Both the position numbers and the translations under genes were made by a program. From contig NZ_KB891806.1 of the NCBI RefSeq assembly GCF_000373565.1, positions 1 through 64,000 of the forward strand: a stretch of 64,000 bases of DNA. Direction: 5' to 3'. Shown piece by piece: positions 1-64,000 of this stretch (positions are counted from its first letter, which is position 1; the number at the start of each line of letters is the position of its first letter). The notes beneath the pieces are model-generated. The model saw only the letters and a list, made by a program, of their open reading frames with translations. It had not been told where the DNA came from and searched no databases. The stretch is from Streptomyces sp. HmicA12. Lineage in GTDB: Bacteria; Actinomycetota; Actinomycetes; Streptomycetales; Streptomycetaceae.

Positions 1-149
1 CCCCCACCGCCCCCTTGCCCCGCACACCCACTTGACGCGACCCTGTCACCCAACGCACACCTCCCGGAAACCCCACCCCCACACCATGGCCAGTGCCCAG
101 GCACGACCGGCCCGCACGCCCAACAACCCCCCACCCCAAGGGAGTTCAC

Positions 150-830
150 ATGCGCCCCACCTCTCGCCGCACGCCCGATTTCTACGCGCGTCGACCCCGC
201 GGAGCGACCCTCACCGCGGCCGCGGCCACCGCCGCCACGCTCGCCCTGCTCACCACCGTCACCGCCACCCCCGCCCAGGCGTCCCCGCCGACCCCCATCG
301 CCGCGTCCACCGCCCGCACCTACCTCTCCGAGCTGACGGTGAAGGCCGAGGGCTCGTCGGACGGCTACAGCCGCGACAAGTTCCCGCACTGGATCACCCA
401 GTCCGGCGCCTGCGACACCCGCGAGACCGTCCTCAAGCGCGACGGCAAGAACGTGGTCACCAACTCCAGCTGCGCTGCCACGTCCGGCAGTTGGTACTCC
501 GAGTACGACGGCGCCACCTGGACCGCGGCCGCCGACGTCGACATCGACCACGTCATCCCGCTCTCCGAGGCGTGGAAGTCGGGAGCCAGCGGCTGGACGA
601 CGGCCAAGCGGCAGGCCCTCGCCAACGACCTCACCCGCCCGCAGCTCATCGCGGTCACCGACAACGTCAACCAGTCCAAGGGCGACCAGGACCCGGCCGA
701 GTGGATGCCCTCACGCACCGCGTACAAGTGCACGTACCTGCGGATGTGGGTCCAGGTGAAGCACTACTACGACCTCTCGGTCGACTCGGCGGAGAAGTCG
801 GCGGTCCAGTCGGGCCTCAGCGGCTGCTGA
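150..830 (+). CDS. Secreted HNH endonuclease family protein (GmrSD C-terminal/DUF1524-like)
   Basis: Predicted extracellular nuclease of 226 residues. The start is the ATG preceded by GGGAG; it yields a signal peptide with an Arg-rich n-region, an Ala/Leu/Thr core and a cleavage site near AQA-S. The mature part carries the HNH-type motif DIDHVIPLSEAW, in which the Asp-His pair is the expected general base and metal site, followed by NVNQSKGDQDP, which supplies the downstream Asn and Lys of the beta-beta-alpha-metal fold. Three cysteines in the mature part and a final Cys suggest disulfides, fitting an exported enzyme. Streptomycetes commonly export such small HNH proteins, probably for extracellular DNA turnover; the substrate is inferred. 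It stands alone, with no immunity partner next to it, which argues against a toxin. Confidence 0.85.
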   Translation: MRPTSRRTPDFYARRPRGATLTAAAATAATLALLTTVTATPAQASPPTPIAASTARTYLSELTVKAEGSSDGYSRDKFPHWITQSGACDTRETVLKRDGKNVVTNSSCAATSGSWYSEYDGATWTAAADVDIDHVIPLSEAWKSGASGWTTAKRQALANDLTRPQLIAVTDNVNQSKGDQDPAEWMPSRTAYKCTYLRMWVQVKHYYDLSVDSAEKSAVQSGLSGC

Positions 831-925
831 GCCCACCGCGGTCCTCCCCGAATTCCCGAAAGACAGCACACCGGAACCACCCCACCCGCCTCCGGCGTTC
901 CGTACCGTACGTGGACGTCGGGGGA

Positions 926-962
926 GCGGGAACAGGAACGGGAACCGGAACCGGAACGGGGA
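926..962. repeat. GGAACC-type hexanucleotide microsatellite
   Basis: An imperfect run of GGAAC[C/G]-type hexamers lies just upstream of the phosphatase gene and merges into its GGGGAGG ribosome-binding site. Copy-number change here could alter the leader length. Confidence 0.6.
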
Positions 963-971
963 GGACATCAC

Positions 972-2636
972 ATGGCGAGGCTGCGCCTGGGCCCACTGCT
1001 GAGGTACGTGGACGAGGGGGCCGCGACCGTCTGGGTCGAGGCGAGCCGGCCCTGCGTCGCCGAGGTGCGCTGCAAGGACGGCGCGCAGGGCAGTGCGCAC
1101 ACCTTCCAGATCGACGGCCACCACTACGCGCTCGTCCCGGTCACCGGCCTCACCCCCGGCACCGAGACCCCGTACGAGGTGGTCCTCGACGGCGGCCGGG
1201 TCTGGCCCGAGCCGGACTCCCCGTTCCCGCCGAGCACCATCCGCACCCCGGCGTACGGACCGGAGGCCCCCGACAGCGAGGTACGCGTCACCTTCGGCTC
1301 CTGCCGCTGGGCGGCGCCCCCGGCCGACGAGCACGACCCCGTGGGCCCCGACGCCCTGGACACCCTCGCGGCCCGCCTCGCCGCCGACCCCGACGCCGAA
1401 CGTCCCGACGTCCTCGTCCTCCTCGGCGACCAGATCTACGCGGACGAGACGTCACCGGCGACCCAGAAGTGGCTCGCCCGGCGCCGCGACCTGACCGAGC
1501 CGCCCGGCACCCAGGTCGCGGACTTCCAGGAGTACACCCACCTCTACTACGAGTCCTGGCTCGACCCCGAGATCCGCTGGCTGCTGTCCACCGTCCCCAG
1601 CTGCATGATCTTCGACGACCACGACGTCGTGGACGACTGGAACACCAGCGCCGCCTGGCTGGCCGACATGCGGGCGACGCCCTGGTGGCGCGAGCGGGCG
1701 CTGAGCGCGCTGATGTCGTACTGGGTGCACCAGCACATAGGCAACCTGGCCCCGTCCGAGCTCGCCGACGACCCCGTCTACCAGGCGGTGCGGGCCACCC
1801 CCGACGGCACGGACGCGCTGCGGGAGTTCGCGGCCAGGGCCGACGCGGACCCCGTCTCCGTCCGCTGGAGCTACCGGCGCGACTTCGGCCGCGTACGGCT
1901 GCTGATGGTGGACACCCGGGCGGCCCGCGTCCTCGACGAGCAGAACCGGGCGATGCTCGACCCGGACGAGGCCGAGTGGGTCCGCGCCCAGGCCCTGGAG
2001 GGGCGGAACGACGGCGCGGCTGAGGCGGGCGCGTACGACCACCTCCTCATCGGCACGTCCCTGCCCTGGCTGCTCCCCCACCTGATCCACGACGCCGAGA
2101 ACTGGAACGCGGCGCTGTGCCGCGGCGAACGCGGGCCGCGCTGGGCGCGGTTCGGCGAGGATCTGCGGCGGCGGGCGGACCTGGAGCACTGGGCGGCGTT
2201 CCCCGCGTCGTTCGACGCGCTCACGGACCTGATCGCCGAGGCCGGTTCGGGTCCGGCCGCACCCGCGACGATCTCCGTGCTCTCCGGCGACGTCCACCAC
2301 GCGTACATCGCCGAACCGCGCTGGCCCGCCGCCCGGGACGCCCCCACCGCCCGCGTCCTGCAACTGACCTGCTCGCCGGTCCACAACTCCATCCCCGCGT
2401 CGATACGGCTGGGCTTCCGGTTCGGCTGGAGCCGCACGGGGCGCGTCATCGGCCGCCGCTTCGCCCGTCACGCGCGCGCGGTGGCGCCCCGCATCACCTG
2501 GCGCAGGTCGGGCGGCCCGTGGTTCGGCAACCAGCTGATGACCCTGGCCCTGCGCGGCCGCGCCGCGCGCCTCTCCCTGGACCAGGCCGCCCCGGACGGC
2601 ACCCTGCACCGGGCAACGGATCGCACCCTGACCTGA
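972..2636 (+). CDS. Alkaline phosphatase D (PhoD)-like metallophosphoesterase
   Basis: Protein of 554 residues. An N-terminal Fn3-like PhoD_N domain (about 1-110, with ATVWVEA and the TGLTPGTE turn) precedes a calcineurin-like phosphatase core. Metal-ligand motifs are visible: FGSCRW (about 104), LLGDQIYADE (about 152), FDDHDVVDDWN (about 216) and SGDVHHAYI (about 438). No signal peptide or Tat motif is present, so unlike secreted PhoD this member is probably cytoplasmic. The ATG is preceded by a strong GGGGAGGACATCAC site. Members of the family cleave phosphomonoesters or phosphodiesters with Ca/Fe; the natural substrate is not evident. The gene is monocistronic by spacing. Confidence 0.85.
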   Translation: MARLRLGPLLRYVDEGAATVWVEASRPCVAEVRCKDGAQGSAHTFQIDGHHYALVPVTGLTPGTETPYEVVLDGGRVWPEPDSPFPPSTIRTPAYGPEAPDSEVRVTFGSCRWAAPPADEHDPVGPDALDTLAARLAADPDAERPDVLVLLGDQIYADETSPATQKWLARRRDLTEPPGTQVADFQEYTHLYYESWLDPEIRWLLSTVPSCMIFDDHDVVDDWNTSAAWLADMRATPWWRERALSALMSYWVHQHIGNLAPSELADDPVYQAVRATPDGTDALREFAARADADPVSVRWSYRRDFGRVRLLMVDTRAARVLDEQNRAMLDPDEAEWVRAQALEGRNDGAAEAGAYDHLLIGTSLPWLLPHLIHDAENWNAALCRGERGPRWARFGEDLRRRADLEHWAAFPASFDALTDLIAEAGSGPAAPATISVLSGDVHHAYIAEPRWPAARDAPTARVLQLTCSPVHNSIPASIRLGFRFGWSRTGRVIGRRFARHARAVAPRITWRRSGGPWFGNQLMTLALRGRAARLSLDQAAPDGTLHRATDRTLT

Positions 2637-2768
2637 TGGGCCTCGGCACCCCGGCACCCAGTGATCCACCCCACACCCGAACTCCGCCCCTCCCCTCCCG
2701 GCAGCGAAGCGGCATGATGAGGCGGACCATCCGCTTCCAGCAGCCCCACATGCCCCGGGAGTCCCGTT

Positions 2769-4712
2769 TTGCTCTGCCCCAACGTCGAGTCCGGCTCCGA
2801 GTTCAGCCTCGCGATCGTCGGCGCGGGCCCCCGCGGCACCAGCGTCCTGGAACGGCTGACCGCCTCCGCGGAAGAGCTGCTCCCGGCCCACGCCCGCCTC
2901 ACCGTCCACGTGATCGACCCGGCACCGCCGGGCGCCGGCGCCGTGTGGCGGACGGACCAGGCACCGGAGTTGCTGATGAACACGGTCGCCTCTCAGGTCA
3001 CCCTGTTCACGGACGAGAGCGTCGACTGCTCGGGCCCGATCCGCCCGGGCCCGAGCCTGTACGAGTGGGCCGCGCTCCACGACCGGCAGAGCCCCCTCGG
3101 CCCCGACGACTACCCCACCCGCGCCCGGTACGGCCGCTACCTGCGCTGGGTGTTCGCCGAGACGGTCGCCGCCGCCCCGTCCCGCGTCACGGTCGTCGTC
3201 CACGCCACCCGCGCCGTCCGCCTCGACGACGCCCCGCTCCCCGACGGCCGCCAGACCCTCACCCTCGCCGACGGCACCGAGCTCACCGGCCTGCACGCGG
3301 TCGTCCTCACCCAGGGCCACCTGCCGACCGTGGGCACCCCGGCCGAGCGGAACCTCACCGAGTACGCCCAGCGGCACGGGCTGCGCCATGTGCCGCCCGC
3401 CAACCCCGCCGACCTCGACCTCACCTCCGTACACCCCGGCGAACCGGTCCTGCTGCGCGGCCTCGGCCTCAACTTCTTCGACCACATGGCCCTGTTCACC
3501 GAGGCCCGGGGCGGCCGCTACTCCCGCACGCCCGAAGGCGTCCTGCGCTACACGCCGTCCGGCGACGAGCCGCGCCTGTACGCCGGTTCACGCCGAGGCA
3601 TCCCGTACCAGGCCCGCGGCGACAACGCCAAGGGCCCTTACGGACGGCACCGGCCGGCGGTCCTCACACCCGAGGCGATATCCCGCTTCCGCAAGCGAGC
3701 GGACTCCGGCGACGCCCCCGACTTCCTCACCGACATATGGCCGCTGGTCGCCAAGGAGGTCGAGACGGTCTACTACGAGGCACTGCTGAAGGCCACCGGA
3801 CATCCCGCCCCGCGCCTCTCCGACTTCCGCGAGCGCTTCCTGGCCGCTTCGCACCACTCCCCCCAAGAGGCCGCGGCCATAAGGGAGTTCGGGATACCGG
3901 ACGAGCTCCACTGGTCCTGGGAGCGCGTCTCGCGCCCGCACGCGGGACACACGTACGCCTCCCCCGCCGACTGGCACGCCTGGCTCCTGGACCGGCTGCG
4001 CGAGGACGCCGCCCACGCGGCGCTCGGCAACGTGGACGGGCCCGTGAAGGCCGCTCTCGACGTCCTGCGCGACCTGCGCAACGAACTGCGGCTCGTCGTG
4101 GACCACGGCGGCCTGTCCGGCGGCTCGCGCCGCGACCACCTCGACCGCTGGTACACCCCGCTCAACGCGTTCCTCTCCATCGGCCCGCCCCGCCGCCGCA
4201 TCGAGGAGATGACCGCCCTGATCGAGGCGGGGGTACTGACCGTCGTCGGCCCGCGCCTCGAAGTGGCCACGCGGGACGGCCACTTCGTCGCGCACTCGCC
4301 CGACGTGCCGGGCTCGACCGTGACGGCCACCACACTCATCGAGGCCCGCCTACCGGAACCGGACGTCCGCCGCACCGCCGACGAGCTCATCGCCCGGCTC
4401 CTGAAGACCGGCCAGGCCCGCCCGCACACGGTCGACGAGCACGAGACCGGAGGCCTCGACGTCACCCCTCGCCCGTATCACCTGATGAACCGTCAAGGAC
4501 GCGCCCACGCAGGGCGTTTCGCCTTCGGCGTGCCCACCGAGGGCGTGCACTGGGTGACGGCGGCGGGGGCCCGGCCCGGGGTCGACTCGGTCACCCTCTC
4601 GGACGCCGACGCGGTCGCCCGCGCGGCCCTGCGTACGGCCGAATCGGTCGAAACGGAACCCCTTCCCCGAAGTCGACCATGGCCGAATGTTGAAGTTGCA
4701 AGCACAATTTAG
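2769..4712 (+). CDS. FAD/NAD(P)-binding protein (lysine/ornithine-hydroxylase-like fold)
   Basis: Protein of 647 residues opening with a dinucleotide-binding beta-alpha-beta: FSLAIVGAGPRGTSVLERL (residues 12-30) with the GxGPxG fingerprint of the FAD_NAD(P)-binding_9 family. Later segments (LHAVVLTQGHLPTVGT near 180 and LLRGLGLNFFDHM near 230) look like the second nucleotide-binding region. The TTG start is chosen because GGGAG lies 8 nt upstream and no ATG or GTG sits in frame before the Rossmann motif. Streptomyces carry similar proteins next to siderophore or secondary-metabolite genes, but nothing here fixes the substrate. Its stop codon lies inside the doxX promoter, so the two genes are closely packed. 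Function: probable flavoprotein oxidoreductase or N-hydroxylase, unspecified. Confidence 0.75.
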   Translation: MLCPNVESGSEFSLAIVGAGPRGTSVLERLTASAEELLPAHARLTVHVIDPAPPGAGAVWRTDQAPELLMNTVASQVTLFTDESVDCSGPIRPGPSLYEWAALHDRQSPLGPDDYPTRARYGRYLRWVFAETVAAAPSRVTVVVHATRAVRLDDAPLPDGRQTLTLADGTELTGLHAVVLTQGHLPTVGTPAERNLTEYAQRHGLRHVPPANPADLDLTSVHPGEPVLLRGLGLNFFDHMALFTEARGGRYSRTPEGVLRYTPSGDEPRLYAGSRRGIPYQARGDNAKGPYGRHRPAVLTPEAISRFRKRADSGDAPDFLTDIWPLVAKEVETVYYEALLKATGHPAPRLSDFRERFLAASHHSPQEAAAIREFGIPDELHWSWERVSRPHAGHTYASPADWHAWLLDRLREDAAHAALGNVDGPVKAALDVLRDLRNELRLVVDHGGLSGGSRRDHLDRWYTPLNAFLSIGPPRRRIEEMTALIEAGVLTVVGPRLEVATRDGHFVAHSPDVPGSTVTATTLIEARLPEPDVRRTADELIARLLKTGQARPHTVDEHETGGLDVTPRPYHLMNRQGRAHAGRFAFGVPTEGVHWVTAAGARPGVDSVTLSDADAVARAALRTAESVETEPLPRSRPWPNVEVASTI

Positions 4713-4725
4713 GCACCCCTAATCT
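4696..4725 (+). promoter_or_regulatory. doxX promoter with iron-box-like palindrome
   Basis: TTGCAA (4696-4701), an 18-nt spacer and TAATCT (4720-4725) fit a primary-sigma promoter. The palindrome TTAGG-CACC-CCTAA (4709-4722) covers the spacer end and the -10 box. It resembles the right-hand part of the DmdR/IdeR iron box, whose consensus ends in TTAGGCTcACCTAA. Repressor identity is inferred only. Confidence 0.5.
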
Positions 4726-4849
4726 GTGGTACTCCCACATCGGTGGCAACGGCGGCAACGACGGCGCCGACTACATCGGTGCACCCGGTTGCGTCCCCGT
4801 CCCTCAACCGGGAACCGATAACCGACAACCGTCCGAAGGAGTCCCCACC

Positions 4850-5299
4850 ATGACTGGACGTCTCCACAGCGCCCAGCCCTACGTCCTCGGCCTGTTCCGC
4901 ATCGTCGTCGGCCTGCTCTTCGCCTGCCACGGCGCCGCCTCGCTCTTCGGCGTCCTCGGCGGCGCGGCCGGCGGCGGCACCGTCGAGGTCGGCACCTGGC
5001 CCGGCTGGTACGCGGCCGTCATCCAGCTCGTCGGCGGCGGCCTGGTCCTGCTCGGCCTGGGCACGCGCTTCGCGGCCCTCGTCGCGTCGGGCTCGATGGC
5101 CTACGCGTACTTCAAGGTCCACCAGCCCTCGGCCCTGTGGCCCCTGCAGAACGGCGGCGAGGCCTCCGCGATGTTCTGCTGGACGATGCTGCTGCTCGTC
5201 TTCACCGGCTCCGGCGCCCTCGGCATCGACCGGCTGTTCGCCCGCCGCGGTGAGCAGCCCACCGAGGCGTCCCCCAACCGCGAGACCGTGACCGCCTGA
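4850..5299 (+). CDS. DoxX family membrane protein
   Basis: A 149-residue protein with four hydrophobic segments (about 12-35, 53-73, 78-98, 104-124), the size and topology of the DoxX family. The N-terminal LGLFRIVVGLLFACHGAASLFG segment is typical. DoxX proteins are small inner-membrane proteins, in actinobacteria linked to redox and thiol stress (the membrane-associated oxidoreductase complex with SodA and SseA in mycobacteria). The ATG has a GAAGGAG ribosome-binding site. The convergent neighbour is a secreted SOD-like protein, which is compatible with an oxidative-stress role, though co-function is inference. The leader from the predicted promoter is about 115 nt. Confidence 0.85.
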   Translation: MTGRLHSAQPYVLGLFRIVVGLLFACHGAASLFGVLGGAAGGGTVEVGTWPGWYAAVIQLVGGGLVLLGLGTRFAALVASGSMAYAYFKVHQPSALWPLQNGGEASAMFCWTMLLLVFTGSGALGIDRLFARRGEQPTEASPNRETVTA

Positions 5300-5314
5300 C
5301 CCACCCGCACACGA

Positions 5315-5355
5315 CCGCGCCCGCCCTCCGCGAGCACCACGGAGGGCGGGCGCGG
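5315..5355. terminator. Bidirectional terminator hairpin
   Basis: A perfect 16-bp inverted repeat (arms 5315-5330 and 5340-5355) with a 9-nt loop lies between convergent doxX and the SOD-like gene, so it can serve both. Confidence 0.85.
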
Positions 5356-5382
5356 CCGTGCGTACCCGAATCCGCCCAGGGC

Positions 5383-5913
5383 TCAGGCGGCCCCCGCGAA
5401 CGGCACCGTGAAGCACGCGATCCGCGCCCCCGCCCCACCCGGCACGTCATGCAGCACGACGGACCCCGCCCCACCGGCCCGCAGCCCCCACGCCTTGCGC
5501 ACGGCCGCCCTGCCGTCGCCCGAGGCATCGGCGGTGAAGTCCAGCCACACCTCGTTCCCCGCGTCCGCCCGCTCCGGGTCCCTCACATGCCGATAGTGCC
5601 CGCCCGCGGCCTCCGGGTCGGCGCCGCACGGCTTCTCGTGGACGTGCGCCCCGTACGCGCGGCCGGGCACCAGCCCCGCGACCTCCAGCGTCACGGTCAT
5701 CCCGGCCTCGTCGCCGCGCTGCTCGACCCTCACCGACGCCGCCGCGGGCACCAGCCCCATGTCGTACGTGACCGCCGACGACGGCACGAACGCGGTCGGC
5801 GGCGCGAACCTGCCCTCCACCCGCAGCCAGTAACAATCCGCCGCGCTCGCGCTCCCGCCGCCCGCGGCGAGCACGGCCGCCGCGAGAGCGCCGGTCACCA
5901 TCCCTGCCACCAT
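5383..5913 (-). CDS. Secreted superoxide dismutase family protein (CuZn-SOD-like)
   Basis: The chosen start gives 176 residues: MVAGMVTGALAAAVLAAGG then SASAA, a signal-peptide core, with GAGGAG upstream. The frame stays open further upstream, and a second candidate start (MFPISRSCALRL, preceded by AAGGGA) would add about 39 residues, so the start is uncertain. The mature region contains GRAYGAHVHEKPCGADPEAAGGHY, matching the copper/zinc ligand region HVH...C...GGHY of CuZn SODs, and a C-terminal Cys that can pair with the first. The later active-site Arg region (usually GxRxACG) is reduced to GARIACFTV. Function as an exported superoxide scavenger is likely; an inactive SOD-like copper binder is possible. 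Confidence 0.75.
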   Translation of the reverse strand: MVAGMVTGALAAAVLAAGGGSASAADCYWLRVEGRFAPPTAFVPSSAVTYDMGLVPAAASVRVEQRGDEAGMTVTLEVAGLVPGRAYGAHVHEKPCGADPEAAGGHYRHVRDPERADAGNEVWLDFTADASGDGRAAVRKAWGLRAGGAGSVVLHDVPGGAGARIACFTVPFAGAA

Positions 5914-6161
5914 CACCGCTCCTCTTGTGGACCCTGGCTCGTTCGTACGGGAACCGAGCCCGGGGCACCGCACCGGACGGGGCAGTCGGGTGAACGGGAG
6001 ACGGAGTGCGCAGGAACGTGAGATGGGGAACATCTGTGTCCCTTTCGTCACTTCCGCCACGCCCGAGGCGTACGCTGTAAAGCTGTCATGACGCCGCTCC
6101 TGTGTGCTCCTGCGTGGAGGGAACGGTCCCGGAACGGTTCCGTACAGAGAGTTGGCGCGCA

Positions 6162-6788
6162 GTGCTGGAGAGTGTGGGGTCGCTGGCCGACAGCCCATGG
6201 ATCTACGCGGTCGTGGCGCTGTCCGTGCTCTTCGACGTCTTCCTGCCCGTCCTGCCCAGCGGCTTCCTCGTGGTCACGGCGGCCACCGCGGCCGCGGCCG
6301 GTACGGCGGGCGCCGCGACCGGCCAGCTGCCGAGCAGCACCCCGGAGCTGCTGGCCCTCACGCTCTGCGCCGCGACGGCCTCCGTCGTCGGCGACCTCGT
6401 CGCCTACCGCATCGCCTGGCGCGGCGGGGAGCGCCTGGACCGCGCCATCGCCCGCTCCCGGCGCCTGACGACCGCGCAGGAACGTCTCGGCGGAGCCCTC
6501 GCCCGTTCCAGCGGCGGGCTCCTCGTGATCATCGCCAGGTTCGCGCCCGCGGGCCGCTCGGTGGTCTCCTTCGCGGCGGGCACGGCGCACCGCCGGGTCC
6601 GCGAGTTCCTGCCCTGGTCGGCCATCGCGGGCGTGGCCTGGGCCGCGTACAGCGTGGCGCTCGGCTATTTCGGCGCGCAGTGGCTCGGCGCGAGCTGGCT
6701 GTCCACGGCGGTCTCGGTGCTCGCCCTCATCGGCGCGGGCGCGGTGGCGGCGTTCGTGATGCGCAGGCCGGTCCCGCAAGAGGCCTGA
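6162..6788 (+). CDS. DedA family membrane protein
   Basis: A 208-residue polytopic protein with the DedA/SNARE-associated (VTT) signature: the RFAPAGRSVVSFAAG segment corresponds to the conserved F/YxRxxPxxR...G motif, followed by FLPWSAIAGVAWAAYSVALGYFGA. The family works in membrane homeostasis, recently as undecaprenyl-phosphate or phospholipid flippases and transporters. The GTG start (VLESVG) is preferred because homologues normally begin just before the LES[VL] segment; the upstream ATG at 6102 would add 20 polar residues. It stands alone between the convergently flanked SOD-like gene and DUF2277. Confidence 0.8.
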   Translation: MLESVGSLADSPWIYAVVALSVLFDVFLPVLPSGFLVVTAATAAAAGTAGAATGQLPSSTPELLALTLCAATASVVGDLVAYRIAWRGGERLDRAIARSRRLTTAQERLGGALARSSGGLLVIIARFAPAGRSVVSFAAGTAHRRVREFLPWSAIAGVAWAAYSVALGYFGAQWLGASWLSTAVSVLALIGAGAVAAFVMRRPVPQEA

Positions 6789-6809
6789 GCCCTCCAGCGG
6801 CCCGAACCC

Positions 6810-7040
6810 CTACGAGGCCTGAGCCTTCGCGGATCCCCTCACCTCCAGGCCGTCGAGCAGTTCGGCGGTGGCCCGGGCGATCTCGTCCACGGCCCGCTCG
6901 AACACCTCGCGGTTGTGCGCGGCCGGCGCCCGGAACCCGGACACCTTCCGTACGTACTGCAGAGCTGCGGCCCGGATCTCGTCCTCGGTGGCCTCTTCGG
7001 GGAGCACGGGCGGGCGGAGGGTCTTGATGCTGCGACACAT
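6810..7040 (-). CDS. DUF2277 domain-containing protein
   Basis: A 76-residue protein beginning MCRSIKTLRPP with a helical body (ATEDEIRAAALQYVRKVSGF and then a second amphipathic helix), the typical appearance of DUF2277. GGAGG lies only one base before the ATG, too close for an efficient Shine-Dalgarno interaction, so initiation may be leaderless or from an unusual context. The function is unknown; the conserved N-terminal CRSIKTL suggests a nucleic-acid or ligand contact but nothing more can be said. Confidence 0.8.
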   Translation of the reverse strand: MCRSIKTLRPPVLPEEATEDEIRAAALQYVRKVSGFRAPAAHNREVFERAVDEIARATAELLDGLEVRGSAKAQAS

Positions 7041-7150
7041 GCCTCCAGTCTGCCGCCGTCCGGCGACTCGGCCACACGTTCGCGTGAACTGTCCGACGAA
7101 CTCCCCGAAGTTGCTCGCCCCAGTAATTCGAACAGACGTACCATTGCCGG

Positions 7151-7615
<465 letters not shown>

Positions 7616-7639
<24 letters not shown>

Positions 7640-7664
7640 TCGTCACGATCGTCCGAGGGTCTTC
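7616..7664. terminator. Bidirectional terminator overlapping a stop codon
   Basis: The outer arms GAAGACCC(C)CGGAC and GTCCGAGGGTCTTC pair with one mismatch, and the inner arms GATCGTGA and TCACGATC pair perfectly around a TCG loop. The hairpin lies between the Asp-Ala protein gene (+) and tRNA-Val (-) and includes the CDS stop codon. Confidence 0.85.
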
Positions 7665-7671
7665 CTCGTCA

Positions 7672-7746
<75 letters not shown>

Positions 7747-7951
7747 GGGCTCCCTGGCGCTGTGACCAGGACGAGCCGACAGCCTACCTTGCCCATGCCC
7801 CTGCACCGCAAACGCCCGACCCGGGGGGTTAACCCCACCCACGATCCGGTGGCGGCCCGGATCGTGACGGCCCCGGTCGCGGCCCTACGTTCATGGGGTG
7901 CCGCCCACCGGGCCGGCACCGCAACACCGGCCGCCACAGGGGGAGTTCATC

Positions 7952-8737
7952 ATGACCGTCCGCTCACGTCGCACCATCCGCACCCTGGCGGCGGCGGGCG
8001 CCGTGGTGGTGCTCGCCGCGACCGCGACCGCCTGCGGGGCCGACGCCTCCGACGACAAGCATCCCGACCACCGTTCCTTCGCCCTGGAGGGCCGGACGCT
8101 GACGGTGGACTCGGACGACTCGTCGCTCGAACTCGTCCCCGCGGACGGCGACAGCGACCGGGTGAAGGTGACCCGCTGGTTCGAGGGGTCCACGGTGATC
8201 GGCTCGGACCCGAAGCCCACCTGGTCGTGGGACGCGGGCGCCGGCCGGCTCACGCTCCGCCTGCACTGCGGCGGCGTCGTGACCGACTGCTCGGCCCGCC
8301 ACCGCGTCGAAGTGCCGCGCGGGGTGGCCCTGGTGGTCGACAACGGCGACGGCAGCGTCCGCGCGAGCGGCTTCGAGAGCGGCCTCGACATCACCACCCG
8401 GGACGGCTCGGTCCGCGTCACGGACACCTCGGGCCCGCTGCGCCTGCGCGGCCAGGACGCCTCACTGCGCGCCTCCGGCGTCGACGCCCGGCGGGTCTCG
8501 GTCGACACCCAGGACGGCTCGGCCGACATCGCCCTGCGCACGGCCCCGGACCGGGTCGCGGCCCGCAGCGAGGACGGCGCCCTGACGCTCACCCTCCCCG
8601 GCACGGCCCAGTACAAGGTCACCACCGGCACGGACGACGGCGCGGTCGACGTCTCCGTCCCCACCGACCCCCGCAGTGCGCACCAGGTCACGGCCCACGC
8701 CCAGGACGGAAAAGTCACACTCCGAACCGCGAACTAA
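7952..8737 (+). CDS. DUF4097-type beta-repeat lipoprotein
   Basis: A 261-residue protein starting at the ATG after GGGGGAG. The N-terminus (MTVRSRRTIRTLAAAGAVVVL...ATATAC) is a lipoprotein signal with a weak lipobox ending in Cys. The rest consists of short beta strands with repeated D-G-S turns (NGDGSVRASG, TRDGSVRVTD, TQDGSADIAL, SEDGALTLTL), typical of the right-handed beta-solenoid-like DUF4097 (putative adhesin) domain. It is presumably anchored on the outer face of the membrane. The biological role is unknown; homologues are frequent next to anti-sigma or ABC genes, but none is here. Confidence 0.75.
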   Translation: MTVRSRRTIRTLAAAGAVVVLAATATACGADASDDKHPDHRSFALEGRTLTVDSDDSSLELVPADGDSDRVKVTRWFEGSTVIGSDPKPTWSWDAGAGRLTLRLHCGGVVTDCSARHRVEVPRGVALVVDNGDGSVRASGFESGLDITTRDGSVRVTDTSGPLRLRGQDASLRASGVDARRVSVDTQDGSADIALRTAPDRVAARSEDGALTLTLPGTAQYKVTTGTDDGAVDVSVPTDPRSAHQVTAHAQDGKVTLRTAN

Positions 8738-8821
8738 CCGGCCCGTGTGTTCGTCATTAACCGGTGGGAGAATGGACACCGGGCAGGGCTGATGACGGCA
8801 CGGGCAGTGCGGGAGAGGTTA

Positions 8822-10237
8822 GTGACGGCGACGACGACAGACACGCACCACCATCCGTCGTCCCCGACCGCTGCCCGGCGCCCCGAAGACACGCCGTCAC
8901 GCCCGTCGCGTCCGCGCCCCGTGCGGGACTTCCTCACCCTCACCCTCCTCCCCCTGCCGATCCTCACGGCGGCACTCGGCGGAGCGTTCAACCCGGGCGG
9001 CACACGGAGATGGTTCGGCGGCCGGGCCGAGACCCAGCGCGTCCAGGCCCAGGAGGCCAAGGACGCCGCGGCCGCCGCGTTCTACGAGCTGGACACCGCC
9101 CAGCGCGACCTGCGCATCTCGATAGAGACGATCACCGCGGTCGACGACTCCCCGGCCGCCCGCCGCGCCGTCACCGACTTCCAGCAGCTCGGCACCCGCA
9201 TCGACGAGGTCAGCGCGCAGTACATCACCGCGGTCGACGCCCACGACCTTGACCGCGACGACCTGGAGGCGAGCGCGGCGAACCGCGCGCGCGGCGAACT
9301 GACCGCGGCCAAGGACCAGTTGACCCGCACCAAGCAGGACCTGGACCGGTTCGCGCAGGGCCTCGGCCCGCTGCTCGGCAAGGCGGAGACCCAGCTGGCC
9401 CGCCTCGCCCCGTCCGTGGAGCGCGCCCGCCAGGCCCTGCTCGCCGCGACGACCGCCCTCGACGGTGTGCGGCAGGCGGGCCTGAAGGCCGACGACCTGG
9501 CCGCCCGCCTCGCCGCCCTCGGCCCCGAGCTGACCAGGCTGAACCAGGGCGCGGGCCAGCACGGCGTGCCGGAGACGCTGGAGCGCGCGGAGCGTGTCGC
9601 GCGGGACGCGGAGGCGATCCGCGCGGAGGCCGACCGCCTCCCGGAGAAGGCCGCGGAGATCGACCACCGCCTGGTCTCGCTGCGCACCCGCGCCCAGGCA
9701 CTGCAGACCCGCGCGGGCCAGGTCGACCCGGTCCTCAGCGAGCTGCGGCGCCGGTTCGCGGCCGCCTGCTGGCAGGACCTGCAAGGCGTACCCCAGCAGG
9801 CCGTGGAGAACGTGCGGCAGGCCGAGACCAAGCTCGCCGAGGCCCGCACCGCCCGCGAGGCCCAGCGCTGGCCGGACGCGACGGCGCTGCTCTCGACCGT
9901 CCGCGCCCTGCTGAACAGCACGGACGAGTCGGTCTCCGCCGCCGCCGACCGCCTCCAGCGGCTCAACGCGGTGGCGAAGGACCCCCAGCAGGAGATCGAC
10001 CGCACCCGGTTCGCGATCCGGGACGCCCAGCGGCTGGCGATGAGCGGCCGCTCCACGCCCGAGCCGCGGCACGCCCGGCCGCTGGACGACTCGGTGGCCC
10101 GGCTCGACCGCGCGGTCGAGGGCCTGGAGGGCCGCCACCCCGACTACTGGCACTTCCTCACCGAGACGGAGGCCGTGCGGCGGACGGTGTCCCGGGTCGT
10201 CGCGCAGATCCGCGAGGACCGCGGCGGCGGCATCTGA
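8822..10237 (+). CDS. Long coiled-coil membrane-anchored hypothetical protein
   Basis: A 471-residue protein. Residues 1-35 are Thr/His/Pro-rich, followed by one hydrophobic segment (FLTLTLLPLPILTAALGGAF) and then about 400 residues of Ala/Glu/Arg/Leu-rich heptad sequence, a long coiled coil. The GTG start is preceded by GGGAGAGG; an ATG 30 nt upstream (MTARAVRERL) is the alternative. I do not recognise an enzymatic domain. The architecture suggests a cytoplasmic or envelope scaffold tethered to the membrane. Confidence 0.7.
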   Translation: MTATTTDTHHHPSSPTAARRPEDTPSRPSRPRPVRDFLTLTLLPLPILTAALGGAFNPGGTRRWFGGRAETQRVQAQEAKDAAAAAFYELDTAQRDLRISIETITAVDDSPAARRAVTDFQQLGTRIDEVSAQYITAVDAHDLDRDDLEASAANRARGELTAAKDQLTRTKQDLDRFAQGLGPLLGKAETQLARLAPSVERARQALLAATTALDGVRQAGLKADDLAARLAALGPELTRLNQGAGQHGVPETLERAERVARDAEAIRAEADRLPEKAAEIDHRLVSLRTRAQALQTRAGQVDPVLSELRRRFAAACWQDLQGVPQQAVENVRQAETKLAEARTAREAQRWPDATALLSTVRALLNSTDESVSAAADRLQRLNAVAKDPQQEIDRTRFAIRDAQRLAMSGRSTPEPRHARPLDDSVARLDRAVEGLEGRHPDYWHFLTETEAVRRTVSRVVAQIREDRGGGI

Positions 10238-10280
10238 CGCGGTGGGCCCGGGTGGCTCGGTGGGCGCGGGCGGCTCGGTC

Positions 10281-10352
10281 GGTACGGGCGGTACGGGCGG
10301 CACGGGCGGCACGGGCGGCACGGGCGGCACGGGCGGCACGGGCGGCACGGGC
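10281..10352. repeat. Eight tandem 9-bp repeats (GGYACGGGC)
   Basis: Two GGTACGGGC copies and six GGCACGGGC copies stand head to tail, flanked on both sides by degenerate GGCTCGGTC units. The array sits between the coiled-coil gene and the DUF4383 gene. The reading frames through it are low-complexity and end shortly after, so I treat it as non-coding. Confidence 0.85.
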
Positions 10353-10489
10353 GGCTCGGTCGGCTCGGTCGGCGCGATGTGCGCGGTTGGCACTGCGCGC
10401 GGGTCGGGCCGATCCTGGAGGTACGCAGCCATCTGTCTGTACGCAACCTCCGTACGCACAGGGGGGCCGGAAGGCGAGGCGAGGCGATC

Positions 10490-10996
10490 ATGGCCACGCA
10501 CGTACTCCACCCGGGATCCTGGCACCACGTCGCGCTCGACGAGCAGGCGCCCGTCGATCACCGCCTCAGCAGGGTGTACCGCGTCGGCGCGGGGCTGATG
10601 GGCCTGGTGCTGCTGGTCTTCGGCATCCTCGGGTTCATCGACAAGGTCGGCTTCTTCGACACGCGCGGTGACACGGTCGCGGGCCTGAGCACCAACGGCG
10701 CGCTCAGTTTCCTGTCCCTGTGCGCCGGCGCCCTGCTCATCGCGGGCATGCTGGCCGGCGGGTCCGTCGCGTCGACGCTCAACATGACGCTGGGTGTGCT
10801 GTTCATCCTCAGCGGCTTCGTGAACCTGGCGCTCCTCGACACCCGCTACAACTTCCTCGCCTTCCGCATCCAGAACGTCCTGTTCAGCTTCGCCGTCGGG
10901 CTGCTGCTGATGCTCTTCGGGATGTACGGGCGCGTCAGCGGCGGCCTGCCGCACGACAACCCGTACTGGAAGGCGCGCCACCCCGGAGCCCGGTGA
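10490..10996 (+). CDS. DUF4383 domain-containing membrane protein
   Basis: A 168-residue membrane protein with four predicted transmembrane segments (about 31-50, 71-93, 99-119, 128-148) and the DUF4383 pattern VYRVGAGLMGLVLLVFGILGF ... DTRYNFLAFR. The ATG is preceded by GCGAGGCGATC, a modest ribosome-binding site. The function is unknown; the family is widespread in actinobacteria, usually as single genes near stress or envelope functions. Confidence 0.8.
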   Translation: MATHVLHPGSWHHVALDEQAPVDHRLSRVYRVGAGLMGLVLLVFGILGFIDKVGFFDTRGDTVAGLSTNGALSFLSLCAGALLIAGMLAGGSVASTLNMTLGVLFILSGFVNLALLDTRYNFLAFRIQNVLFSFAVGLLLMLFGMYGRVSGGLPHDNPYWKARHPGAR

Positions 10997-11108
10997 TCGC
11001 GCGGCCGTCCGCTGTCGCGCAGCCTGTTACGGCGGCCGGTTCCTCTCCCGTCCGATTGACCTGGCGGGCGATTGCTCTCGCACAGGGTGCCGTGCGAGAT
11101 TGCTCCGC

Positions 11109-11807
11109 ATGACCAGCTCCCCGCCGGTTCCCCATCCCGGGCCCGACGTGCACGGCACGGCGATGGAGGCCGTGGCACGCGCCATCACCGAGGGCCGGTA
11201 CGCGACCGGCGCCACGCTCGAACTCCCGCGTGTGGCAGCGGACTTGACCCTGACCGAGCCGGTGCTCGGCGAGGCACTGCGGGCGCTCGCGGCGAAAGGG
11301 CTGCTGGACGGCACGGGCCGGGTGCGCCCGCGCTCCGCGTGGAACCTGCTCGACAGCGACGTACTGCGCTGGACCCTCGCTGCGGCACCGGTCTCACCGG
11401 CGTTCTACGGCGATCTGCACGAGTTGCGCCGCTCCGTCGAGCCGCCGGCCGCCGCGCTGGCCGCGCAGCACCGCTCGCCCGCCGACCTGACGGTGCTCGA
11501 CTCGGCCTTGGCGGCGATGGCCTGCGCCGAGCGGGCCGAGCACGCCGATCCGGTAGGTGCCGCGCAGGCCGACGCCACGTTCCACACGGCCCTGCTCACC
11601 GCGTCCGGCAACCGCTTCTACGCCCAGTTGCCCCGGGTCATCGCCCCGGCGCTGACCACCCGTGTCTGCGTCGTGCACGCGGGCCCGCACCACCACCCGC
11701 TGCCCTGCCACAGCGAGGTCGCCGCCCGGATTCGCGAACGGGACGCGGACGGGGCGTACACGGCGATGCTGGAACTCCTGGACGTCTCGCTCCGCGACGA
11801 CCCGTAA
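11109..11807 (+). CDS. GntR-family regulator with FCD ligand-binding domain
   Basis: A 232-residue protein. Residues 12-80 form a winged helix (AMEAVARAITEGRYATGATLELPRV...ALRALAAKGLLDGTG) of the GntR type; residues 90-225 are an all-helical FCD domain whose metal/ligand positions are suggested by FHTALL and the CHSEVAARI segment. GntR/FadR-type regulators usually bind an organic acid and repress adjacent catabolic genes, but the neighbours here are an FmdB zinc ribbon and a Ter locus, so the target is unclear. A TTG three codons upstream is an alternative start. The ten residues before the recognition helix are divergent from typical GntR members. Confidence 0.8.
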   Translation: MTSSPPVPHPGPDVHGTAMEAVARAITEGRYATGATLELPRVAADLTLTEPVLGEALRALAAKGLLDGTGRVRPRSAWNLLDSDVLRWTLAAAPVSPAFYGDLHELRRSVEPPAAALAAQHRSPADLTVLDSALAAMACAERAEHADPVGAAQADATFHTALLTASGNRFYAQLPRVIAPALTTRVCVVHAGPHHHPLPCHSEVAARIRERDADGAYTAMLELLDVSLRDDP

Positions 11808-11816
11808 TCTTGGGCC

Positions 11817-12032
11817 ATGCCTCGCTACGAATACCGCTGCCGCAGCTGCGGCGACACGTTCGAACTCTCCCGCCCCATGGCCGAGTCCTCGTCCCCGGCC
11901 ACCTGCCCCGCGGGCCACCCCGACACGGTCAAACTCCTGTCGACGGTAGCCGTGGCCGGCACCAAGTCCCCGTCGTCCCCCGCACCTTCGGGAGGCGGAG
12001 GCGGCTGCTGCGGCGGAGGCTGCTGCGGCTGA
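11817..12032 (+). CDS. FmdB family zinc-ribbon protein
   Basis: A 71-residue protein with an N-terminal MPRYEYRCRSCGDTFELSRPM and a second Cys-containing turn (ATCPAGHPD), the CxxC...CxxxH zinc-ribbon of the FmdB regulatory-type family, and a glycine/cysteine-rich tail (GGGGGCCGGGCCG). It starts 9 nt after the GntR-type gene stop, so co-transcription is likely. Its role is unknown; the terminal GGCCGGGCC tail is common in actinobacterial members and may bind metal. Confidence 0.85.
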   Translation: MPRYEYRCRSCGDTFELSRPMAESSSPATCPAGHPDTVKLLSTVAVAGTKSPSSPAPSGGGGGCCGGGCCG

Positions 12033-12040
12033 CGTCGCAC

Positions 12041-12087
12041 CCGCCTTGGGCAATCTGCCGTCGGCCGCCGCCTTGGGCAATCTGCCG
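12041..12087. repeat. Two 20-bp direct repeats, 27-bp period
   Basis: CCGCCTTGGGCAATCTGCCG occurs exactly at 12041-12060 and 12068-12087 in the convergent intergenic space, followed by a related degenerate stretch up to 12114. Confidence 0.85.
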
Positions 12088-12100
12088 CCAAGGGCGGCAG
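12082..12100. terminator. Candidate terminator hairpin between FmdB and HAD genes
   Basis: CTGCCGCC-AAG-GGCGGCAG forms an 8-bp perfect stem. It overlaps the second 20-bp repeat and lies between convergent genes. Confidence 0.55.
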
Positions 12101-12181
12101 GGTGGGCAAGGCGGCACCCCGGCGCGGGGCGAGCGCTCCAACCGACCCCCGCCCCGGCGCCGCCCACCCCAGCGCCCCACA

Positions 12182-12982
12182 TCACACCGCCCCGAGAAAC
12201 CCCCGCAACACGGCCTCCCCCGCAAGAACTCCCCGCTCCCCCAACACGGTCACCCCATCCGCGACCCACCCCACATCGGCCAACTCCCCATGCCCGGGCC
12301 GCCACCCCCGATCAACGGCCAGCAACAGATCCGCGTCCAGCAACGAATCCCCGGCCCCGAGCACCGCATCCGCCCCGACCCGCCGCGCGACCTCCCGCGC
12401 GGCCGCCCCCTTGGTCAACGGCTTCGGCACGGCGTACACCTTCCGCCCCTGCAGCGAAACGCCCCAGCCGACCCCCGCGGCCCACTCCCCGAGCTCCTTG
12501 ACCCATCCCTCGGGCAACCGCGCCCGGTCGACCACGAGATACGCGAACAGATCCTCGGCGACCCGCTCCTTCAACAGCCACTCCGGATCCGCGGCGGCGA
12601 CCATCCGCTCCCGCACCTCCCCGAGCGGCGCACACTCCGCGTCGAGCCGCGAGGCCACGTCCCGCCGCCACTCGGGATCCGACACCCCGTCGACCAGCAG
12701 GTGCCCTCCATTGGCGCAGATCGCGTACTTCGGCGCGGGCCCGGGCAACCGCACCCGCCCGTACTGCTCCCGCGTCCGCGTCGTCGTAGGCACGAACACC
12801 GCGCGCCGCCCGAGCTCGGCGAGCAGCGCGGCCGCGTCCTCCGTGACGTACGACAGGGGCTTCCCCTCGTACACCTCGACGCAGAGCAGCCGCGGCGCCT
12901 CGGCGTCGGGCATCGTCAGCCCGAGCGCGCCCGCGGAGTAGATGAGCGTACGGTCGAGATCGCTCGCCACCACCGTCGTCAC
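12182..12982 (-). CDS. HAD phosphatase of the Ter biosynthetic module
   Basis: A 266-residue HAD hydrolase: the nucleophile motif DLDRTL lies at residues 8-13, LTKGAAAREV supplies the motif III lysine near 200, and GAGDSLLDADLL near 220 is motif IV. An S6PP/Cof-type cap lies between. It starts at a GTG whose GTGA overlaps the TGA stop of the upstream phosphoribosyltransferase/StiP gene, so translation is coupled. In Ter-type stress loci such HAD enzymes are proposed to dephosphorylate a nucleoside-like metabolite made by the linked phosphoribosyltransferases. Last gene of the minus-strand operon. Confidence 0.85.
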   Translation of the reverse strand: MTTVVASDLDRTLIYSAGALGLTMPDAEAPRLLCVEVYEGKPLSYVTEDAAALLAELGRRAVFVPTTTRTREQYGRVRLPGPAPKYAICANGGHLLVDGVSDPEWRRDVASRLDAECAPLGEVRERMVAAADPEWLLKERVAEDLFAYLVVDRARLPEGWVKELGEWAAGVGWGVSLQGRKVYAVPKPLTKGAAAREVARRVGADAVLGAGDSLLDADLLLAVDRGWRPGHGELADVGWVADGVTVLGERGVLAGEAVLRGFLGAV

Positions 12983-15516
12983 TGCGCGGCCACCGCCTTG
13001 CCGTCCGCGCCGGTGGCCCCTCGCGTGAACCGCGGATGGATCAACCCCACGCAGCTGTAAGGCAGTTCGTCCACCACCTCGACCGGCACCCCGCGCTGCT
13101 CCGCCAGCAACCGCACATGGTCCAGGTCCGCCCCGGCGTCCGCCCGCGCCAGGATCTTCCACGGCACGCGCCGCAGCAGCACCCGTGTGGTCTCGCCGAC
13201 GCCGGGCTTGACGAGGTTCACGTCGTGGATCCCGTACTCCTCGCTGATCCGCTCGACGGCGGCCCAGCCCTCCCACGTCGGTGTGCGATCGGCCCCGAGG
13301 AGCTCCTTGACGTCCACGTCGACCGCGTCGCCGACCTCCCCGAACCACTCCTCCACCACGTCGAGGAACTGCCCGGACACATCCGAATCGGCCAGCTCCC
13401 GGTAGAACTTGCCCCCGTGGAAGTCGTCGGGACCGACCAGGTCGGCCCGCAGGACGGTCCGCGAAATCAGCCCGGAAACAGTCGAGTTGAGGCAGGCCGA
13501 GGGGATGAGGAAGTCCTCGCGCGTCCCGTACGTGCGCACGCACGACCCGGGGTCGGCGAGCACGGCGATCTCCGGATCGAACCCGCGCGCCCCGCCCTGC
13601 TCCTCGAACTCTCTTATCGCGGCGGCGAGTTCACGCGTGATCGCGCCCTTGCCCGTCCAGCCGTCGACGAACACCACATCGGCCGGGTCGTGGTGCGCGG
13701 CCAGCCAGCGCAGCGCGTTCGCGTCGATGCCGCGGCCGCGCACGATGGACACCGCGTAGTGCGGCAGCTCCACGCCGTGGCGGGCGAGCGCCCAGCGCCT
13801 CATCAGCACCCCCACCGGCGTACCGGCCCGCGCCAGCGAGACGAGCACGGGACGGCGCGGCGCACGCTCCGCGAGTACCGTCTCCGTCACCACACCCACC
13901 GCGTGCGCGATCCGCCCGGCCGACGCGTCGAGCGCCGCGTGGAACAACTCCTGGTACTGCGGGCTGGGTTGGTACTCGACCGGCAGCGACTCCGCGTAGT
14001 GGGCGCCGCCGCTCTGGATGGCCTCCTCGCGCTCCTCGGTGGGCGCTTCGAGCCGTACGTCGGACAGGTCCTGGAGCAGCCAGCCGACCTCGTCGGGCGC
14101 GTACGAGGAGAAGGCGGGTCCGCGCAGCGGCTCGGGCAACGACATCGGGGGCCTTTCAACAGCGGTTGGTGCAGCAGGTACCTGCCGTGCGGGTACGTGC
14201 GAGGGAACGACCACGACCACGACCCGCGCGGCATGCTCGGCCACCCGCGCCAACAGCCCGTCGGGCGCGGCCAGTTCGGGTGTGTCGCCGGCCGAGTCGA
14301 GGACGACGACGACCGTGTCGAAGCCGCCGCCCGCCACGTTGTACGCGTACCGCTCGCCGGGTCCGTCGGCCGGGTCGTCGTGCGCCGGGAAGACGAGCCG
14401 GGTGCGGATCGCGTACCCCGGGTCGTCGACGGCGAGAACGGGTGAGCGGGTCGTGGTGGAGTACGCGACGTCGGCGCCGACCGCCTCCAGCGCGGTGGCC
14501 AGGCGCAGCGGCGCGTACATCAACTCCTCGTTGCCCAGGACGAGTACCCGGCCCCGCACGTGGGGAGCCAGCCGCTCGGCCATCCCCGGCAGCGCCGCCT
14601 CGAGCCGCGCGCGGTGCTCGGGCCGGAACCCGTGCCGACCGCCGTCCGGCAGGCCGTCGGGCCAGTCGAGCCCGGCCGGCCGCACGATCTCGCCGCGCTC
14701 GCGGCGCGGCTGCGGCAGCCCGGCCCCGGCGGCCCGCTCGTGCTCGGCGACCAGCGCCTGTCCCTTCTCCAGGACGCCGTCCGGCAGGTGCACGGAGCCG
14801 CGCGCGGACACGATCAGGTCCACCCGGGCGCCGATCTCGCGCGCGAACGCCTCCAGCCGCCCCTGGTCCCCGGGCGAGCGCATGTCGACGAGCGCGACGA
14901 TCACGTACCGCTCCCGCGCATGCAGCTCGTGCAGGGCGCGGACGGTGTTGAGCACGGTGTTGCCGGTCGAGAACTCGTCGTCGACGAGGACCAGCGGGCC
15001 GTCCCCGGCCAGCAGCTCCGGATCCTCCGGCAGCAGCAGGTGCGAGGTGGCGTGCGAGTGCGACTCCTCGAAGCCGCCCGCGCGCGCCACACCGTCGACG
15101 GGGCGGCGCGTGGAGTGCAGGTACGGGGCGAGCGCCAGCCCGTCGGCGACCGAGTGGCCGAGGCCCGTCGCGGTCTCCGCGTAGCCGAGCACGACGGCCT
15201 GCCGCGCCGCCTCGTCACCGAGCAACTCCCGGACGCGTACGCCCAGTTCGTACCCTGAGCGCCAGACCACCGACGGGCGCTGCGGCACGTGCTTGCCCAG
15301 CACGTTCGACACCAGCAGATGCGCGCGCTTGGGGTTGCGCCGCAGCGCGAGCCCGAGCAGCCCGGTCAGCTCCGGGTCACCGGCCAGCCCGACACCGAGC
15401 CGCTCGGCGACCCACGCACCCGACCACACCGCGTTCACCTCGTGCACCGCGCTCACCTCGTGCACCGCGTCCACCGTCCGCCCCGTGTCCCCTGCATCCC
15501 TTGCCTCTGTCGTCAT
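12979..15516 (-). CDS. Phosphoribosyltransferase-TRSP and StiP/PELOTA protein in one 845-codon frame
   Basis: The first half (1-about 455) is a PRTase_2-type phosphoribosyltransferase with PRPP loop LVDDEFSTGNT (177-187) followed by a TRSP domain. The second half (458-845) is a StiP/PRTase_1-type domain with a second PRPP-loop-like motif VFVDGWTGKG (615-624) and a C-terminal PELOTA-type RNA-binding fold (about 767-829). Families of the Ter biosynthetic module, proposed to make a nucleoside-like metabolite, include both units, which I expect as separate genes. Here no stop separates them; the joint is Ala/Pro/Val-rich. A good internal start (GAAAGG, then ATG at 14145) lies exactly at the domain boundary, so a 388-residue separate protein, a fusion or both may be made. 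The ATG overlaps the stop of the lyase gene (ATGA). Confidence 0.85.
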   Translation of the reverse strand: MTTEARDAGDTGRTVDAVHEVSAVHEVNAVWSGAWVAERLGVGLAGDPELTGLLGLALRRNPKRAHLLVSNVLGKHVPQRPSVVWRSGYELGVRVRELLGDEAARQAVVLGYAETATGLGHSVADGLALAPYLHSTRRPVDGVARAGGFEESHSHATSHLLLPEDPELLAGDGPLVLVDDEFSTGNTVLNTVRALHELHARERYVIVALVDMRSPGDQGRLEAFAREIGARVDLIVSARGSVHLPDGVLEKGQALVAEHERAAGAGLPQPRRERGEIVRPAGLDWPDGLPDGGRHGFRPEHRARLEAALPGMAERLAPHVRGRVLVLGNEELMYAPLRLATALEAVGADVAYSTTTRSPVLAVDDPGYAIRTRLVFPAHDDPADGPGERYAYNVAGGGFDTVVVVLDSAGDTPELAAPDGLLARVAEHAARVVVVVVPSHVPARQVPAAPTAVERPPMSLPEPLRGPAFSSYAPDEVGWLLQDLSDVRLEAPTEEREEAIQSGGAHYAESLPVEYQPSPQYQELFHAALDASAGRIAHAVGVVTETVLAERAPRRPVLVSLARAGTPVGVLMRRWALARHGVELPHYAVSIVRGRGIDANALRWLAAHHDPADVVFVDGWTGKGAITRELAAAIREFEEQGGARGFDPEIAVLADPGSCVRTYGTREDFLIPSACLNSTVSGLISRTVLRADLVGPDDFHGGKFYRELADSDVSGQFLDVVEEWFGEVGDAVDVDVKELLGADRTPTWEGWAAVERISEEYGIHDVNLVKPGVGETTRVLLRRVPWKILARADAGADLDHVRLLAEQRGVPVEVVDELPYSCVGLIHPRFTRGATGADGKAVAAQ
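14143..14157 (-). promoter_or_regulatory. Internal ribosome-binding site and ATG at the domain boundary
   Basis: On the minus strand GAAAGG stands 6 nt before ATG (14145-14143), which would begin MSLPEPLRG, a natural N-terminus for the StiP/PELOTA half. It decides whether the downstream half is also made alone. Confidence 0.6.
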
Positions 15517-16700
15517 GCGGGCAGCCCCGCGGTCAGCAGCTCCACGAAGCCGACGTCCTCCCGGGCCACGCCGAACGCCTCCGCGCGCTGCAGCGTCCGC
15601 TCGGCCCAGGCCCGGTGCGGCTTCACCTCGTTCATCTTGTTCGTGTACGCCGACCTGAGGACTCCGCCGCCGCCCCGCTCGGGGCGCAGGATGTCGCAGG
15701 CGTCGCTGTACTCCTCGTGGCTGACGACGGACAGCGCGTGCACGGGCAGGACGTGCGAGGGGTGGATGCAGGTCTTGCCCAGCAGCCCGTTGGCCCGGTC
15801 CATCGCGATCTCGCGCAACAGCCCGTCCATGTCGTGCTCGATGAGCGCCTCGCGCAGCGACCCCGCGCCCTCCTCCAGGAAGGGGCTGCGGCGCAGCTGC
15901 GGCTTGAACATCCGCTCCTGATGGCGGAAGTACTCCCAGACGGGTCCGGTCACCGTGAAGCCGGTGCCGTCCGCCCTGCCGAGCAGATTCACCACGTCGG
16001 CGATGACGGAGGCCACGATCTGCACGTCGTACGCCGTCATGTCGGGCGGTCTGCGCAGTCCGTACGCCGAACAGAAGTCGGTGACGCCGAGCCGCAGCGC
16101 GAGGACCCGCTCGCGGTACTTGTCGACGGTGCGGGAGATCCCGGCGAGGGTCTCGGTGCGCGTCTCCAGGTGCAACAGCTCCGGCGACTCGAGAACCGGC
16201 ATGGCGAAAAGTCGCCGTCCGGTGGCCGTCTCGGCGGCGGTCAGGGCCTCAAGGAACGGAACCCCCCGCTCCTCGGTGAACTTCGGCAGTACAAATCCGG
16301 ACAGCAGCCCCACCGCGGAGCCCAGGCGGCGGGCGAGATCGGTGATCTGCTCGGGCGTGCGGACGCGGACGAACAGCAGCGGCGGCTCGGCCCCGGCGAC
16401 CCCGGCCTCGGCCCCGGAGCGCGACGCGAGTGCGGCGAACTGCCGGACCAGATTGTCCTCCGCGTCCCGGACGTCCGCGTCGTCGATCGAGTCCTCCAGG
16501 CACAGCACCATGGAGACGACTCCGCGCCCGGCCTGCTTGAGCACGTCGTCCGCGAGGTGCGGACGGGTGGCCGGGCTGTAGAGCGTGGCGCCGAGCGCCG
16601 CCGCGAGCATGCGAGGCGCGGAGTCCGCGGTGAACGCCTGCGGCTCCCGATGGAACAACCGCTCCCGCACCTCAGGGGCAATGTGCCCGAAATGACGCAT
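15513..16700 (-). CDS. HpcH/HpaI aldolase/CitE-like lyase of the Ter module
   Basis: A 395-residue TIM-barrel protein of the citrate-lyase-beta/HpcH family: VVSMVLCLEDSIDDADV carries the acidic metal-binding Glu-Asp pair, LFVRVRTPEQI the substrate Arg, and GFVLPKFTE, FAMPVLESPE and GVTDFCSAYGLRRPPD follow in barrel order. It is longer than typical CitE and matches the variant encoded in Ter biosynthetic loci, where a C-C bond-cleaving or forming step on a nucleoside-like product is proposed. GGGGGAG precedes the ATG. It is the first gene of a three-gene operon with 4-bp overlaps. A TTGACA element (16808-16813, minus strand) lies about 110 bp upstream, although a matching -10 box is weak. Confidence 0.85.
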   Translation of the reverse strand: MRHFGHIAPEVRERLFHREPQAFTADSAPRMLAAALGATLYSPATRPHLADDVLKQAGRGVVSMVLCLEDSIDDADVRDAEDNLVRQFAALASRSGAEAGVAGAEPPLLFVRVRTPEQITDLARRLGSAVGLLSGFVLPKFTEERGVPFLEALTAAETATGRRLFAMPVLESPELLHLETRTETLAGISRTVDKYRERVLALRLGVTDFCSAYGLRRPPDMTAYDVQIVASVIADVVNLLGRADGTGFTVTGPVWEYFRHQERMFKPQLRRSPFLEEGAGSLREALIEHDMDGLLREIAMDRANGLLGKTCIHPSHVLPVHALSVVSHEEYSDACDILRPERGGGGVLRSAYTNKMNEVKPHRAWAERTLQRAEAFGVAREDVGFVELLTAGLPA

Positions 16701-16943
16701 AAGACTCCCCCGATGTGACGCTGTCGTAGCCCCGTCGCGGCTCCGTACCGCCTTGCCGCCCGACGCGACGCGCGAACAGGTGGCCGGTAATAGTACGTAC
16801 AAAGCCATGTCAAGGGTTCCCACCCGCAATGAAATTCTGGTAACCCCCATATGTCGAAGGGTGTGTTCCGGACTTCGGCGGGCCTCGACCCGGCAGTGGA
16901 TCTTGGCACCCCGCGTTGTCCTGGCCGGTGTCAGGAGGGCAGG

Positions 16944-17747
16944 ATGAACGGCATGACGCACGCGATGCTCAAGGGGGCGAACGTCCCGCTCGACGCCACG
17001 GCGGTGCGCGCCGTGCTCCGCTGGACCCCGGGGCAGGGCGTGCCGGACGTGGACGCCTCCGCACTGCTGCTCGGCGCGGACGAGCGGGTCCGCTCCGACG
17101 AGGACTTCGTCTTCTACAACCAGCCCCGGCACCCCTCGGGCAAGGTCTGGCGGCTCGGCAAGAAGCGGGTGGCCGACGGCCTGACCGACACCGTCCAGGC
17201 GGATCTGGCGGGCCTCGGCCCCGAGATCGGCCGGATCCTGCTCGTGGCCTCCGCGGAGGACATCGAGTTCAAGCACGTACCGTCGCTGCGGATGTTCGTC
17301 TACGACGCCGCGGCCGACGGCGCCGAACCGCTCGCGCACTTCGACATCAAGCCGGAGACCGGCGCCGAGACCGCGCTGATCTGCGGCGAGCTGTACCGCC
17401 GCGGGGACGGCTGGCGGCTGCGCGCGGTCAGCGAGGGCTACTCGAACGGCCTGATCGGCCTCGCCACCGACTTCGGCATCTCGGTCGACGAGACCGCCGC
17501 GTCCGCTCCGGCGGCCCCGACGCCCACGCCGGCCACCGCACCGGTGCCGGTCCCCGCCGCCCCTTCGGACTTCCCGCTGCCGCCGCCGCAGCAGCCTCCG
17601 GCGTACGGGTACCCGCCGCAGCCCACGACCCAGCCAGCCCCGCAGCACCAGCCCGCGTACGGCTACCCGCAGCCGGTGGCGGCGACGGTGTACCCCGACC
17701 CGATGTTCCGGCTCCCGCCGCAGGGGCCGCAGTTCATCGGGCGGTGA
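16944..17747 (+). CDS. TerD domain protein with proline/tyrosine-rich tail
   Basis: A 267-residue protein. Residues 1-180 form a TerD domain ([54 protein letters not shown]), with the acidic clusters that bind Ca2+ in TerD proteins. Residues 185-267 are Ala/Pro-rich with two YGYP-type repeats ([17 protein letters not shown]), a likely disordered interaction tail. The start has AGGAGGG 6-7 nt upstream; two further in-frame ATGs follow within nine codons. It is divergent from the lyase operon across 243 bp, suggesting shared control of Ca-binding Ter proteins and the enzyme module. Confidence 0.9.
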
Positions 17748-17767
17748 GCCCGGGGGGGGCGGCAGAC

Positions 17768-18511
17768 TCAGCGACCGCTGACGGACTTGTAGCCCCGCCC
17801 CCACTGCAGCCCCCACCCGTACAACCGGTCCAGCTCCGCCTGGAACCCGTACACGAACTTCACCTCGCGCCGCACCACCAGATCGCCCTTGACGTTCTCG
17901 ATGGAGACGACGGCGCAGGACCGGGCCTGCGGCTGCCGCTCGTCGAGGCTGATCTCGACCCGCGGCCCGTTGCTCGGATACAGGGTCACCACCGCGTGGG
18001 TGCGGTCGAAGGCCGGCGTCTGGTCGTAGATGTAGACGAACACCAGCAGCCGCTTGATGGATTCGCGGTGGTCGAGATTGACGTAGATGGTCTCGCCGGA
18101 CGCCGAACCGAACCGGTCGTCACCGCTGAGCTTCACGTACGGCGGAGCGTTCAGTTCCCCGAAGAAGCCGCCCAGCGGCTGTACGACACCCTTCTCGCCG
18201 CTCTGCAGCTCGTACAGGCAGCCGAGGTCCAGGTCAACGTTGACCATCGACTGGGTGTGCGCCTGCACGACATCGGGCTTGAACACGCTGAACGGATGGC
18301 GCAGCAGGCTGTTCTTCTCCGGCCCGCCGATGTCCGAGGTCCGCATCCGCCAGGAGAGATTGACCCGCAGGTTGCCGGTGTCCGCGCCCTGCTTGGAGAG
18401 CGAGACGGCCGGGTGCCGCTTGGTGAGTTCGATGCTGTTGGTCGCCGCGCTGCCCGAATCGAACTCGAACTGCGCGGAGTTGCCCCGCCATAGCCTGTCC
18501 CAGAAGGACAT
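17768..18511 (-). CDS. TerD/TerA-like tellurium-resistance domain protein
   Basis: A 247-residue protein with a diverged TerD-type fold: AVSLSKQG, NLRVNLSWRM, NVDLDLGCLYELQSG, GDDRFGSASGETIYVNLDH and RLLVFVYIYDQTPAF follow the order of TerD strands. The extended N-terminus and the KFVYGFQAELDRLYGWGLQW end are not found in short TerD proteins and resemble TerA-like members. Function: probable Ca-dependent cytoplasmic or membrane-associated stress protein. It converges on the 267-residue TerD gene with only about 20 bp between stops. Confidence 0.8.
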   Translation of the reverse strand: MSFWDRLWRGNSAQFEFDSGSAATNSIELTKRHPAVSLSKQGADTGNLRVNLSWRMRTSDIGGPEKNSLLRHPFSVFKPDVVQAHTQSMVNVDLDLGCLYELQSGEKGVVQPLGGFFGELNAPPYVKLSGDDRFGSASGETIYVNLDHRESIKRLLVFVYIYDQTPAFDRTHAVVTLYPSNGPRVEISLDERQPQARSCAVVSIENVKGDLVVRREVKFVYGFQAELDRLYGWGLQWGRGYKSVSGR

Positions 18512-18600
18512 ACCGCCCCCAAGTGCCGCTGCGTCCGCGTACGTTGATCATCTACCCGCCGATCACGTACCCGTACTCGTCCCCGCCCGTACATGCCGAC

Positions 18601-18639
18601 GGGGCGGCCGGTGAGGACTCGTCCTCGTACGACCGCCCC
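18601..18639. terminator. Terminator downstream of the DUF475 gene
   Basis: Outer arms GGGGCGG/CCGCCCC and inner arms GAGGAC/GTCCTC form a two-tier hairpin, placed after the DUF475 stop in its direction of transcription. Confidence 0.7.
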
Positions 18640-18692
18640 GCTGACAGGGTTCCAGGAAAGGGCCCGGGGTCAAACCTCGGGTCCTCGGTGGC

Positions 18693-19838
18693 TCAGACTC
18701 CGGACGCCACCTCGGCCTTGTCCGGGCTCCCGGATCCGCCCTCTTCTGCGGCGAGGCGCTTGTTGCGCCGGACCGAGGAGAAGAACGACCAGGCGATCAG
18801 GACGACGCCCACGAGACCGGTGATGATCTCGTTGATCTCGTACTGGATGGTGACCAGGAGGATCACGGCGAGCGCGCCGATCGCGTAGTGCGCGCCGTGC
18901 TCCAGGTACACGTAGTCGTCGAGGGTGCCCTGGCGGACCAGGTAGACGGTGAGCGAACGGACGTACATGGCACCGATGCCGAGGCCGAGGGCCATCATCA
19001 CGATGTCGTTGGTGATGGCGAAGGCGCCGATCACACCGTCGAAGGAGAACGACGCGTCCAGGACCTCAAGGTAGAGGAACATGAAGAACGCGGCCTGGCC
19101 GGCCAGGACCACGGCCGGCTTCTGCTTGCCGGTGCGCTTGGCTTCTTCCTCGGCCTCGTGTTCGCGCTCTTCCTCTTCCTCGATCCGGTTCTCGAAGAAG
19201 CTCGAGAGGCCGCCGACGATGAGGTAGGTGATCAGACCCGCGACACCGGCGAGCAGCACGGTGGCCTGCTTGTCGACGTGCGCGCCGCCGTGCTGGTGGG
19301 CGTTGACCGCGACGGTCATGGAGGCGACGAGGAGGATGATCAGCGCGATGCAGACCGACAGCATGTCGACCTTGCCGAGCTTGGCGAGCGGCCGCTCGAT
19401 CCAGCGCAGCCACTGGATGTCCCGCTCCTCGAAGATGAAGTCGAGGAAGATCATCATCAGGAACATGCCGCCGAAGGCGGCGATGGACGGGTGCGCGTCC
19501 GTCACCAGCTGCTGGTAGCGGTCCGGCTGATTGAAGGCGAGGTCGACGGCCTCGACCGGACCCATCTTGGCGCTGATCGCGACGATGACGACAGGGAAGA
19601 CCAGTCGCATTCCGAAGACGGCGATCAGCACACCGACCGTGAGGAAGATCTTCTGCCAGAAGGCACTCATCTTCTTCAGGATTCCGGCGTTGACCACCGC
19701 GTTGTCGAACGACAGCGAGATCTCCATGATCGCGAGGATCGCGACGACCCCGAAAGCGGTCCAACCGCCGTAGAACACCGCCGCGATCAAGCCGAGCACG
19801 GTGATCGCGAACGACCAGCCGAAGGTTTTCAGAACCAC
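18693..19838 (-). CDS. DUF475 integral membrane protein (TerC-superfamily-like)
   Basis: A 381-residue polytopic membrane protein: the N-terminal MVLKTFGWSFAITVLGLIAAVFYGG is followed by IMEISLSFDNAVVNAGIL, the TerC-type membrane-embedded acidic/Asn motif, which recurs later as LDASFSFDGVIGAFAIT. An acidic cytoplasmic loop (NRIEEEEEREHEAEEEAKR) sits near the middle. TerC-like proteins are implicated in metal-ion export (Mn/Ca) and in assembling Ter complexes at the membrane. It lies upstream of the TerD/TerA-like gene and downstream of two terD genes on the same strand, so it is probably the membrane hub of this locus. Confidence 0.9.
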   Translation of the reverse strand: MVLKTFGWSFAITVLGLIAAVFYGGWTAFGVVAILAIMEISLSFDNAVVNAGILKKMSAFWQKIFLTVGVLIAVFGMRLVFPVVIVAISAKMGPVEAVDLAFNQPDRYQQLVTDAHPSIAAFGGMFLMMIFLDFIFEERDIQWLRWIERPLAKLGKVDMLSVCIALIILLVASMTVAVNAHQHGGAHVDKQATVLLAGVAGLITYLIVGGLSSFFENRIEEEEEREHEAEEEAKRTGKQKPAVVLAGQAAFFMFLYLEVLDASFSFDGVIGAFAITNDIVMMALGLGIGAMYVRSLTVYLVRQGTLDDYVYLEHGAHYAIGALAVILLVTIQYEINEIITGLVGVVLIAWSFFSSVRRNKRLAAEEGGSGSPDKAEVASGV

Positions 19839-19908
19839 TGGCTACCCCATCGTGTGTACGGGTTTCCCCGTGCTGGTTGTACGGGGCTCCCCCGCTCCGT
19901 GCACGGCT

Positions 19909-20484
19909 TTACGAAACATTGACTCCGAAGTCTAGAGCGATGCCCCGGAGCCCGGACGCGTACCCCTGACCGACCGCACGGAACTTCCACTCGCCCCCGT
20001 AGCGGTACACCTCACCGAAGATCATCGCGGTCTCGCTGGAGGCGTCCTCGGAGAGGTCGTAGCGGGCGAGTTCCTGGCCGTCGGCCTGATTGACGACGCG
20101 AATGAACGCGTTGCTGACCTGGCCGAAAGTCTGCCCTCTGTTGTCCGCGTCGTGGATCGAGACGGGGAAGATGATCTTGTCGCAGTCGGCCGGCACCTTG
20201 GAGAGGTCCACGATGATCGACTCGTCGTCGCCCTCGCCCTCACCCGTGAGGTTGTCACCGGTGTGCTCGACGGAGCCGTCGGGGCTCGTGAGCTGGTTGT
20301 AGAAGATGAACCACTCGTCGCCCATCACCCGGCCGCCGCTGCACAGCAGCGCACTGGCGTCCAGGTCGAAGTCGGCTCCGGTGGTGGAGCGTGCGTCCCA
20401 ACCGAGCCCGACCAGGACCTGCGTGAGGTTCGGTGCGGCCTTGGAGAGGGAGACATTGCCTCCCTTGGCGAGCGTGACGCCCAT
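19909..20484 (-). CDS. terD: TerD family protein
   Basis: A canonical 191-residue Ter[51 protein letters not shown], and C-terminal [12 protein letters not shown]. The Asp/Glu clusters correspond to the two Ca2+ sites known in TerD structures. The start ATG follows GGGGAGGACC. It is a tandem paralogue of the next gene upstream, about 65 percent identical by eye, but separated from it by a strong terminator, so it needs its own promoter in the roughly 55 bp before it. Confidence 0.95.
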
Positions 20485-20539
20485 ATTGGTGGTCCTCCCC
20501 GAGGTGTAAGGCATTGCTGGCTTTGCTGGTGCCCTGCGC

Positions 20540-20574
20540 GTCCGGCGCCGCACTACGGGAGTGCGGCGCCGGAC
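20540..20574. terminator. Strong terminator between the two terD genes
   Basis: A 15-bp perfect stem (20540-20554 with 20560-20574) and ACGGG loop lie after the stop of the upstream terD gene (minus strand). Confidence 0.85.
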
Positions 20575-20600
20575 AGATGAGCGTGGTGGTGCGCTACGGC

Positions 20601-21176
20601 TCAGACGTTGACGCCGAAGTCCTGCGCGATGCCGCGCAGACCCGAGGCGTAGCCCTGGCCGACGGCGCGGAACTTCCACTCCGCCCCGTTGCGGTACAGC
20701 TCGCCGAAGACCATGGCGGTCTCCGTCGAGGCGTCCTCGGAGAGGTCGTAACGGGCGATCTCGGTGCCGCCCGTCTGGTTCACGACGCGGATGAACGCGT
20801 TGCGCACCTGACCGAAGGACTGCTGGCGGTTCTCGGCGTCGTAGATCGAGACCGGGAACACGATCTTGTCGACGTCCGCCGGGACGGCCGCGAGGTTGAC
20901 CTTGACCTGCTCGTCGTCGCCCTCGCCCTCACCGGTGAGGTTGTCACCGGTGTGCTCGACCGAGCCGTCGGCGCTCTTCAGGTTGTTGAAGAACACGAAG
21001 TCCTGGTCGTTGCGGACCTTGCCTTCGGCGCTGGTCAGGATCGCGCTGGCGTCGAGGTCGAAGTCCGTACCGGTGGTGGTACGGACATCCCACCCCAGGC
21101 CCACGACGACCGCCGTGAGACCAGGGGCCTCCTTGCTCAGCGATACGTTGCCGCCCTTGCTGAGGCTGACTCCCAC
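20601..21176 (-). CDS. terD: TerD family protein
   Basis: A second canonical 191-residue TerD ([50 protein letters not shown]). The GTG start is taken because GGGAGG lies 6 nt upstream and the protein then aligns end to end with its neighbour. TerD proteins bind Ca2+ and, in Streptomyces, influence stress tolerance and development. A sigma-R-like promoter is visible upstream. Confidence 0.95.
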
Positions 21177-21233
21177 GAGTCCTCCCTGTGGTGTTGGGGG
21201 CGGGGAGCCCCGAAGTACGTCTGGCATCGGATC

Positions 21234-21262
21234 AACGTCTGGATCCTAGTGACGGGTTCCCG
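21234..21262 (-). promoter_or_regulatory. Sigma-R-like promoter candidate for terD
   Basis: On the minus strand GGGAAC (21262-21257), a 19-nt spacer and GTTG (21237-21234) resemble the SigR consensus GGGAAT-N18-GTTG. The leader to the GTG start would be about 50 nt. Spacing is one longer than the usual optimum. Confidence 0.35.
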
Positions 21263-21320
21263 CAACCGGCGAGGCTTCCTACCGGGTGTCGTCCTGTAGA
21301 GGGCCTCTCTACAGGGTGCC

Positions 21321-21779
21321 CTAGAGGCTGTCGATGGCCTTGACGTACTCGTTCAGGTCGCGAGCGTCCGGCAGGCCGTTGACGACGGTCCAGCGGACGA
21401 CGCCCTCCTTGTCGATGACGAAGGTGCCGCGCACCGCGCAGCCCTTCTCCTCGTCGAAGACGCCGTACGCGCGCGAGGTCTCGCCGTGCGGCCAGAAGTC
21501 GCTCAGCAGCGGGTACTCGAGGCCCTCCTGCTCGGCGAAGACCCGCAGCGTGAACGGGGAGTCGTTCGACACGGCGAGCAGCTGCACGTCGTCGTTGACG
21601 AACTTCGGCAGCTCGTCGCGCAGGGCGCACAGCTCACCGGTGCACACCCCGGTGAAAGCGAACGGGTAGAAGAGCAGCACCACGTTCTTCTCGCCGCGGA
21701 AGTCCGAGAGCTTCACGGTCTCGCCGTGCTGGTTCTTGAGCTCGAACTCCGGAGCCTTGGTGCCGACCTCGATCGCCAT
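21321..21779 (-). CDS. AhpE-type peroxiredoxin
   Basis: A 152-residue thioredoxin-fold peroxidase with the peroxidatic motif [13 protein letters not shown] (Cys46; conserved Pro, Thr and later Arg). A second cysteine at 51 is in the same helix, and another lies in KGCAVRGTF, so disulfide relay beyond the 1-Cys mechanism is possible. It reduces H2O2, organic peroxides or peroxynitrite with a thiol partner in the cytoplasm. The start [12 protein letters not shown] is the standard AhpE N-terminus. Upstream lies a terminator of the next gene, so it is monocistronic. Confidence 0.9.
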
Positions 21780-21920
21780 GGTGAAGATTCCCTTCGATGG
21801 GGCTGTTCGGGTGAGTTCAGCCTAGTTCCCGCACCTGAGTGCTCTGTCGCCGCCTGCCTCGCTCCGGGGCGGTCACCGGCCCGGCCCGCGCCTCGGCCCG
21901 TGACCGGGCCCGGCGAACGC

Positions 21921-21966
21921 GTGAGGCCCTCACAGGCACGCCGAGACGCACCCGTGAGGGCCTCAC
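21921..21966. terminator. Terminator of the DUF3052 gene
   Basis: GTGAGGCCCTCAC (21921-21933) and GTGAGGGCCTCAC (21954-21966) are perfect inverted repeats; each arm is itself nearly palindromic, so alternative small hairpins can form. Confidence 0.8.
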
Positions 21967-21996
21967 CCTGAGATTCCCGTTCCGCCGGGACAGCTC

Positions 21997-22428
21997 CTAC
22001 CGCTTCTTGGCTGCGGCCTTCGGCGTGGCAAGACGGCTGCCCGTCCAGTCCTTGCCCGCACTGACGCTCTTGCTCGCGGAAAGCCCGGCAGTGGTGGCGG
22101 CCTCGCCGATCTCGCTCGGCTCGACGTACCCGTCACGCCCGGTCTTCGGCGTCAGCAGGAGGATGGACCCGCCCTCTTCCATGTACGCGATGGCATCCAC
22201 CAACGCATCAGTAAGGTCCCCGTCGTCCTCACGGAACCAGAGCACCACGGCGTCAGCCACGTCGTCGTAGTCCTCGTCGACGAGGTTGGAGCCGATGGTC
22301 TCTTCGATGACCTCGCGGAGCTCCTGATCGACGTCGTCGTCGTAGCCGATCTCCTGGACCACCTGGTCGGTCTGGAACCCGAGCCTTACGGCAAGGTTCG
22401 TCTCCGCGTGGTCCGCGGTCGCGCTCAC
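21997..22428 (-). CDS. DUF3052 domain-containing protein
   Basis: A 143-residue acidic protein starting at GTG after AGGAGG. The body (AVRLGFQTDQVVQEIGYDDDVD...LREVIEETIG...LVDEDYDDVADAVVLWFRED...GGSILLLTPKTGRDGYV) is the conserved DUF3052 core, a small alpha/beta fold. The tail is Lys/Ala-rich. Actinobacteria keep this gene divergently next to aceE, which hints at a link to central carbon metabolism, but no activity is known to me. Confidence 0.85.
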   Translation of the reverse strand: MSATADHAETNLAVRLGFQTDQVVQEIGYDDDVDQELREVIEETIGSNLVDEDYDDVADAVVLWFREDDGDLTDALVDAIAYMEEGGSILLLTPKTGRDGYVEPSEIGEAATTAGLSASKSVSAGKDWTGSRLATPKAAAKKR

Positions 22429-22859
22429 GGATTGCCTCCTGATCATGTTTACGAAGTTGTCTGCGGCTTCGCGCGCACGCGAAGCGTTGGCCGTAGTCCA
22501 CACGTGCGCGACGGATCGCGCAAGTACCCGGCCCCCGAGACCGCCGAAACGGTGACGTTCCTGGCCGTGTCACCGCAACTCCAGTCAAGGATCCCCCCAG
22601 GTCAGTGATGTATGCCACAGCGTTCTGCCGGGTTTGCCCGCACTGCCCGACCACCGAGCGTAACCAGGGCCGAACGGCCCCACGGAACACCTGAACGACG
22701 CGGGCGTATCGTTGCGATTTGTTCGAACCCGATCGAGGGTCGCCGTGCGGAATCCGGATTACCTCGCGGTAGAGATGACGATTCCGATTCCGCGGTACAC
22801 GATGGACAGCGGCGTACCCGACAGTGAACCAGCGGCATCACCGACAGTGAGGGAACAGC
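22429..22859. other. 431-bp divergent region between DUF3052 and aceE
   Basis: No gene is supported here. It contains a perfect 8-bp hairpin GCTTCGCG-CGCA-CGCGAAGC (22466-22485) in the DUF3052 leader, an inverted repeat CGGTGAC/GTCACCG (22550-22556, 22569-22575), the palindrome AATCCGGATT near 22750, and two copies of CCGACAGTGA (22818-22827, 22841-22850) just before aceE. No convincing -35/-10 pair for aceE was found. Confidence 0.6.
22466..22485 (-). repeat. Perfect inverted repeat in the DUF3052 leader
   Basis: GCTTCGCG-CGCA-CGCGAAGC, 8-bp arms with a 4-nt loop, about 40 bp before the DUF3052 start on the minus strand; could be an operator or an RNA hairpin. Confidence 0.5.
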
Positions 22860-25592
22860 GTGGCTTCCGGATCCGATCGCAACCCGATCATCATTGGCGG
22901 TCTCCCCAGCCAGGTCCCGGACTTCGATCCCGAAGAGACTCAGGAGTGGCTCGACTCCCTTGACGCGGCGGTCGACGAGCGCGGCCGCGAGCGAGCCCGC
23001 TATCTGATGCTCCGGTTGATCGAGCGCGCCCGCGAGAAGCGCGTGGCCGTGCCCGAGATGCGCAGCACGGACTACATCAACACGATCGCCACCAAGGACG
23101 AACCGTTCTTCCCCGGCAACGAGGAGATCGAGCGCAAGGTCCTCAACGCGACGCGCTGGAACGCCGCGGTGATGGTGTCCCGCGCCCAGCGCCCCGGTAT
23201 CGGCGTCGGCGGCCACATCGCCACGTTCGCGTCTTCGGCCTCGCTCTACGACGTGGGCTTCAACCACTTCTTCCGCGGCAAGGACGAGGGCGACGGCGGC
23301 GACCAGATCTTCTTCCAGGGCCACGCCTCGCCCGGCATCTACGCCCGCGCGTACCTCTTGGACCGGCTCACCGAGGCCCAGCTCGACTCCTTCCGTCAGG
23401 AGAAGTCGAAGGCGCCCAACGGTCTGTCCTCGTACCCGCACCCGCGCCTCATGCCGGACTTCTGGGAGTTCCCCACGGTCTCCATGGGCCTCGGCCCGCT
23501 CGGCGCGATCTTCCAGGCCCGGATGAACCGCTACATGGAGGCCCGCGGCATCGCCGACACCTCCAAGTCGCAGGTGTGGGCCTTCCTCGGCGACGGCGAG
23601 ATGGACGAGCCTGAGTCGCTCGGCCAGCTCTCCATCGCCGCCCGCGAGGGCCTCGACAACCTGACCTTCGTCGTCAACTGCAACCTGCAGCGCCTCGACG
23701 GCCCGGTGCGTGGCAACGGCAAGATCATCCAGGAGCTCGAGTCCCAGTTCCGCGGCGCCGGCTGGAACGTCATCAAGCTTGTCTGGGACCGCAGTTGGGA
23801 CCCGCTGCTCGCCCAGGACCGCGACGGCGTCCTGGTCAACAAGCTGAACACCACCCCCGACGGCCAGTTCCAGACGTACGCGACCGAGCCCGGCTCGTAC
23901 ATCCGCGACCACTTCTTCGGCGGCGACCACCGCCTGCGCTCCATGGTCGAGAACATGACCGACGACCAGATCCTCCACCTGGGTCGCGGCGGCCACGACC
24001 ACAAGAAGATCTTCGCGGCCTTCCAGGCGGCCAAGGAGCACAAGGGTCAGCCGACGGTGATCCTGGCGCAGACGGTCAAGGGCTGGACCCTCGGCCCGAA
24101 CTTCGAGGGCCGCAACGCCACGCACCAGATGAAGAAGCTCACGGTCGACGACCTGAAGGGCTTCCGCGACCGGCTGCACATCCCGATCACCGACGCGCAG
24201 CTGGAGGGTGGCGCCCCGCCGTACTACCACCCGGGCCGCGACTCCGAAGAGATCCAGTACATGCACGACCGCCGCAAGGCGCTGGGCGGTTATGTCCCGA
24301 CCCGAGTCGTGCGCTCGAAGCCGCTCCAGCTCCCGGAAGACAAGACGTACGCGAGCGTGAAGAAGGGCTCGGGTCAGCAGTCGATCGCCACGACGATGGC
24401 GTTCGTCCGGCTGCTCAAGGACCTCATGCGGGACAAGGAGATCGGCAAGCGCTTCGTGCTGATCGCCCCCGACGAGTACCGCACCTTCGGCATGGACTCC
24501 TTCTTCCCGAGCGCGAAGATCTACAACCCGCTCGGCCAGCAGTACGAGTCCGTCGACCGTGAACTCCTGCTCGCCTACAAGGAGTCGCCCACCGGACAGA
24601 TGCTGCACGACGGCATCTCCGAGGCGGGCTGCACCGCCTCGCTGATCGCGGCGGGCTCGGCCTACGCGACGCACGGCGAACCGCTGATCCCGGTCTACGT
24701 CTTCTACTCGATGTTCGGTTTCCAGCGCACCGGCGACCAGTTCTGGCAGATGGCCGACCAGATGTCGCGCGGCTTCGTACTCGGCGCGACCGCCGGCCGT
24801 ACGACGCTGACCGGTGAAGGTCTCCAACACGCCGACGGCCACTCCCAGTTGCTGGCCTCGACCAACCCCGGCTGTGTCGCCTACGACCCGGCGTACGCCT
24901 ACGAGATCGCGCACATCGTCAAGGACGGTCTGCGCCGGATGTACGGCCCGGACAGCGAGGACATCTTCTACTACCTCACCGTCTACAACGAGCCGATCCA
25001 GCACCCCGCGGAGCCGGCCGACGTCGACGTCGAGGGCATCCTCAAGGGCATCCACCGCATCAGCACCGGAACCTCGGGCACCATCCCGGCCCAGATCATG
25101 GCGTCCGGCGTCGGTGTCCCGTGGGCCCTGGAAGCCCAGCAGATCCTCGCGCAGGAGTGGAACGTACGCGCCGACGTGTGGTCCGCGACCTCGTGGAACG
25201 AACTGCGCCGCGAGGCAGTGGAAGTAGAGCGCCACAACCTGCTGCACCCCGAGGAGGAGCAGCGCACGCCCTACGTGACGCAGAAGCTGTCCGGCGCGGA
25301 AGGTCCGTTCGTCGCGGTGTCCGACTGGATGCGGTCCGTCCCCGACCAGATCTCCCGCTGGGTTCCGGGCACCTACCAGTCGCTCGGCGCGGACGGCTTC
25401 GGCTTCGCCGACACCCGGGGCGCCGCGCGCCGCTTCTTCCACATCGACGCGCAGTCGATCGTGGTCGGGGTGCTCACGGAGCTCGCCCGTGAGGGCAAGG
25501 TCGACCGCTCGGTCCTCAAGCAGGCGATCGACCGCTACCAGCTGCTCGACGTCACGGCCGCCGACCCCGGCTCGGCCGGAGGCGACGCGTAA
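22860..25592 (+). CDS. aceE: Pyruvate dehydrogenase E1, homodimeric type
   Basis: A 910-residue thiamine-diphosphate enzyme that decarboxylates pyruvate and acetylates E2 in the pyruvate dehydrogenase complex. Visible landmarks: [25 protein letters not shown] (substrate/ThDP region), the ThDP motif [10 protein letters not shown]...[21 protein letters not shown], the activation-loop area [13 protein letters not shown] and [18 protein letters not shown] with [17 protein letters not shown]. Length matches actinobacterial AceE. The GTG start with GAGGGAACAGC upstream gives [10 protein letters not shown]. It is monocistronic; the E2/E3 genes are elsewhere. The codon use is the strongly biased set of highly expressed genes. 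Confidence 0.97.
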
Positions 25593-25618
25593 CGGCTCGC
25601 TGGGCGGACGCCCTGTCC

Positions 25619-25651
25619 GAGGGCGGTGGGATTCCTGGTCCCGCCGCCCTC
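25619..25651. terminator. aceE terminator
   Basis: GAGGGCGGTGGGA and TCCCGCCGCCCTC pair with one G-U around TTCCTGG, 26 bp after the aceE stop and before the channel gene start. Confidence 0.8.
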
Positions 25652-25673
25652 CGGCATTTCCTACGATGCGCGC

Positions 25674-26879
25674 ATGAAGGAGCAACCGGCACAGACCCGA
25701 TGGGAACAGCACACGCATCGCCCGCTGTTCGCCCTGGCCCTGGCTTTCGCCGTCGCCTACGCGGTGCCCATCGTCCGACCGGACGCCTCGCGCGCGGTCA
25801 ACGACACGTGTGCGGTCGTGGAGTGGGTGGTGTGGGGCGCGTTCGCCCTCGACTACATCGTCCGTCTCTTCCTCGCGCAGGACCGTAAACACTTCGTACG
25901 TTCGCACCCCCTCGACCTCCTTGCCGTGGTGCTCCCCCTGGCGCAGCCTCTGCGGCTGCTGCGTGTGGTGTCGACACTGCTCCTGGTCGGCCGCCGGGCC
26001 CGGATGGCCGAGCAGGTAAAGCTCACGACGTATGTCGCCGGGGCCGTGGTGGGCCTGTTGATGTTCGGCTCACTGGCGGTCCTCTCCGTGGAGCGGGACT
26101 CCCCGAACGGCAACATCAAGACGCTGGGCGACGCCGTGTGGTGGTCGTTCACCACCATGACGACGGTCGGCTACGGCGATCACGCACCCACGACCGGCAT
26201 GGGCCGGGTGCTCGCGGTGGGTCTGATGCTGTCTGGCATCGCGCTGCTCGGTGTGGTCACCGCCAATATCGCGGCATGGTTCATCTCCCGGTTCGAGAAG
26301 GACGACGCGGAAGAACGCCGTCAGACGGAGGCCATCGAGGCGCTCACACACGAGGTACGGGCGCTCCGGGCCCAGGTGGCAGTGCTGTCGGGCCGGCCCG
26401 GGTCGGAGCCCGGGCCGCTCGGGCCATGGCCTGAGTCCGGGGTCGGATCCGGACCCGGACAGGGGCCAGGAGCCGGACCGGGGCCAGGAGCCGGACCGGG
26501 GCCAGGAGCCGGACCGGGGCCCGAGGCATCTGGGGTGTCCCGACTGCCGGGGGTGCCCGGTCAGTCGGGGGTACACGGTCAGTCGGACGCGCATGGTCCA
26601 TCGGAACCAGTCGGCCGGTCGGACGCCCCTGGCCCATCGGAGCCAGCCGGCCGATCAGACGCGCGTGGTCGCTCTGACGTACTCAGCACCCCAGCGGTAT
26701 CTGCACCGCCGGAGGCGTCCGGACAACCGAAAATTTCCGGGCGGCTGAAGGTACCTGGGCGACCAGAGGATTCCGAACAGCCAAGGGCGTCCACACAACC
26801 GGGGTCACCGAGACCGCTCGTGACTCCTGGTCAGCCGGAAGTCCCCGAACAGGCAGCGGCTCCTGGGACGCCTGGATGA
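25674..26879 (+). CDS. Voltage-gated-type potassium channel with long repetitive C-terminal tail
   Basis: A 401-residue protein. Residues 15-225 form an ion_trans/Kv-like channel: S1-S4-like segments (the fourth region QPLRLLRVVSTLLLVGRRARM is arginine-spaced), then the pore helix and selectivity filter WWSFTTMTTVGYGDHAP, then S6 GIALLGVVTANIAAWF. A short coiled coil (EERRQTEAIEALTHEVRALRAQVAVL) probably tetramerises it. From residue about 245 to the end, Gly/Pro/Ser-rich imperfect repeats (GPGAGP units, then HGQSDAHGPSEP-like units) form a disordered tail that is unusual for this family and partly encoded by tandem DNA repeats. The start is the ATG giving MKEQPAQTRWEQ. Confidence 0.85.
   Translation: MKEQPAQTRWEQHTHRPLFALALAFAVAYAVPIVRPDASRAVNDTCAVVEWVVWGAFALDYIVRLFLAQDRKHFVRSHPLDLLAVVLPLAQPLRLLRVVSTLLLVGRRARMAEQVKLTTYVAGAVVGLLMFGSLAVLSVERDSPNGNIKTLGDAVWWSFTTMTTVGYGDHAPTTGMGRVLAVGLMLSGIALLGVVTANIAAWFISRFEKDDAEERRQTEAIEALTHEVRALRAQVAVLSGRPGSEPGPLGPWPESGVGSGPGQGPGAGPGPGAGPGPGAGPGPEASGVSRLPGVPGQSGVHGQSDAHGPSEPVGRSDAPGPSEPAGRSDARGRSDVLSTPAVSAPPEASGQPKISGRLKVPGRPEDSEQPRASTQPGSPRPLVTPGQPEVPEQAAAPGTPG
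26468..26521 (+). repeat. 18-bp tandem repeats in the channel tail
   Basis: About three in-frame copies of GGAGCCGGACCGGGGCCA encode Gly-Ala-Gly-Pro-Gly-Pro; unit-wise expansion would keep the frame. Confidence 0.8.
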
Positions 26880-27160
26880 CTGGGCCCCCCATGCCTCCGC
26901 GGCAGCCGGCGGGGCATTCAGACAGTCGCACGCATCGGGCAGCCCGTGGTTTTCGCGGTAGTCAGAAGCGCTCGTCGGCGGGAGAGATCTCGGGCGCGCC
27001 GGTCGCGATGTCCCCACGTATGGGGACAGACGCGGGTGAGAGCGCGGGGCAGACATACGTGACGCCGCCCGACCGCGGTGCGGCCGCTTCGGTGGGCGGC
27101 CCCGGGAACTCGCCCGGGGCCGCCTGGAATTGACCGCTCGGAACGGTCACACTCTCGCGC

Positions 27161-27469
27161 TCAGAACATTCCTCCCGCGCTGGGGCCGGCCGCTGAGGCC
27201 AGCCAGACAATCGCGAGCAGAGTGTCGATCGCACCGAGCACGACCGCGACCAGGGCCGGCATCGACTGGGTGCCGGTCCAACGACGGCCCATGGCCAGCC
27301 AGCCGCAGACGACGGCGACCGGTCCGAGCACGATCTGCAGGATGAAGAACCCGGCGATCGCGCAGATGAGGCCGATGATTCCGAGCGACGCGCGGTCCGG
27401 CCCGCTCCGTGACCATGCGCGGCCACGTGAACGAGGGTGTTTGCGCGTGGTGTGTCCGAAGCCCGCCAT
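27161..27469 (-). CDS. DUF4190 domain-containing membrane protein
   Basis: A 102-residue protein with a basic N-terminus (MAGFGHTTRKHPRSRGRAWSRSG) and two transmembrane segments separated by the GWLAMGRRW turn (ASLGIIGLICAIAGFFILQIVLGPVAVVCGWLAMGRR and SMPALVAVVLGAIDTLLAIVWLA), the hairpin arrangement of DUF4190. Two adjacent ATGs exist; the second is 5 nt from GGGAG and is used here. The function is unknown. Confidence 0.75.
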   Translation of the reverse strand: MAGFGHTTRKHPRSRGRAWSRSGPDRASLGIIGLICAIAGFFILQIVLGPVAVVCGWLAMGRRWTGTQSMPALVAVVLGAIDTLLAIVWLASAAGPSAGGMF

Positions 27470-27549
27470 CATCACTCCCTGAGGTCGTCCGGACTCGGGC
27501 AATGATTCGGGTACCCCGCTTGTGAGCGTCTACCGCACCCGGCGCTCCG

Positions 27550-27924
27550 CTATCTCTCCCAGATCTTGAACGCCCGCGCACGATAGGGAGATTCGGGCTC
27601 CCACGTGCCACTGCCGGGATACGTCTGGAACTCCCCGGTCTCCGCACACTCAGCGGACTGATACGTGGTGACGGGGCGGCCTGTGCGATTGGCGAGGGAC
27701 GCCGCGCTGCTCCCCTCCGGCAGCGCGACGCAGCTCTCGATGTCGGTCCCGGCCAGTTCATAGGTGTGGCGGGACCCCTTGAACCCCGTCTTGGTCCAAA
27801 GACAGAGCTCTCCGGCCGCGCAGTCGCCCAGCGTCGGCGGCGCGGCTCCGGCGGCAAGGCCGGGCGTGAGTGCCACCACGGCGAACGCGGCGGTGGCCAT
27901 CTTGGTGATCATGGACGTGCGCAT
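27550..27924 (-). CDS. Secreted peptidase inhibitor family I36-like protein
   Basis: A 124-residue exported protein: the signal peptide MRTSMITKMATAAFAVVALTPGLAAG(A) is followed by a beta-gamma-crystallin-like domain with CAAGELCLWTKTGFKGSRHTYEL and paired cysteines, typical of the I36 (SMI metalloprotease inhibitor) group. Such proteins inhibit extracellular metalloproteases. The ATG is chosen over a TTG three codons upstream because of the GGGGG at a proper distance. Confidence 0.8.
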   Translation of the reverse strand: MRTSMITKMATAAFAVVALTPGLAAGAAPPTLGDCAAGELCLWTKTGFKGSRHTYELAGTDIESCVALPEGSSAASLANRTGRPVTTYQSAECAETGEFQTYPGSGTWEPESPYRARAFKIWER

Positions 27925-28044
27925 GTGCTTCAACCCCCGTGTCGTATCGACCAGTTGCGTTCGCGACTGATCGCTTGCCTCACACTCTGGCCCGGAAGAT
28001 CCGGTTCCGGGAAGGGCTGTCGAGGGACGTCACCCGGATAAGCG

Positions 28045-28073
28045 AAAGCCCCCGGAAAGTTCCCGAGGGCTTC
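28045..28073. terminator. Terminator of the MFS exporter gene
   Basis: AAGCCC-CCGG and CCCG-AGGGCTT arms fold around AAAGTT, just beyond the exporter stop codon on the minus strand. Confidence 0.75.
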
Positions 28074-28116
28074 CCCCACACAGGCGGTTTCACCACCTCG
28101 TGCACGGCGAAGGGCG

Positions 28117-29727
28117 TCAGATGTGCGCGGCGCCCGCTGCCGCCTCCGCGTTCTCGCCCCGCTTGGTCAGCATCGCGACGAGGACGGCGACGACCGCGAC
28201 ACCCGCGGCGACCAGGCAGGCCAGGCTCATGCCGGAGATGAACGTGTCGTGGGCGACGTCCGTGATCTTCCCCGCGATGGCAGCCGGCGTCTGCGGCGGA
28301 ACCGGGGCGACTCCCACCTGGACGGCCTCCGACGCCTGGGCCGACTGAGCGGAGGTGAGCGGCGGAAGACCGGCGTCGGCCCAGTTGCCGGCCAGGTCGT
28401 TGTCCACCTTCGACGCCATCACGGCGCCGAGCACGGCGGTGCCGAGGCTGCCGCCGATCTGCATCGCGGCCTGCTGGAGTCCGCCGGCGACGCCGGACAG
28501 CTCCATCGGGGCGTTGCCCACGATGACCTCGGTGGCGCCCACCATCACCGGCGCGAGGCCGAGGCCGAGCAGACCGAACCAGACGGACATGATGCCGCTG
28601 CCGGTGCCCGACTCGAGCGTGGACATCCCGTACATCGCGATGGCGGTGCACGCCATACCGCCGGCGAGCGGAATGCGCGGACCGACCTTCGTGATCATCG
28701 CGCCCGCCAGCGGGGAGGCGACGATCATCATGCCGGTCAGCGGCAGCAGGTGAAGCCCGCTGTCGACCGGGCTCATGCCGTGCACGTTCTGCAGGTAGAA
28801 GGTGACGAAGAACAGACCGCCCATGAACGCGATGGCCATGAGGACCATCAGGATCACACCGGCCGACAGCGGCACGGAGCGGAAGAGCGCCAGCGGGATG
28901 AGCGGTTCGGAGACCCGGGTCTCCCAGAGCGCGAAGAGCGCGAAGCACAGCACCGCCACGCCGATGAACGTCCACGTCATGCCGTCGCCCCAGCCCCACG
29001 CCGGCGCCTTGATGAGGGCCCAGACGAGGCAGAACATCGCGCCGGACAGCAGCGCGATGCCGAGGATGTCGAAGGAGCGCGGCGCGTTCGCGGCGCGGTG
29101 GTCGAGAAGGATGACGAGCCCGAGCACGAGGGCGACGACGCCGACGGGCACGTTGATGAAGAAGACGGACTGCCAGCTGACGTGCTGGACGAGCAGGCCA
29201 CCGAGGATGGGACCGCCCGCGGTCGACGCGCCGATCACCATGCCCCAGATACCGATGGCCATGTTCAGCTTCTCGGCGGGGAACGTGGCACGCAGCAGGC
29301 CGAGCGCCGCCGGCATCAGCAGCGCACCGAACAGCCCCTGGAACACACGGAAAGTGATGACGAGGGCGATGCTGTCGGACAGGCCGATGGCCCCCGAGGC
29401 GGCGGCGAAGCCGACCACGCCTATGAGGAAGGTCTGCCGGTGGCCGAACCGGTCGCCGAGCTTGCCCGCGGTGATCAGTGTGACCGCGAGGGCGAGGAAG
29501 TAGCCGTTGGTGATCCACTGGACGTCGGCGAAGCTCGCGCCGAGGTCCTTCTGAATGGCCGGGTTGGCGATGGCGACGATGGTGCCGTCGAGGGCAACCA
29601 TCATCACGCCGATCGCGACAGAGAAGAGGGTCAACCAAGGGTGGCCGCGGAACCCCTTGGCCGATGCCGGGGCAGGCTCGGGCTCCGGGACCCGGTCCGC
29701 CTTGTCGACAGTGATCTGACTAGTCAT
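28117..29727 (-). CDS. MFS multidrug exporter, DHA2 (14-TM) type
   Basis: A 536-residue proton-coupled exporter. After a 30-residue polar N-terminus the first helices carry motif D1 LDGTIVAIANPAI, then motif A GKLGDRFGHRQTFLIG and motif C-like GASTAGGPILGGLL, hallmarks of the DHA2 family (EmrB/QacA-like, drug:H+ antiport). About 14 hydrophobic segments are countable. It is divergent from a TetR regulator across 110 bp. There is no Shine-Dalgarno sequence; the ATG lies 7 nt after a TAGCCT -10 box, so the transcript is probably leaderless. Confidence 0.9.
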   Translation of the reverse strand: MTSQITVDKADRVPEPEPAPASAKGFRGHPWLTLFSVAIGVMMVALDGTIVAIANPAIQKDLGASFADVQWITNGYFLALAVTLITAGKLGDRFGHRQTFLIGVVGFAAASGAIGLSDSIALVITFRVFQGLFGALLMPAALGLLRATFPAEKLNMAIGIWGMVIGASTAGGPILGGLLVQHVSWQSVFFINVPVGVVALVLGLVILLDHRAANAPRSFDILGIALLSGAMFCLVWALIKAPAWGWGDGMTWTFIGVAVLCFALFALWETRVSEPLIPLALFRSVPLSAGVILMVLMAIAFMGGLFFVTFYLQNVHGMSPVDSGLHLLPLTGMMIVASPLAGAMITKVGPRIPLAGGMACTAIAMYGMSTLESGTGSGIMSVWFGLLGLGLAPVMVGATEVIVGNAPMELSGVAGGLQQAAMQIGGSLGTAVLGAVMASKVDNDLAGNWADAGLPPLTSAQSAQASEAVQVGVAPVPPQTPAAIAGKITDVAHDTFISGMSLACLVAAGVAVVAVLVAMLTKRGENAEAAAGAAHI

Positions 29728-29734
29728 ACGTTCG

Positions 29735-29764
29735 AGGCTAGTGACAGCTCCTGACAGTTGACAA
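29735..29764 (-). promoter_or_regulatory. MFS exporter promoter
   Basis: On the minus strand TTGTCA (29764-29759), 18-nt spacer, TAGCCT (29740-29735). The expected start point falls on or beside the ATG at 29727. Confidence 0.6.
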
Positions 29765-29790
29765 AGCATTTCACAAGTCGGTAACTGTCA
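29742..29790. promoter_or_regulatory. Putative TetR operator: three TGACAG half-sites
   Basis: TGACAG occurs at 29742-29747 and 29752-29757 as direct repeats and in inverse form (CTGTCA) at 29785-29790; TGACAGTT (29752-29759) and AACTGTCA (29783-29790) are perfect inverted octamers 23 bp apart. The direct pair lies in the exporter promoter spacer, as expected for repression. Confidence 0.55.
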
Positions 29791-29837
29791 CCTCGCTCAC
29801 ACTATGCTGAGCTGCACAAACGGCTAGAAAGAGGACC

Positions 29838-30479
29838 ATGGCCGCCCAATTGAACCTGCGTGAACTCAAGAAGCAACGCACACGAAACGCTTTGCTGCGC
29901 TCGGCACTCGAGCTCTTCACGACTCAAGGGTTCGACCGGACGACGGTCGACGAGATCGTCGAGGCCTGCGAGGTCTCACAGCGCACCTTCTTCCGGTACT
30001 TCGCGAACAAGGAGGAGGCCGCCTTCGCGGTGCAGCACATGGTGGAGGGCCGTTTCGTCTCCGCCCTGCGTGAACGGCCCGCGGAGGAGAGCCCGTTCGA
30101 GGCCCTGCGCCACACGGTCCTCGGCACGTGGGACGCACTGAGCCGCTCCGTGGAGGAGGTCATTCCGGTCGAACTCCACATGCGCACCTACCAAATGATC
30201 GAGTCGACGCCTTCCCTGCTGGCCGTGCATCTGCGCCGCTCCATCGAACTGGAGGAGGAGATCGCGCACGTCATCGCCGAACGCGAGGGCGTCGACGTGG
30301 ACGGCGATCTGCGTCCGCGCGTCGCCGTGGCCGCGTTCAGCGGCGTGATGCGGCTGACCGGACGCCTGTGGGGCGCGGGCGAGGACGCCAGCGTCGACTC
30401 GATCCGGGCCCTCACGGAGACGTACCTCGATCATCTGAACCCGTCGCTCGGTGAGCGGTGGCGTCGCGATCACACCTGA
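29838..30479 (+). CDS. TetR family regulator, probable repressor of the MFS exporter
   Basis: A 213-residue protein. The N-terminal helix-turn-helix (residues 14-60: ALLRSALELFTTQGFDRTTV...CEVSQRTFFRYFANKEE) is the TetR type; the remaining helices are the ligand pocket, with EEVIPVELHMRTYQMIES resembling the MftR-like/AcrR group. AGAAAGAGG precedes the ATG. TATGCT (29803-29808) is a possible -10 box. The divergent exporter and the half-sites between make it the likely local repressor, released by an exported toxic compound. Confidence 0.88.
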   Translation: MAAQLNLRELKKQRTRNALLRSALELFTTQGFDRTTVDEIVEACEVSQRTFFRYFANKEEAAFAVQHMVEGRFVSALRERPAEESPFEALRHTVLGTWDALSRSVEEVIPVELHMRTYQMIESTPSLLAVHLRRSIELEEEIAHVIAEREGVDVDGDLRPRVAVAAFSGVMRLTGRLWGAGEDASVDSIRALTETYLDHLNPSLGERWRRDHT

Positions 30480-30561
30480 GGAGCGTGCGAGCGCGGCGAT
30501 GTGACGCCGGTCGCACTCCCGCGCGCGTGGGGCGCTTCGCCTCCCTACACAGCGTGATGAT

Positions 30562-30590
30562 TTGACCCCAACTACGTCCGCTTTTACCCA
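30562..30590 (+). promoter_or_regulatory. Candidate promoter upstream of the first DUF1023 gene
   Basis: TTGACC, 17-nt spacer, TACCCA. The -10 lacks the final T, so this is a weak call. Confidence 0.35.
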
Positions 30591-30664
30591 AATACACCTC
30601 GGAAAACGTGATCTGCCTCACCCGTGGTACGGAGCCTCGCGCGCTTCTCCTAGGGTGTCCCGCA

Positions 30665-31876
30665 GTGACTTCCTTCGACTCATCCCCCCAACTGAACGTC
30701 TGGCGCGCTCTGCTTGCGCTGGCCGTCGTGTTCGTCATGCTGGCGACCACCGGCTGGACCGCGGTGCGTCACCAGCGGGGCGTCACCTCGCCGCTCCAGA
30801 CCGCTCTCACCGCATGGGAGCACGGCCGGATAAACGGACACGTGCTGCCCGACCCCGACGGCTCCCCCACCCGGCTCGGGCACTTCTTCGCCTCGTTGAC
30901 CCCGCACCAGCGAAGTCGGCTCGCCGACCGCTATCCGCTCGCGGTCGGCAACATGAACGGAGCGCCTGTAGAGCTGCGCTATCGCGCGAATCGCATCGCT
31001 CTGGAGCAGGCTCGCGCAGTCGAGCAGCAGCGCACTCACGACAATCGGCTGTCCTCCGTCGGGCACGCCGACGCGAAGCAACGTATGCAGCGTTTCGCGC
31101 TCCTCGACGATCCCCATCGCAAGATCCTCGCTTTCGATCCCATGGGCACCGGCCGGGTGGCCGAGGTGTTCGGTGATCTCGACACGGCGCAGCGCGTCTC
31201 GGTCGTGGTGCCGGGCGTCGACACGAATGTGCTGACCTTCCAGCGCACCTTCCGCAAGTACTCCGCTCCTGTCGGCATGGCACGCTCGCTGTACGCCGCG
31301 GAACGCACCGCGAGCCCGCACACGCACGCCGCGGTGATCGCGTGGGCCGACTACACGGCTCCCGTGGGGCTAGGCGTGGACGCGGCCACGGCGATGCGCG
31401 CGGACGACGGCTCGGTCCGGCTCAACGCCATGCTGCGCGGTCTGCCCGGCAGCTCGCCCGTCGCCCTGTACTGCCACAGCTACGGCTCCGTCGTCTGTGG
31501 TGTCGCGGCGCGCGACCTGCCGTCGCGAGTCAGTGACATCACGGTGGCCGGCAGTCCCGGGATGCGTGCCCAGAGCGCTGCGGGCCTGCACACACACGCG
31601 CGCGTGTGGGCCACTCGCGACAAGGACGACTGGATCCAGGACGTGCCCTACATGGAGGTGGGTGGGCTCGGTCATGGTGCCGACCCGGTCTCCTCCGGCT
31701 TCGGTTCGCGGGTTGTCTCAGCGGGCGCCGCCAAGGGGCACACGGGCTACTTCGAACCGGGCACCGAGAGTCTCAGCAACTTCGCCAAGATCGGGACTGG
31801 CTCGTACCGATCGGTGCGGTGCGCCGACGCGGATCAGGACTGCCGGGAGGGATTTTCCGGCAGCGGCTCCACCTGA
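30665..31876 (+). CDS. DUF1023 alpha/beta hydrolase (membrane-anchored or secreted)
   Basis: A 403-residue protein with one N-terminal hydrophobic segment (about 12-33) and a DUF1023 alpha/beta-hydrolase core. The nucleophile elbow is YCHSYGSVVCG (Ser272); DKDDWI and GLGHGADPVS supply the probable acid and histidine. The central VVVPGVDTNVLTF segment is a conserved strand. The GTG start after AGGGTG is preferred to a TTG-type upstream frame. Enzymes of this family are thought to act as lipases/esterases outside the membrane. A close paralogue lies 4.6 kb downstream. Confidence 0.8.
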   Translation: MTSFDSSPQLNVWRALLALAVVFVMLATTGWTAVRHQRGVTSPLQTALTAWEHGRINGHVLPDPDGSPTRLGHFFASLTPHQRSRLADRYPLAVGNMNGAPVELRYRANRIALEQARAVEQQRTHDNRLSSVGHADAKQRMQRFALLDDPHRKILAFDPMGTGRVAEVFGDLDTAQRVSVVVPGVDTNVLTFQRTFRKYSAPVGMARSLYAAERTASPHTHAAVIAWADYTAPVGLGVDAATAMRADDGSVRLNAMLRGLPGSSPVALYCHSYGSVVCGVAARDLPSRVSDITVAGSPGMRAQSAAGLHTHARVWATRDKDDWIQDVPYMEVGGLGHGADPVSSGFGSRVVSAGAAKGHTGYFEPGTESLSNFAKIGTGSYRSVRCADADQDCREGFSGSGST

Positions 31877-31931
31877 CGCGCGTAGAGAACGGCGAAACAG
31901 TGGTCCGACGCAACAGGCGACGGAGGCGCGC

Positions 31932-32828
31932 GTGCCGCATACGATGAGCCGCATGGGTGACGTACTGGCCGGATTTCATGCCGCCTGGGAGTTCGAGACC
32001 GACTCCGTGCGCATCCGCTTCGAACGGGGGATCCGCACGCCGAAGCTCCTTCAGGCGCTCGGCGAACGCCACATCCCGCTGGAAGCGATCGCGGCGGTGA
32101 CCCTCACTCCCGGGAAGCGCGGGACTGTGGTGCTGCACGCCGTGCCGAGACCGGGCGCGGATCCGCTGATGGACGCCGCGGCCGGGCAGCTCAAGGAGAG
32201 CAGCGACCCCTACCGCCTCGTACTGCCCGCCGACCGGGAGACTCTCGCCGAGTACTACGCGGACGAATTGCGCGGTCAGCTCGTCGCCGAGGAGGACCGG
32301 CGGACCGAGGGCTATCTGGTGGCGCCGCCCGAGGCCCCCCTCCAGTTCAAGGCGTACGACGGGAAGGCTTCCTTCGACGGCTCCTCGGTCTCCTTCCGCT
32401 GGTTCTGGACCGGAGCGTCGTCCGCCAAGTGGAAGGCCGGGGACAAGACGTTCCCGGTCGGCGATCTGAGCGGCGTCGAGTGGCGCTCGCCCGAACTGTT
32501 CGAGGGACATCTGCGGCTCCTGCACCGTGACGTGGTCGGGGAACAGCCCGGGCAGGCCGACCAAGATCCGGCCGCGGTCGTCTTCGGACTCGGTTATGGT
32601 CCGGTGCACGAGTCGCTGCCGTTCGCCGCCTCGGTGCTGGCCGCCGTCCGCACGACAAGCCCCGCGCCGTCGTCGGGGCAGCTGCCTGCCGGGGCGGTGT
32701 CGCCCGGGCGCCGCGACCCGGCGGACATCGCCGACCGGATCCGGCACCTCGGCGAACTGCATCAAGCCGGGCTGGTCACGGACTCGGAGTTCTCTACGAA
32801 GAAGGCCGAACTGCTCGCGGAGCTGTGA
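31932..32828 (+). CDS. DUF4429 protein with C-terminal SHOCT-like motif
   Basis: A 298-residue protein with two tandem DUF4429 beta-domains (DVLAGFHAAWEFETDSVRIRF and QFKAYDGKASFDGSSVSFRWFWTG), each followed by an ALGERHIPLEAI or DLSGVEW strand, and a C-terminal SHOCT-like helix (IADRIRHLGELHQAGLVTDSEFSTKKAELL). It is probably cytoplasmic and may bind membrane lipids through its PH-like folds; the role is unknown. The GTG start is used because GGAGG stands 6 nt upstream; ATGs at 31944 and 31953 are alternatives. Confidence 0.75.
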   Translation: MPHTMSRMGDVLAGFHAAWEFETDSVRIRFERGIRTPKLLQALGERHIPLEAIAAVTLTPGKRGTVVLHAVPRPGADPLMDAAAGQLKESSDPYRLVLPADRETLAEYYADELRGQLVAEEDRRTEGYLVAPPEAPLQFKAYDGKASFDGSSVSFRWFWTGASSAKWKAGDKTFPVGDLSGVEWRSPELFEGHLRLLHRDVVGEQPGQADQDPAAVVFGLGYGPVHESLPFAASVLAAVRTTSPAPSSGQLPAGAVSPGRRDPADIADRIRHLGELHQAGLVTDSEFSTKKAELLAEL

Positions 32829-32851
32829 CAGCCAGGCACTGCGCGTGCTGG

Positions 32852-32867
32852 TGATACCTGAGTACTA
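32852..32867. promoter_or_regulatory. Imperfect TGATACC palindrome before the two-component operon
   Basis: TGATACCTGAGTACTA matches 12 of 16 positions of the perfect palindrome TGATACCCGGGTATCA found upstream of the second DUF1023 gene. Proposed response-regulator site. Confidence 0.4.
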
Positions 32868-32887
32868 AGCGCGGTGAGCACCACGGT

Positions 32888-32897
32888 ATGACGTCAT
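32888..32897. promoter_or_regulatory. ATGACGTCAT palindrome before the histidine kinase
   Basis: A perfect 10-bp palindrome 32 bp upstream of the kinase ATG; a possible regulator half-site, unassigned. Confidence 0.3.
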
Positions 32898-32929
32898 GAG
32901 CCAGGACTGTTGCCTACGCTGAACTGGCC

Positions 32930-34315
32930 ATGAGCACTGAACCGAGCTCCCCCGACCAGACGCCCCGCTCCCCGGACGACGACTCCGGGCCGACGGGTTC
33001 CCGGCGTGCGCCCGGATGGATGCGCGGCCGCCTGCGCGACACGGGCGACCGGCTGGTGTCGGTTGGTTCGGGGCTCGGGGTCGCCCTGGGCGGCGGCCGG
33101 ACGGAGCCGTTGTTCTCTCAGGCGCCCAAGCGCTGGATGCGCGCGCTTCCGTATCTGATCGCGCTCGGCTTCACGATCGTCCTGATCCCGGTCACCACCC
33201 AGGTGCTGTCGAACGACTACGGGGTGAGCGGCGGCCTCGCGGGCGCGATCGGCGTCGCCCAGGCGGCGCCGCTGCTCCTCGCGGTCACCCGTCCTCTGAC
33301 CGCCTGGTACATCATGATCGTCGCCGATGTGCTGGGGACGATCCCGCTGTTCCAGGGGGACGCACACCATCCTTCGCCCTGGACTCCCACAGTGGTCGTG
33401 GGGTATCTCGTGCTGTGCATCGCCCTGGCGCTGCGCGAGAGCCGTCGCGCTCTCATCGGGATCTGGCTGGTCACCGTCGTCGCCAGCATCGCCGTCGGTC
33501 TCTTCCGGGACGAGACGAGCCAGGACACCGGGGTGCTGCTCATCGTCCTGAGCGGTGGAGTGCTGTTGCTGGGCGCCTTGCTGCGTGAGCGCGGCGAGGC
33601 CCAGCGCAGACTCGTCGAGCAGGAGACGATCAGCGAGGCCGAGCGGACTCGCCGCACGCTGCTCGAGGAACGGGCGAGGATCGCCCGTGAGTTGCACGAT
33701 GTCGTCGCCCATCACATGTCGGTGATCACTGTCCAGGCGGACTCCGCTCCGTACCGTCTGCCGGGCCTGACGGGCGAGGTGCGGGGCGAATTCGCGTCCA
33801 TCGCCGCGGGCGCCCGCGAGTCACTGACCGAGATGCGACGCCTGCTCGCGGTCCTGCGCAGCGAGGAGGCGCAGGGTGACCTGACCCCCCAGCCGGGTCT
33901 CGCGCAGCTGCGGCAGCTGGTGGAGGCGACGATACGGGGCGGTGTACCCACGGATCTGTCCTATCCCGAGCTGTCGCTGGTCCGTGAACTGGCCGATGTG
34001 TCACCGGCGGTGGACCTGTCGGCCTACCGCATCGTGCAGGAGGCGCTGGCGAATGTGGTGCGGCATGCTCCCGGTGCACGGGCAGAGATCTCGATCGGGC
34101 TGGAGGACGACGCGCTTCTGGTGCTCGTGGTCAACGGCCCGGCCCGGGAGCCGGTGTCCCCACTGGAGTCCAGTGGTACGGGACACGGGCTCGTGGGGAT
34201 GAGCGAGCGCGTACGGTTGGTCGGCGGCACGTTGGACGTGGGCCCGCTGCCCGACGGAGGTTTCCGCGTCGCGGCCCGGCTCCCGCTGACCGAGCCCGAC
34301 TCCCCCACGGCGTAA
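32930..34315 (+). CDS. NarL/DesK-type sensor histidine kinase
   Basis: A 461-residue membrane kinase. A disordered N-terminus (1-65) leads to five or six hydrophobic segments (70-220), then the HisKA_3 box ERARIARELHDVVAHHMSVI (His256) and an ATPase domain with N-box EALANVVRHAP (371-381) and G-box GTGHGLVGMSERV (417-428). The sensory module is the membrane part itself, as in DesK-like kinases, so a membrane-state signal is plausible. It is followed 15 bp later by its response regulator. Confidence 0.92.
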   Translation: MSTEPSSPDQTPRSPDDDSGPTGSRRAPGWMRGRLRDTGDRLVSVGSGLGVALGGGRTEPLFSQAPKRWMRALPYLIALGFTIVLIPVTTQVLSNDYGVSGGLAGAIGVAQAAPLLLAVTRPLTAWYIMIVADVLGTIPLFQGDAHHPSPWTPTVVVGYLVLCIALALRESRRALIGIWLVTVVASIAVGLFRDETSQDTGVLLIVLSGGVLLLGALLRERGEAQRRLVEQETISEAERTRRTLLEERARIARELHDVVAHHMSVITVQADSAPYRLPGLTGEVRGEFASIAAGARESLTEMRRLLAVLRSEEAQGDLTPQPGLAQLRQLVEATIRGGVPTDLSYPELSLVRELADVSPAVDLSAYRIVQEALANVVRHAPGARAEISIGLEDDALLVLVVNGPAREPVSPLESSGTGHGLVGMSERVRLVGGTLDVGPLPDGGFRVAARLPLTEPDSPTA

Positions 34316-34330
34316 AGGAATTCGGCACGC

Positions 34331-35005
34331 ATGACCATCCGCGTGATCATCGTCGACGACCAGAGCATGGTGCGGGCCGGTTTCGCCGCGCTGCTGGCTG
34401 CACAGAGCGACATCGACGTCGTGGGCGAGGCCCCGGACGGAAAGCAGGGGGTCGAGGTCAGCCGCTCTACCCATCCCGACGTGGTCCTCATGGATGTGCG
34501 GATGCCGGAGATGGACGGGCTTGCCGCGACCCGGGAGCTGCTGGATCCTCCGCCCGGTGTGGTGCACCGGCCCAAGGTCCTGATGCTCACGACATTCGAC
34601 GTGGACGACTATGTCTATGCCGCGTTGCAGGCGGGCGCTTCCGGCTTCCTGCTGAAAGACGCACCGCCCACCGATCTGATCGCCGCGGTCCGGGTGATCG
34701 CGGCGGGCGAGGCGCTGCTCGCGCCGACCGTCACGAAGCGCCTCATCGAGGACTTCGCGAAGACCAGGCCGGCGCGCAAGGACCGCTCGCCGCAGCTCAA
34801 GAGCCTGACTCCGCGCGAACTCGAGGTCCTGGAGCTGATCGCTCGGGGCCTGTCCAATCAGGAGATCGCGCAGAAGCTGGTCCTGGCGGAGCAGACCGTG
34901 AAGACTCACATCGGTCGCGTGCTGGCCAAGTTGGGGCTGCGCGACCGGGCTCAAGCCGTGATCTTCGCGTACGAGTCGGGCCTCGTCACGCCCGGTCGGC
35001 AGTGA
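34331..35005 (+). CDS. NarL/LuxR-type response regulator
   Basis: A 224-residue cytoplasmic regulator: receiver domain with IIVDDQSMVR, phospho-acceptor Asp55 (VVLMDVRMPEMDG), Thr/Lys switch region, and a C-terminal LuxR helix-turn-helix (LTPRELEVLELIARGLSNQEIAQKLVLAEQTVKTHI...). It is co-operonic with the kinase. Palindromic TGATACC-type sites before this operon and before the next gene are the best candidates for its binding. Confidence 0.95.
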   Translation: MTIRVIIVDDQSMVRAGFAALLAAQSDIDVVGEAPDGKQGVEVSRSTHPDVVLMDVRMPEMDGLAATRELLDPPPGVVHRPKVLMLTTFDVDDYVYAALQAGASGFLLKDAPPTDLIAAVRVIAAGEALLAPTVTKRLIEDFAKTRPARKDRSPQLKSLTPRELEVLELIARGLSNQEIAQKLVLAEQTVKTHIGRVLAKLGLRDRAQAVIFAYESGLVTPGRQ

Positions 35006-35148
35006 CTCCCCTCCCGAAGTAGTACGCCTCTTTGTACGAGCGGCCGGTCGGGCCCGCACCGCACCATGACCAACTCCCGAAGTATCAGGCCGTCCTGGCA
35101 GCTGAGCGACCGTGCGTCACCGTGACCCCCTACTGCGGTATCCGTCAC

Positions 35149-35164
35149 TGATACCCGGGTATCA
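35149..35164. promoter_or_regulatory. Perfect 16-bp palindrome before the second DUF1023 gene
   Basis: TGATACCCGGGTATCA; a further GGTATC (35138-35143) lies upstream in the opposite orientation, and AAGTATCAGG near 35086 is another half-site. The cluster ends about 90 bp before the hydrolase start. Confidence 0.5.
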
Positions 35165-35255
35165 CCTCCGACTTGGCTCCGTGGTGTGACGTGCCGCCCC
35201 CGGCCGGCTCCTTACCTTCCCTTCGTCAAGCCAACAGACGGAGGGGAGACGGGTA

Positions 35256-36386
35256 ATGGGCCTGGGCTCTTGGAAGCGACGCGGTCGGCGCACCGTGGTC
35301 GCCGCAGCACTCGCGACGACGGTGATCGCAGGTACCGCGGGGTGGGCGTCGGGGCATGAGCAGCGTCCGCTCACCGGCCCGCCTCCGGGCACCGCGTCGT
35401 GGCGCGCCGATGATTCGCTGGGCATCGGGCTTCCTGATCCGGCGACGGACCGCCCGGATCAAGTCGCCTCCTTCTTCGGCAGGTTGAGCGCGGCCGAGCA
35501 GCACCAGCTTGCCGTTCGACATCCGTCGGTCGTCGGCAACCTGGACGGTGCGCCGATCGCTCTGCGATACGAGGCGAACGCGATCGCGCTGCGGATCGAG
35601 CGGGCGCGTGCCCGCGCTGTCGCGGAGGATGCGACGCGCACCGAGCTGGAGCGGGAGACAGCCCGCACTCGCGTGGAGCGCTGTTCCGAACTGCTCGAGC
35701 CCGAACGCCGCATACTCCTCTTCGACCCTCGCGGCCGGGGCCAAATCGCCGAGGTGTACGGCGACTTGGCCAGGTCCCGACACGTCTCGGTGATCGTTCC
35801 GGGCTCGGACATCGACCTGGATTCGTTCGATCGGACCAGGGATGTCTACGGGACTCCCGCCGGTATGGCCGAGTCTCTGTACCGGGCGGCGGGTGCGCGC
35901 ACGGCGGTGGTGGCGTGGGCCGGCTACACCACGCCGGTGGGCCTGGGGCCCGATGCGGCCACGGGGCGGCTGGCCGAGGCGGGAGCGCCCCGACTGGCCC
36001 GCTTCGTGCAGGGGCTCACGGCGGCGGGCACGCCGAAGCCGGCCGTGTTCTGCCACAGCTACGGGTCGGTGGTGTGCGGGCTCGCCTCGTCTAGGTTGCT
36101 CGCGGCCGATCTGGTGGTGTTCGGCTCCCCCGGTCTGCGCGCGGACAGCGTGGCCGACCTGCACACCCGGGCGCGGGTGTGGGCAGCGCGGGACGACAGC
36201 GACTGGATCGCCAAGGTGCCGAACGTCGAGTTGTTCGGCCTGGGGCACGGCGCCGACCCCACCGCCCCCGCCTTCGGTGCCCGTCGGGTACCGGCCGAGC
36301 TGGCCGAGGGTCACACCGGCTATTTCGCGCCCGGCACGGACTCGCTGCGCGCCTTCACCGACATTGCGATCGGAGCTTCGTCATGA
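35256..36386 (+). CDS. DUF1023 alpha/beta hydrolase, secreted paralogue
   Basis: A 376-residue protein whose N-terminus (MGLGSWKRRGRRTVVAAALATTVIAGTAGWASG) is a signal peptide with a twin-arginine-like basic n-region. The core parallels the earlier DUF1023 protein: RRILLFDPRGRGQIAEVYGDL, VSVIVPGSDIDL, FCHSYGSVVCGL (Ser268), DDSDWI and GLGHGADPT. It lacks the transmembrane anchor style of the paralogue. Its last bases overlap the acyltransferase start (ATGA), so the two are coupled. Secreted esterase or lipase activity is likely; the substrate is unknown. Confidence 0.82.
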   Translation: MGLGSWKRRGRRTVVAAALATTVIAGTAGWASGHEQRPLTGPPPGTASWRADDSLGIGLPDPATDRPDQVASFFGRLSAAEQHQLAVRHPSVVGNLDGAPIALRYEANAIALRIERARARAVAEDATRTELERETARTRVERCSELLEPERRILLFDPRGRGQIAEVYGDLARSRHVSVIVPGSDIDLDSFDRTRDVYGTPAGMAESLYRAAGARTAVVAWAGYTTPVGLGPDAATGRLAEAGAPRLARFVQGLTAAGTPKPAVFCHSYGSVVCGLASSRLLAADLVVFGSPGLRADSVADLHTRARVWAARDDSDWIAKVPNVELFGLGHGADPTAPAFGARRVPAELAEGHTGYFAPGTDSLRAFTDIAIGASS

Positions 36387-37612
36387 CTCTCGCTTCCCTA
36401 CGGGCTTCCGCATCCTCGGCCGTTGCCACGATCGACGCCAGGACTCCGGCTCACCGCGACCGGGCGGTGGACGGGCTGAGGGCTCTGGCACTGCTCGCCG
36501 TGCCGACCGGCCACTGGCTCCTCGGCGGCTTCACCCTGGACTCGCAGGGCGCCCTCCACAACGCGAGCCCGTTGTCCGCCTTCGGTTTCTTCGCGCCGCT
36601 GAGCTGGGTGCTGCAGATGCTCGGCGTCTTCTTTCTCGTCGGTGGATACGCATCGGTTCTTTCCTACCGCCGGGCTCAGGAGCGCGGTACGTCGAGCGCC
36701 GCATGGCTGCGGGGCAGACTCGCCCGCCTTGGGCGCCCGGTGCTGGGCGTGACGGCCATATGGGCTGCAGCGATTCCGGTGCTCCACGCTCTCGCGGTGC
36801 CCTGGCCGACCCTGCACACCGGATCCACGCTGGTGATACAGCCACTGTGGTTCGTCGGCGTCTACGGGGTGATCACCGCGCTCACGCCCTGGTGCGTACG
36901 GGCCGCGCGGCGGCTCGGGGCGTGGGCGGCTGCGCCGCTGCTCGCCTCGGTCGCTGTCGTCGACTTCCTGCGGTACGGACCCTTTGAGTCCACCATGCCG
37001 TCGTGGCTGAGTCTGCTGAATCTGCTGCCTGGCTGGATGTTCGCCTACCAACTCGGCATCAGCTGGGGCGAGAAGAGGCTCGGTCGGCGAGGGGCCTGGG
37101 TGCTGCTGGTCGGCGGGTCGGCCCTGTTCGCGGCGTTGCTGTTCGCCTTCCACTACCCGGCGTCGATGGTCGGGGTGCCGGGCGAGGCGCGGACGAACTC
37201 GCATCCGCCGTCGCTGCTCGTTCTCGCCCTGGCGGCCGCGCAGAGCGGCGCCGCGATATTGCTCCGCGACCGCATCGGCAGGGCGCTCCGCCGGCCCGCG
37301 CTGTGGGCGCCGGTCGTGGTCATCAACCTGTCGGCGATGACGATCCTGTGCTGGCATCAGACAGCGATGCTCACGGCGGCGATACCCGCGTCTTTCGCCG
37401 GTGCGGTACCAGGGCTCACCACGGCACCGGACACGCTCGGCTGGGTGGTGGCCCGGCTCGTGTGGCTGCCGCTGTTCGCGACGTCGCTCCTCCTGATAGG
37501 CCGGTACGCACGGGGCCTCGAATCACCGTGGAAGCGCGCACGTCGGGGCCGTCGGGCACTGGCCGGGGTGCTCGCCGCAGGGTTCGCCGTGTTCGCTCTG
37601 GGGCTGGCATGA
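36383..37612 (+). CDS. Acyltransferase family 3 membrane protein
   Basis: A 409-residue polytopic membrane protein starting with RDRAVDGLRALALLAVPTGHWLLGGF, the first helix of acyltransferase-3 (OafA/YrhL-type) proteins, although the usual catalytic His is shifted to the GHW motif. About ten transmembrane helices follow, including PLWFVGVYGVITALTPW and LLNLLPGWMFAYQLGISWGEKR. Such proteins transfer acyl groups to extracytoplasmic sugars or lipids. Translational coupling to the secreted DUF1023 hydrolase suggests that both act on the same acylated envelope compound (inference). Confidence 0.85.
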   Translation: MTLASLRASASSAVATIDARTPAHRDRAVDGLRALALLAVPTGHWLLGGFTLDSQGALHNASPLSAFGFFAPLSWVLQMLGVFFLVGGYASVLSYRRAQERGTSSAAWLRGRLARLGRPVLGVTAIWAAAIPVLHALAVPWPTLHTGSTLVIQPLWFVGVYGVITALTPWCVRAARRLGAWAAAPLLASVAVVDFLRYGPFESTMPSWLSLLNLLPGWMFAYQLGISWGEKRLGRRGAWVLLVGGSALFAALLFAFHYPASMVGVPGEARTNSHPPSLLVLALAAAQSGAAILLRDRIGRALRRPALWAPVVVINLSAMTILCWHQTAMLTAAIPASFAGAVPGLTTAPDTLGWVVARLVWLPLFATSLLLIGRYARGLESPWKRARRGRRALAGVLAAGFAVFALGLA

Positions 37613-37629
37613 GGGCCCGGGCAGGCCGT

Positions 37630-37659
37630 CCCCGCCACGGACGGACGGCCGTGGCGGGG
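37630..37659. terminator. Bidirectional terminator
   Basis: CCCCGCCACGG and CCGTGGCGGGG form an 11-bp perfect stem between the convergent acyltransferase and aldo/keto reductase genes. Confidence 0.88.
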
Positions 37660-37720
37660 AGGACACGGCGCAGACTCCGTCCGGGGGCGGTGGCCGGTCA
37701 CCGGGGCATCGGATGCTCGG

Positions 37721-38767
37721 CTACTCGCGGCCCGCCGACGTGAAGGCCATGTCGGCGTAGCGGTCACCGGACACCTGGGCGGCGATCGGCTCCAGCAGCG
37801 CCAGCTCTTCCTCGGTGAGGGCGATGTGGGTCGCCGCGGTGTTCTCCTCGATACGGCTGCGCTTGCGGGTGCCGGGGATCGGAACGACGGCGAGGCCGAA
37901 CGCCTCGGCCCGGTGCTGCGCCCAGGCCAGAGCGATCTGGCCGAGGGAGGCCCCTCGTGCGTCGGCGATCCGGCGGACCGGTTCGAGGAGGGCCGCGTTG
38001 GCGGCGGCGTTGTCCCCCGTGAACCGGGGCTGCTGGCGGCGGAAGTCGTCCTCGGACAACTCCTTGTCGGCACTGACGAAGGCGCCGGTGAGAAAGCCTC
38101 GGCCGAGCGGGGAGTAGGGCACGAGCCCGACGCCCAGTTCGGCGGCGGTGGGCACCACCGACCGCTCGATGTCGCGGCTGAACAGGGACCACTCCGACTG
38201 GACGGCCGCGATCGGGTGGACGGCCTGTGCGGCACGCAGTTCGTCGGCGGTGACCTCACTGAGGCCGAGGTGCTTGACCTTGCCGGCGGCGACGAGCTCC
38301 GCCATGGCACCGACCGTCTCCTCGATCGGCGCCTTCGGGTCGCGGCGGTGCATGTAGTACAGGTCGACCGAGTCGACGCCCAGGCGCTGAAGGCTGGCGT
38401 CGATGCAGGTCCGGATGTAGGCGGGGTCGTTGTTGATGACGCGCTTGTAGGGGGCGCTCGGATCGACTCCGATGGCGAACTTGGTAGCCAGGACGATCTC
38501 GTCACGATGCGCCTTGACGAAAGGAGCAAGGAACCGCTCGTTCTCACCGGCACCGTACGCGTCGGCGGTGTCGTACAAGGTGACGCCGAGTTCCAGGGCC
38601 CGCTCCAGGGTGGCCCGGGCCTCGTCGGCGTCCGTCGGACCGTAGGCCCAGCTCATTCCCATGCAGCCGAGGCCCTGCACGCCCACCACGGGCCCGTTGC
38701 TTCCCAACTCAACAGTGGAAATGCGCTGCTGCTTACCCGCCTGCTGCGCGCTGTCCGTGCTGCTCAT
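37721..38767 (-). CDS. Aldo/keto reductase
   Basis: A 348-residue NADPH-dependent (beta/alpha)8 reductase. Catalytic tetrad landmarks: YDTADAYGAGENERFL (Asp, Tyr), LATKF (Lys), YYMHRRDP (His); the C-terminus carries IPGTRKRSRIEEN, the cofactor-phosphate site of AKR12/13-like enzymes. It is encoded downstream of a MerR regulator with virtually no gap; a GTG overlapping the regulator stop (GTGA) is an alternative start. Likely reduces aldehydes or ketones during stress. Confidence 0.9.
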   Translation of the reverse strand: MSSTDSAQQAGKQQRISTVELGSNGPVVGVQGLGCMGMSWAYGPTDADEARATLERALELGVTLYDTADAYGAGENERFLAPFVKAHRDEIVLATKFAIGVDPSAPYKRVINNDPAYIRTCIDASLQRLGVDSVDLYYMHRRDPKAPIEETVGAMAELVAAGKVKHLGLSEVTADELRAAQAVHPIAAVQSEWSLFSRDIERSVVPTAAELGVGLVPYSPLGRGFLTGAFVSADKELSEDDFRRQQPRFTGDNAAANAALLEPVRRIADARGASLGQIALAWAQHRAEAFGLAVVPIPGTRKRSRIEENTAATHIALTEEELALLEPIAAQVSGDRYADMAFTSAGRE

Positions 38768-38772
38768 GCGCT

Positions 38773-39240
38773 TCACGCCCTCTCCGACGCCGTGCGGGCG
38801 CCCGCATAGAAATTGATCTTGTGGTCCAGCACGGCCAGGGTGTCCTGGAGCTCGGCCATCCGATGCAGCACGTCGCGGCGGGTCGATTCGAGGAGTTCCC
38901 TGCGCTCGTCGAAGGTCTCCTCGCCCAGGCGCACGAGCTCGGCGTAGCGGACCATGTCGGCCACCGGCATGCCGGTGAGCCGGAGCTTGTTGACGAAGGC
39001 GAGCCAGTCCAAGTCGTGGTTGCTGTAGCGACGCTGGCCGGTGTGCGAACGGTCGATGTCCGGCATCAGGCCGATCCGCTCGTACCAGCGCAGGGTGTGC
39101 GCGGTCAGTCCGGTGAAGGCCGCGACCTCGCTGATGGTGTAGCGGTCCTGGCCGTCGGGACGCGGATGCACTTCGGGGGCCGCGATACAGGCGTCGACCT
39201 TGGCCTGGGTGGGTGCGGGCGTGGTCTCCATCACCGTCAT
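38773..39240 (-). CDS. MerR family regulator
   Basis: A 155-residue protein: residues 1-35 are a nonconserved Pro/Ala stretch, then the MerR winged helix YTISEVAAFTGLTAHTLRWYERIGLMPD and RRYSNHDLDWLAFVNKLR, and a dimerisation coiled coil (RRELLESTRRDVLHRMAELQDTLAVLDHKINFY). No conserved metal-binding cysteines are present, so an organic effector is expected. The ATG follows GTGGAG. It is the first gene of the operon with the aldo/keto reductase and is probably autoregulated through a 19-bp-spacer promoter. Confidence 0.93.
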   Translation of the reverse strand: MTVMETTPAPTQAKVDACIAAPEVHPRPDGQDRYTISEVAAFTGLTAHTLRWYERIGLMPDIDRSHTGQRRYSNHDLDWLAFVNKLRLTGMPVADMVRYAELVRLGEETFDERRELLESTRRDVLHRMAELQDTLAVLDHKINFYAGARTASERA

Positions 39241-39247
39241 GGGCTCC

Positions 39248-39278
39248 ACGCTAGAACCTTGGAGTGCACTCCAGGCAA
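39248..39278 (-). promoter_or_regulatory. MerR-type promoter with palindromic 19-bp spacer
   Basis: On the minus strand TTGCCT (39278-39273), a 19-nt spacer and TAGCGT (39253-39248). The spacer contains TGGAGTGCACTCCA (39260-39273), a perfect 14-bp palindrome. The over-long spacer is diagnostic of MerR-activated promoters. Confidence 0.8.
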
Positions 39279-39336
39279 GCAGATCGTGCGGAAATCCGGA
39301 CGACAGCCCGACGGCACCCTCACTACGGTGCCGATC

Positions 39337-39804
39337 ATGACTGTTGTACGCCGTGCGGTCCTTGGGGACGCCGAGGAACTGGTGCGCCTGCGCAAGATCA
39401 TGCTCGACTCGATGAACCCGAGCGACGACGTCAGCTGGCAGCAGTCGGCGCTCTCATCGCTGCGGACCCATCTCGCCGACCAGGAGGGCGAGTTGACGGC
39501 GTTCGTGGTCGACGATCCGAGCGGCTCCGGCGGGCTCGCGGCCTGCGCGGCCGGAGTGATCCAGCGCAGCCTGGGCAGCCCGGGAAACCCTTCCGGCACC
39601 TCGGGCCACATCTTCAACGTGTGCACCGATCCGGGCCACCGGCGGCAGGGCTACTCACGTGCCTGCATGGAGGCACTGCTCGCCTGGTACAAGGAGCGCG
39701 ACGTCCGCCGGGTCGATCTGCACGCGACGGCGGACGGCGAGCCGCTCTACGCCTCCCTCGGCTTCGACCGTAGCGCGGCGCCCTCGATGAGGCTGACGCT
39801 CTAG
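39337..39804 (+). CDS. GNAT family N-acetyltransferase
   Basis: A 155-residue acetyltransferase: the acetyl-CoA pyrophosphate-binding motif VCTDPGHRRQGYSRACMEALLAW fits the Q/RxxGxG/A signature (RRQGYS), with the usual beta4/beta5 split before it and a final YASLGF strand. The ATG is preceded by no strong Shine-Dalgarno sequence. The substrate cannot be told from sequence. It is divergent from the MerR operon. Confidence 0.85.
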   Translation: MTVVRRAVLGDAEELVRLRKIMLDSMNPSDDVSWQQSALSSLRTHLADQEGELTAFVVDDPSGSGGLAACAAGVIQRSLGSPGNPSGTSGHIFNVCTDPGHRRQGYSRACMEALLAWYKERDVRRVDLHATADGEPLYASLGFDRSAAPSMRLTL

Positions 39805-39827
39805 GCGCCCACGCTCTGCCGCCCCGC

Positions 39828-39859
39828 ACCACCGGCACCGGCACCGGCACCGGCACCGG
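39828..39859. repeat. GGCACC hexanucleotide repeat
   Basis: About five tandem GGCACC units lie between the acetyltransferase and the serine hydrolase. Confidence 0.75.
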
Positions 39860-39920
39860 ACCCAGCGCCGGGCTCTGGACGCCTCACGGGCGTTCGTGCG
39901 GAGGAATTAGGCTCGTAGGC

Positions 39921-40730
39921 ATGCAGAGCCTCGCCTTGATCGAGAACTGGCCGGTCCCGACCGCCGCCGCAGCCGTCGTCCGTGCGGACGGCACGGTGCT
40001 CGGGACGCATGGACCCACGGCCCACCGTTTCCCGCTGGCCTCGGTGACCAAGCCGTTGGCGGCCTATGCGGCACTCGTCGCCTACGAGGAGGGGGCGGTC
40101 GAGCTCGATGAACCGGCCGGCCCCGAGGGGTCGACGGTGCGGCACCTGCTGGCTCACACCAGCGGGCTCGCCTTCGACGAGCACAGGACGACGTCGGAAC
40201 CCGGAGCGCGCCGGCTGTACTCGAACGCCGGCTTCGAGGTGCTCGGGGACCACATCGCGAAGGCGACGGACATTCCGTTCGCCGAGTACCTGCGGCAGGC
40301 CGTGCTCGAGCCGCTGGGAATGACCGCGACCACCCTGGACGGCTCGCCCGCCAAGGACGGGGTGTCGACGGTGGACGACCTGGTGCGGTTCGCCGCGGAG
40401 GTGCAGGCGCCGCGGCTGCTCGACCCGCGCACGGTGGCCGAGGCGATGACCGTGCAGTACCCGGGGACGAAGGGCGTACTGCCGGGGTACGGGCACCAGA
40501 ACCCGAACGACTGGGGGCTCGGGTTCGAGATCCGGGACCACAAGTCGCCGCACTGGACGGGGAGTTCGTCGTCGCCGCGGACGTTCGGGCACTTCGGCCA
40601 GTCCGGGACGTTCCTGTGGGTGGACCCGGATGCCGAGGCGGCCTGCGTGGCGCTGACGGACCGGGCGTTCGGGCCGTGGGCGGCCGAAGTGTGGCCGCCG
40701 TTCACCGACGCGGTGCGAGCGGAGATCTGA
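39921..40730 (+). CDS. Serine hydrolase, beta-lactamase/penicillin-binding fold
   Basis: A 269-residue protein. SVTK (Ser41-Lys44) is the SxxK active site, LYSNAG (Tyr100-Asn102) the YxN motif and GHFGQSG near 213 replaces the KTG box. No signal peptide is present, so it is cytoplasmic, more like class C-type esterases (EstB/LACTB-like) than a true beta-lactamase. The start ATG (MQSLALIENW) has GAGGAATTAG upstream. Monocistronic. Confidence 0.85.
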   Translation: MQSLALIENWPVPTAAAAVVRADGTVLGTHGPTAHRFPLASVTKPLAAYAALVAYEEGAVELDEPAGPEGSTVRHLLAHTSGLAFDEHRTTSEPGARRLYSNAGFEVLGDHIAKATDIPFAEYLRQAVLEPLGMTATTLDGSPAKDGVSTVDDLVRFAAEVQAPRLLDPRTVAEAMTVQYPGTKGVLPGYGHQNPNDWGLGFEIRDHKSPHWTGSSSSPRTFGHFGQSGTFLWVDPDAEAACVALTDRAFGPWAAEVWPPFTDAVRAEI

Positions 40731-40759
40731 CCGAAGGCCGAGGGCGGCGCGCCCCGGGG

Positions 40760-41416
40760 TCAGTCGTTCATCTCCCAGATCAACAGGTGCGCCTCCGCGC
40801 CGGCCAGCACCTCGAGGCCCGTCTCCCCGGCGATCCGAGCGGCATCACCCGGCGCCAACTCCACGTCCCCGAGCCGCACTTCACCTCGCACCACGTGCAG
40901 GTAGACGTACTGCGCGGTCGGCAGCTCGGCCCGTTCGCCCGTCGCCAGGCGCCGTACGTGGAGCATGGCGCCCGCCGCGGGGACGTCGTACGGGGTCGAG
41001 TCGGCGATGCCGTGCACCACCTCGTACGCGGGGTCTCCGCCGGGGTCGCGGGGGGCCAGCCACATCTGGATGAAGGTGAGGGGCTCGGTGCCGTCGTTGC
41101 GTTCCACGTGACGGACCCCGCCGCCGGAGCTGAGGCGCTGGACGTCGCCGGGGCGCACGACGGAGGTGTGGCCGGCGGAGTCCCGGTGGGTGAGCTCGCC
41201 GGTGACGACCCAGGTGATGATCTCGGTGTGACTGTGCGGGTGTTCGTCGAAGCCCGCGCCCGGGACGAGGTGCTCCTCGTTGCAGGCAAGGATCGCGCCG
41301 AATCGAAGATTGTCCGGGTCGTAGTGAGGGCCGAAGGAAAACGCGTGGCGGGACTCGATCCCGGCGCCTGGCTCGCCACCGGGATAGCGGTCGCCGGAGC
41401 GACGTACATCAATCAC
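40760..41416 (-). CDS. Pirin family protein
   Basis: A 218-residue bicupin. The N-terminal cupin carries FDEHPHSHTEIITWVVTGELTHRDS, with the His/His/His/Glu metal set of pirins; the second cupin (TAQYVYLHVVRGEVRLG) is degenerate. Pirins act as quercetinases or redox-sensing cofactors; which role applies here is unknown. The GTG giving MIDVRRSG is favoured; a GTG three codons earlier is possible. Confidence 0.85.
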   Translation of the reverse strand: MIDVRRSGDRYPGGEPGAGIESRHAFSFGPHYDPDNLRFGAILACNEEHLVPGAGFDEHPHSHTEIITWVVTGELTHRDSAGHTSVVRPGDVQRLSSGGGVRHVERNDGTEPLTFIQMWLAPRDPGGDPAYEVVHGIADSTPYDVPAAGAMLHVRRLATGERAELPTAQYVYLHVVRGEVRLGDVELAPGDAARIAGETGLEVLAGAEAHLLIWEMND

Positions 41417-41510
41417 GCGCTCCACCGTAGCCGTGGTTTCCGGCCTTCCACCCCCGGCAGGTCGGACCCACCACTCCGCTGAGCCGTCCCGATAAGGCAG
41501 TCTTGTCCCC

Positions 41511-42743
41511 GTGCCCCAATCGGAATCAGCGCAGCCCTCAGCGAATGAACCAGCGGACCGCCACCCGGGCGTCCATGCGATCCCGCACCCGCATTCGGCG
41601 ACCCTGAAGCGCCTGGAGAAGTCATCCGGGGCGCTCGCGGCGCAGGCGATCACGCGCATGGACGAGACGCTGCCCTGGTACCGGGCCATGCCGCCGGAGA
41701 ACCGGTCGTGGATCGGTCTGGTGGCGCAGGCGGGTATCGCCGCGTTCACCGAGTGGTTCCGGCACCCCGACGCCCCGCAGGCGATCTCGACGGACGTGTT
41801 CGGCACCGCGCCGCGGGAGCTGACGCGGGCGATCACGCTGCGCCAGACCGTGGAGATGGTGCGGACCACGATCGAGGTCATGGAGTCCGCCATCGACGAG
41901 GTGGCGGCGCCGGGCGACGAGAGCGTGTTGCGGGAGGCGCTGCTCGTGTACGCGCGGGAGATCGCCTTCGCGACCGCCCAGGTGTACGCACAGGCGGCGG
42001 AGGCGCGGGGCGCCTGGGACGCGCGGCTCGAATCGCTGGTCGTCAATGCCGTGCTGTCCGGAGAGGCCGACGAGGGCGCCGTCAGCCGGGCCGCGGCCCT
42101 CGGCTGGAACTCCCCCGAGCACGTGTGCGTCGTGCTCGGCACGGCTCCCGACGGGGACAGCGAACTCACCGTCGAGGCGATCCGGCGGGCCTCGCGCCAT
42201 GCCAAGCTCCAGGTGCTGACCGGTGTGCTCGGTGACCGGCTCGTCGTCATCGCGGGTGGCAGCGACAATCCGCTGGCCGTGGCGAAGTCGCTGATCGGCC
42301 CGTTCGCGGCCGGGCCCGTGGTCGCGGGCCCCGTCGTGCCCGATCTGCTCGCCGCCACCCGGTCCGCGCAGGCCGCGGCCGCCGGCCTCAAGGCGTGCGG
42401 GGCCTGGCAGGACGCTCCCCGTCCGGTTCTGGCGGACGATCTCCTTCCGGAGCGCGCGATCGCGAGCGACCCTTCCGCGCGGGAGCAGTTGGTGGAGGAG
42501 ATCTACAGACCACTGGAGGAAGCGGGCTCGGCGCTTCTGGAGACGCTCAGCGTGTATCTGGAGCAGGCGAGCAGCCTCGAAGGCGCGGCACGGATGCTCT
42601 TCGTACACCCGAACACCGTCCGCTACCGGCTCCGACGTGTGACCGACGTCACCGGATGGTCGCCATCTGATGTCCGCTCGGCTTTCACCCTGCGCATCGC
42701 GCTGATCCTGGGGCGCCTGGCCGACGGAGATCCCCAGTCGTAG
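41511..42743 (+). CDS. fasR: FasR, PucR-type activator of fatty acid synthesis
   Basis: A 410-residue regulator. The C-terminal PucR helix-turn-helix (LSVYLEQASSLEGAARMLFVHPNTVRYRLRRVTDVTGW) binds DNA; the central domain is GGDEF-like without catalytic residues, and the N-terminus is helical. Its fixed position directly upstream of fabD-fabH-acpP-fabF matches FasR of Streptomyces coelicolor, which activates that operon. The start GTG is assigned; the N-terminal 30 residues are variable in this family. Confidence 0.9.
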   Translation: MPQSESAQPSANEPADRHPGVHAIPHPHSATLKRLEKSSGALAAQAITRMDETLPWYRAMPPENRSWIGLVAQAGIAAFTEWFRHPDAPQAISTDVFGTAPRELTRAITLRQTVEMVRTTIEVMESAIDEVAAPGDESVLREALLVYAREIAFATAQVYAQAAEARGAWDARLESLVVNAVLSGEADEGAVSRAAALGWNSPEHVCVVLGTAPDGDSELTVEAIRRASRHAKLQVLTGVLGDRLVVIAGGSDNPLAVAKSLIGPFAAGPVVAGPVVPDLLAATRSAQAAAAGLKACGAWQDAPRPVLADDLLPERAIASDPSAREQLVEEIYRPLEEAGSALLETLSVYLEQASSLEGAARMLFVHPNTVRYRLRRVTDVTGWSPSDVRSAFTLRIALILGRLADGDPQS

Positions 42744-42759
42744 GCTTTTGTCGGGGGTC

Positions 42760-42765
42760 TACAAT
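42760..42765 (+). promoter_or_regulatory. Probable -10 box of the fab operon
   Basis: TACAAT lies inside GGGGG-TCTACAATT-CCCCC (42753-42771). No good -35 box stands at 16-19 nt, consistent with an activator-dependent (FasR) promoter. Confidence 0.45.
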
Positions 42766-42832
42766 TCCCCCTTCGGTTCTTCGTCCCTGTCCCCACGGGC
42801 GGCCCGACCCGTCCCCAAGAGAGAGTGTGAGA

Positions 42833-43747
42833 GTGCTCGTACTCGTCGCTCCCGGCCAAGGCGCCCAGACGCCCGGCTTCCTGACTCCCTGGCTCGACCT
42901 CCCCGGTGCCGCCGACCGCGTCGCCGCGTGGTCCGACGCCATCGGACTCGACCTTGCCCACTACGGCACGCACGGTGACGCGGACGCGATCCGTGACACC
43001 TCCGTCGCCCAGCCGCTGCTGGTCGCGGCCGGGATCCTCTCCGCCTCCGCTCTCGGCGACGTCACGCCGGGCGCTGTCGCGGGGCACAGCGTCGGTGAGA
43101 TCACCGCGGCCTCCTTCGCGGGTGTGCTCGACGACACCGCCGCTCTGACGCTCGTGCGCAAGCGGGGGCTGGCCATGGCCGAGGCCGCCGCGATCACCGA
43201 GACCGGCATGTCGGCGCTGCTCGGCGGCGACCCCGAGATCACCGTGCCGCACCTGGAGAAGCTGGGCCTGACCCCGGCGAACGTGAACGGCTCGGGCCAG
43301 ATCGTGGCCGCCGGCACGCTCGAGGAGCTGGCCGCGCTCGAGGCCGACAAGCCCGAGGGTGTGCGCCGCGTGGTGCCGCTGAAGGTGGCCGGTGCCTTCC
43401 ACACCGCGCACATGGCCCCCGCCGTGGCGAAGCTGGAGGAGGCCGCCAAGGAGCTGGCCCCGGCCGACCCCACGGTCACGTACGTCTCGAACAAGGACGG
43501 CAGGGCCGTCGCGACCGGCGCCGAGGTCGTCTCCCGACTGGTGGGCCAGGTCGCGAACCCGGTCCGCTGGGACCTGTGCATGGAGACGTTCCAGGAGCTC
43601 GGCGTCACCGCGCTCATCGAGGTGTGCCCGGGCGGCACCCTCACCGGCCTCGCCAAGCGCGCCCTGCCCGGCGTCAAGACGCTCGCACTGAAGACCCCCG
43701 ACGACCTCGACGCAGCCCGCGCCCTGATCGCCGAGCACACGGCCTGA
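42833..43747 (+). CDS. fabD: Malonyl CoA-ACP transacylase
   Basis: A 304-residue enzyme loading malonyl groups on acyl carrier protein. Active-site serine in AGHSVGEI (Ser86), Arg in LVRKRG and His in AFHTAHM (His190). Starts with LVLVAPGQGAQTPG, the standard FabD N-terminus; a GTG two codons earlier (MRVLVL) is possible. First enzyme gene of the fabDHPF operon. Confidence 0.96.
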   Translation: MLVLVAPGQGAQTPGFLTPWLDLPGAADRVAAWSDAIGLDLAHYGTHGDADAIRDTSVAQPLLVAAGILSASALGDVTPGAVAGHSVGEITAASFAGVLDDTAALTLVRKRGLAMAEAAAITETGMSALLGGDPEITVPHLEKLGLTPANVNGSGQIVAAGTLEELAALEADKPEGVRRVVPLKVAGAFHTAHMAPAVAKLEEAAKELAPADPTVTYVSNKDGRAVATGAEVVSRLVGQVANPVRWDLCMETFQELGVTALIEVCPGGTLTGLAKRALPGVKTLALKTPDDLDAARALIAEHTA

Positions 43748-43765
43748 GAAGGAGATCCGAGCAGC

Positions 43766-44797
43766 ATGTCGAAGATCAAGCCCAGTAAGGGTGCCCCGTA
43801 CGCGCGCATCCTCGGCGTCGGCGGTTACCGGCCGACCCGGGTCGTGCCGAACGAGGTGATCCTCGAGAAGATCGACTCGTCCGACGAGTGGATCCGTTCG
43901 CGCTCCGGCATCTCCACCCGGCACTGGGCCGGCGACGAAGAGACCGTGGCCATGATGTCGATCGAGGCGTCCGGCAAGGCCATTGCCGACGCGGGCATCG
44001 CGGCCGAGCAGATCGGTGCCGTGGTCGTGTCGACCGTCTCGCACTTCGCGCAGACGCCGGCCATCGCGACGGAGATCGCGGACAAGCTGGGGACGCAGAA
44101 GGCCGCCGCGTTCGACATCTCCGCCGGTTGCGCGGGCTTTGGCTACGGCCTGACGCTCGCCAAGGGCATGATCGTCGAGGGCAGCGCCGAGTACGTGCTC
44201 GTCATCGGCGTGGAGCGGCTCTCCGACCTGACCGACCTGGAGGACCGCGCGACGGCCTTCCTGTTCGGTGACGGCGCCGGTGCCGTGGTCGTCGGCCCGG
44301 CCCAGGAGCCCGCGATCGGCCCGACCGTGTGGGGCTCCGAGGGCGACAAGGCCGGCACCATCAAGCAGACCGTGCCGTGGGACAAGTACCGCGTCGGCGA
44401 TGTCGAGCACCTGCCCTTGGACTCCGAGGGCAACGTCAAGTTCCCTGCGATCACGCAGGAGGGCCAGGCGGTGTTCCGCTGGGCCGTGTTCGAGATGGCG
44501 AAGGTCGCCCAGCAGGCGCTGGACGCGGCCGGGATCACCCCGGACGACCTGGATGTCTTCATTCCCCACCAGGCCAACGAGCGGATCATCGACTCGATGG
44601 TGAAGACTCTGAAACTGCCGGAGCACGTCACGGTCGCCCGCGATGTGCGCACCACCGGCAACACCTCGGCCGCCTCGATTCCGCTCGCGATGGAGCGGCT
44701 TCTGGCGACCGGTGAGGCGAAGAGCGGCGACACCGCGCTCGTCATCGGCTTCGGGGCGGGTCTCGTGTACGCCGCCACGGTCGTTACCCTCCCCTAG
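43766..44797 (+). CDS. fabH: Beta-ketoacyl-ACP synthase III
   Basis: A 343-residue condensing enzyme starting fatty acid chains from acyl-CoA and malonyl-ACP. Catalytic triad: Cys122 (DISAGCAGFGYG), His268 (IPHQANERI), Asn299 (TTGNTSAAS). In Streptomyces FabH accepts branched primers, giving iso/anteiso fatty acids. Ribosome-binding site GAAGGAG. 18 bp after fabD. Confidence 0.97.
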   Translation: MSKIKPSKGAPYARILGVGGYRPTRVVPNEVILEKIDSSDEWIRSRSGISTRHWAGDEETVAMMSIEASGKAIADAGIAAEQIGAVVVSTVSHFAQTPAIATEIADKLGTQKAAAFDISAGCAGFGYGLTLAKGMIVEGSAEYVLVIGVERLSDLTDLEDRATAFLFGDGAGAVVVGPAQEPAIGPTVWGSEGDKAGTIKQTVPWDKYRVGDVEHLPLDSEGNVKFPAITQEGQAVFRWAVFEMAKVAQQALDAAGITPDDLDVFIPHQANERIIDSMVKTLKLPEHVTVARDVRTTGNTSAASIPLAMERLLATGEAKSGDTALVIGFGAGLVYAATVVTLP

Positions 44798-44870
44798 GCA
44801 TCCCGTCCGGATCACCTGGTTCGGACAGGTACCGCCACACCCTCTGGAAACACACCGAAGGAGCGCCACA

Positions 44871-45119
44871 ATGGCCGCCACTCAGGAAGAGATCGTCGCC
44901 GGTCTCGCCGAGATCGTCAACGAGATCGCCGGGATCCCCACCGAGGACGTCCAGCTGGACAAGTCCTTCACCGATGACCTGGACGTCGACTCGCTGTCCA
45001 TGGTCGAGGTCGTCGTCGCCGCCGAAGAGCGCTTCGACGTCAAGATCCCGGACGACGACGTCAAGAACCTCAAGACCGTCGGCGACGCCACGAAGTACAT
45101 CCTCGACCACCAGGCCTGA
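44871..45119 (+). CDS. acpP: Acyl carrier protein
   Basis: An 82-residue acidic helical protein with the phosphopantetheine serine in DVDSLSMVE (Ser41). Carries growing acyl chains for fatty acid synthesis. GAAGGAG ribosome-binding site. Followed by an 89-bp space with secondary structure before fabF. Confidence 0.97.
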   Translation: MAATQEEIVAGLAEIVNEIAGIPTEDVQLDKSFTDDLDVDSLSMVEVVVAAEERFDVKIPDDDVKNLKTVGDATKYILDHQA

Positions 45120-45132
45120 GCCACAAGCCTCA

Positions 45133-45170
45133 GACCTTAAGGTCAGTCGCTCCGCCACCCGGCGGTGGCG
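45133..45170 (+). promoter_or_regulatory. Palindrome and hairpin between acpP and fabF
   Basis: GACCTTAAGGTC (45133-45144) is a perfect palindrome and CGCCACC-CGGC-GGTGGCG (45153-45170) a 7-bp hairpin. Possible partial terminator or 3'-end stabiliser allowing more acpP than fabF mRNA. Confidence 0.5.
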
Positions 45171-45208
45171 CCGCTGAATCCCTCGCATCCGTTGGAGAAA
45201 GAATTCCT

Positions 45209-46483
45209 GTGAGCCCGACCAATCGCACCGTGGTCGTCACCGGTATCGGCGCAACCTCACCGCTGGGTGGCGACGCGACAACCACCTGGGAGGGCCTGGT
45301 CGCCGGACGTTCCGGTGTCAAGCCCCTCGAGCAGGAGTGGGCCGCCGAGCAGGCGGTCCGCATCGCGGCACCGGCCGCCGTGGACCCGAGCGAGGTCATT
45401 CCTCGCCCGCAGGCCCGCAAGCTGGACCGCTCCGCTCAGTTCGCGCTGATCGCCGCCAAGGAAGCCTGGGCCGACGCCGGTTTCGCCGGCAAGGCGGGCG
45501 ACGAGGAGGCCGGTGTCGACCCCGACCGTCTGGGCGCCGTCATCGCGTCCGGCATCGGCGGCGTGACCACGCTCCTCGACCAGTACGACGTGCTGAAGGA
45601 GAAGGGCGTCCGCCGCGTCTCCCCGCACACCGTTCCGATGCTGATGCCCAACGGCCCGTCGGCCAACGTGGGCCTTCTCGTGGGCGCCCGTGCCGGTGTG
45701 CACACGCCGGTCTCCGCCTGCGCGTCGGGCGCCGAGGCCATCGGCTACGGCATCGAGATGATCCGCTCCGGCCGCGCCGACGTCGTCGTCTGCGGTGGCA
45801 CCGAGGCGGCCATCCACCCGCTGCCCATCGCCGCGTTCGGCAACATGATGGCGATGTCCAAGAACAACGACGACCCGCAGGGTGCATCCCGCCCCTACGA
45901 CACCGCACGGGACGGCTTCGTCCTCGGTGAGGGCGCCGGCGTCATCGTCCTGGAGTCCGCCGAGCACGCCGCCGCGCGTGGTGCCCGCGTCTACGCGGAG
46001 GCGGTCGGCCAGGGCATCTCCGCCGACAGTCACGACATCGTGCAGCCGGAGCCGGGTGGCCGCGGGATCGCGCACGCCCTGCAGAACCTGCTGGACAGCA
46101 CCGACCTGGACCCGGCCGAGGTCGTGCACGTGAACGCGCACGCGACGTCGACGCCGGCCGGTGACGTGGCCGAGCTGAAGGCGCTGCGCAAGGTGTTCGG
46201 TGACGACACCGACCACATCGCCGTCTCCGCGACCAAGTCGATGACCGGGCACCTGCTCGGTGGCGCCGGTGGCGTCGAGACCGTGGCGTCGGTGCTCGCG
46301 CTGTACCACCGCGTCGCTCCCCCGACCATCAACGTGGAGAACCTCGACCCCGAGGCCGAGGCCGCCGCGGACATCGTCCGTGGTGAGGCCCGGAAGCTGC
46401 CCGTCGAGGGCCGGATCGCCGCGCTGAACGACTCGTTCGGGTTCGGTGGGCACAACGTCGTCCTGGCCTTCAGGACGGTCTGA
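45209..46483 (+). CDS. fabF: Beta-ketoacyl-ACP synthase II
   Basis: A 424-residue elongation condensing enzyme. Cys171 (VSACASGAEAIG), His311 (NAHATSTPAGD) and His348 (SMTGHLLGGAG) form the KAS triad. The start GTG follows GGAGAAAG. Last gene of the operon; a strong terminator follows. Confidence 0.97.
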   Translation: MSPTNRTVVVTGIGATSPLGGDATTTWEGLVAGRSGVKPLEQEWAAEQAVRIAAPAAVDPSEVIPRPQARKLDRSAQFALIAAKEAWADAGFAGKAGDEEAGVDPDRLGAVIASGIGGVTTLLDQYDVLKEKGVRRVSPHTVPMLMPNGPSANVGLLVGARAGVHTPVSACASGAEAIGYGIEMIRSGRADVVVCGGTEAAIHPLPIAAFGNMMAMSKNNDDPQGASRPYDTARDGFVLGEGAGVIVLESAEHAAARGARVYAEAVGQGISADSHDIVQPEPGGRGIAHALQNLLDSTDLDPAEVVHVNAHATSTPAGDVAELKALRKVFGDDTDHIAVSATKSMTGHLLGGAGGVETVASVLALYHRVAPPTINVENLDPEAEAAADIVRGEARKLPVEGRIAALNDSFGFGGHNVVLAFRTV

Positions 46484-46510
46484 CGCGCTCTGCCGCTCCG
46501 CTGAACTGGA

Positions 46511-46546
46511 AGTGGGCCCCCTCCGGATGTCCGGGTGGGGCCCACT
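46511..46546. terminator. fabF terminator
   Basis: AGTGGGCCCC and GGGGCCCACT are perfect 10-bp arms, 27 bp after fabF. Confidence 0.9.
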
Positions 46547-46643
46547 CTCGTATCGCCTCGGCGGGTGCGGTGTGGTGCCGTTTCGCGGGTGCGGGTCGCG
46601 TGTGGCTGATCGCGCAGTTCCCCGCGCCCCTACGGGGCGGCTC

Positions 46644-47138
46644 TCACACCACCTGGTGCAGCCAGCGGACCGGAGCGCCCTCGCCCGCGTACCGGAAAGG
46701 CTCCAGTTCGTCGTCCCAGGGCTTGCCGAGGAGTTTGGCGAGTTCTGATTCCAGGTGGACCTCGCCGGCCTGGGAGCGGGCCAGGGCGGCGCGCAGGCGG
46801 TCCTCCGGGACGAGGATGTCGCCGTGGATGCCGGTGACGGCGTGGAAGATGCCGAGTTCGGGCGTGGCGCTGTAGCGCTCGCCCTCGGCGGCCGCGCAGG
46901 GTTCGGCCGTCACCTCGAAGCGCAGCAGCTGCCAGCCGCGCAGCGCGGAGGCGAGTTTCGCGGCCGTGCCCGCCTCGCCGCGCCAGGAGAATTCCGATCT
47001 CCAGGTGCCCGGGGCAGCGGGCTGCCTGATCCAGTCGAGGCTGACGCGCGCGCCCATCACGCCCGCGACCGCCCATTCGACGTGCGGGCACAGCGCGCGG
47101 GGTGCGGAGTGCACGTACAGAACTCCACGTGTCGTCAC
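46644..47138 (-). CDS. DUF3145 domain-containing protein
   Basis: A 164-residue protein starting at GTG after GGAGG (VTTRGVLYVHSAPRALCPHVEWAVAGV). The core (ARVSLDWIRQPAAPGTWRSEFSWRGEAGTAAKLASALRGW) is the conserved DUF3145. Actinobacteria keep it next to the fab operon, convergent as here; the function is unknown, possibly linked to lipid metabolism. Confidence 0.88.
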   Translation of the reverse strand: MTTRGVLYVHSAPRALCPHVEWAVAGVMGARVSLDWIRQPAAPGTWRSEFSWRGEAGTAAKLASALRGWQLLRFEVTAEPCAAAEGERYSATPELGIFHAVTGIHGDILVPEDRLRAALARSQAGEVHLESELAKLLGKPWDDELEPFRYAGEGAPVRWLHQVV

Positions 47139-47470
47139 CGGGACCTCCAGTGTGGGTCGAGGTTCGCCTTCCCCAGCGGCCTCGCGCCCGTGCCGAGCCT
47201 TCTTCCCTCCGCCCGGACCGAGAAGCTCCAGACAAAAAGGGACACATCTGACGTGTTGTAATTTAGCGGAACCGGTACAGCGGGGTCTCACTGGGTCGAC
47301 CGGGGACCCCGGGGCGAGGCTATCGCGCAGCGGTGCAAGGAGTGTGACGTACTGTCGGTCCCGGGACACACAAACGCCGACGTTTCACCCGGCGGGGCGC
47401 AACCCAGACCCCTCGTACGGCGTCAGGTTGATCGGTGCCGGGTGACAGTTGGCGATGGAGGGACCACGGG
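47139..47470. other. 332-bp divergent region without a gene
   Basis: Between DUF3145 (-) and the SGNH lipoprotein (+). An AT-richer stretch (TGTTGTAATTTAG near 47253-47265) is the likely promoter zone, but I could not match a full -35/-10 pair. No RNA gene or coding frame is supported. Confidence 0.5.
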
Positions 47471-48391
47471 ATGCGGAAGCGAAGCCACCGGTCAACCGCC
47501 GTTCGGGGCGCTGTGGCCGCGGTGACGGCGGCCGTGCTCGGTGTCGCGGGGCTCACGGCGTGTGACGCCTCCGGTGACAACTCCCCCGGCCCCGCGGGCT
47601 CCACGTCCGCCGCGAAGCCGTCGCCGAAGCCCACTCCGACGTGGGACACGAGTCCGCGGTCGGTTGCCGCGGTGGGCGACTCGATCACGCGCGGGTTCGA
47701 CGCGTGCACGGTGCTGTCCGACTGTCCCGAGGTGTCGTGGGCGACGGGGTCCGACAAGAGCGTCGACAGTCTCGCTGTGCGGCTGCTCGGCAAGAGCCGG
47801 GCGCAGACGCACAGTTGGAACCACGCGCGGACCGGGGCGCGGATGGCCGATCTGCCGCGGCAGATGGAGCAGGCGGGGGCCGTGCGGCCGGGCCTGGTGA
47901 CCGTGATGATCGGGGCCAACGACGCCTGCCGGGGCAACGCCGAGACCATGACGTCCGTCGACGGCTTCCGGGCCGACTTCGAGGAGTCCCTGCGGCAGTT
48001 GCGGCGTGAGGCGCCCAAGGCGCAGGTGTACGTGATGAGCATCCCGGACCTGAAGCGGCTGTGGTCCGAGGGGCGGGAGAACCCGCTGGGCAAGCAGGTG
48101 TGGAAGCTGGGGATCTGCTCGTCGATGCTGGCGGATCCCGATGACGTGGACGCCGCGGCCACCGCTCGGCGGGACTCCGTGCAGGAGCGGGTGGAGGCGT
48201 ACAACAAGGTGCTCAAGGACGTGTGCGCCGACGACAAGCGGTGTCGGTACGACGGGGGCGCCGTCTTCGGGTACCGGTTCGGGACGGACCAGTTGAGCCA
48301 CTGGGACTGGTTCCATCCGAGCAAGAACGGGCAGGCCCGGCTCGCGGAGATCGCGTATCGCGGAGTGACCGCGAAGGAGCCTGTCGGCTGA
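47471..48391 (+). CDS. SGNH/GDSL hydrolase lipoprotein
   Basis: A 306-residue exported hydrolase. Signal peptide with lipobox LTAC (Cys31), a Pro/Ser linker, then block I VGDSITRGFD (nucleophile Ser), block III GANDAC and block V DWFHPS (Asp/His). SGNH enzymes hydrolyse esters, e.g. of lipids or acylated polysaccharides, here outside the membrane. The ATG follows GGAGGGACCACGGG. Extra cysteines probably form disulfides. Confidence 0.88.
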   Translation: MRKRSHRSTAVRGAVAAVTAAVLGVAGLTACDASGDNSPGPAGSTSAAKPSPKPTPTWDTSPRSVAAVGDSITRGFDACTVLSDCPEVSWATGSDKSVDSLAVRLLGKSRAQTHSWNHARTGARMADLPRQMEQAGAVRPGLVTVMIGANDACRGNAETMTSVDGFRADFEESLRQLRREAPKAQVYVMSIPDLKRLWSEGRENPLGKQVWKLGICSSMLADPDDVDAAATARRDSVQERVEAYNKVLKDVCADDKRCRYDGGAVFGYRFGTDQLSHWDWFHPSKNGQARLAEIAYRGVTAKEPVG

Positions 48392-48422
48392 GGGCCGAGA
48401 GGGCGGGCGTAGGGTCTCGATC

Positions 48423-49436
48423 ATGCGCAGTGAACTCTTCGGCACCCTGCCCGACACAGCAGGCGGCACCGACCGTATCGACGTCCACCGCTGGGTCCTC
48501 GAACGGGACGGGGTGCGGGTACGCGTCCTGACGTACGGCGGCATCGTGCAGTCGGTCGAGGTGCCCGACCGGGAGGGCGGCGTCGCCGACGTCGTGCTCG
48601 GATTCCCGGACCTGGACGGGTATCTCGCCCATCCCGAGCCTTATCTGGGGGCGTTGGTCGGGCGGTACGCGAACCGGATCGCCGAGGGCACGTTCACGCT
48701 CGACGGCGACTCCTACCGTCTCGCGCGGAACAACGACCCGAACTCGCTGCACGGCGGTGAGCTCGGTTTCGACAAGCGGGTGTGGGCGGCCGAGGCCGTC
48801 GGCGAGTTCGGGGTGCGGCTGAGCCGGGTCTCGCCGGACGGCGAGGAGGGGTTCCCCGGCCGGCTCGAGGTGGCGGTGACGTACGCCCTGGAGGCGGGTG
48901 GCTCGCTGCGGATCTCGTACGAGGCGGTCACCGACGCCCCGACGATCGTGAACCTGACCAACCACACGTACTGGAACCTGGGCGGCGCCGGGTCCGGGAA
49001 CGCGGCGGGCGGGCACGAGGTGCGGATCGACGCCGGGCGCGTGACCCTCGTGGACGAGACCCTGATTCCGACCGGGGAGCTGCGGGAGGTGGCCGGGACG
49101 TCGTTCGACTTCCGGGAGAGCCGGAAGGTCGGGCCCGGCTACGACCACAACTACGTGCTCGACAAGGGCGTCGGCGAGACGGCCGTGGAGGCCGCCGAGC
49201 TGTACGACCCGGCGTCCGGGCGGGTGTTGAGCGTGGCCACGACGGAGCCGGGGCTGCAGCTCTACACGTCGGACCACTTCGACGCGTCGTTGCCGTTCGC
49301 GCCCGGTGACGGGATCGCCCTGGAGACGCAGCACTTCCCGGACTCGCCGAACCGGCCGGAGTTCCCGTCCACCGTGCTGCGGCCCGGTGAGGTGTACCGG
49401 TCGCAGACGGTGTACGGGTTCGGCACCCGGCCGTAG
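48423..49436 (+). CDS. galM: Aldose 1-epimerase (galactose mutarotase)
   Basis: A 337-residue beta-sandwich enzyme interconverting anomers of galactose, glucose or xylose. Catalytic His residues in NDPNSLHGGELGFDKRVW and NLTNHTYWNL and the Glu in IALETQHFPDSPN match GalM. GVRVRVLTYGGIVQS is the N-terminal signature. Convergent with the GH3 glycosidase, which could produce its substrate. Confidence 0.93.
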   Translation: MRSELFGTLPDTAGGTDRIDVHRWVLERDGVRVRVLTYGGIVQSVEVPDREGGVADVVLGFPDLDGYLAHPEPYLGALVGRYANRIAEGTFTLDGDSYRLARNNDPNSLHGGELGFDKRVWAAEAVGEFGVRLSRVSPDGEEGFPGRLEVAVTYALEAGGSLRISYEAVTDAPTIVNLTNHTYWNLGGAGSGNAAGGHEVRIDAGRVTLVDETLIPTGELREVAGTSFDFRESRKVGPGYDHNYVLDKGVGETAVEAAELYDPASGRVLSVATTEPGLQLYTSDHFDASLPFAPGDGIALETQHFPDSPNRPEFPSTVLRPGEVYRSQTVYGFGTRP

Positions 49437-49454
49437 CTGCCCGGAGAAGACCGT

Positions 49455-49485
49455 GGGGGCGGCGGGGTCAGGTGCCGCCGCCCCC
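49455..49485. terminator. Bidirectional terminator
   Basis: GGGGGCGGCGG and CCGCCGCCCCC pair perfectly between galM and the GH3 gene. Confidence 0.88.
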
Positions 49486-49500
49486 GGTTCGAGGGGATCG

Positions 49501-51948
49501 TCAGGCGACGATCGTCTCGCTGACGCGGCCGTCGGTGAGCGAGCGGCCGGCCGTCAGCTCGTACGAACCCGGTTGGTGCGCCCAGGAGTTCGCGGTCTCG
49601 TCCCAGATCTCGAAGGCCCGGCGCGGGAGTTCGATCACCGCTTCGGCCGTCTCGCCGGGGGCCGCGCTCACTCCGGCGAAGCCGGCCAGCCAGCGCGCCG
49701 GGCGGGCCGCGTCGGGCGCGGAGGAGTCCGTGGGCGCCAGGTAGAGCTGGACGACCTCGCGGCCGGAGCGTTCCCCCGTGTTGCGGACGCGGACCGTCGC
49801 CGTGGTGCCGTCGACCTCGATCGACTCGTACGTCCAGTCGGTGTAGCCGAGGCCGTGGCCGAAGGGGTAGGCGGGGGTGGCGCCGGACTTGTCCCAGGCG
49901 CGGTAGCCGATGAACACGCCTTCGGTGTAGGCGAGTTCGCCGTCGGCCGGGGTGACTCCGGTGACGGGGGCGTCGGCGAGCGAGCCCCAGGTGGTGGGCA
50001 GTCGGCCGCCGGGTTCGTCGGCGCCGGTGAGGACGTCGGCGAGGGCGTCGCCGCCCTCCTGCCCGGGGAACCAGCTCAGCAGTACGGCCGCCACGTCGTC
50101 GCGCCACGGGAGTTCCACCGGGGAGCCGGAGTTGACGACCACGATCGTGTGCGGGTTGACGGCGGCGACGGCGCGCACCAGGTCGTCCTGGCGGCCGGGC
50201 AGTCGCAGGTCGGTGCGGTCGAAGCCCTCCGACTCGACGCGCTCGGTCGTCGCCACCACGACGACGGCTGCCTCGGCGCCGCGGGCGGCCTCGACGGCCT
50301 CGGCGATCAGTGCGTCCGCGTCGCGGCGCGGGCCGAGGTGCACGAGGCTGAACATCACGGCGGGGAGCGGCATCGCGAAGGTCTTGTCGAGCGGGTGCAG
50401 GAGGGAGACCTCGACCGGTCGGCCCTCGGTGAGCGTGACCTTGCCGCGCTCCAGCGGGGCGCCGAAGAACGCCTCGAAGGGGTCGGCCTCGTCGCCCATG
50501 GCCTGGACGCCGTCGTAGAGGACGGTGCCGTCGACGGTGAGCGTGAAGGCGCCGAGTCCCCGGGTACCGAAGGCGTGGTCGCCGCTCTCGCGCGGGGTGT
50601 AGGTGCCCTTGACCTCGATGCTGTGCAGGGCCTCGTGGGTGGCGCCCTCGGGCAGGTCGTCGCCGAGCCACTGGACCTGGCCGTTGGGGAGCGAGCCCTC
50701 GCCGATGACGTTCCCGTCGGCGTCGCGGCAGATCGCGCGGAGCTCGAATCCCTTGTCGGCGGGGGCGAGTTCGTCGCTCGGGTCGGCTCCGACGGCGTAG
50801 GTCAGCGACGAGAACGCGGCGCTCAGGCCGTCGAGCGGGGAGACGATGCGCGCCGGGAAGACGGTGGCGGAGCCTCCGCCGAGGACGCGGGCGTCGCGGG
50901 CGGCGGCGCCGGCGAGGGCGACCTCGGCGTCCGGGCGCAGGGGCAGTACGCCCGAGTTCCGTACGAGGACGAAGGCGCGGCGGGCCACCTCGCGGGCCAG
51001 GGCTTCTCCGTCGATGTCCTGGGGCGGGTCGGTGACGACGGGTTCGGCGCCGTCGAGGACGCCCACGCGGGCGGCGAGCCGCAGGACGTTGCGCACGGCG
51101 TCGTCGACCACGGACTCCTCGACCTCGCCCGCGCGGACGGCTGCCGCCAGGGCCGGGCCGTAGACGGTCTGCGGGCCGGGCATCGCGATGTCCATGCCGC
51201 CCTTGATGTCGCCCACGGTCGAGCGGGCGGCCATCCAGTCGGAGACGTTGATGCCGTCGAAGCCCCATTCGCCGCGCAGGACCTCGTTCACCAGGTAGCG
51301 GTGCTCGGTCATCGTCACGCCGTTGACCTGGTTGTAGGCGGTCATGATGCCCCAGGGGTGGGCGTTCTCGACGATGGCCTCGAAGGGCGCCAGGTACAGC
51401 TCGCGCAGGGCCCGCTGGGACACGATGTTGTTGACCGTGAAGCGGTCGGTCTCGGCGTCGTTGGCGACGAAGTGCTTCACCGTGGTGCCGACGCCGCCGG
51501 ACTGCACGCCCTGGACGTAGCCGGTGCCGATGGCGCCGGTCAGGCAGGGGTCCTCGCTGTACGCCTCGAAGTGGCGGCCGCCGAGCGGGGAGCGGTGCAG
51601 GTTCACGGTCGGGGCGAGCAGCACGTGGACGCCCTTGCGGCGGGCCTCCTGGGCGAGCAGGGCGCCGGCCCGGCGGGCGAGCGCGGGGTCCCAGGTCGCG
51701 GCGAGCGCGGTCGGCGACGGCAGGGCGATCGACGGGTCGTCGGCGGTCCAGCGCACGCCGCGCACACCGATCGGGCCGTCCGACATGACCAGGGACTTCA
51801 GGCCGATCTCGGGGATCTCCGGCAGCGACCACATGTCCTGGCCTCCGAGCAGCCGGGCCTTGGTGTCCAGGTCGAGCTTGCCGAGCGCGGCCTCGACCGC
51901 CGTCTCGCGGGCCTGGGCCCTCTCGTCGCCATCCGCCTTGCGCGCCAT
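49501..51948 (-). CDS. Glycoside hydrolase family 3 beta-glycosidase
   Basis: An 815-residue cytoplasmic GH3 enzyme: (alpha/beta)8 domain with nucleophile Asp237 in FDGINVSDWMA and the KHFVANDAE, NLHRSPLGGRHFEAYSEDP motifs; a PA14 insertion (about 380-520) inside the second domain; and a C-terminal fibronectin-III-like domain (REVVQLYLAP). This PA14-containing layout is typical of beta-glucosidases on short oligosaccharides. ATG after GGAGG. Divergent from a TetR regulator. Confidence 0.93.
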   Translation of the reverse strand: MARKADGDERAQARETAVEAALGKLDLDTKARLLGGQDMWSLPEIPEIGLKSLVMSDGPIGVRGVRWTADDPSIALPSPTALAATWDPALARRAGALLAQEARRKGVHVLLAPTVNLHRSPLGGRHFEAYSEDPCLTGAIGTGYVQGVQSGGVGTTVKHFVANDAETDRFTVNNIVSQRALRELYLAPFEAIVENAHPWGIMTAYNQVNGVTMTEHRYLVNEVLRGEWGFDGINVSDWMAARSTVGDIKGGMDIAMPGPQTVYGPALAAAVRAGEVEESVVDDAVRNVLRLAARVGVLDGAEPVVTDPPQDIDGEALAREVARRAFVLVRNSGVLPLRPDAEVALAGAAARDARVLGGGSATVFPARIVSPLDGLSAAFSSLTYAVGADPSDELAPADKGFELRAICRDADGNVIGEGSLPNGQVQWLGDDLPEGATHEALHSIEVKGTYTPRESGDHAFGTRGLGAFTLTVDGTVLYDGVQAMGDEADPFEAFFGAPLERGKVTLTEGRPVEVSLLHPLDKTFAMPLPAVMFSLVHLGPRRDADALIAEAVEAARGAEAAVVVVATTERVESEGFDRTDLRLPGRQDDLVRAVAAVNPHTIVVVNSGSPVELPWRDDVAAVLLSWFPGQEGGDALADVLTGADEPGGRLPTTWGSLADAPVTGVTPADGELAYTEGVFIGYRAWDKSGATPAYPFGHGLGYTDWTYESIEVDGTTATVRVRNTGERSGREVVQLYLAPTDSSAPDAARPARWLAGFAGVSAAPGETAEAVIELPRRAFEIWDETANSWAHQPGSYELTAGRSLTDGRVSETIVA

Positions 51949-52034
51949 GCCGGCACCTCCTCGTCGAGGTTCATCAAGTCTGAGCACCTCCATCCTGCAC
52001 GCGTTACCTGTAAAGCGGTAGGTTTCGTTATCTT

Positions 52035-52052
52035 GGCGTTATAAATGACGCC
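52035..52052. promoter_or_regulatory. Inverted repeat between the GH3 and TetR genes
   Basis: GGCGT-TATAAATG-ACGCC, with a TATAAA that may serve as -10 for the regulator gene. Candidate TetR operator. Confidence 0.35.
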
Positions 52053-52068
52053 CTGGGGTGCCCTGACC

Positions 52069-52656
52069 ATGTCGTACGGTGACCGCATGAGCAGCGGCAC
52101 CAGAAGCACACGGAGCGGGGAGCGGCGGGCGGAGATCCTGCGCGCCGCGCTGGAAGTGATCGCCGAGCGGGGGTACCGGGGCGCGAGCCTCGCGGCCGTC
52201 GCCGAGCGCGTGGGCCTCACCCAGCAGGGGCTGCTGCACCACTTCCCGACGAAGGAGGCGCTGCTCGTCGCCGTCCTGGAGGAGCGGGACCAGTGGGACG
52301 CGGTGCCGGACAGCCAGTGGCGGCTCGATCTGCTGGGCTCGCTGGTGGAGTACAACGCGATGCGGCCCGGCATCGTGCAGACCTTCTCGGCGCTGCTCGG
52401 GGAGTCGGTGACCGAGGGGCATCCGGCGCGGGAGTTCTTCACCGAGCGCTACATGGGCGTACGGGAGTCGATGTCTCAGGTGCTGCGCGCCGAGTACGGG
52501 GAGCGGCTGCCGGGCGGGCTCACGCCGGAGCGGGCCGCGCCCTTGCTGGTCGCGGTGATGGACGGGCTGCAGTACCAGTGGCTGCTCGACCCGGAGTCGG
52601 TGGACATGCCGGGGGCGTTCCGGGACTTCCTGGAACTGCTCGGCGGGGAAGGCTAG
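52069..52656 (+). CDS. TetR family regulator
   Basis: A 195-residue protein with a TetR helix-turn-helix (RRAEILRAALEVIAERGYRGASLAAVAERVGLTQQGLLHHFPTKEALL) and a C-terminal TetR_C-type ligand domain. Start uncertain: ATG at 52069 or ATG at 52087. It is divergent from the GH3 gene and so a plausible regulator of it, though TetR control of glycosidases is less usual than LacI. Confidence 0.88.
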   Translation: MSYGDRMSSGTRSTRSGERRAEILRAALEVIAERGYRGASLAAVAERVGLTQQGLLHHFPTKEALLVAVLEERDQWDAVPDSQWRLDLLGSLVEYNAMRPGIVQTFSALLGESVTEGHPAREFFTERYMGVRESMSQVLRAEYGERLPGGLTPERAAPLLVAVMDGLQYQWLLDPESVDMPGAFRDFLELLGGEG

Positions 52657-52986
52657 TTACTGCTCCCAGGCCACCGCGAGCGTCTTGCTCACCACGCAGA
52701 GAGCGGCGAAGGCGGCCGCCCAGAGGTACGCGCCGCACAGGGCCAGGGCCGCGACTCCCGCGCCGAACCAGACCAGTTCGAAGGCGACGCGGCTCGCTCC
52801 GCGGGCTTTGCGGGGTGCCTTCGGGGAGCCGAAGAGGGCCCAGGCGGCGATCATCACGGCGAGACCGGCGAAGCCGAGGAGCAGGGACAGCGGGGTCGGT
52901 ACGTCGCGGGTGAAGCCGTAGCCGGCCACGGCGCCGAGCGCGATCAGTTCGATGGCGAACAGGACCCCGAGGTTCAGCGCTTTCAC
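52657..52986 (-). CDS. DUF2568 (YrdB-type) membrane protein
   Basis: A 109-residue protein with four transmembrane helices (VKALNLGVLFAIELIALGAVAGYG ... VAALALCGAYLWAAAFAALCVV), matching DUF2568. The GTG start overlaps the stop of the EI24 gene (GTGA). GGAG is 7 nt upstream. The function is unknown. Confidence 0.8.
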   Translation of the reverse strand: MKALNLGVLFAIELIALGAVAGYGFTRDVPTPLSLLLGFAGLAVMIAAWALFGSPKAPRKARGASRVAFELVWFGAGVAALALCGAYLWAAAFAALCVVSKTLAVAWEQ

Positions 52987-53822
52987 CAAGAGGCTCCGTG
53001 CGGGGGCGCGCCCGCCTCATTGCGGTCGGGCGCCGAGGGCGCGCCGTCCGCCGCCGCCCGCGCTTCCGGCGCCGCTCCCCCCGAAGGCCCCTCCAGCTCC
53101 CGCACCATCAGCGTCGCCCCCGCCACGGCTCCCGGCATCAGGAACACCGCCACGAACGGGACCAGGAACGAAACCGCCAGCGGGGCGCCGAAGCCCCACG
53201 CCAGGCCCTTCCTCGACCTCAACAGGGCCAGACGGTCGCGGAGTTGGACGTCGCGCCGCTGGAGGGCCACCGCCGTCAGCTCCTCCGTGAGGAAGAAGCC
53301 GGTCACGAAGAAGCCGATGACCGGGACGACGGTCTGGCCGACGAACGGGATGAAGCCGAGGGCGAAGAGAAGGACGCCCCACACGCCCGCCCGGACCAGG
53401 ATGCGCAGGCTGTCGCGGGCCGAGATCCACAGTTCGCGCCAGAGCGGGAGGCCCGACTCGGGGACCTCGCCGTCGCCCTCCGTCCGGTCGACCTCCTCGG
53501 AGAGGGACTCGTAGAAGGGCTGGCCGATCAGGAGCGTGACCGCGGTGAAGGTCAGGACCGCGAGGAGCAGGGCCAGGGCGAAGAGGACCACGGTCAGCAG
53601 GCCGCGGAACAGGCCCTGCCAGGGGGACGTCCAGTCGTCGGCGAACGGCGTCGCCCACGAGATGAAGTCGCCGCCCCACACGGCCAGACAGACCAGCGCC
53701 GCGACGTACAGGACGAGGGTGATCAGGCCCGGCAACAGGCCCCACCCGTACTGCTTGCCGTGCTGGGCAACCCAGCGCTGCCCCTTCATCAAATAGCCGA
53801 AGCCCGCCCCGAGATCACGCAT
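52983..53822 (-). CDS. EI24/CysZ-like membrane protein
   Basis: A 279-residue polytopic membrane protein with the EI24 pattern: GFGYLMKGQRWVAQHGKQYGWGLLPGLI, then FTAVTLLIGQPFYESLSEEVDR, and LGFIPFVGQTVVPVIGFFVTGFFLTEEL. CysZ-family members carry sulfate; actinobacterial EI24 proteins are uncharacterised. The C-terminus is a polar Ala/Gly/Pro tail that has probably grown to overlap the next gene start. Confidence 0.85.
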   Translation of the reverse strand: MRDLGAGFGYLMKGQRWVAQHGKQYGWGLLPGLITLVLYVAALVCLAVWGGDFISWATPFADDWTSPWQGLFRGLLTVVLFALALLLAVLTFTAVTLLIGQPFYESLSEEVDRTEGDGEVPESGLPLWRELWISARDSLRILVRAGVWGVLLFALGFIPFVGQTVVPVIGFFVTGFFLTEELTAVALQRRDVQLRDRLALLRSRKGLAWGFGAPLAVSFLVPFVAVFLMPGAVAGATLMVRELEGPSGGAAPEARAAADGAPSAPDRNEAGAPPHGASW

Positions 53823-53862
53823 GGCGCAAACCTTACGGGACGGGCCGAGGCACGAATAAGGA

Positions 53863-54285
53863 TCAGACCGAGAGCGTGACCGTGATGTTGCCGCGGGTCG
53901 CCTTGGAGTACGGGCAGACCTGGTGGGCCTTCTCGATCAGGTCCTTGGCGGTGGCCTGGTCCACGTTCGGGATCGACGCCGAGATCTCGACGATGAGGCC
54001 GAAGCCCTCGTCGTTCTTGCCGATGCCGACCTTCGCGGTGACGGTCGAGCCGGCGACGTCGGCGCCCTCCTGGCGGGCGACGACGGCCAGCGCGCCCTGG
54101 AAGCAGGCGCTGTAACCGGCCGCGAAGAGCTGCTCCGGGTTGGTGCCCGCGCCCGAGCCGCCCTGCTCCTTGGGCGGGTTGACGACGACGTCGAGCTTGC
54201 CGTCGTCGGTGGCGACACGGCCGTCGCGGCCGTTCTCGGCGGTGGCTACGGCGGTGTAGACGACGTCGGACTGCGTGATGGCCAT
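53863..54285 (-). CDS. ohr: Organic hydroperoxide resistance protein (Ohr)
   Basis: A 140-residue OsmC/Ohr-fold thiol peroxidase. Catalytic Cys61 (GYSACFQGAL) and resolving Cys124 (VCPYSKATRGN), with the conserved Arg in GRDGRV and Glu51 (NPEQLFAAG). Reduces organic hydroperoxides using dihydrolipoamide-type thiols. No ohrR stands beside it; an imperfect inverted repeat near 54318-54338 in its leader could be a regulator site. Confidence 0.93.
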   Translation of the reverse strand: MAITQSDVVYTAVATAENGRDGRVATDDGKLDVVVNPPKEQGGSGAGTNPEQLFAAGYSACFQGALAVVARQEGADVAGSTVTAKVGIGKNDEGFGLIVEISASIPNVDQATAKDLIEKAHQVCPYSKATRGNITVTLSV

Positions 54286-54365
54286 GACCGGCTCCCTGGT
54301 TTCAGAATGCGGAAAACTTCATCCGTTAGATGGAAGCAGCGTATCGAATGCGCGGGGGAACGAAA

Positions 54366-54395
54366 GTGGCCCCCGTCACAGAGGACGAGGGCCAC
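54366..54395. terminator. Terminator of the MDR oxidoreductase gene
   Basis: GTGGCCC-c-CGTC and GACG-a-GGGCCAC fold with one C/A mismatch around ACAGAG, 20 bp after the stop on the minus strand. Confidence 0.8.
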
Positions 54396-54414
54396 CCGGC
54401 AAGAACGCGGGACG

Positions 54415-55440
54415 TCAGAGCTTGACGACCATCTTGCCCGTGTTGTCCCCGCGCAGGACCCCGAGGAACGCCTCCAGGTTGTTCTCGATGCCCTCGACGA
54501 CGGTCTCGCGGTACTTGAGCTCGCCGGAGCGGACCCAGCCACCGACCTCCTGCACGAACTGCGGCTGCAGGTCGTAGTGGTCGCCGACGAGGAAGCCCTC
54601 GATGCGGCCGCGGGTCTGGATCAGGCGGGAGAGGTTGCGCGGGCCGGGGGCCGGCTCGGTGTTGTTGTAGACGGAGATCGCGCCGCAGACGGCGATGCGG
54701 CCGTCGCGGTTCAGGCGGGCGATGGCGGCCTCCAGGTGGTCGCCGCCGACGTTGTCGAAGTAGACGTCGATGCCGTCGGGGGCCGCCTCCTTCAGGAGGG
54801 TGTGGACGTCGCCCGTCTTGTAGTTGAAGGCCGCGTCGAAGCCGTACTCCTCGATCAGGAGCTTCACCTTCTCGTCGGAGCCGGCCGAGCCGATCACCCG
54901 CGAGGCGCCCTTGAGCTTGGCGATCTGGCCGACCTGGCCGCCGACCGCACCGGCCGCGCCGGAGACGAAGACGCTGTCGCCCTCCTTGAAGGCGAGGGTG
55001 CGCAGCAGGCCCGCGTAGGCGGTGAGGCCGGTCATGCCGAGCACGCCGAGGTACGTGGACAGGGGTGCGGCGTCCGGGTCGACCTTGACGGCCTGCTTGG
55101 CGTCGAAGGTCGCGTACTCGCGCCAGCCGAAGAAGTGCAGGACGTGGTCGCCGGCCGCGACACCCTCGTCGTTCGAGGCGATGACGACGCCGACGGCGCC
55201 GGCCTGCATGGCCTTGCCCAGCTCGTACGGGGCGACGTACGACTTCGCCGCCGACATGCGGCCGCGCATGTACGGGTCGACCGAGACGTACAGGTTCTTG
55301 ACCAGGACCTGGCCGGGGCCCGGCTCGACCACCGGGGCCTCACGCAGCTCGAAGTCCTCGGGCTTCGGCCAGCCGACCGGGCGGCTGAGCAGGGCCCACT
55401 CGCGGCCGGTGGCGGGGATCTGGGGGGTGTCGGCGGTCAT
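54415..55440 (-). CDS. NADP-dependent medium-chain oxidoreductase (leukotriene-B4-dehydrogenase/CurA-like)
   Basis: A 341-residue zinc-free MDR enzyme: LYVSVDPYMRGRMS is the signature of the PTGR/LTD group (CurA, YncB), followed by the nucleotide-binding SGAAGAVGGQVGQIAKLKGASRVIGSAGS and VDVYFDNVGGDH. Such enzymes reduce alpha,beta-unsaturated carbonyls with NADPH, detoxifying electrophiles. It is divergent from a MarR regulator with two palindromes between, so probably induced by the toxic substrate. Confidence 0.93.
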   Translation of the reverse strand: MTADTPQIPATGREWALLSRPVGWPKPEDFELREAPVVEPGPGQVLVKNLYVSVDPYMRGRMSAAKSYVAPYELGKAMQAGAVGVVIASNDEGVAAGDHVLHFFGWREYATFDAKQAVKVDPDAAPLSTYLGVLGMTGLTAYAGLLRTLAFKEGDSVFVSGAAGAVGGQVGQIAKLKGASRVIGSAGSDEKVKLLIEEYGFDAAFNYKTGDVHTLLKEAAPDGIDVYFDNVGGDHLEAAIARLNRDGRIAVCGAISVYNNTEPAPGPRNLSRLIQTRGRIEGFLVGDHYDLQPQFVQEVGGWVRSGELKYRETVVEGIENNLEAFLGVLRGDNTGKMVVKL

Positions 55441-55468
55441 GCGGTGATCCTTCGCACGTCGGGAAGTA

Positions 55469-55483
55469 TTTCAGTACCTGAAA
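55469..55483. promoter_or_regulatory. MarR operator 1
   Basis: TTTCAG-TAC-CTGAAA is perfectly palindromic, downstream of the oxidoreductase -10 box. Confidence 0.65.
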
Positions 55484-55485
55484 CA

Positions 55486-55515
55486 ACCATGCGTCTGAAT
55501 ATTTCAGGATGTCAA
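55486..55515 (-). promoter_or_regulatory. Promoter of the MDR oxidoreductase
   Basis: On the minus strand TTGACA (55515-55510), 18-nt spacer, CATGGT (55491-55486). Operator 2 fills the spacer; operator 1 follows the -10 box. Confidence 0.6.
55495..55507. promoter_or_regulatory. MarR operator 2
   Basis: CTGAA-TAT-TTCAG is a perfect palindrome with the same CTGAA half-site as operator 1, centred 25 bp away. Confidence 0.65.
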
Positions 55516-55537
55516 GTAAATGGGTACGCTGGTTCCC

Positions 55538-55987
55538 ATGAATGCTCCGCGTACCCGCCGTATGGACCCCCTCACGCTCGAAGTCGTCGAGCTGATCGGG
55601 TCCGTCGTCGCGCGTTACCACCAGGAGTACGAGGAGGCCGCCGCGCGGCACGGGCTGACCGGGGCGCAGGCGCGGGTGCTCGGCCTGCTGACGCTGGAGC
55701 CGCTGCCGATGCGGCAGATCGCCCAGCGCCTGAAGTGCGAGCCGTCGAACATCACGGGGATCGTGGACCGCCTGGAGGGGCGCGGGCTCGTGGAGCGGCA
55801 GCCGTCGCCCGGGGACCGGCGGGTGAAGGTCGCCGCGCCCACCGAGGAGGGGAAGCGGGTGGCTCGCGGCCTGCGGGAGTCCCTCGACTTCGCGCGGGAG
55901 CCGCTGGCCGGGCTGTCCCGTGAGGAACGTACGGCGTTCCGGGACATGCTGCGCAGGATGCTCGGGATCGAGCCCACCGACGACTAG
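55538..55987 (+). CDS. MarR family regulator
   Basis: A 149-residue winged-helix protein: RQIAQRLKCEPSNITGIVDRLEGRGLVERQPSPGDRRVKVAAPTEEG is the MarR DNA-binding region. The start ATG lacks a Shine-Dalgarno site and lies 7 nt after TACGCT (55525-55530), so the mRNA may be leaderless. The paired CTGAA palindromes predict repression of both itself and the divergent oxidoreductase. Confidence 0.92.
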   Translation: MNAPRTRRMDPLTLEVVELIGSVVARYHQEYEEAAARHGLTGAQARVLGLLTLEPLPMRQIAQRLKCEPSNITGIVDRLEGRGLVERQPSPGDRRVKVAAPTEEGKRVARGLRESLDFAREPLAGLSREERTAFRDMLRRMLGIEPTDD

Positions 55988-56019
55988 TCGGTCACGCGCA
56001 GGCGGTCACGTGCGGACGG

Positions 56020-56700
56020 TCACGTGCACCACCACAGGAACCGGTCGCACGTCTCCGACGGGCTCGGCTCCGCGGTCGGGGACGCCGTCGTCGGGCGCGG
56101 GGTCGTTGCGGGGCGGGACGTGGACGGAGTGTCCTGCGGCGAACTGGCCGCGGCCGTGGTGGAGTTGACCTGAGTGGCTTCGGCCGGGGCGGAGGACGCC
56201 ACACCCTCCTGGGCCGACGCGGACGCGGACGCCGACGCGGACGGCACGGCGGAGGCGCGGGCCGAGGAGCGCGAGGCGGGCTCGGACTGCTGCGCGGACG
56301 CGGGGTCCGACGCGGCGGGCGACGCCTCGCCGGTACGGACGTCGGACGCGTCCTCGGACAGGTCGGGGGCCGCCTGCGCACCGGCTCCGCCGTCGCCGGG
56401 TCCCTCCGTGCCGAGCTCCGCGAGGCCCAGGCCGCCGGCCGCGAGCGCCAGGCCCGCCGTGGCGAGCAGGATGCGGCGTCTGCGACGGCGGTGCGGTCTG
56501 CGGGCACGGCGGCGGCCGCGGTCGCGACCGCGTGGGCCGCGGGCCGGTTCCCCCTCGTACGCCGTGTCGTCCTCCTCCGCCGCCGTCTCGTGCGCGGCGA
56601 CGGTCTCGGCGTAGGCGCGCACGGCATCGGCGGGCGTGCCGCAGCCGGGGCAGGCCAGGGCGCCGTTGAGGTGTCTGCGACACGGGTGGCAGTAGTCCAT
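56020..56700 (-). CDS. SCO2400-family zinc-ribbon membrane protein
   Basis: A 226-residue protein: residues 1-25 contain two CxxC pairs (MDYCHPCRRHL, CPGCG) of a zinc ribbon; a basic Arg-rich stretch (GRRRARRPHRRRRRR) precedes one transmembrane helix (ILLATAGLALAAGGLGLAELG); the rest is an Ala/Ser/Pro-rich extracellular domain ending DRFLWWCT. This layout (cytoplasmic zinc ribbon, one helix, disordered outside) is Streptomyces-specific and of unknown function. Confidence 0.75.
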   Translation of the reverse strand: MDYCHPCRRHLNGALACPGCGTPADAVRAYAETVAAHETAAEEDDTAYEGEPARGPRGRDRGRRRARRPHRRRRRRILLATAGLALAAGGLGLAELGTEGPGDGGAGAQAAPDLSEDASDVRTGEASPAASDPASAQQSEPASRSSARASAVPSASASASASAQEGVASSAPAEATQVNSTTAAASSPQDTPSTSRPATTPRPTTASPTAEPSPSETCDRFLWWCT

Positions 56701-56815
56701 GACGTAGGGAGGCTAGAGGCGGAAGAGTGACGGAAGTTGCTGGTGGTGTGAAGCTTCTGCACGGAACAGGGGGTTCCCGTTCACCGCTCGAAGACGTCCA
56801 GTCCGTGCACACCCA

Positions 56816-56845
56816 TTGACACCCCCGCGGCCGCGTCCTTACTGT
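56816..56845 (+). promoter_or_regulatory. Promoter of the dehydratase operon
   Basis: TTGACA (56816-56821), 18-nt spacer, TACTGT (56840-56845); the predicted start point falls just before the ATTTCGAACG motif. Confidence 0.7.
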
Positions 56846-56853
56846 CACGCCAG

Positions 56854-56883
56854 CATTTCGAACGAGTGACGAAATATCGAACG
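56854..56883. promoter_or_regulatory. Operator candidate A of the sugar-acid locus
   Basis: CATTTCGAACGAG (56854-56866), followed by ATATCGAACG (56874-56883): ATTTCGAACG and ATATCGAACG repeat with a 19-bp period; ATTTCG and CGAAAT also pair as an inverted repeat. Confidence 0.55.
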
Positions 56884-56901
56884 GCACAGGGGGCAACTGC
56901 C

Positions 56902-58074
56902 TTGCGCATCACGGGAATCAGCACACACGTCGTCGGTACTCCGTGGCGGAATCTGACCTACGTCCAGGTGCACACCGACGAGGGAATCACGGGCGTCGGC
57001 GAGACCCGGATGCTGGGCCACACCGACGCGCTCATCGGGTACCTGAACGAGGCGAAGGCCAACCACATTCTCGGCTCGGATCCGTTCGCCGTCGAGGACC
57101 TGGTCAAGCGGATGAAGTACGGCGACTACGGGCGGGCCGGCGAGATCGTCATGTCCGGCATCGCCGTCATCGAGATGGCCTGTTGGGACATCAAGGGCAA
57201 GGCGCTCGGCGTGCCGGTCTGGCAGCTGCTCGGCGGCAAGGTGACCGACAGGGTCAAGGCGTACGCGAACGGCTGGTACACGACCGAGCGGACGCCGGAG
57301 GCGTACCACAAGGCCGCGCGCGGGGTGATGGAGCGCGGGTACAAGGCGCTCAAGATCGACCCGTTCGGCACCGGGCACTTCGAGCTGGACCACGAGCAGT
57401 CGCTGTACGCCGTCTCGCTGATCGAGGCCGTGCGCGACGCCATCGGCCCGGACGCGGAGCTGATGCTGGAGATGCACGGGCGGTTCTCCCCCGCCACGGC
57501 GATCCGGCTCGCCCGCGACCTGGCTCCGTTCAAGCCCGCGTGGCTGGAGGAGCCGGTGCCGCCGGAGAACCTGAAGGCGCTGGAGAAGGTCGCCGCGAAG
57601 GTGGACATGCCGGTCGCGACCGGTGAGCGGATCCACGACCGGATCGAGTTCCGCGAGCTGTTCGAGAGCCAGGCCGTGGACATCATCCAGCCGGACGTCG
57701 GCCACATCGGCGGCATCTGGGAGACGCGGAAGCTGGCGGCCACCGCGGAGACGCACTACATGCTCGTGGCCCCGCACAACGTCGGCGGCCCCGTGCTGAC
57801 CGCGGCCTCGCTCCAAGTGGGCTTCACCTCGCCCAACTTCAAGATCCTGGAGCACTTCAACGACTTCGCCGACGCCGACATCAAGAAGGTCGTCAAGGGC
57901 GCTCCGCAGGTCGTGGACGGGTACTTCGAGCTGTCGCACGAGCCCGGCCTCGGCGTCGAGCTCGACGTGGACGCCGCCGCCGAGTTCCCGCAGCAGCAGG
58001 CCCGGTTCGACCTGTGGGCCGAGGGCTGGGAGAAGCGTGACCCGAAGGACGGCGCGAAGGGCGGCTCGAAGTGA
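56902..58074 (+). CDS. Enolase-superfamily (mandelate-racemase type) sugar-acid dehydratase
   Basis: A 390-residue enzyme. N-terminal capping domain (MRITGISTHVVGTPWRNLTYVQVHTDEG), then a TIM barrel with KALKIDPFG (catalytic Lys), metal ligands in LMLEMHGRFS, WLEEPVPPEN and ATGERI, and the DVGHIGG, APHNVGGPV motifs (Asp-His dyad-like). Closest in style to galactonate/gluconate-type dehydratases; the exact acid is unknown. The TTG start fits the family N-terminus; GTG at 56866 would add 12 residues. Overlaps the next gene by 4 bp. Confidence 0.88.
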   Translation: MRITGISTHVVGTPWRNLTYVQVHTDEGITGVGETRMLGHTDALIGYLNEAKANHILGSDPFAVEDLVKRMKYGDYGRAGEIVMSGIAVIEMACWDIKGKALGVPVWQLLGGKVTDRVKAYANGWYTTERTPEAYHKAARGVMERGYKALKIDPFGTGHFELDHEQSLYAVSLIEAVRDAIGPDAELMLEMHGRFSPATAIRLARDLAPFKPAWLEEPVPPENLKALEKVAAKVDMPVATGERIHDRIEFRELFESQAVDIIQPDVGHIGGIWETRKLAATAETHYMLVAPHNVGGPVLTAASLQVGFTSPNFKILEHFNDFADADIKKVVKGAPQVVDGYFELSHEPGLGVELDVDAAAEFPQQQARFDLWAEGWEKRDPKDGAKGGSK

Positions 58075-59075
58075 GCAGCGCCGTCGTCGTCGAGGCACCG
58101 GGCACCCACCGGGTGGTCCCGCACGAGCCCGGCGAGCCCGGGCCCGGGGAGGCGCGGGTGCGGGTGCACGCCGTGGGGATCTGCGGCTCCGACCGCGAGC
58201 TGTACCAGGGCAACAGGCCCGAGGGGTACGTGCGTTACCCGCTCACCCCCGGCCACGAGTGGTCCGGCGTCGTGGACGCGGTCGGCGCCGGGGTGCCCGC
58301 GGCGCTGGTCGGCCGGAAGGTCGTCGGCGAGGGGTTCCGCAACTGTCAGGTGTGCGACCGGTGCCACGCCGGTGAGACGACGCTGTGCACCGCCGGGTAC
58401 GAGGAGACGGGCTTCACGCAGCCGGGGGCCATGGCGGCCACGCTGGTGCTGCCGGCGCGGCTGCTCCACGTACTGCCCGACGATGCCGATCTGACGGCCG
58501 CGGCGCTGCTGGAGCCGGCCGCCTGCATCGCCGCCGCCGCGCTCAAGGCCAAGGCGCAGCCCGGGCAGCGGGTGGCCGTCGTCGGGACCGGGACGCTCGG
58601 GATGTTCGCCGTGCAGTTCCTCGCGGCGGGCTCCCCCGCGGAGCTGCTGGTGGTCGGGACCCGGGACGAACGGGCGGCGCTGTCACGACAGTTCGGGGCG
58701 AGTGACTTCCGGCTCCGGACCGAGGATCTGCCGGACGACTTCGACGTGGTGATCGAGACCGCCGGGTCGGCCTCCGCCGCCCGGACCGCGGCCTCGCTGC
58801 TGCGTCGGGGTGGGCGGCTGGTGCTCACCGGTCTTCCGGCGGCCGGGGCCGAGGGGCTCGACCCGACGGATCTGGTGGTGCGGCAGCTGGAGGTGCAGAC
58901 CGTGTTCGGCGCGGCGCCCGACGCGTGGGCGCACGCGGTGCGGGTGTTCGGGGCGGGGTTGCTCGATCCGATGCCGCTCGTGACGCACGAGGTGCCGCTC
59001 GAACGCTTCGCCGAGGCCATCGAGTGGGTGGGGGCCGGGGATCAGAAGGTGGGGAAGGTTCTGTTGCGGCCCTAG
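58071..59075 (+). CDS. Zinc-dependent alcohol/sugar dehydrogenase
   Basis: A 334-residue MDR dehydrogenase: catalytic zinc ligands in VGICGSDRE and TPGHEW, structural zinc in NCQVCDRCHAGETTLC, NAD-binding VVGTGTLGMFAVQ. Resembles L-threonine/sorbitol/galactitol-type dehydrogenases. It starts at a GTG overlapping the dehydratase stop (GTGA), indicating a shared pathway, for example oxidation of a sugar or sugar alcohol before or after dehydration. Confidence 0.9.
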   Translation: MSSAVVVEAPGTHRVVPHEPGEPGPGEARVRVHAVGICGSDRELYQGNRPEGYVRYPLTPGHEWSGVVDAVGAGVPAALVGRKVVGEGFRNCQVCDRCHAGETTLCTAGYEETGFTQPGAMAATLVLPARLLHVLPDDADLTAAALLEPAACIAAAALKAKAQPGQRVAVVGTGTLGMFAVQFLAAGSPAELLVVGTRDERAALSRQFGASDFRLRTEDLPDDFDVVIETAGSASAARTAASLLRRGGRLVLTGLPAAGAEGLDPTDLVVRQLEVQTVFGAAPDAWAHAVRVFGAGLLDPMPLVTHEVPLERFAEAIEWVGAGDQKVGKVLLRP

Positions 59076-59199
59076 GTCGTGTCCCTCTGCTCCCCGCAGG
59101 AGGGGAGCTGCGTGGCCGGCTTCCGGTCTCGTCGTGGCCGGCCGCGCCCACGCGGCGGAGCCGCATATCGGTACAGCCCGCGCCCCTGATGATCCGAAC

Positions 59200-59229
59200 C
59201 TCGTTCGAAATGTCGAACCCTGTTGAACG
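59200..59229. promoter_or_regulatory. Operator candidate B of the sugar-acid locus
   Basis: CTCGTTCGAAATG is the exact reverse complement of the 13-mer at site A; GTTCGA-AATG-TCGAAC (59203-59218) is a perfect palindrome and a third half-site TGTTGAACG follows. It ends 13 bp before the next gene. Confidence 0.6.
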
Positions 59230-59242
59230 TAAAGGAATGCGC

Positions 59243-60199
59243 GTGACCGACTCACCCCGCCTCCCCGGCGAACCCGCCCTCTCCGCCCTCGGGCTGAGCG
59301 CCCCCGCGCTCGACCCGGCGGACGCCTCGCCCCACACGTTTCCCGACGGCGGCACCTGGCGTGTCGAGATTCCTTCCGTCGAGGGGCCCGAGGCCGTCGG
59401 GACCGTCCTGAAGGAAGCCTCGCGGCTCGACGTGCCGATCCACCGGATCAGCCAGGGCAGCGGCGTCTGGATGCTGCGCGACGCCGAGATCCAGGAGATG
59501 GTCGAGGCGACCGCCGAGCGCGACATCGAGCTGTGCCTGTTCACCGGGCCGCGCGGCACCTGGGACACCGGCGCCTCCGTGCGCACCGACTCGCGCGGCG
59601 CCGGACTGCGCGCCCGGGGCCACGACGCCGTCGCCGGATGTGTCGAAGACGCCGTCCGGGCAACGGAGTTGGGCGTCAAGTGCCTGCTCGTCGCCGACGA
59701 GGGCGTGCTGTGGACGCTGCACCGGGCGCGGGTCCAGGGGATCATCCCCGCCGACACCACCCTCAAGGTCTCCGCGCTCGTCGGGCCCGTGAACCCGGCC
59801 TCGTACGCCGTGTACGAGCAGCTCGGCGCCGACTCGCTGAACGTGCCCTCGGACCTGACGCTGGCCCATCTCACGGAGATCCGGCGGGTGTCGGCGGCGC
59901 CGATGGACATGTATGTCGAGGCTCCGGACGACCTGGGCGGGTACGTCCGGATGTACGAGATCGCCGAACTGGTGCGCCGCGGCGCGCCGTTGTACCTGAA
60001 GTTCGGGCTCGCCAAGGCCCCCGCCATCTACCCGTACGGCGCCCACCTGCGGGACGTCACCCTCGACACCGCGCGCGAGCGGGTGCGCAGGGGCCGGCTC
60101 GCGCTCGACCTGCTGGAGCGGCACGGGGCGGACGGCGGAATGTCGCCGCTCGGCTCGCGGCTGCCCGGCGATCTCCGGCGCTTCGACACCAGTCAATAA
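59243..60199 (+). CDS. U32-peptidase-like TIM-barrel protein of the sugar locus
   Basis: A 318-residue protein with a U32-like barrel: EVMVEATAERDIELCLFTGPRG-type strands, HDAVAGCVEDAVRATELGVKCLLVADEGVLW, VSALVGPVNPASYAVYEQLGADSLNVPSDL, and LYLKFGLAKAPAIYPYG. I recognise the fold more than a function; U32-named proteins include RNA-modifying and aldolase-like members, and the location between dehydrogenase and transporter suggests an aldolase-like catabolic step rather than proteolysis. GTG start chosen because AAAGGA stands 6 nt upstream; the ATG at 59237 is too close. Confidence 0.65.
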   Translation: MTDSPRLPGEPALSALGLSAPALDPADASPHTFPDGGTWRVEIPSVEGPEAVGTVLKEASRLDVPIHRISQGSGVWMLRDAEIQEMVEATAERDIELCLFTGPRGTWDTGASVRTDSRGAGLRARGHDAVAGCVEDAVRATELGVKCLLVADEGVLWTLHRARVQGIIPADTTLKVSALVGPVNPASYAVYEQLGADSLNVPSDLTLAHLTEIRRVSAAPMDMYVEAPDDLGGYVRMYEIAELVRRGAPLYLKFGLAKAPAIYPYGAHLRDVTLDTARERVRRGRLALDLLERHGADGGMSPLGSRLPGDLRRFDTSQ

Positions 60200-60337
60200 C
60201 GTTCCGGAAACACAACTTCACAGGCCACAACAGAGCCGCGCACAATCCGACACACCTCTACTCGGTCAATCCCCGCCCCGCGCAAGCGACTTCGCACCGC
60301 AGACCGAGCTCGCACACACACATCAAGGATGATGACC

Positions 60338-61453
60338 ATGCGAAACCGCCGAGCCGCCGTCAGCGCGATAGCCGCGACCGCCACCCTCGCCCTCGCCCTC
60401 ACGGCCTGCGGCCAGGACAGCGAGGGCGGCAGCAAGAGCGACAAGGGTGACGCCAAGGGGTCCACCGTCGGCATCGCGATGCCGACCAAGTCCTCCGAGC
60501 GCTGGATCGCGGACGGCAACAACGTTGTCAACTCGCTCAAGGCCAAGGGCTACAAGACCAAGCTGGCCTTCGGCGAGGACGACCCCGACCAGCAGGTCTC
60601 GCAGATCGAGAACATGATCACGCAGGGCGTCTCGGCACTGATCGTCGCGGCGATCGACAACAAGTCGCTGGGCAACGTCCTCCAGGAGGCCCACGACGCG
60701 GGCATCCCGGTGATCGCGTACGACCGCCTCATCCTGGGCTCCAAGAACGTCGACTACTACGCGACGTTCGACAACGAGAAGGTCGGCCAGCTACAGGCCA
60801 CCTCCCTCGTCGAGAAGCTGGGTCTGACCAGCGGCAAGAAGGGCCCGTTCAACCTCGAGCTGTTCGCCGGCTCCAACGACGACAACAACACCAAGTACTT
60901 CTTCGGCGGCGCGATGAAGGTGCTCCAGCCCTACATCGACAAGAAGCAGCTCGTCGTCCGGTCCAAGCAGACCAAGATGAACCAGGTCACCACGCTGCGC
61001 TGGGACGGCGCCACGGCGCAGAAGCGCATGGACGACATCCTCACGTCGAAGTACTCCAGCGAGCGGGTCGACGCGGTGCTCTCGCCGTACGACGGCATCT
61101 CGATCGGCATCATCTCCGCCCTGAAGTCGGACGGTTACGGCACCAAGGCCAAGCCGCTGCCGGCCGTCTCCGGTCAGGACGCCGAGGTCGCCTCGGTCAA
61201 GTCGATCATCGCGGGCCAGCAGTACTCGACGGTCTACAAGGACACCCGTGAGCTCGCCAAGCGCGCGGTGACCATGGTCGACGACGTGCTGAAGGACAAG
61301 AAGCCGGAGACCAACGACGACAAGACGTACGACAACGGCGCCAAGGTCGTCCCGTCGTACCTCCTGCAGCCGGTCGCCGTCACCAAGGAGAACTACGAGA
61401 AGACCCTCATCGACGGTGGCTACTACACCAAGAAGGACCTGGGCCTGAAGTAG
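60338..61453 (+). CDS. Sugar ABC transporter substrate-binding lipoprotein (ChvE/XylF type)
   Basis: A 371-residue lipoprotein: signal peptide with lipobox LTAC ([24 protein letters not shown]), then a periplasmic-binding-protein type I fold ([96 protein letters not shown]). Binds pentoses, hexoses or related sugars outside the cell. ATG after AAGGATGATGACC. First gene of the transporter operon. Confidence 0.94.
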
Positions 61454-61495
61454 CCCGGACATTCCCCGACCGTCGACTAGTTGAAGGGCACAGCC

Positions 61496-63046
61496 ATGGC
61501 GGGACCCGTCCTGGAAATGCGCTCGATCGTCAAGACCTTCCCGGGCGTCAAGGCGCTGTCGGACGTCTCCCTGAGCGTCCGCACGGGCGAGGTCCACGCC
61601 ATCTGCGGGGAGAACGGCGCCGGAAAGTCCACCTTGATGAAGGTGCTCTCCGGCGTCCACCCGCACGGAAGTTATGAAGGGGAGATCCTCTTCGAGGGCA
61701 AGTCCTGCGAGTTCAAGGACATCAACGCCAGCGAGAAGCGCGGCATCGTCATCATCCACCAGGAGCTGGCCCTGGTCCCGTACCTGTCGATCGCCGAGAA
61801 CATGTTCCTCGGCAACGAGCACGCCTCGCGCGGGCTCATCGACTGGCACGAGACCCTCGGGCACGCGACGCGTCAACTGCGCCGGGTGGGCCTGGACGAG
61901 AACCCCAACACCGCCGTCGCCGACATCGGTGTGGGCAAGCAGCAGCTCGTGGAGATCGCCAAGGCGCTCTCCAAGGAGGTGAAGCTGCTCATCCTGGACG
62001 AGCCGACCGCCGCGCTGAACGACGAGGACTCCGACAAACTCCTCGATCTCATCCTGGAGTTGAAGAACCAGGGCATCACCTCGATCATCATCTCCCACAA
62101 GCTCAACGAGATCCGCAAGGTCGCCGACTCGGTGACGATCCTCCGCGACGGGCGCACCGTCGAGACGCTCGATGTGAAGGCCCCCGAGACCACCGAGGAC
62201 CGGATCATCTCCGGAATGGTCGGCCGCGACCTCGACAACCGTTTCCCCGACCGCACTCCGCACGAGCCGGAGGCCGGGGCGGCGCCCGCCCTGGAGATCC
62301 GCAACTGGACGGTGCACCACCCCATCGACCAGGAGCGCAAGGTCGTCGACGACGTGTCCCTGCACGTCCGCCGCGGTGAGATCGTCGGCATCGCGGGCCT
62401 GATGGGCGCGGGCCGCACCGAGCTGGCGATGAGCGTCTTCGGGCGCACCTACGGCAGGTACGCGGGCGGCACGGTCCTCAAGGACGGCCAGGAGATCCGG
62501 ACGAGGACGGTCTCCGACGCGGTCGGCCACGGGATCGCGTACGCCACCGAGGACCGCAAGCACTACGGCCTCAACCTCATCGACACGATCAACCGCAACA
62601 TCTCCCTCGCCGCTCTCGGCAAGGTCGCGAAGCGCGGCGTCGTCGACGAGCACGAGGAGCGGCAGGTCGCCGAGCAGTACCGCAAGTCGATGAACATCAA
62701 GGCCCCGACGGTCTTCGAACCGGCGGGCAAGCTGTCGGGCGGCAACCAGCAGAAGGTCGTCCTCAGCAAGTGGATCTTCGCGGGTCCCGAGGTGCTCATC
62801 CTCGACGAGCCGACCCGCGGTATCGACGTGGGCGCCAAGTACGAGATCTACACGGTCATCGACAAGCTCGCGGCCCAGGGCAAGGCGGTGGTCTTCATCT
62901 CCTCCGAACTGCCCGAGCTGCTCGGCATGTGCGACCGCATCTACACGATGGCCGCGGGCCGCCTGACCGGCGAGGTGCCGCGTGCCGAGGCGACGCAGGA
63001 ATCGCTGATGCGCCTGATGACGAAGGACAAAGAGGTAGCGCGATGA
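61496..63046 (+). CDS. mmsA: Sugar ABC transporter ATP-binding protein, CUT2 type (MmsA/XylG)
   Basis: A 516-residue protein with two ATPase domains in tandem: Walker [10 protein letters not shown], Walker [12 protein letters not shown], then the second domain with degenerate Walker A (GLMGAGRTE), signature LSGGNQQKV and [11 protein letters not shown]. Powers uptake with the permease, whose ATG overlaps its stop (ATGA). The start ATG is preceded by GAAGGGCACAGCC. Confidence 0.94.
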
Positions 63047-64000
63047 GTACGGACGTGACGAAGACCCCGGCGGCGGCGCCGCCGGGCAAGGGCGGGAGCA
63101 CCGGCACGGAGGGCGGCCTGCTCGGGCTCGTCGTCGACGGCCTGCGCCGCAACATGCGCCAGTACGGCATGCTGATCGCGCTCGGCCTGCTCATCGCGGT
63201 GTTCGCCGTGTGGACCGACGGCACCCTGATCACCCCGCACAACGTCTCCAACCTGGTGCTCCAGAACGCCTACGTGCTGATCCTCGCGATCGGCATGATG
63301 CTGGTGATCATCGCGGGCCACATCGACCTGTCCGTCGGCTCGCTGACGGCGTTCGTCGGGTCGACCGCGGCCGTGCTCATGGTCAACAACGACGTCTCCT
63401 GGCCGATCGCCCTGATCGTGTGCCTGGTGATGGGCGGCGCGGCCGGTGCCATCCAGGGCTGGCTGATCGCGTACGGCGGCATACCGTCGTTCATCGTGAC
63501 CCTGGCCGGCATGCTGGTGTGGCGCGGACTCACGGAGATCCTGCTCAAGGGGCAGACACTCGGCCCGTTCCCGTCGAGCATCGGTGACCTGGGCAACGGC
63601 TTCCTGCCGGAGGTCGGCCCGAACACCAACTACCACAACCTGACGCTGCTCTTCGGCGTGCTGCTCGCCGTCGCGGTGGGCTGGCAGGAGGTGCGCGACC
63701 GGCGCAGGCAGCGGGAGTTCTCCCTCGATGTGGTCCCCCGCAACCTGTTCATCCTGAAGCTGATCGCGATCATCGCGGCGATCGCCGTCGTCACGCTGCT
63801 GCTCGCCAGCTACAAGGGCGTGCCGATCGTGCTGCTGATCCTCGGCGTGCTGGTCGTCGGCTATGGCTATCTGATGCGCAACTCCGTCTTCGGCCGCCAC
63901 ATCTACGCCATCGGCGGCAACCTGCCGGCGGCCAAGCTGTCCGGTGTGAAGGACAAGAAGGTCACGTTCTACGTCTTCCTGAACATGGGCGTGCTCGCGG
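63043..64000 (+). CDS. mmsB: Sugar ABC transporter permease, CUT2 type (MmsB/XylH), partial
   Basis: 319 codons before the window ends: polar N-terminus [18 protein letters not shown], then membrane helices beginning [24 protein letters not shown], with the conserved [15 protein letters not shown] and [17 protein letters not shown] segments of the XylH/MmsB family and a large central insertion of helices as in the long (about 400-residue) form. The 3' end is outside the window. Confidence 0.93.

Follow-up and report, generated by a model that had tools for sequence, protein, structure and literature searches.

The three enzyme genes that adjoin TerD and DUF475/TerC genes in Streptomyces sp. 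HmicA12 lie in a core locus of Streptomycetaceae, and the chances are judged even that this locus is a fixed, chromosomal, ATP-grasp-free Ter biosynthetic module making a small ribosyl compound that is sensed by TerD. In such a pathway a CitE-type lyase would supply or trim a building block, and PRTase_2 with the degenerate TRSP copy would transfer 5-phosphoribose from PRPP to an acceptor. A further transfer or exchange could fall to StiP, the other PRTase-like domain, placed by PELOTA, and the HAD phosphatase would take off the terminal phosphate. TerD proteins located at the membrane complex of DUF475 would then sense the compound, while an EzrA-like coiled-coil protein would anchor the set to the membrane. 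Gene content, conservation, the fusion, the intact motifs, the linked coiled-coil gene and the joint absence of lyase and StiP are observations, whereas we infer substrates, step order, sensing and tethering. The pathway is favoured by the PRPP-loop invariants, the XPRT/APRT and HGPRT folds, the HAD motifs, the CitE features and the co-occurrences described below, and by a near-identical relative of one aligned HAD that was very probably assayed as a phosphatase. Against it stand the one-acid loop of StiP, the distant HAD, the genome G245, coiled-coil genes in StiP-negative genomes and the small number of lineages.

Ter clusters are carried by many plasmids, mostly of enteric bacteria, and no name for the product of their enzymes was found in the literature searched, in line with the initial annotation. 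Soil bacteria that are open to genetic work have the three-gene ATP-grasp-free form as a core locus and, since relatives without lyase and StiP retain DUF475, the product can be searched for by metabolome comparison. The probable tie of the Ter HAD clade to a purified trehalose-6-phosphate phosphatase would be a first clue to the substrate. For the holding of the enzymes at the membrane, the EzrA-like gene linked to them is a first candidate.

Layout and conservation of the locus

The window is the whole 64,000-nt stretch of contig NZ_KB891806.1 that was analysed. The initial annotation had described a Ter stress locus at 12182-21176, and its presence was confirmed (Table 1): every named gene was found with strong family scores, except the HAD phosphatase, recognised by its motifs, and the TerD-type gene at 17768-18511, which is below the Pfam cut-off. 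The identities proposed for the C-C lyase, the 845-aa PRTase_2-TRSP-StiP-PELOTA fusion and the phosphatase held, as did the divergence of the three enzyme genes (-) from the YGYP-tailed TerD (+) and the presence of three further TerD-type genes and DUF475/TerC. The interval was too short because the coiled-coil gene at 8822-10237, which had been overlooked, is part of the system; also overlooked was that the operon has no ATP-grasp, a step that proteobacterial Ter clusters include. Taken as a whole, the earlier interpretation is partly supported.

Table 1. Features of the Ter locus in the window
Feature	Position	Strand	Basis
EzrA-like helical coiled-coil protein, 471 aa	8822..10237	+	GTG 8822, start picked by comparison
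HAD phosphatase, HAD-IIB like	12182..12982	-	GTG start, 4-bp overlap with upstream stop
PRTase_2-TRSP-StiP-PELOTA fusion, 845 aa	12979..15516	-	Pfam, one frame
PELOTA_1 (L7Ae-like) domain	13036..13275	-	Pfam, profile match to L7Ae
StiP domain, PRTase-like, FVDGWTGKG loop	13354..14109	-	Pfam, alignment, HGPRT fold match
TRSP domain, likely degenerate second PRTase-like copy	14260..14646	-	Pfam, hhalign
PRTase_2 domain, PRPP loop VLVDDEFSTGNT	14797..15360	-	Pfam, alignment, fold match
CitE/RipC-like C-C bond lyase	15513..16700	-	PF15617, CitE-type motifs, PDB matches
Divergent promoter region	16701..16943	.	20-mer TACGTACTATTACCGGCCAC at 16780-16799 (-)
TerD with YGYP-repeat tail	16944..17747	+	PF02342 E 1.7e-40
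Divergent TerD-type protein	17768..18511	-	PF02342 E 0.00067, below curated cut-off
DUF475/TerC-like membrane protein	18693..19838	-	PF04332 E 1.9e-138
TerD; SCO2367 suggested by synteny	19909..20484	-	PF02342 E 4.2e-83
TerD; probable SCO2368 equivalent	20601..21176	-	PF02342 E 8.5e-87

The association of the enzymes with TerD/DUF475 was upheld both by Pfam and by a gene order which is identical across 80 Streptomyces loci, to the extent of each contig. Together with a median dN/dS of 0.12-0.28 against the window for the enzyme genes, this constancy shows that the arrangement is not due to chance. StiP was found in 190 of 200 Streptomycetaceae genomes, and the PRT gene is a single open frame in all 77 Streptomyces loci in which it was found. 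The lyase is present at E 1e-98 or better in 104/104 genomes of the genus (in G105 it is split over two frames) and at such strength in none of 15 other genomes of the order, 10 of which give weak matches (4e-9 to 9e-4). In 26 hand-picked family genomes, searched for lyase, StiP, coiled-coil protein and DUF475 only, the presence of lyase and StiP agrees in 25 and DUF475 occurs in all; lyase and StiP are missing jointly while DUF475 stays. An apparent displacement of TerD in five loci truncated by contig ends was rejected, since the contig stops short of the true copy and the search for the best match per gene picked up a paralogue.

The 4-bp overlaps cited as a sign of translational coupling exist in the window, where the lyase stop meets the PRT start (15513-15516) and the PRT stop meets the GTG of HAD (12979-12982). 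They are not conserved across Streptomyces (lyase/PRT in 14/74 loci, StiP/HAD in 36/80), and the coupling read from them is not supported.

The idea of Ter biosynthesis has been known since 2012, when Anantharaman, Iyer and Aravind reportedly proposed a Ter biosynthetic module, and the variant in the window differs from it. Shared are the PRTase_2-TRSP and StiP-PELOTA proteins, the C-C lyase and the HAD beside TerD and TerC/DUF475; here, in contrast, there is no ATP-grasp, the PRTase parts are fused, an EzrA-like gene is linked and the locus is chromosomal and family-wide. Among the closest known arrangements are those of mycobacterial plasmid operons (Mycolicibacterium alvei L137, Tsukamurella L049, Mycobacteroides abscessus L148), which have the same lyase-PRTase-StiP-HAD order, DUF475, TerD, the coiled-coil gene and no annotated ATP-grasp, but are plasmid-borne, keep PRTase and StiP separate and have the lyase immediately preceded by the coiled-coil gene. 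The clusters of Klebsiella (L050), Pseudomonas (L051), Polaromonas (L145) and Deinococcus (L146) comprise the same enzyme families but in the order ATP-grasp-PRTase-HAD-StiP-lyase, the ATP-grasp being confirmed as ATPgrasp_Ter in L050 and L146 and taken from annotation in L051 and L145.

Domains of the enzymes and the coiled-coil protein

All four domains of the fusion are recognised by Pfam (PRTase_2 5.8e-66, TRSP 3.7e-39, StiP 1.1e-104, PELOTA_1 1.8e-35). The PRTase_2 domain has the type I PRTase loop with two acids and TGxT, and D179, D180, T184, G185 and T187 (D-D-E, T-G, T) are invariant in 15 aligned sequences; residues 47-245 of its model match XPRT/APRT folds (Z 10.7). TRSP aligns with PRTase_2 in hhalign (E 9e-6, probability 83) and is likely a degenerate second PRTase-like copy. 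PELOTA_1 matches the L7Ae profile at E 0.0078, with NEtTK aligned to igEaTR. StiP bears the name of a cysteine protease in Pfam and RefSeq, and this function is barely credible: the best Cys column is common to 9/16 sequences, with no conserved catalytic Cys, the loop residues D154, W156, G158, K159 and G160 do not vary, and the model, which has low-confidence stretches, matches the HGPRT fold (Z 9.3, 154 residues aligned, rmsd 4.0). StiP looks like a PRTase rather than a protease, with the reservation that the FVDGWTGKG loop holds one acid (VDG) and that the profile comparison with PRTase_2 is too weak (probability 4.9). Type I PRTases usually have two acids in the PRPP loop; uracil PRTases likewise have one.

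The lyase matches PF15617 at E 9.7e-123 and, with the motifs PATR, LED, FVR, LPK and GKxxIHP (a set picked from the PDB alignments) and PDB matches down to 1.6e-12, it has the features of the CitE/RipC acyl-CoA lyase superfamily. ATPgrasp_Ter (PF15632) gave no match in the operon and at best E 9.0e-6 in this genome. Matches at 3e-30 or better occur in 50/104 genomes of the genus, and the strong ones lie away from the operon in the three genomes compared (G008, G034, G063). An ATP-grasp elsewhere as the missing step was rejected, because PF15632 also detects generic ATP-grasp enzymes (13/14 control genomes) and there is no strong match here. The gene upstream of the mycobacterial lyase, at first suspected to be an ATP-grasp, has no Pfam match and proved to be of the coiled-coil family.

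The coiled-coil protein of the window is related to the product of that upstream gene (BLASTP 2e-27, hhalign 99.7%), and its gene lies within 8.2 kb of HAD in 74/75 loci with enough flank. It occurs in precisely those 10 of 246 genomes that have full-length StiP, a co-occurrence based on few independent lineages; one more genome, G245, matches StiP in part (E 1.3e-29, above the Pfam cut-off) and lacks the gene, which is kept in two of 10 StiP-negative genomes of the hand-picked family set. The protein (AlphaFold2 model, pLDDT 80.6) recalls EzrA of Bacillota in its best fold match (4uxv), in a weak Pfam EzrA score (30.6 bits) and in the hydrophobic N-terminal stretch followed by helices of the Streptomyces forms; it differs in falling below the curated cut-off of 39.6 bits, in the poor fold E and in being linked to Ter. 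In the search for a spectrin-like helical fold the match to 4uxv was weak (E 0.046), and no structure reached 0.001. It is a candidate scaffold of the Ter operon. Its PADLOC matches (JetC2 1.5e-4, LmuB 7.8e-4) are weak and probably reflect coiled-coil similarity. A TelA-like nature was dismissed (hhalign probability 0.2, no similarity), and an ARAGORN tRNA-Glu at 9598-9693 inside the gene is probably false.

Nature of the product

It is possible, though unlikely, that the PRTase puts phosphoribose on an acceptor hydroxyl and the HAD dephosphorylates it, giving a ribosylated sugar or other glycoside instead of a nucleoside. PRTase/phosphatase pairs act in this manner in aminoglycoside pathways. 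The HAD of the window has no Pfam match; its motifs DxDxT, T, K and G-D-x-x-x-D are invariant in 14 aligned sequences (itself and 13 Ter-cluster HADs), apart from the first D of G-D-x-x-x-D, which is kept in at least 90%. By itself it matches the PDB 'Trehalose phosphatase' 6cj0/6d3v at 4e-10 (phmmer), and the Ter HAD of P. aeruginosa plasmid L051 matches these entries over its full length (E 2e-158), carrying Cys85 and Cys231, the residues named for Paer-ecTPP. From the Cys positions we infer that the entries are Paer-ecTPP, an extrachromosomal P. aeruginosa enzyme assayed on trehalose-6-phosphate according to the available part of PMC6838324, which very probably places this phosphatase in the Ter HAD clade; on the other side, an Arg of the PDB chain corresponds to a third Cys (239) in L051. 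A match of the HAD profile to trehalose phosphatase entries at 1e-88 is not independent support, as the profile includes L051. Further points against a glycoside are that the Streptomyces HAD is distant (20-27% identity to proteobacterial, Deinococcus and phage HADs), that in vitro activity may be promiscuous and that PRTase_2 has its top fold matches among purine enzymes. The initial annotation's 'nucleoside-like' product agrees with a published prediction, yet is unsupported: a trehalose-6-phosphate phosphatase, very probably of the clade, is the single assayed enzyme that could be linked to it, so that 'nucleoside' is not established and the product may be a ribosylated sugar.

An alarm nucleotide that serves to exclude phages or plasmids is quite unlikely to be made here. 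It is proposed in the available part of PMC7824862, where the Ter system of Acinetobacter phage ME3 is described as relatively complete. StiP does match 2567 of 72,556 plasmid records and the fusion 4 of 50,697 phage records (two are the same phage ME3, one is in the PRTase_2 part only), but the syntenic core locus of Streptomycetaceae is unlike a defence island, and at 1e-3 PADLOC gives no family for lyase, fusion or HAD. That the fusion serves ordinary salvage of bases or scavenging of nitrogen is very unlikely. By synteny the fusion should be SCO2362, and published expression, through the same mapping, points to nitrogen starvation; among 74 promoters, those of 73 loci and of the window, 34 contain the S. 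venezuelae GlnR consensus GTnAC-n6-GTnAC with one mismatch, a raw count without a chance rate. On the other hand, none of the 74 contains an exact GlnR box, Sven_2176 appears once (Table 2) and in no ChIP list in the main text of the paper cited in this connection, and the examined plasmids of Bacillota, Actinomycetota and Pseudomonadota again show the link with TerD/DUF475 or TerC, although not all of them do. Highly improbable is a fusion acting on RNA, in which PELOTA would hold a structured RNA, StiP would exchange or add a phosphoribosyl or base unit from lyase and PRTase_2, and HAD would clear the terminal phosphate; Ter stress signalling would then be a membrane-tethered RNA/nucleotide modification system with an EzrA-like scaffold.

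Promoters, regulation and minor observations

The 20-mer of the divergent promoter is exact in 60 of 73 Streptomyces loci and has only one site in the genome with up to three mismatches allowed. The YGYP tail of TerD gives at least one loose YG/GYP pattern match in all 71 loci in which the TerD frame ends inside the locus (TerD gene in 74 loci altogether). Part of the published sco2368 sigma-E site has a one-mismatch counterpart at 21457-21473, upstream of TerD 20601..21176, against a control in which 5/100 window shuffles matched at up to two mismatches. GAAAC-n6-GTnAC with one mismatch occurs in 25/74 promoters, again a raw count without a chance rate. FasR is presumably SCO2386. The label SCO2366 given to it in the available part of PMC8981147 is at odds with the synteny mapping here and is taken as a slip. 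Since terZ-F alone suffices for tellurite resistance of E. coli MG1655 (PMC8115787, available part), resistance to tellurite may say little about the operon.

Rfam gave nothing between 12000 and 22600 with E values up to 0.5 allowed. The ORF at 7342 of the window looked conserved, but the part that recurs, about 25 codons long, seems to be a tRNA-Val gene (7672-7746). Viral contigs held two StiP loci and two lyase loci, one lyase locus sharing its contig with a StiP locus.

Conservation of a Ter-type locus

The locus is a new, fixed and experimentally convenient form of an already known Ter-type system, and no assay of its lyase-fusion-HAD operon was found in the literature searched. All genes named in the initial annotation were located in the window (see table), and the 4-bp overlaps claimed for the operon were seen at both joints. 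Beyond the tailed TerD the minus strand carries, up to 21176, a weakly matching TerD, then DUF475/TerC, then two TerDs with strong matches. The HmicA12 genome gives 16 TerD-type matches and one StiP match.

Features of the Ter locus and its surroundings in the window
Feature	Position	Strand	Remark
Cu/Zn superoxide dismutase-like domain	5386-6198	-	PF00080, E 3.6e-7
tRNA-Val gene			on far side of coiled-coil gene
Coiled-coil gene	8822-10237	+	
DUF4383 membrane gene and FCD/GntR regulator	10379-11807		between HAD and coiled-coil gene
HAD	12182-12982	-	third gene of operon
Fusion (PRTase:StiP)	12979-15516	-	second gene of operon
Lyase	15513-16700	-	first gene of operon
20-base promoter word	16780-16799	-	
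TerD with YGYP tail	start 16944		divergent from operon
End of TerD tail	17700-17747		
TerD-type protein	17768-18511		under Pfam cut-off
Counterpart of part of SCO2368 sigma-E site	21457-21473		

The genome scan confirmed 582 loci, of which the best 80 were retained, all from Streptomyces, and the order DUF3052-Prx-TerD-TerD-DUF475-TerD-(TerD tail reversed)-lyase-PRTase:StiP-HAD is kept in 80/80 as far as each extends; it is complete from DUF3052 onward in 64, the remaining 16 being exactly those with under 9 kb of sequence left on the upstream side of StiP. The fusion forms a single open frame in 77/77 of these loci with a detected PRT. The fusion probably does not extend to the whole of the wider family, since some of its StiP open frames have only about 390-600 residues. 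The overlaps, initially taken as a sign of coupling, vary among Streptomyces loci (lyase/PRT 14/74, StiP/HAD 36/80) and are therefore no evidence of function. Relative to the window, the median dN/dS was 0.12 for StiP, 0.20 for lyase, 0.23 for HAD and 0.28 for PRT, with the coiled-coil gene at 0.24. The sub-threshold TerD-type protein keeps its place in Streptomyces loci extending that far. The final 11 residues of the TerD tail are near-constant across six example tails, and this conserved end may be a docking peptide.

The lyase was matched at E 1e-98 or better in 104/104 genus genomes (in the family scan the match of genome G105 is spread over two frames) and at that strength in 0/15 other genomes of the order, 10 of which give weak matches (4e-9 to 9e-4). 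StiP is present in 190 of 200 Streptomycetaceae genomes, assigned to the family from their named loci, and in 16/17 genera. Across the phylum it was matched in 12/246 genomes. Eleven of these matches pass Pfam's cut-off, ten with E of 3e-103 or lower and a partial one in genome G245 (1.3e-29); the twelfth is at 1e-4.

Among 26 hand-picked Streptomycetaceae genomes (10 without and 16 with StiP; one genome compared, G500, is 71% complete), the lyase was found in 0/10 StiP-negative and 15/16 StiP-positive genomes, the coiled-coil gene in 2/10 and 15/16, and DUF475 in 10/10 and 16/16. Genome G397 has a weaker StiP match (1.2e-66), no lyase and no coiled-coil gene. Since in these hand-picked genomes the lyase is absent together with StiP while DUF475 stays, the enzyme module and the Ter membrane core look like separable units, which agrees with the tellurite resistance given by terZ-F alone according to an excerpt of PMC8115787.

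Operon types and the linked coiled-coil gene

Seventeen listed plasmid and phage matches were opened; of two unannotated records, L139 was left out and L053 was read by tblastn. The lyase-PRTase-StiP order occurs in 6/6 opened Gram-positive plasmids with all three genes (Tsukamurella, Mycolicibacterium, Mycobacteroides, Lactococcus, Alkaliphilus, Brevibacillus), with no ATP-grasp annotated at these operons. A HAD-type gene comes next after StiP in five of them, Brevibacillus having no adjoining HAD annotated, and in Alkaliphilus a small reversed gene separates lyase and PRTase. Klebsiella, Pseudomonas, Polaromonas and Deinococcus show the order ATP-grasp-PRTase-HAD-StiP-lyase, and Azospirillum the same PRTase-HAD-StiP-lyase order without a recognised ATP-grasp. 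In phage ME3, Bradyrhizobium and R. etli p42d (8-9 kb flanks) the recognisable enzymes are PRTase, HAD and StiP only, a finding that suggests this trio as the core of the module. Strong ATPgrasp_Ter genes lie elsewhere in the genome in 50/104 genus genomes (e.g. loci L032-L037). The Streptomyces plasmid L138 carries a lone StiP (8295-9425), whose neighbours are a gene of alcohol dehydrogenase type and a gluconokinase.

In three mycobacterial plasmids the gene lying upstream of the lyase, which has no annotation, belongs to a coiled-coil family that also includes the window gene at 8822-10237 (BLASTP 2e-27; hhalign 99.7%). It was detected in 41/41 genus genomes and, across the phylum, in 10/246, the same ten that hold full-length StiP (G245 is not among them), where both genes share a contig at about 2-8 kb by listed coordinates. 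In Streptomyces it is downstream of the operon and convergent, at most 8.2 kb from HAD in 74/75 loci with enough flank (exception L054; five loci had too little). This spacing is not constant, ranging between roughly 0.3 and 8 kb. The protein model is all-helical (pLDDT 80.6), its top fold match being a weak one to EzrA (E 0.046).

Enzyme domains and the nature of the product

The PRTase_2 loop has D-D-E, T-G and T invariant in 15/15 aligned sequences, and residues 47-245 of the model resemble the XPRT/APRT fold (Z 10.7). The alignment of TRSP with PRTase_2 (E 9e-6, probability 83) makes TRSP a probable degenerate second copy. The StiP alignment contains no conserved Cys; its model matches the HGPRT fold (Z 9.3 over 154 residues), only moderately because the fusion model (mean pLDDT 72.5) has low-confidence stretches at 445-516 and 674-710. 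The NEtTK motif of L7Ae contacts RNA; PELOTA can be aligned with L7Ae (E 0.0078) and retains E and one basic residue of the motif, but not N. The lyase has CitE features.

In the P. aeruginosa plasmid cluster L051, the HAD matches PDB 6d3v/6cj0 ('Trehalose phosphatase') over its full length. It carries Cys85 and Cys231, the residues that an excerpt of PMC6838324 names in an extrachromosomal enzyme of P. aeruginosa, for which trehalose-6-phosphate served as assay substrate; we infer the PDB entries to be this enzyme. A further Cys of L051, Cys239, corresponds to Arg in the PDB chain. The window HAD by itself matches 6d3v/6cj0 at 4e-10; the HAD profile reaches about 1e-88, a match not independent since L051 is part of the profile. 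Excerpts of the Ter literature (PMC7824862, PMC8115787) do not state this identity. As for the 'nucleoside-like' product proposed initially, the enzyme families are present, yet the trehalose-phosphatase tie of the Ter HAD weakens the case for a nucleoside, and the product may instead be a glycoside.

Promoter region and published physiology

The divergent intergenic region holds a block conserved across Streptomyces. In 73 loci compared (one longer region left out), the 20-base word is exact in 60 and GGGAAC-N18-CGTAC is present in 67; no second copy of the word occurs in the HmicA12 genome with up to 3 mismatches allowed. SCO2368 is a sigma-E target (excerpt of PMC6767563), and part of its site has a one-mismatch counterpart upstream of the corresponding window TerD, which supports a putative anchoring of the SCO numbering there. 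With published SCO genes tentatively mapped onto the locus, SCO2367-68 appear with other tellurium resistance proteins in one proteome cluster (excerpt of PMC7244524), and in S. viridochromogenes a relative with 92% identity to SCO2368 increased under oxidative stress (excerpt of PMC3912134).
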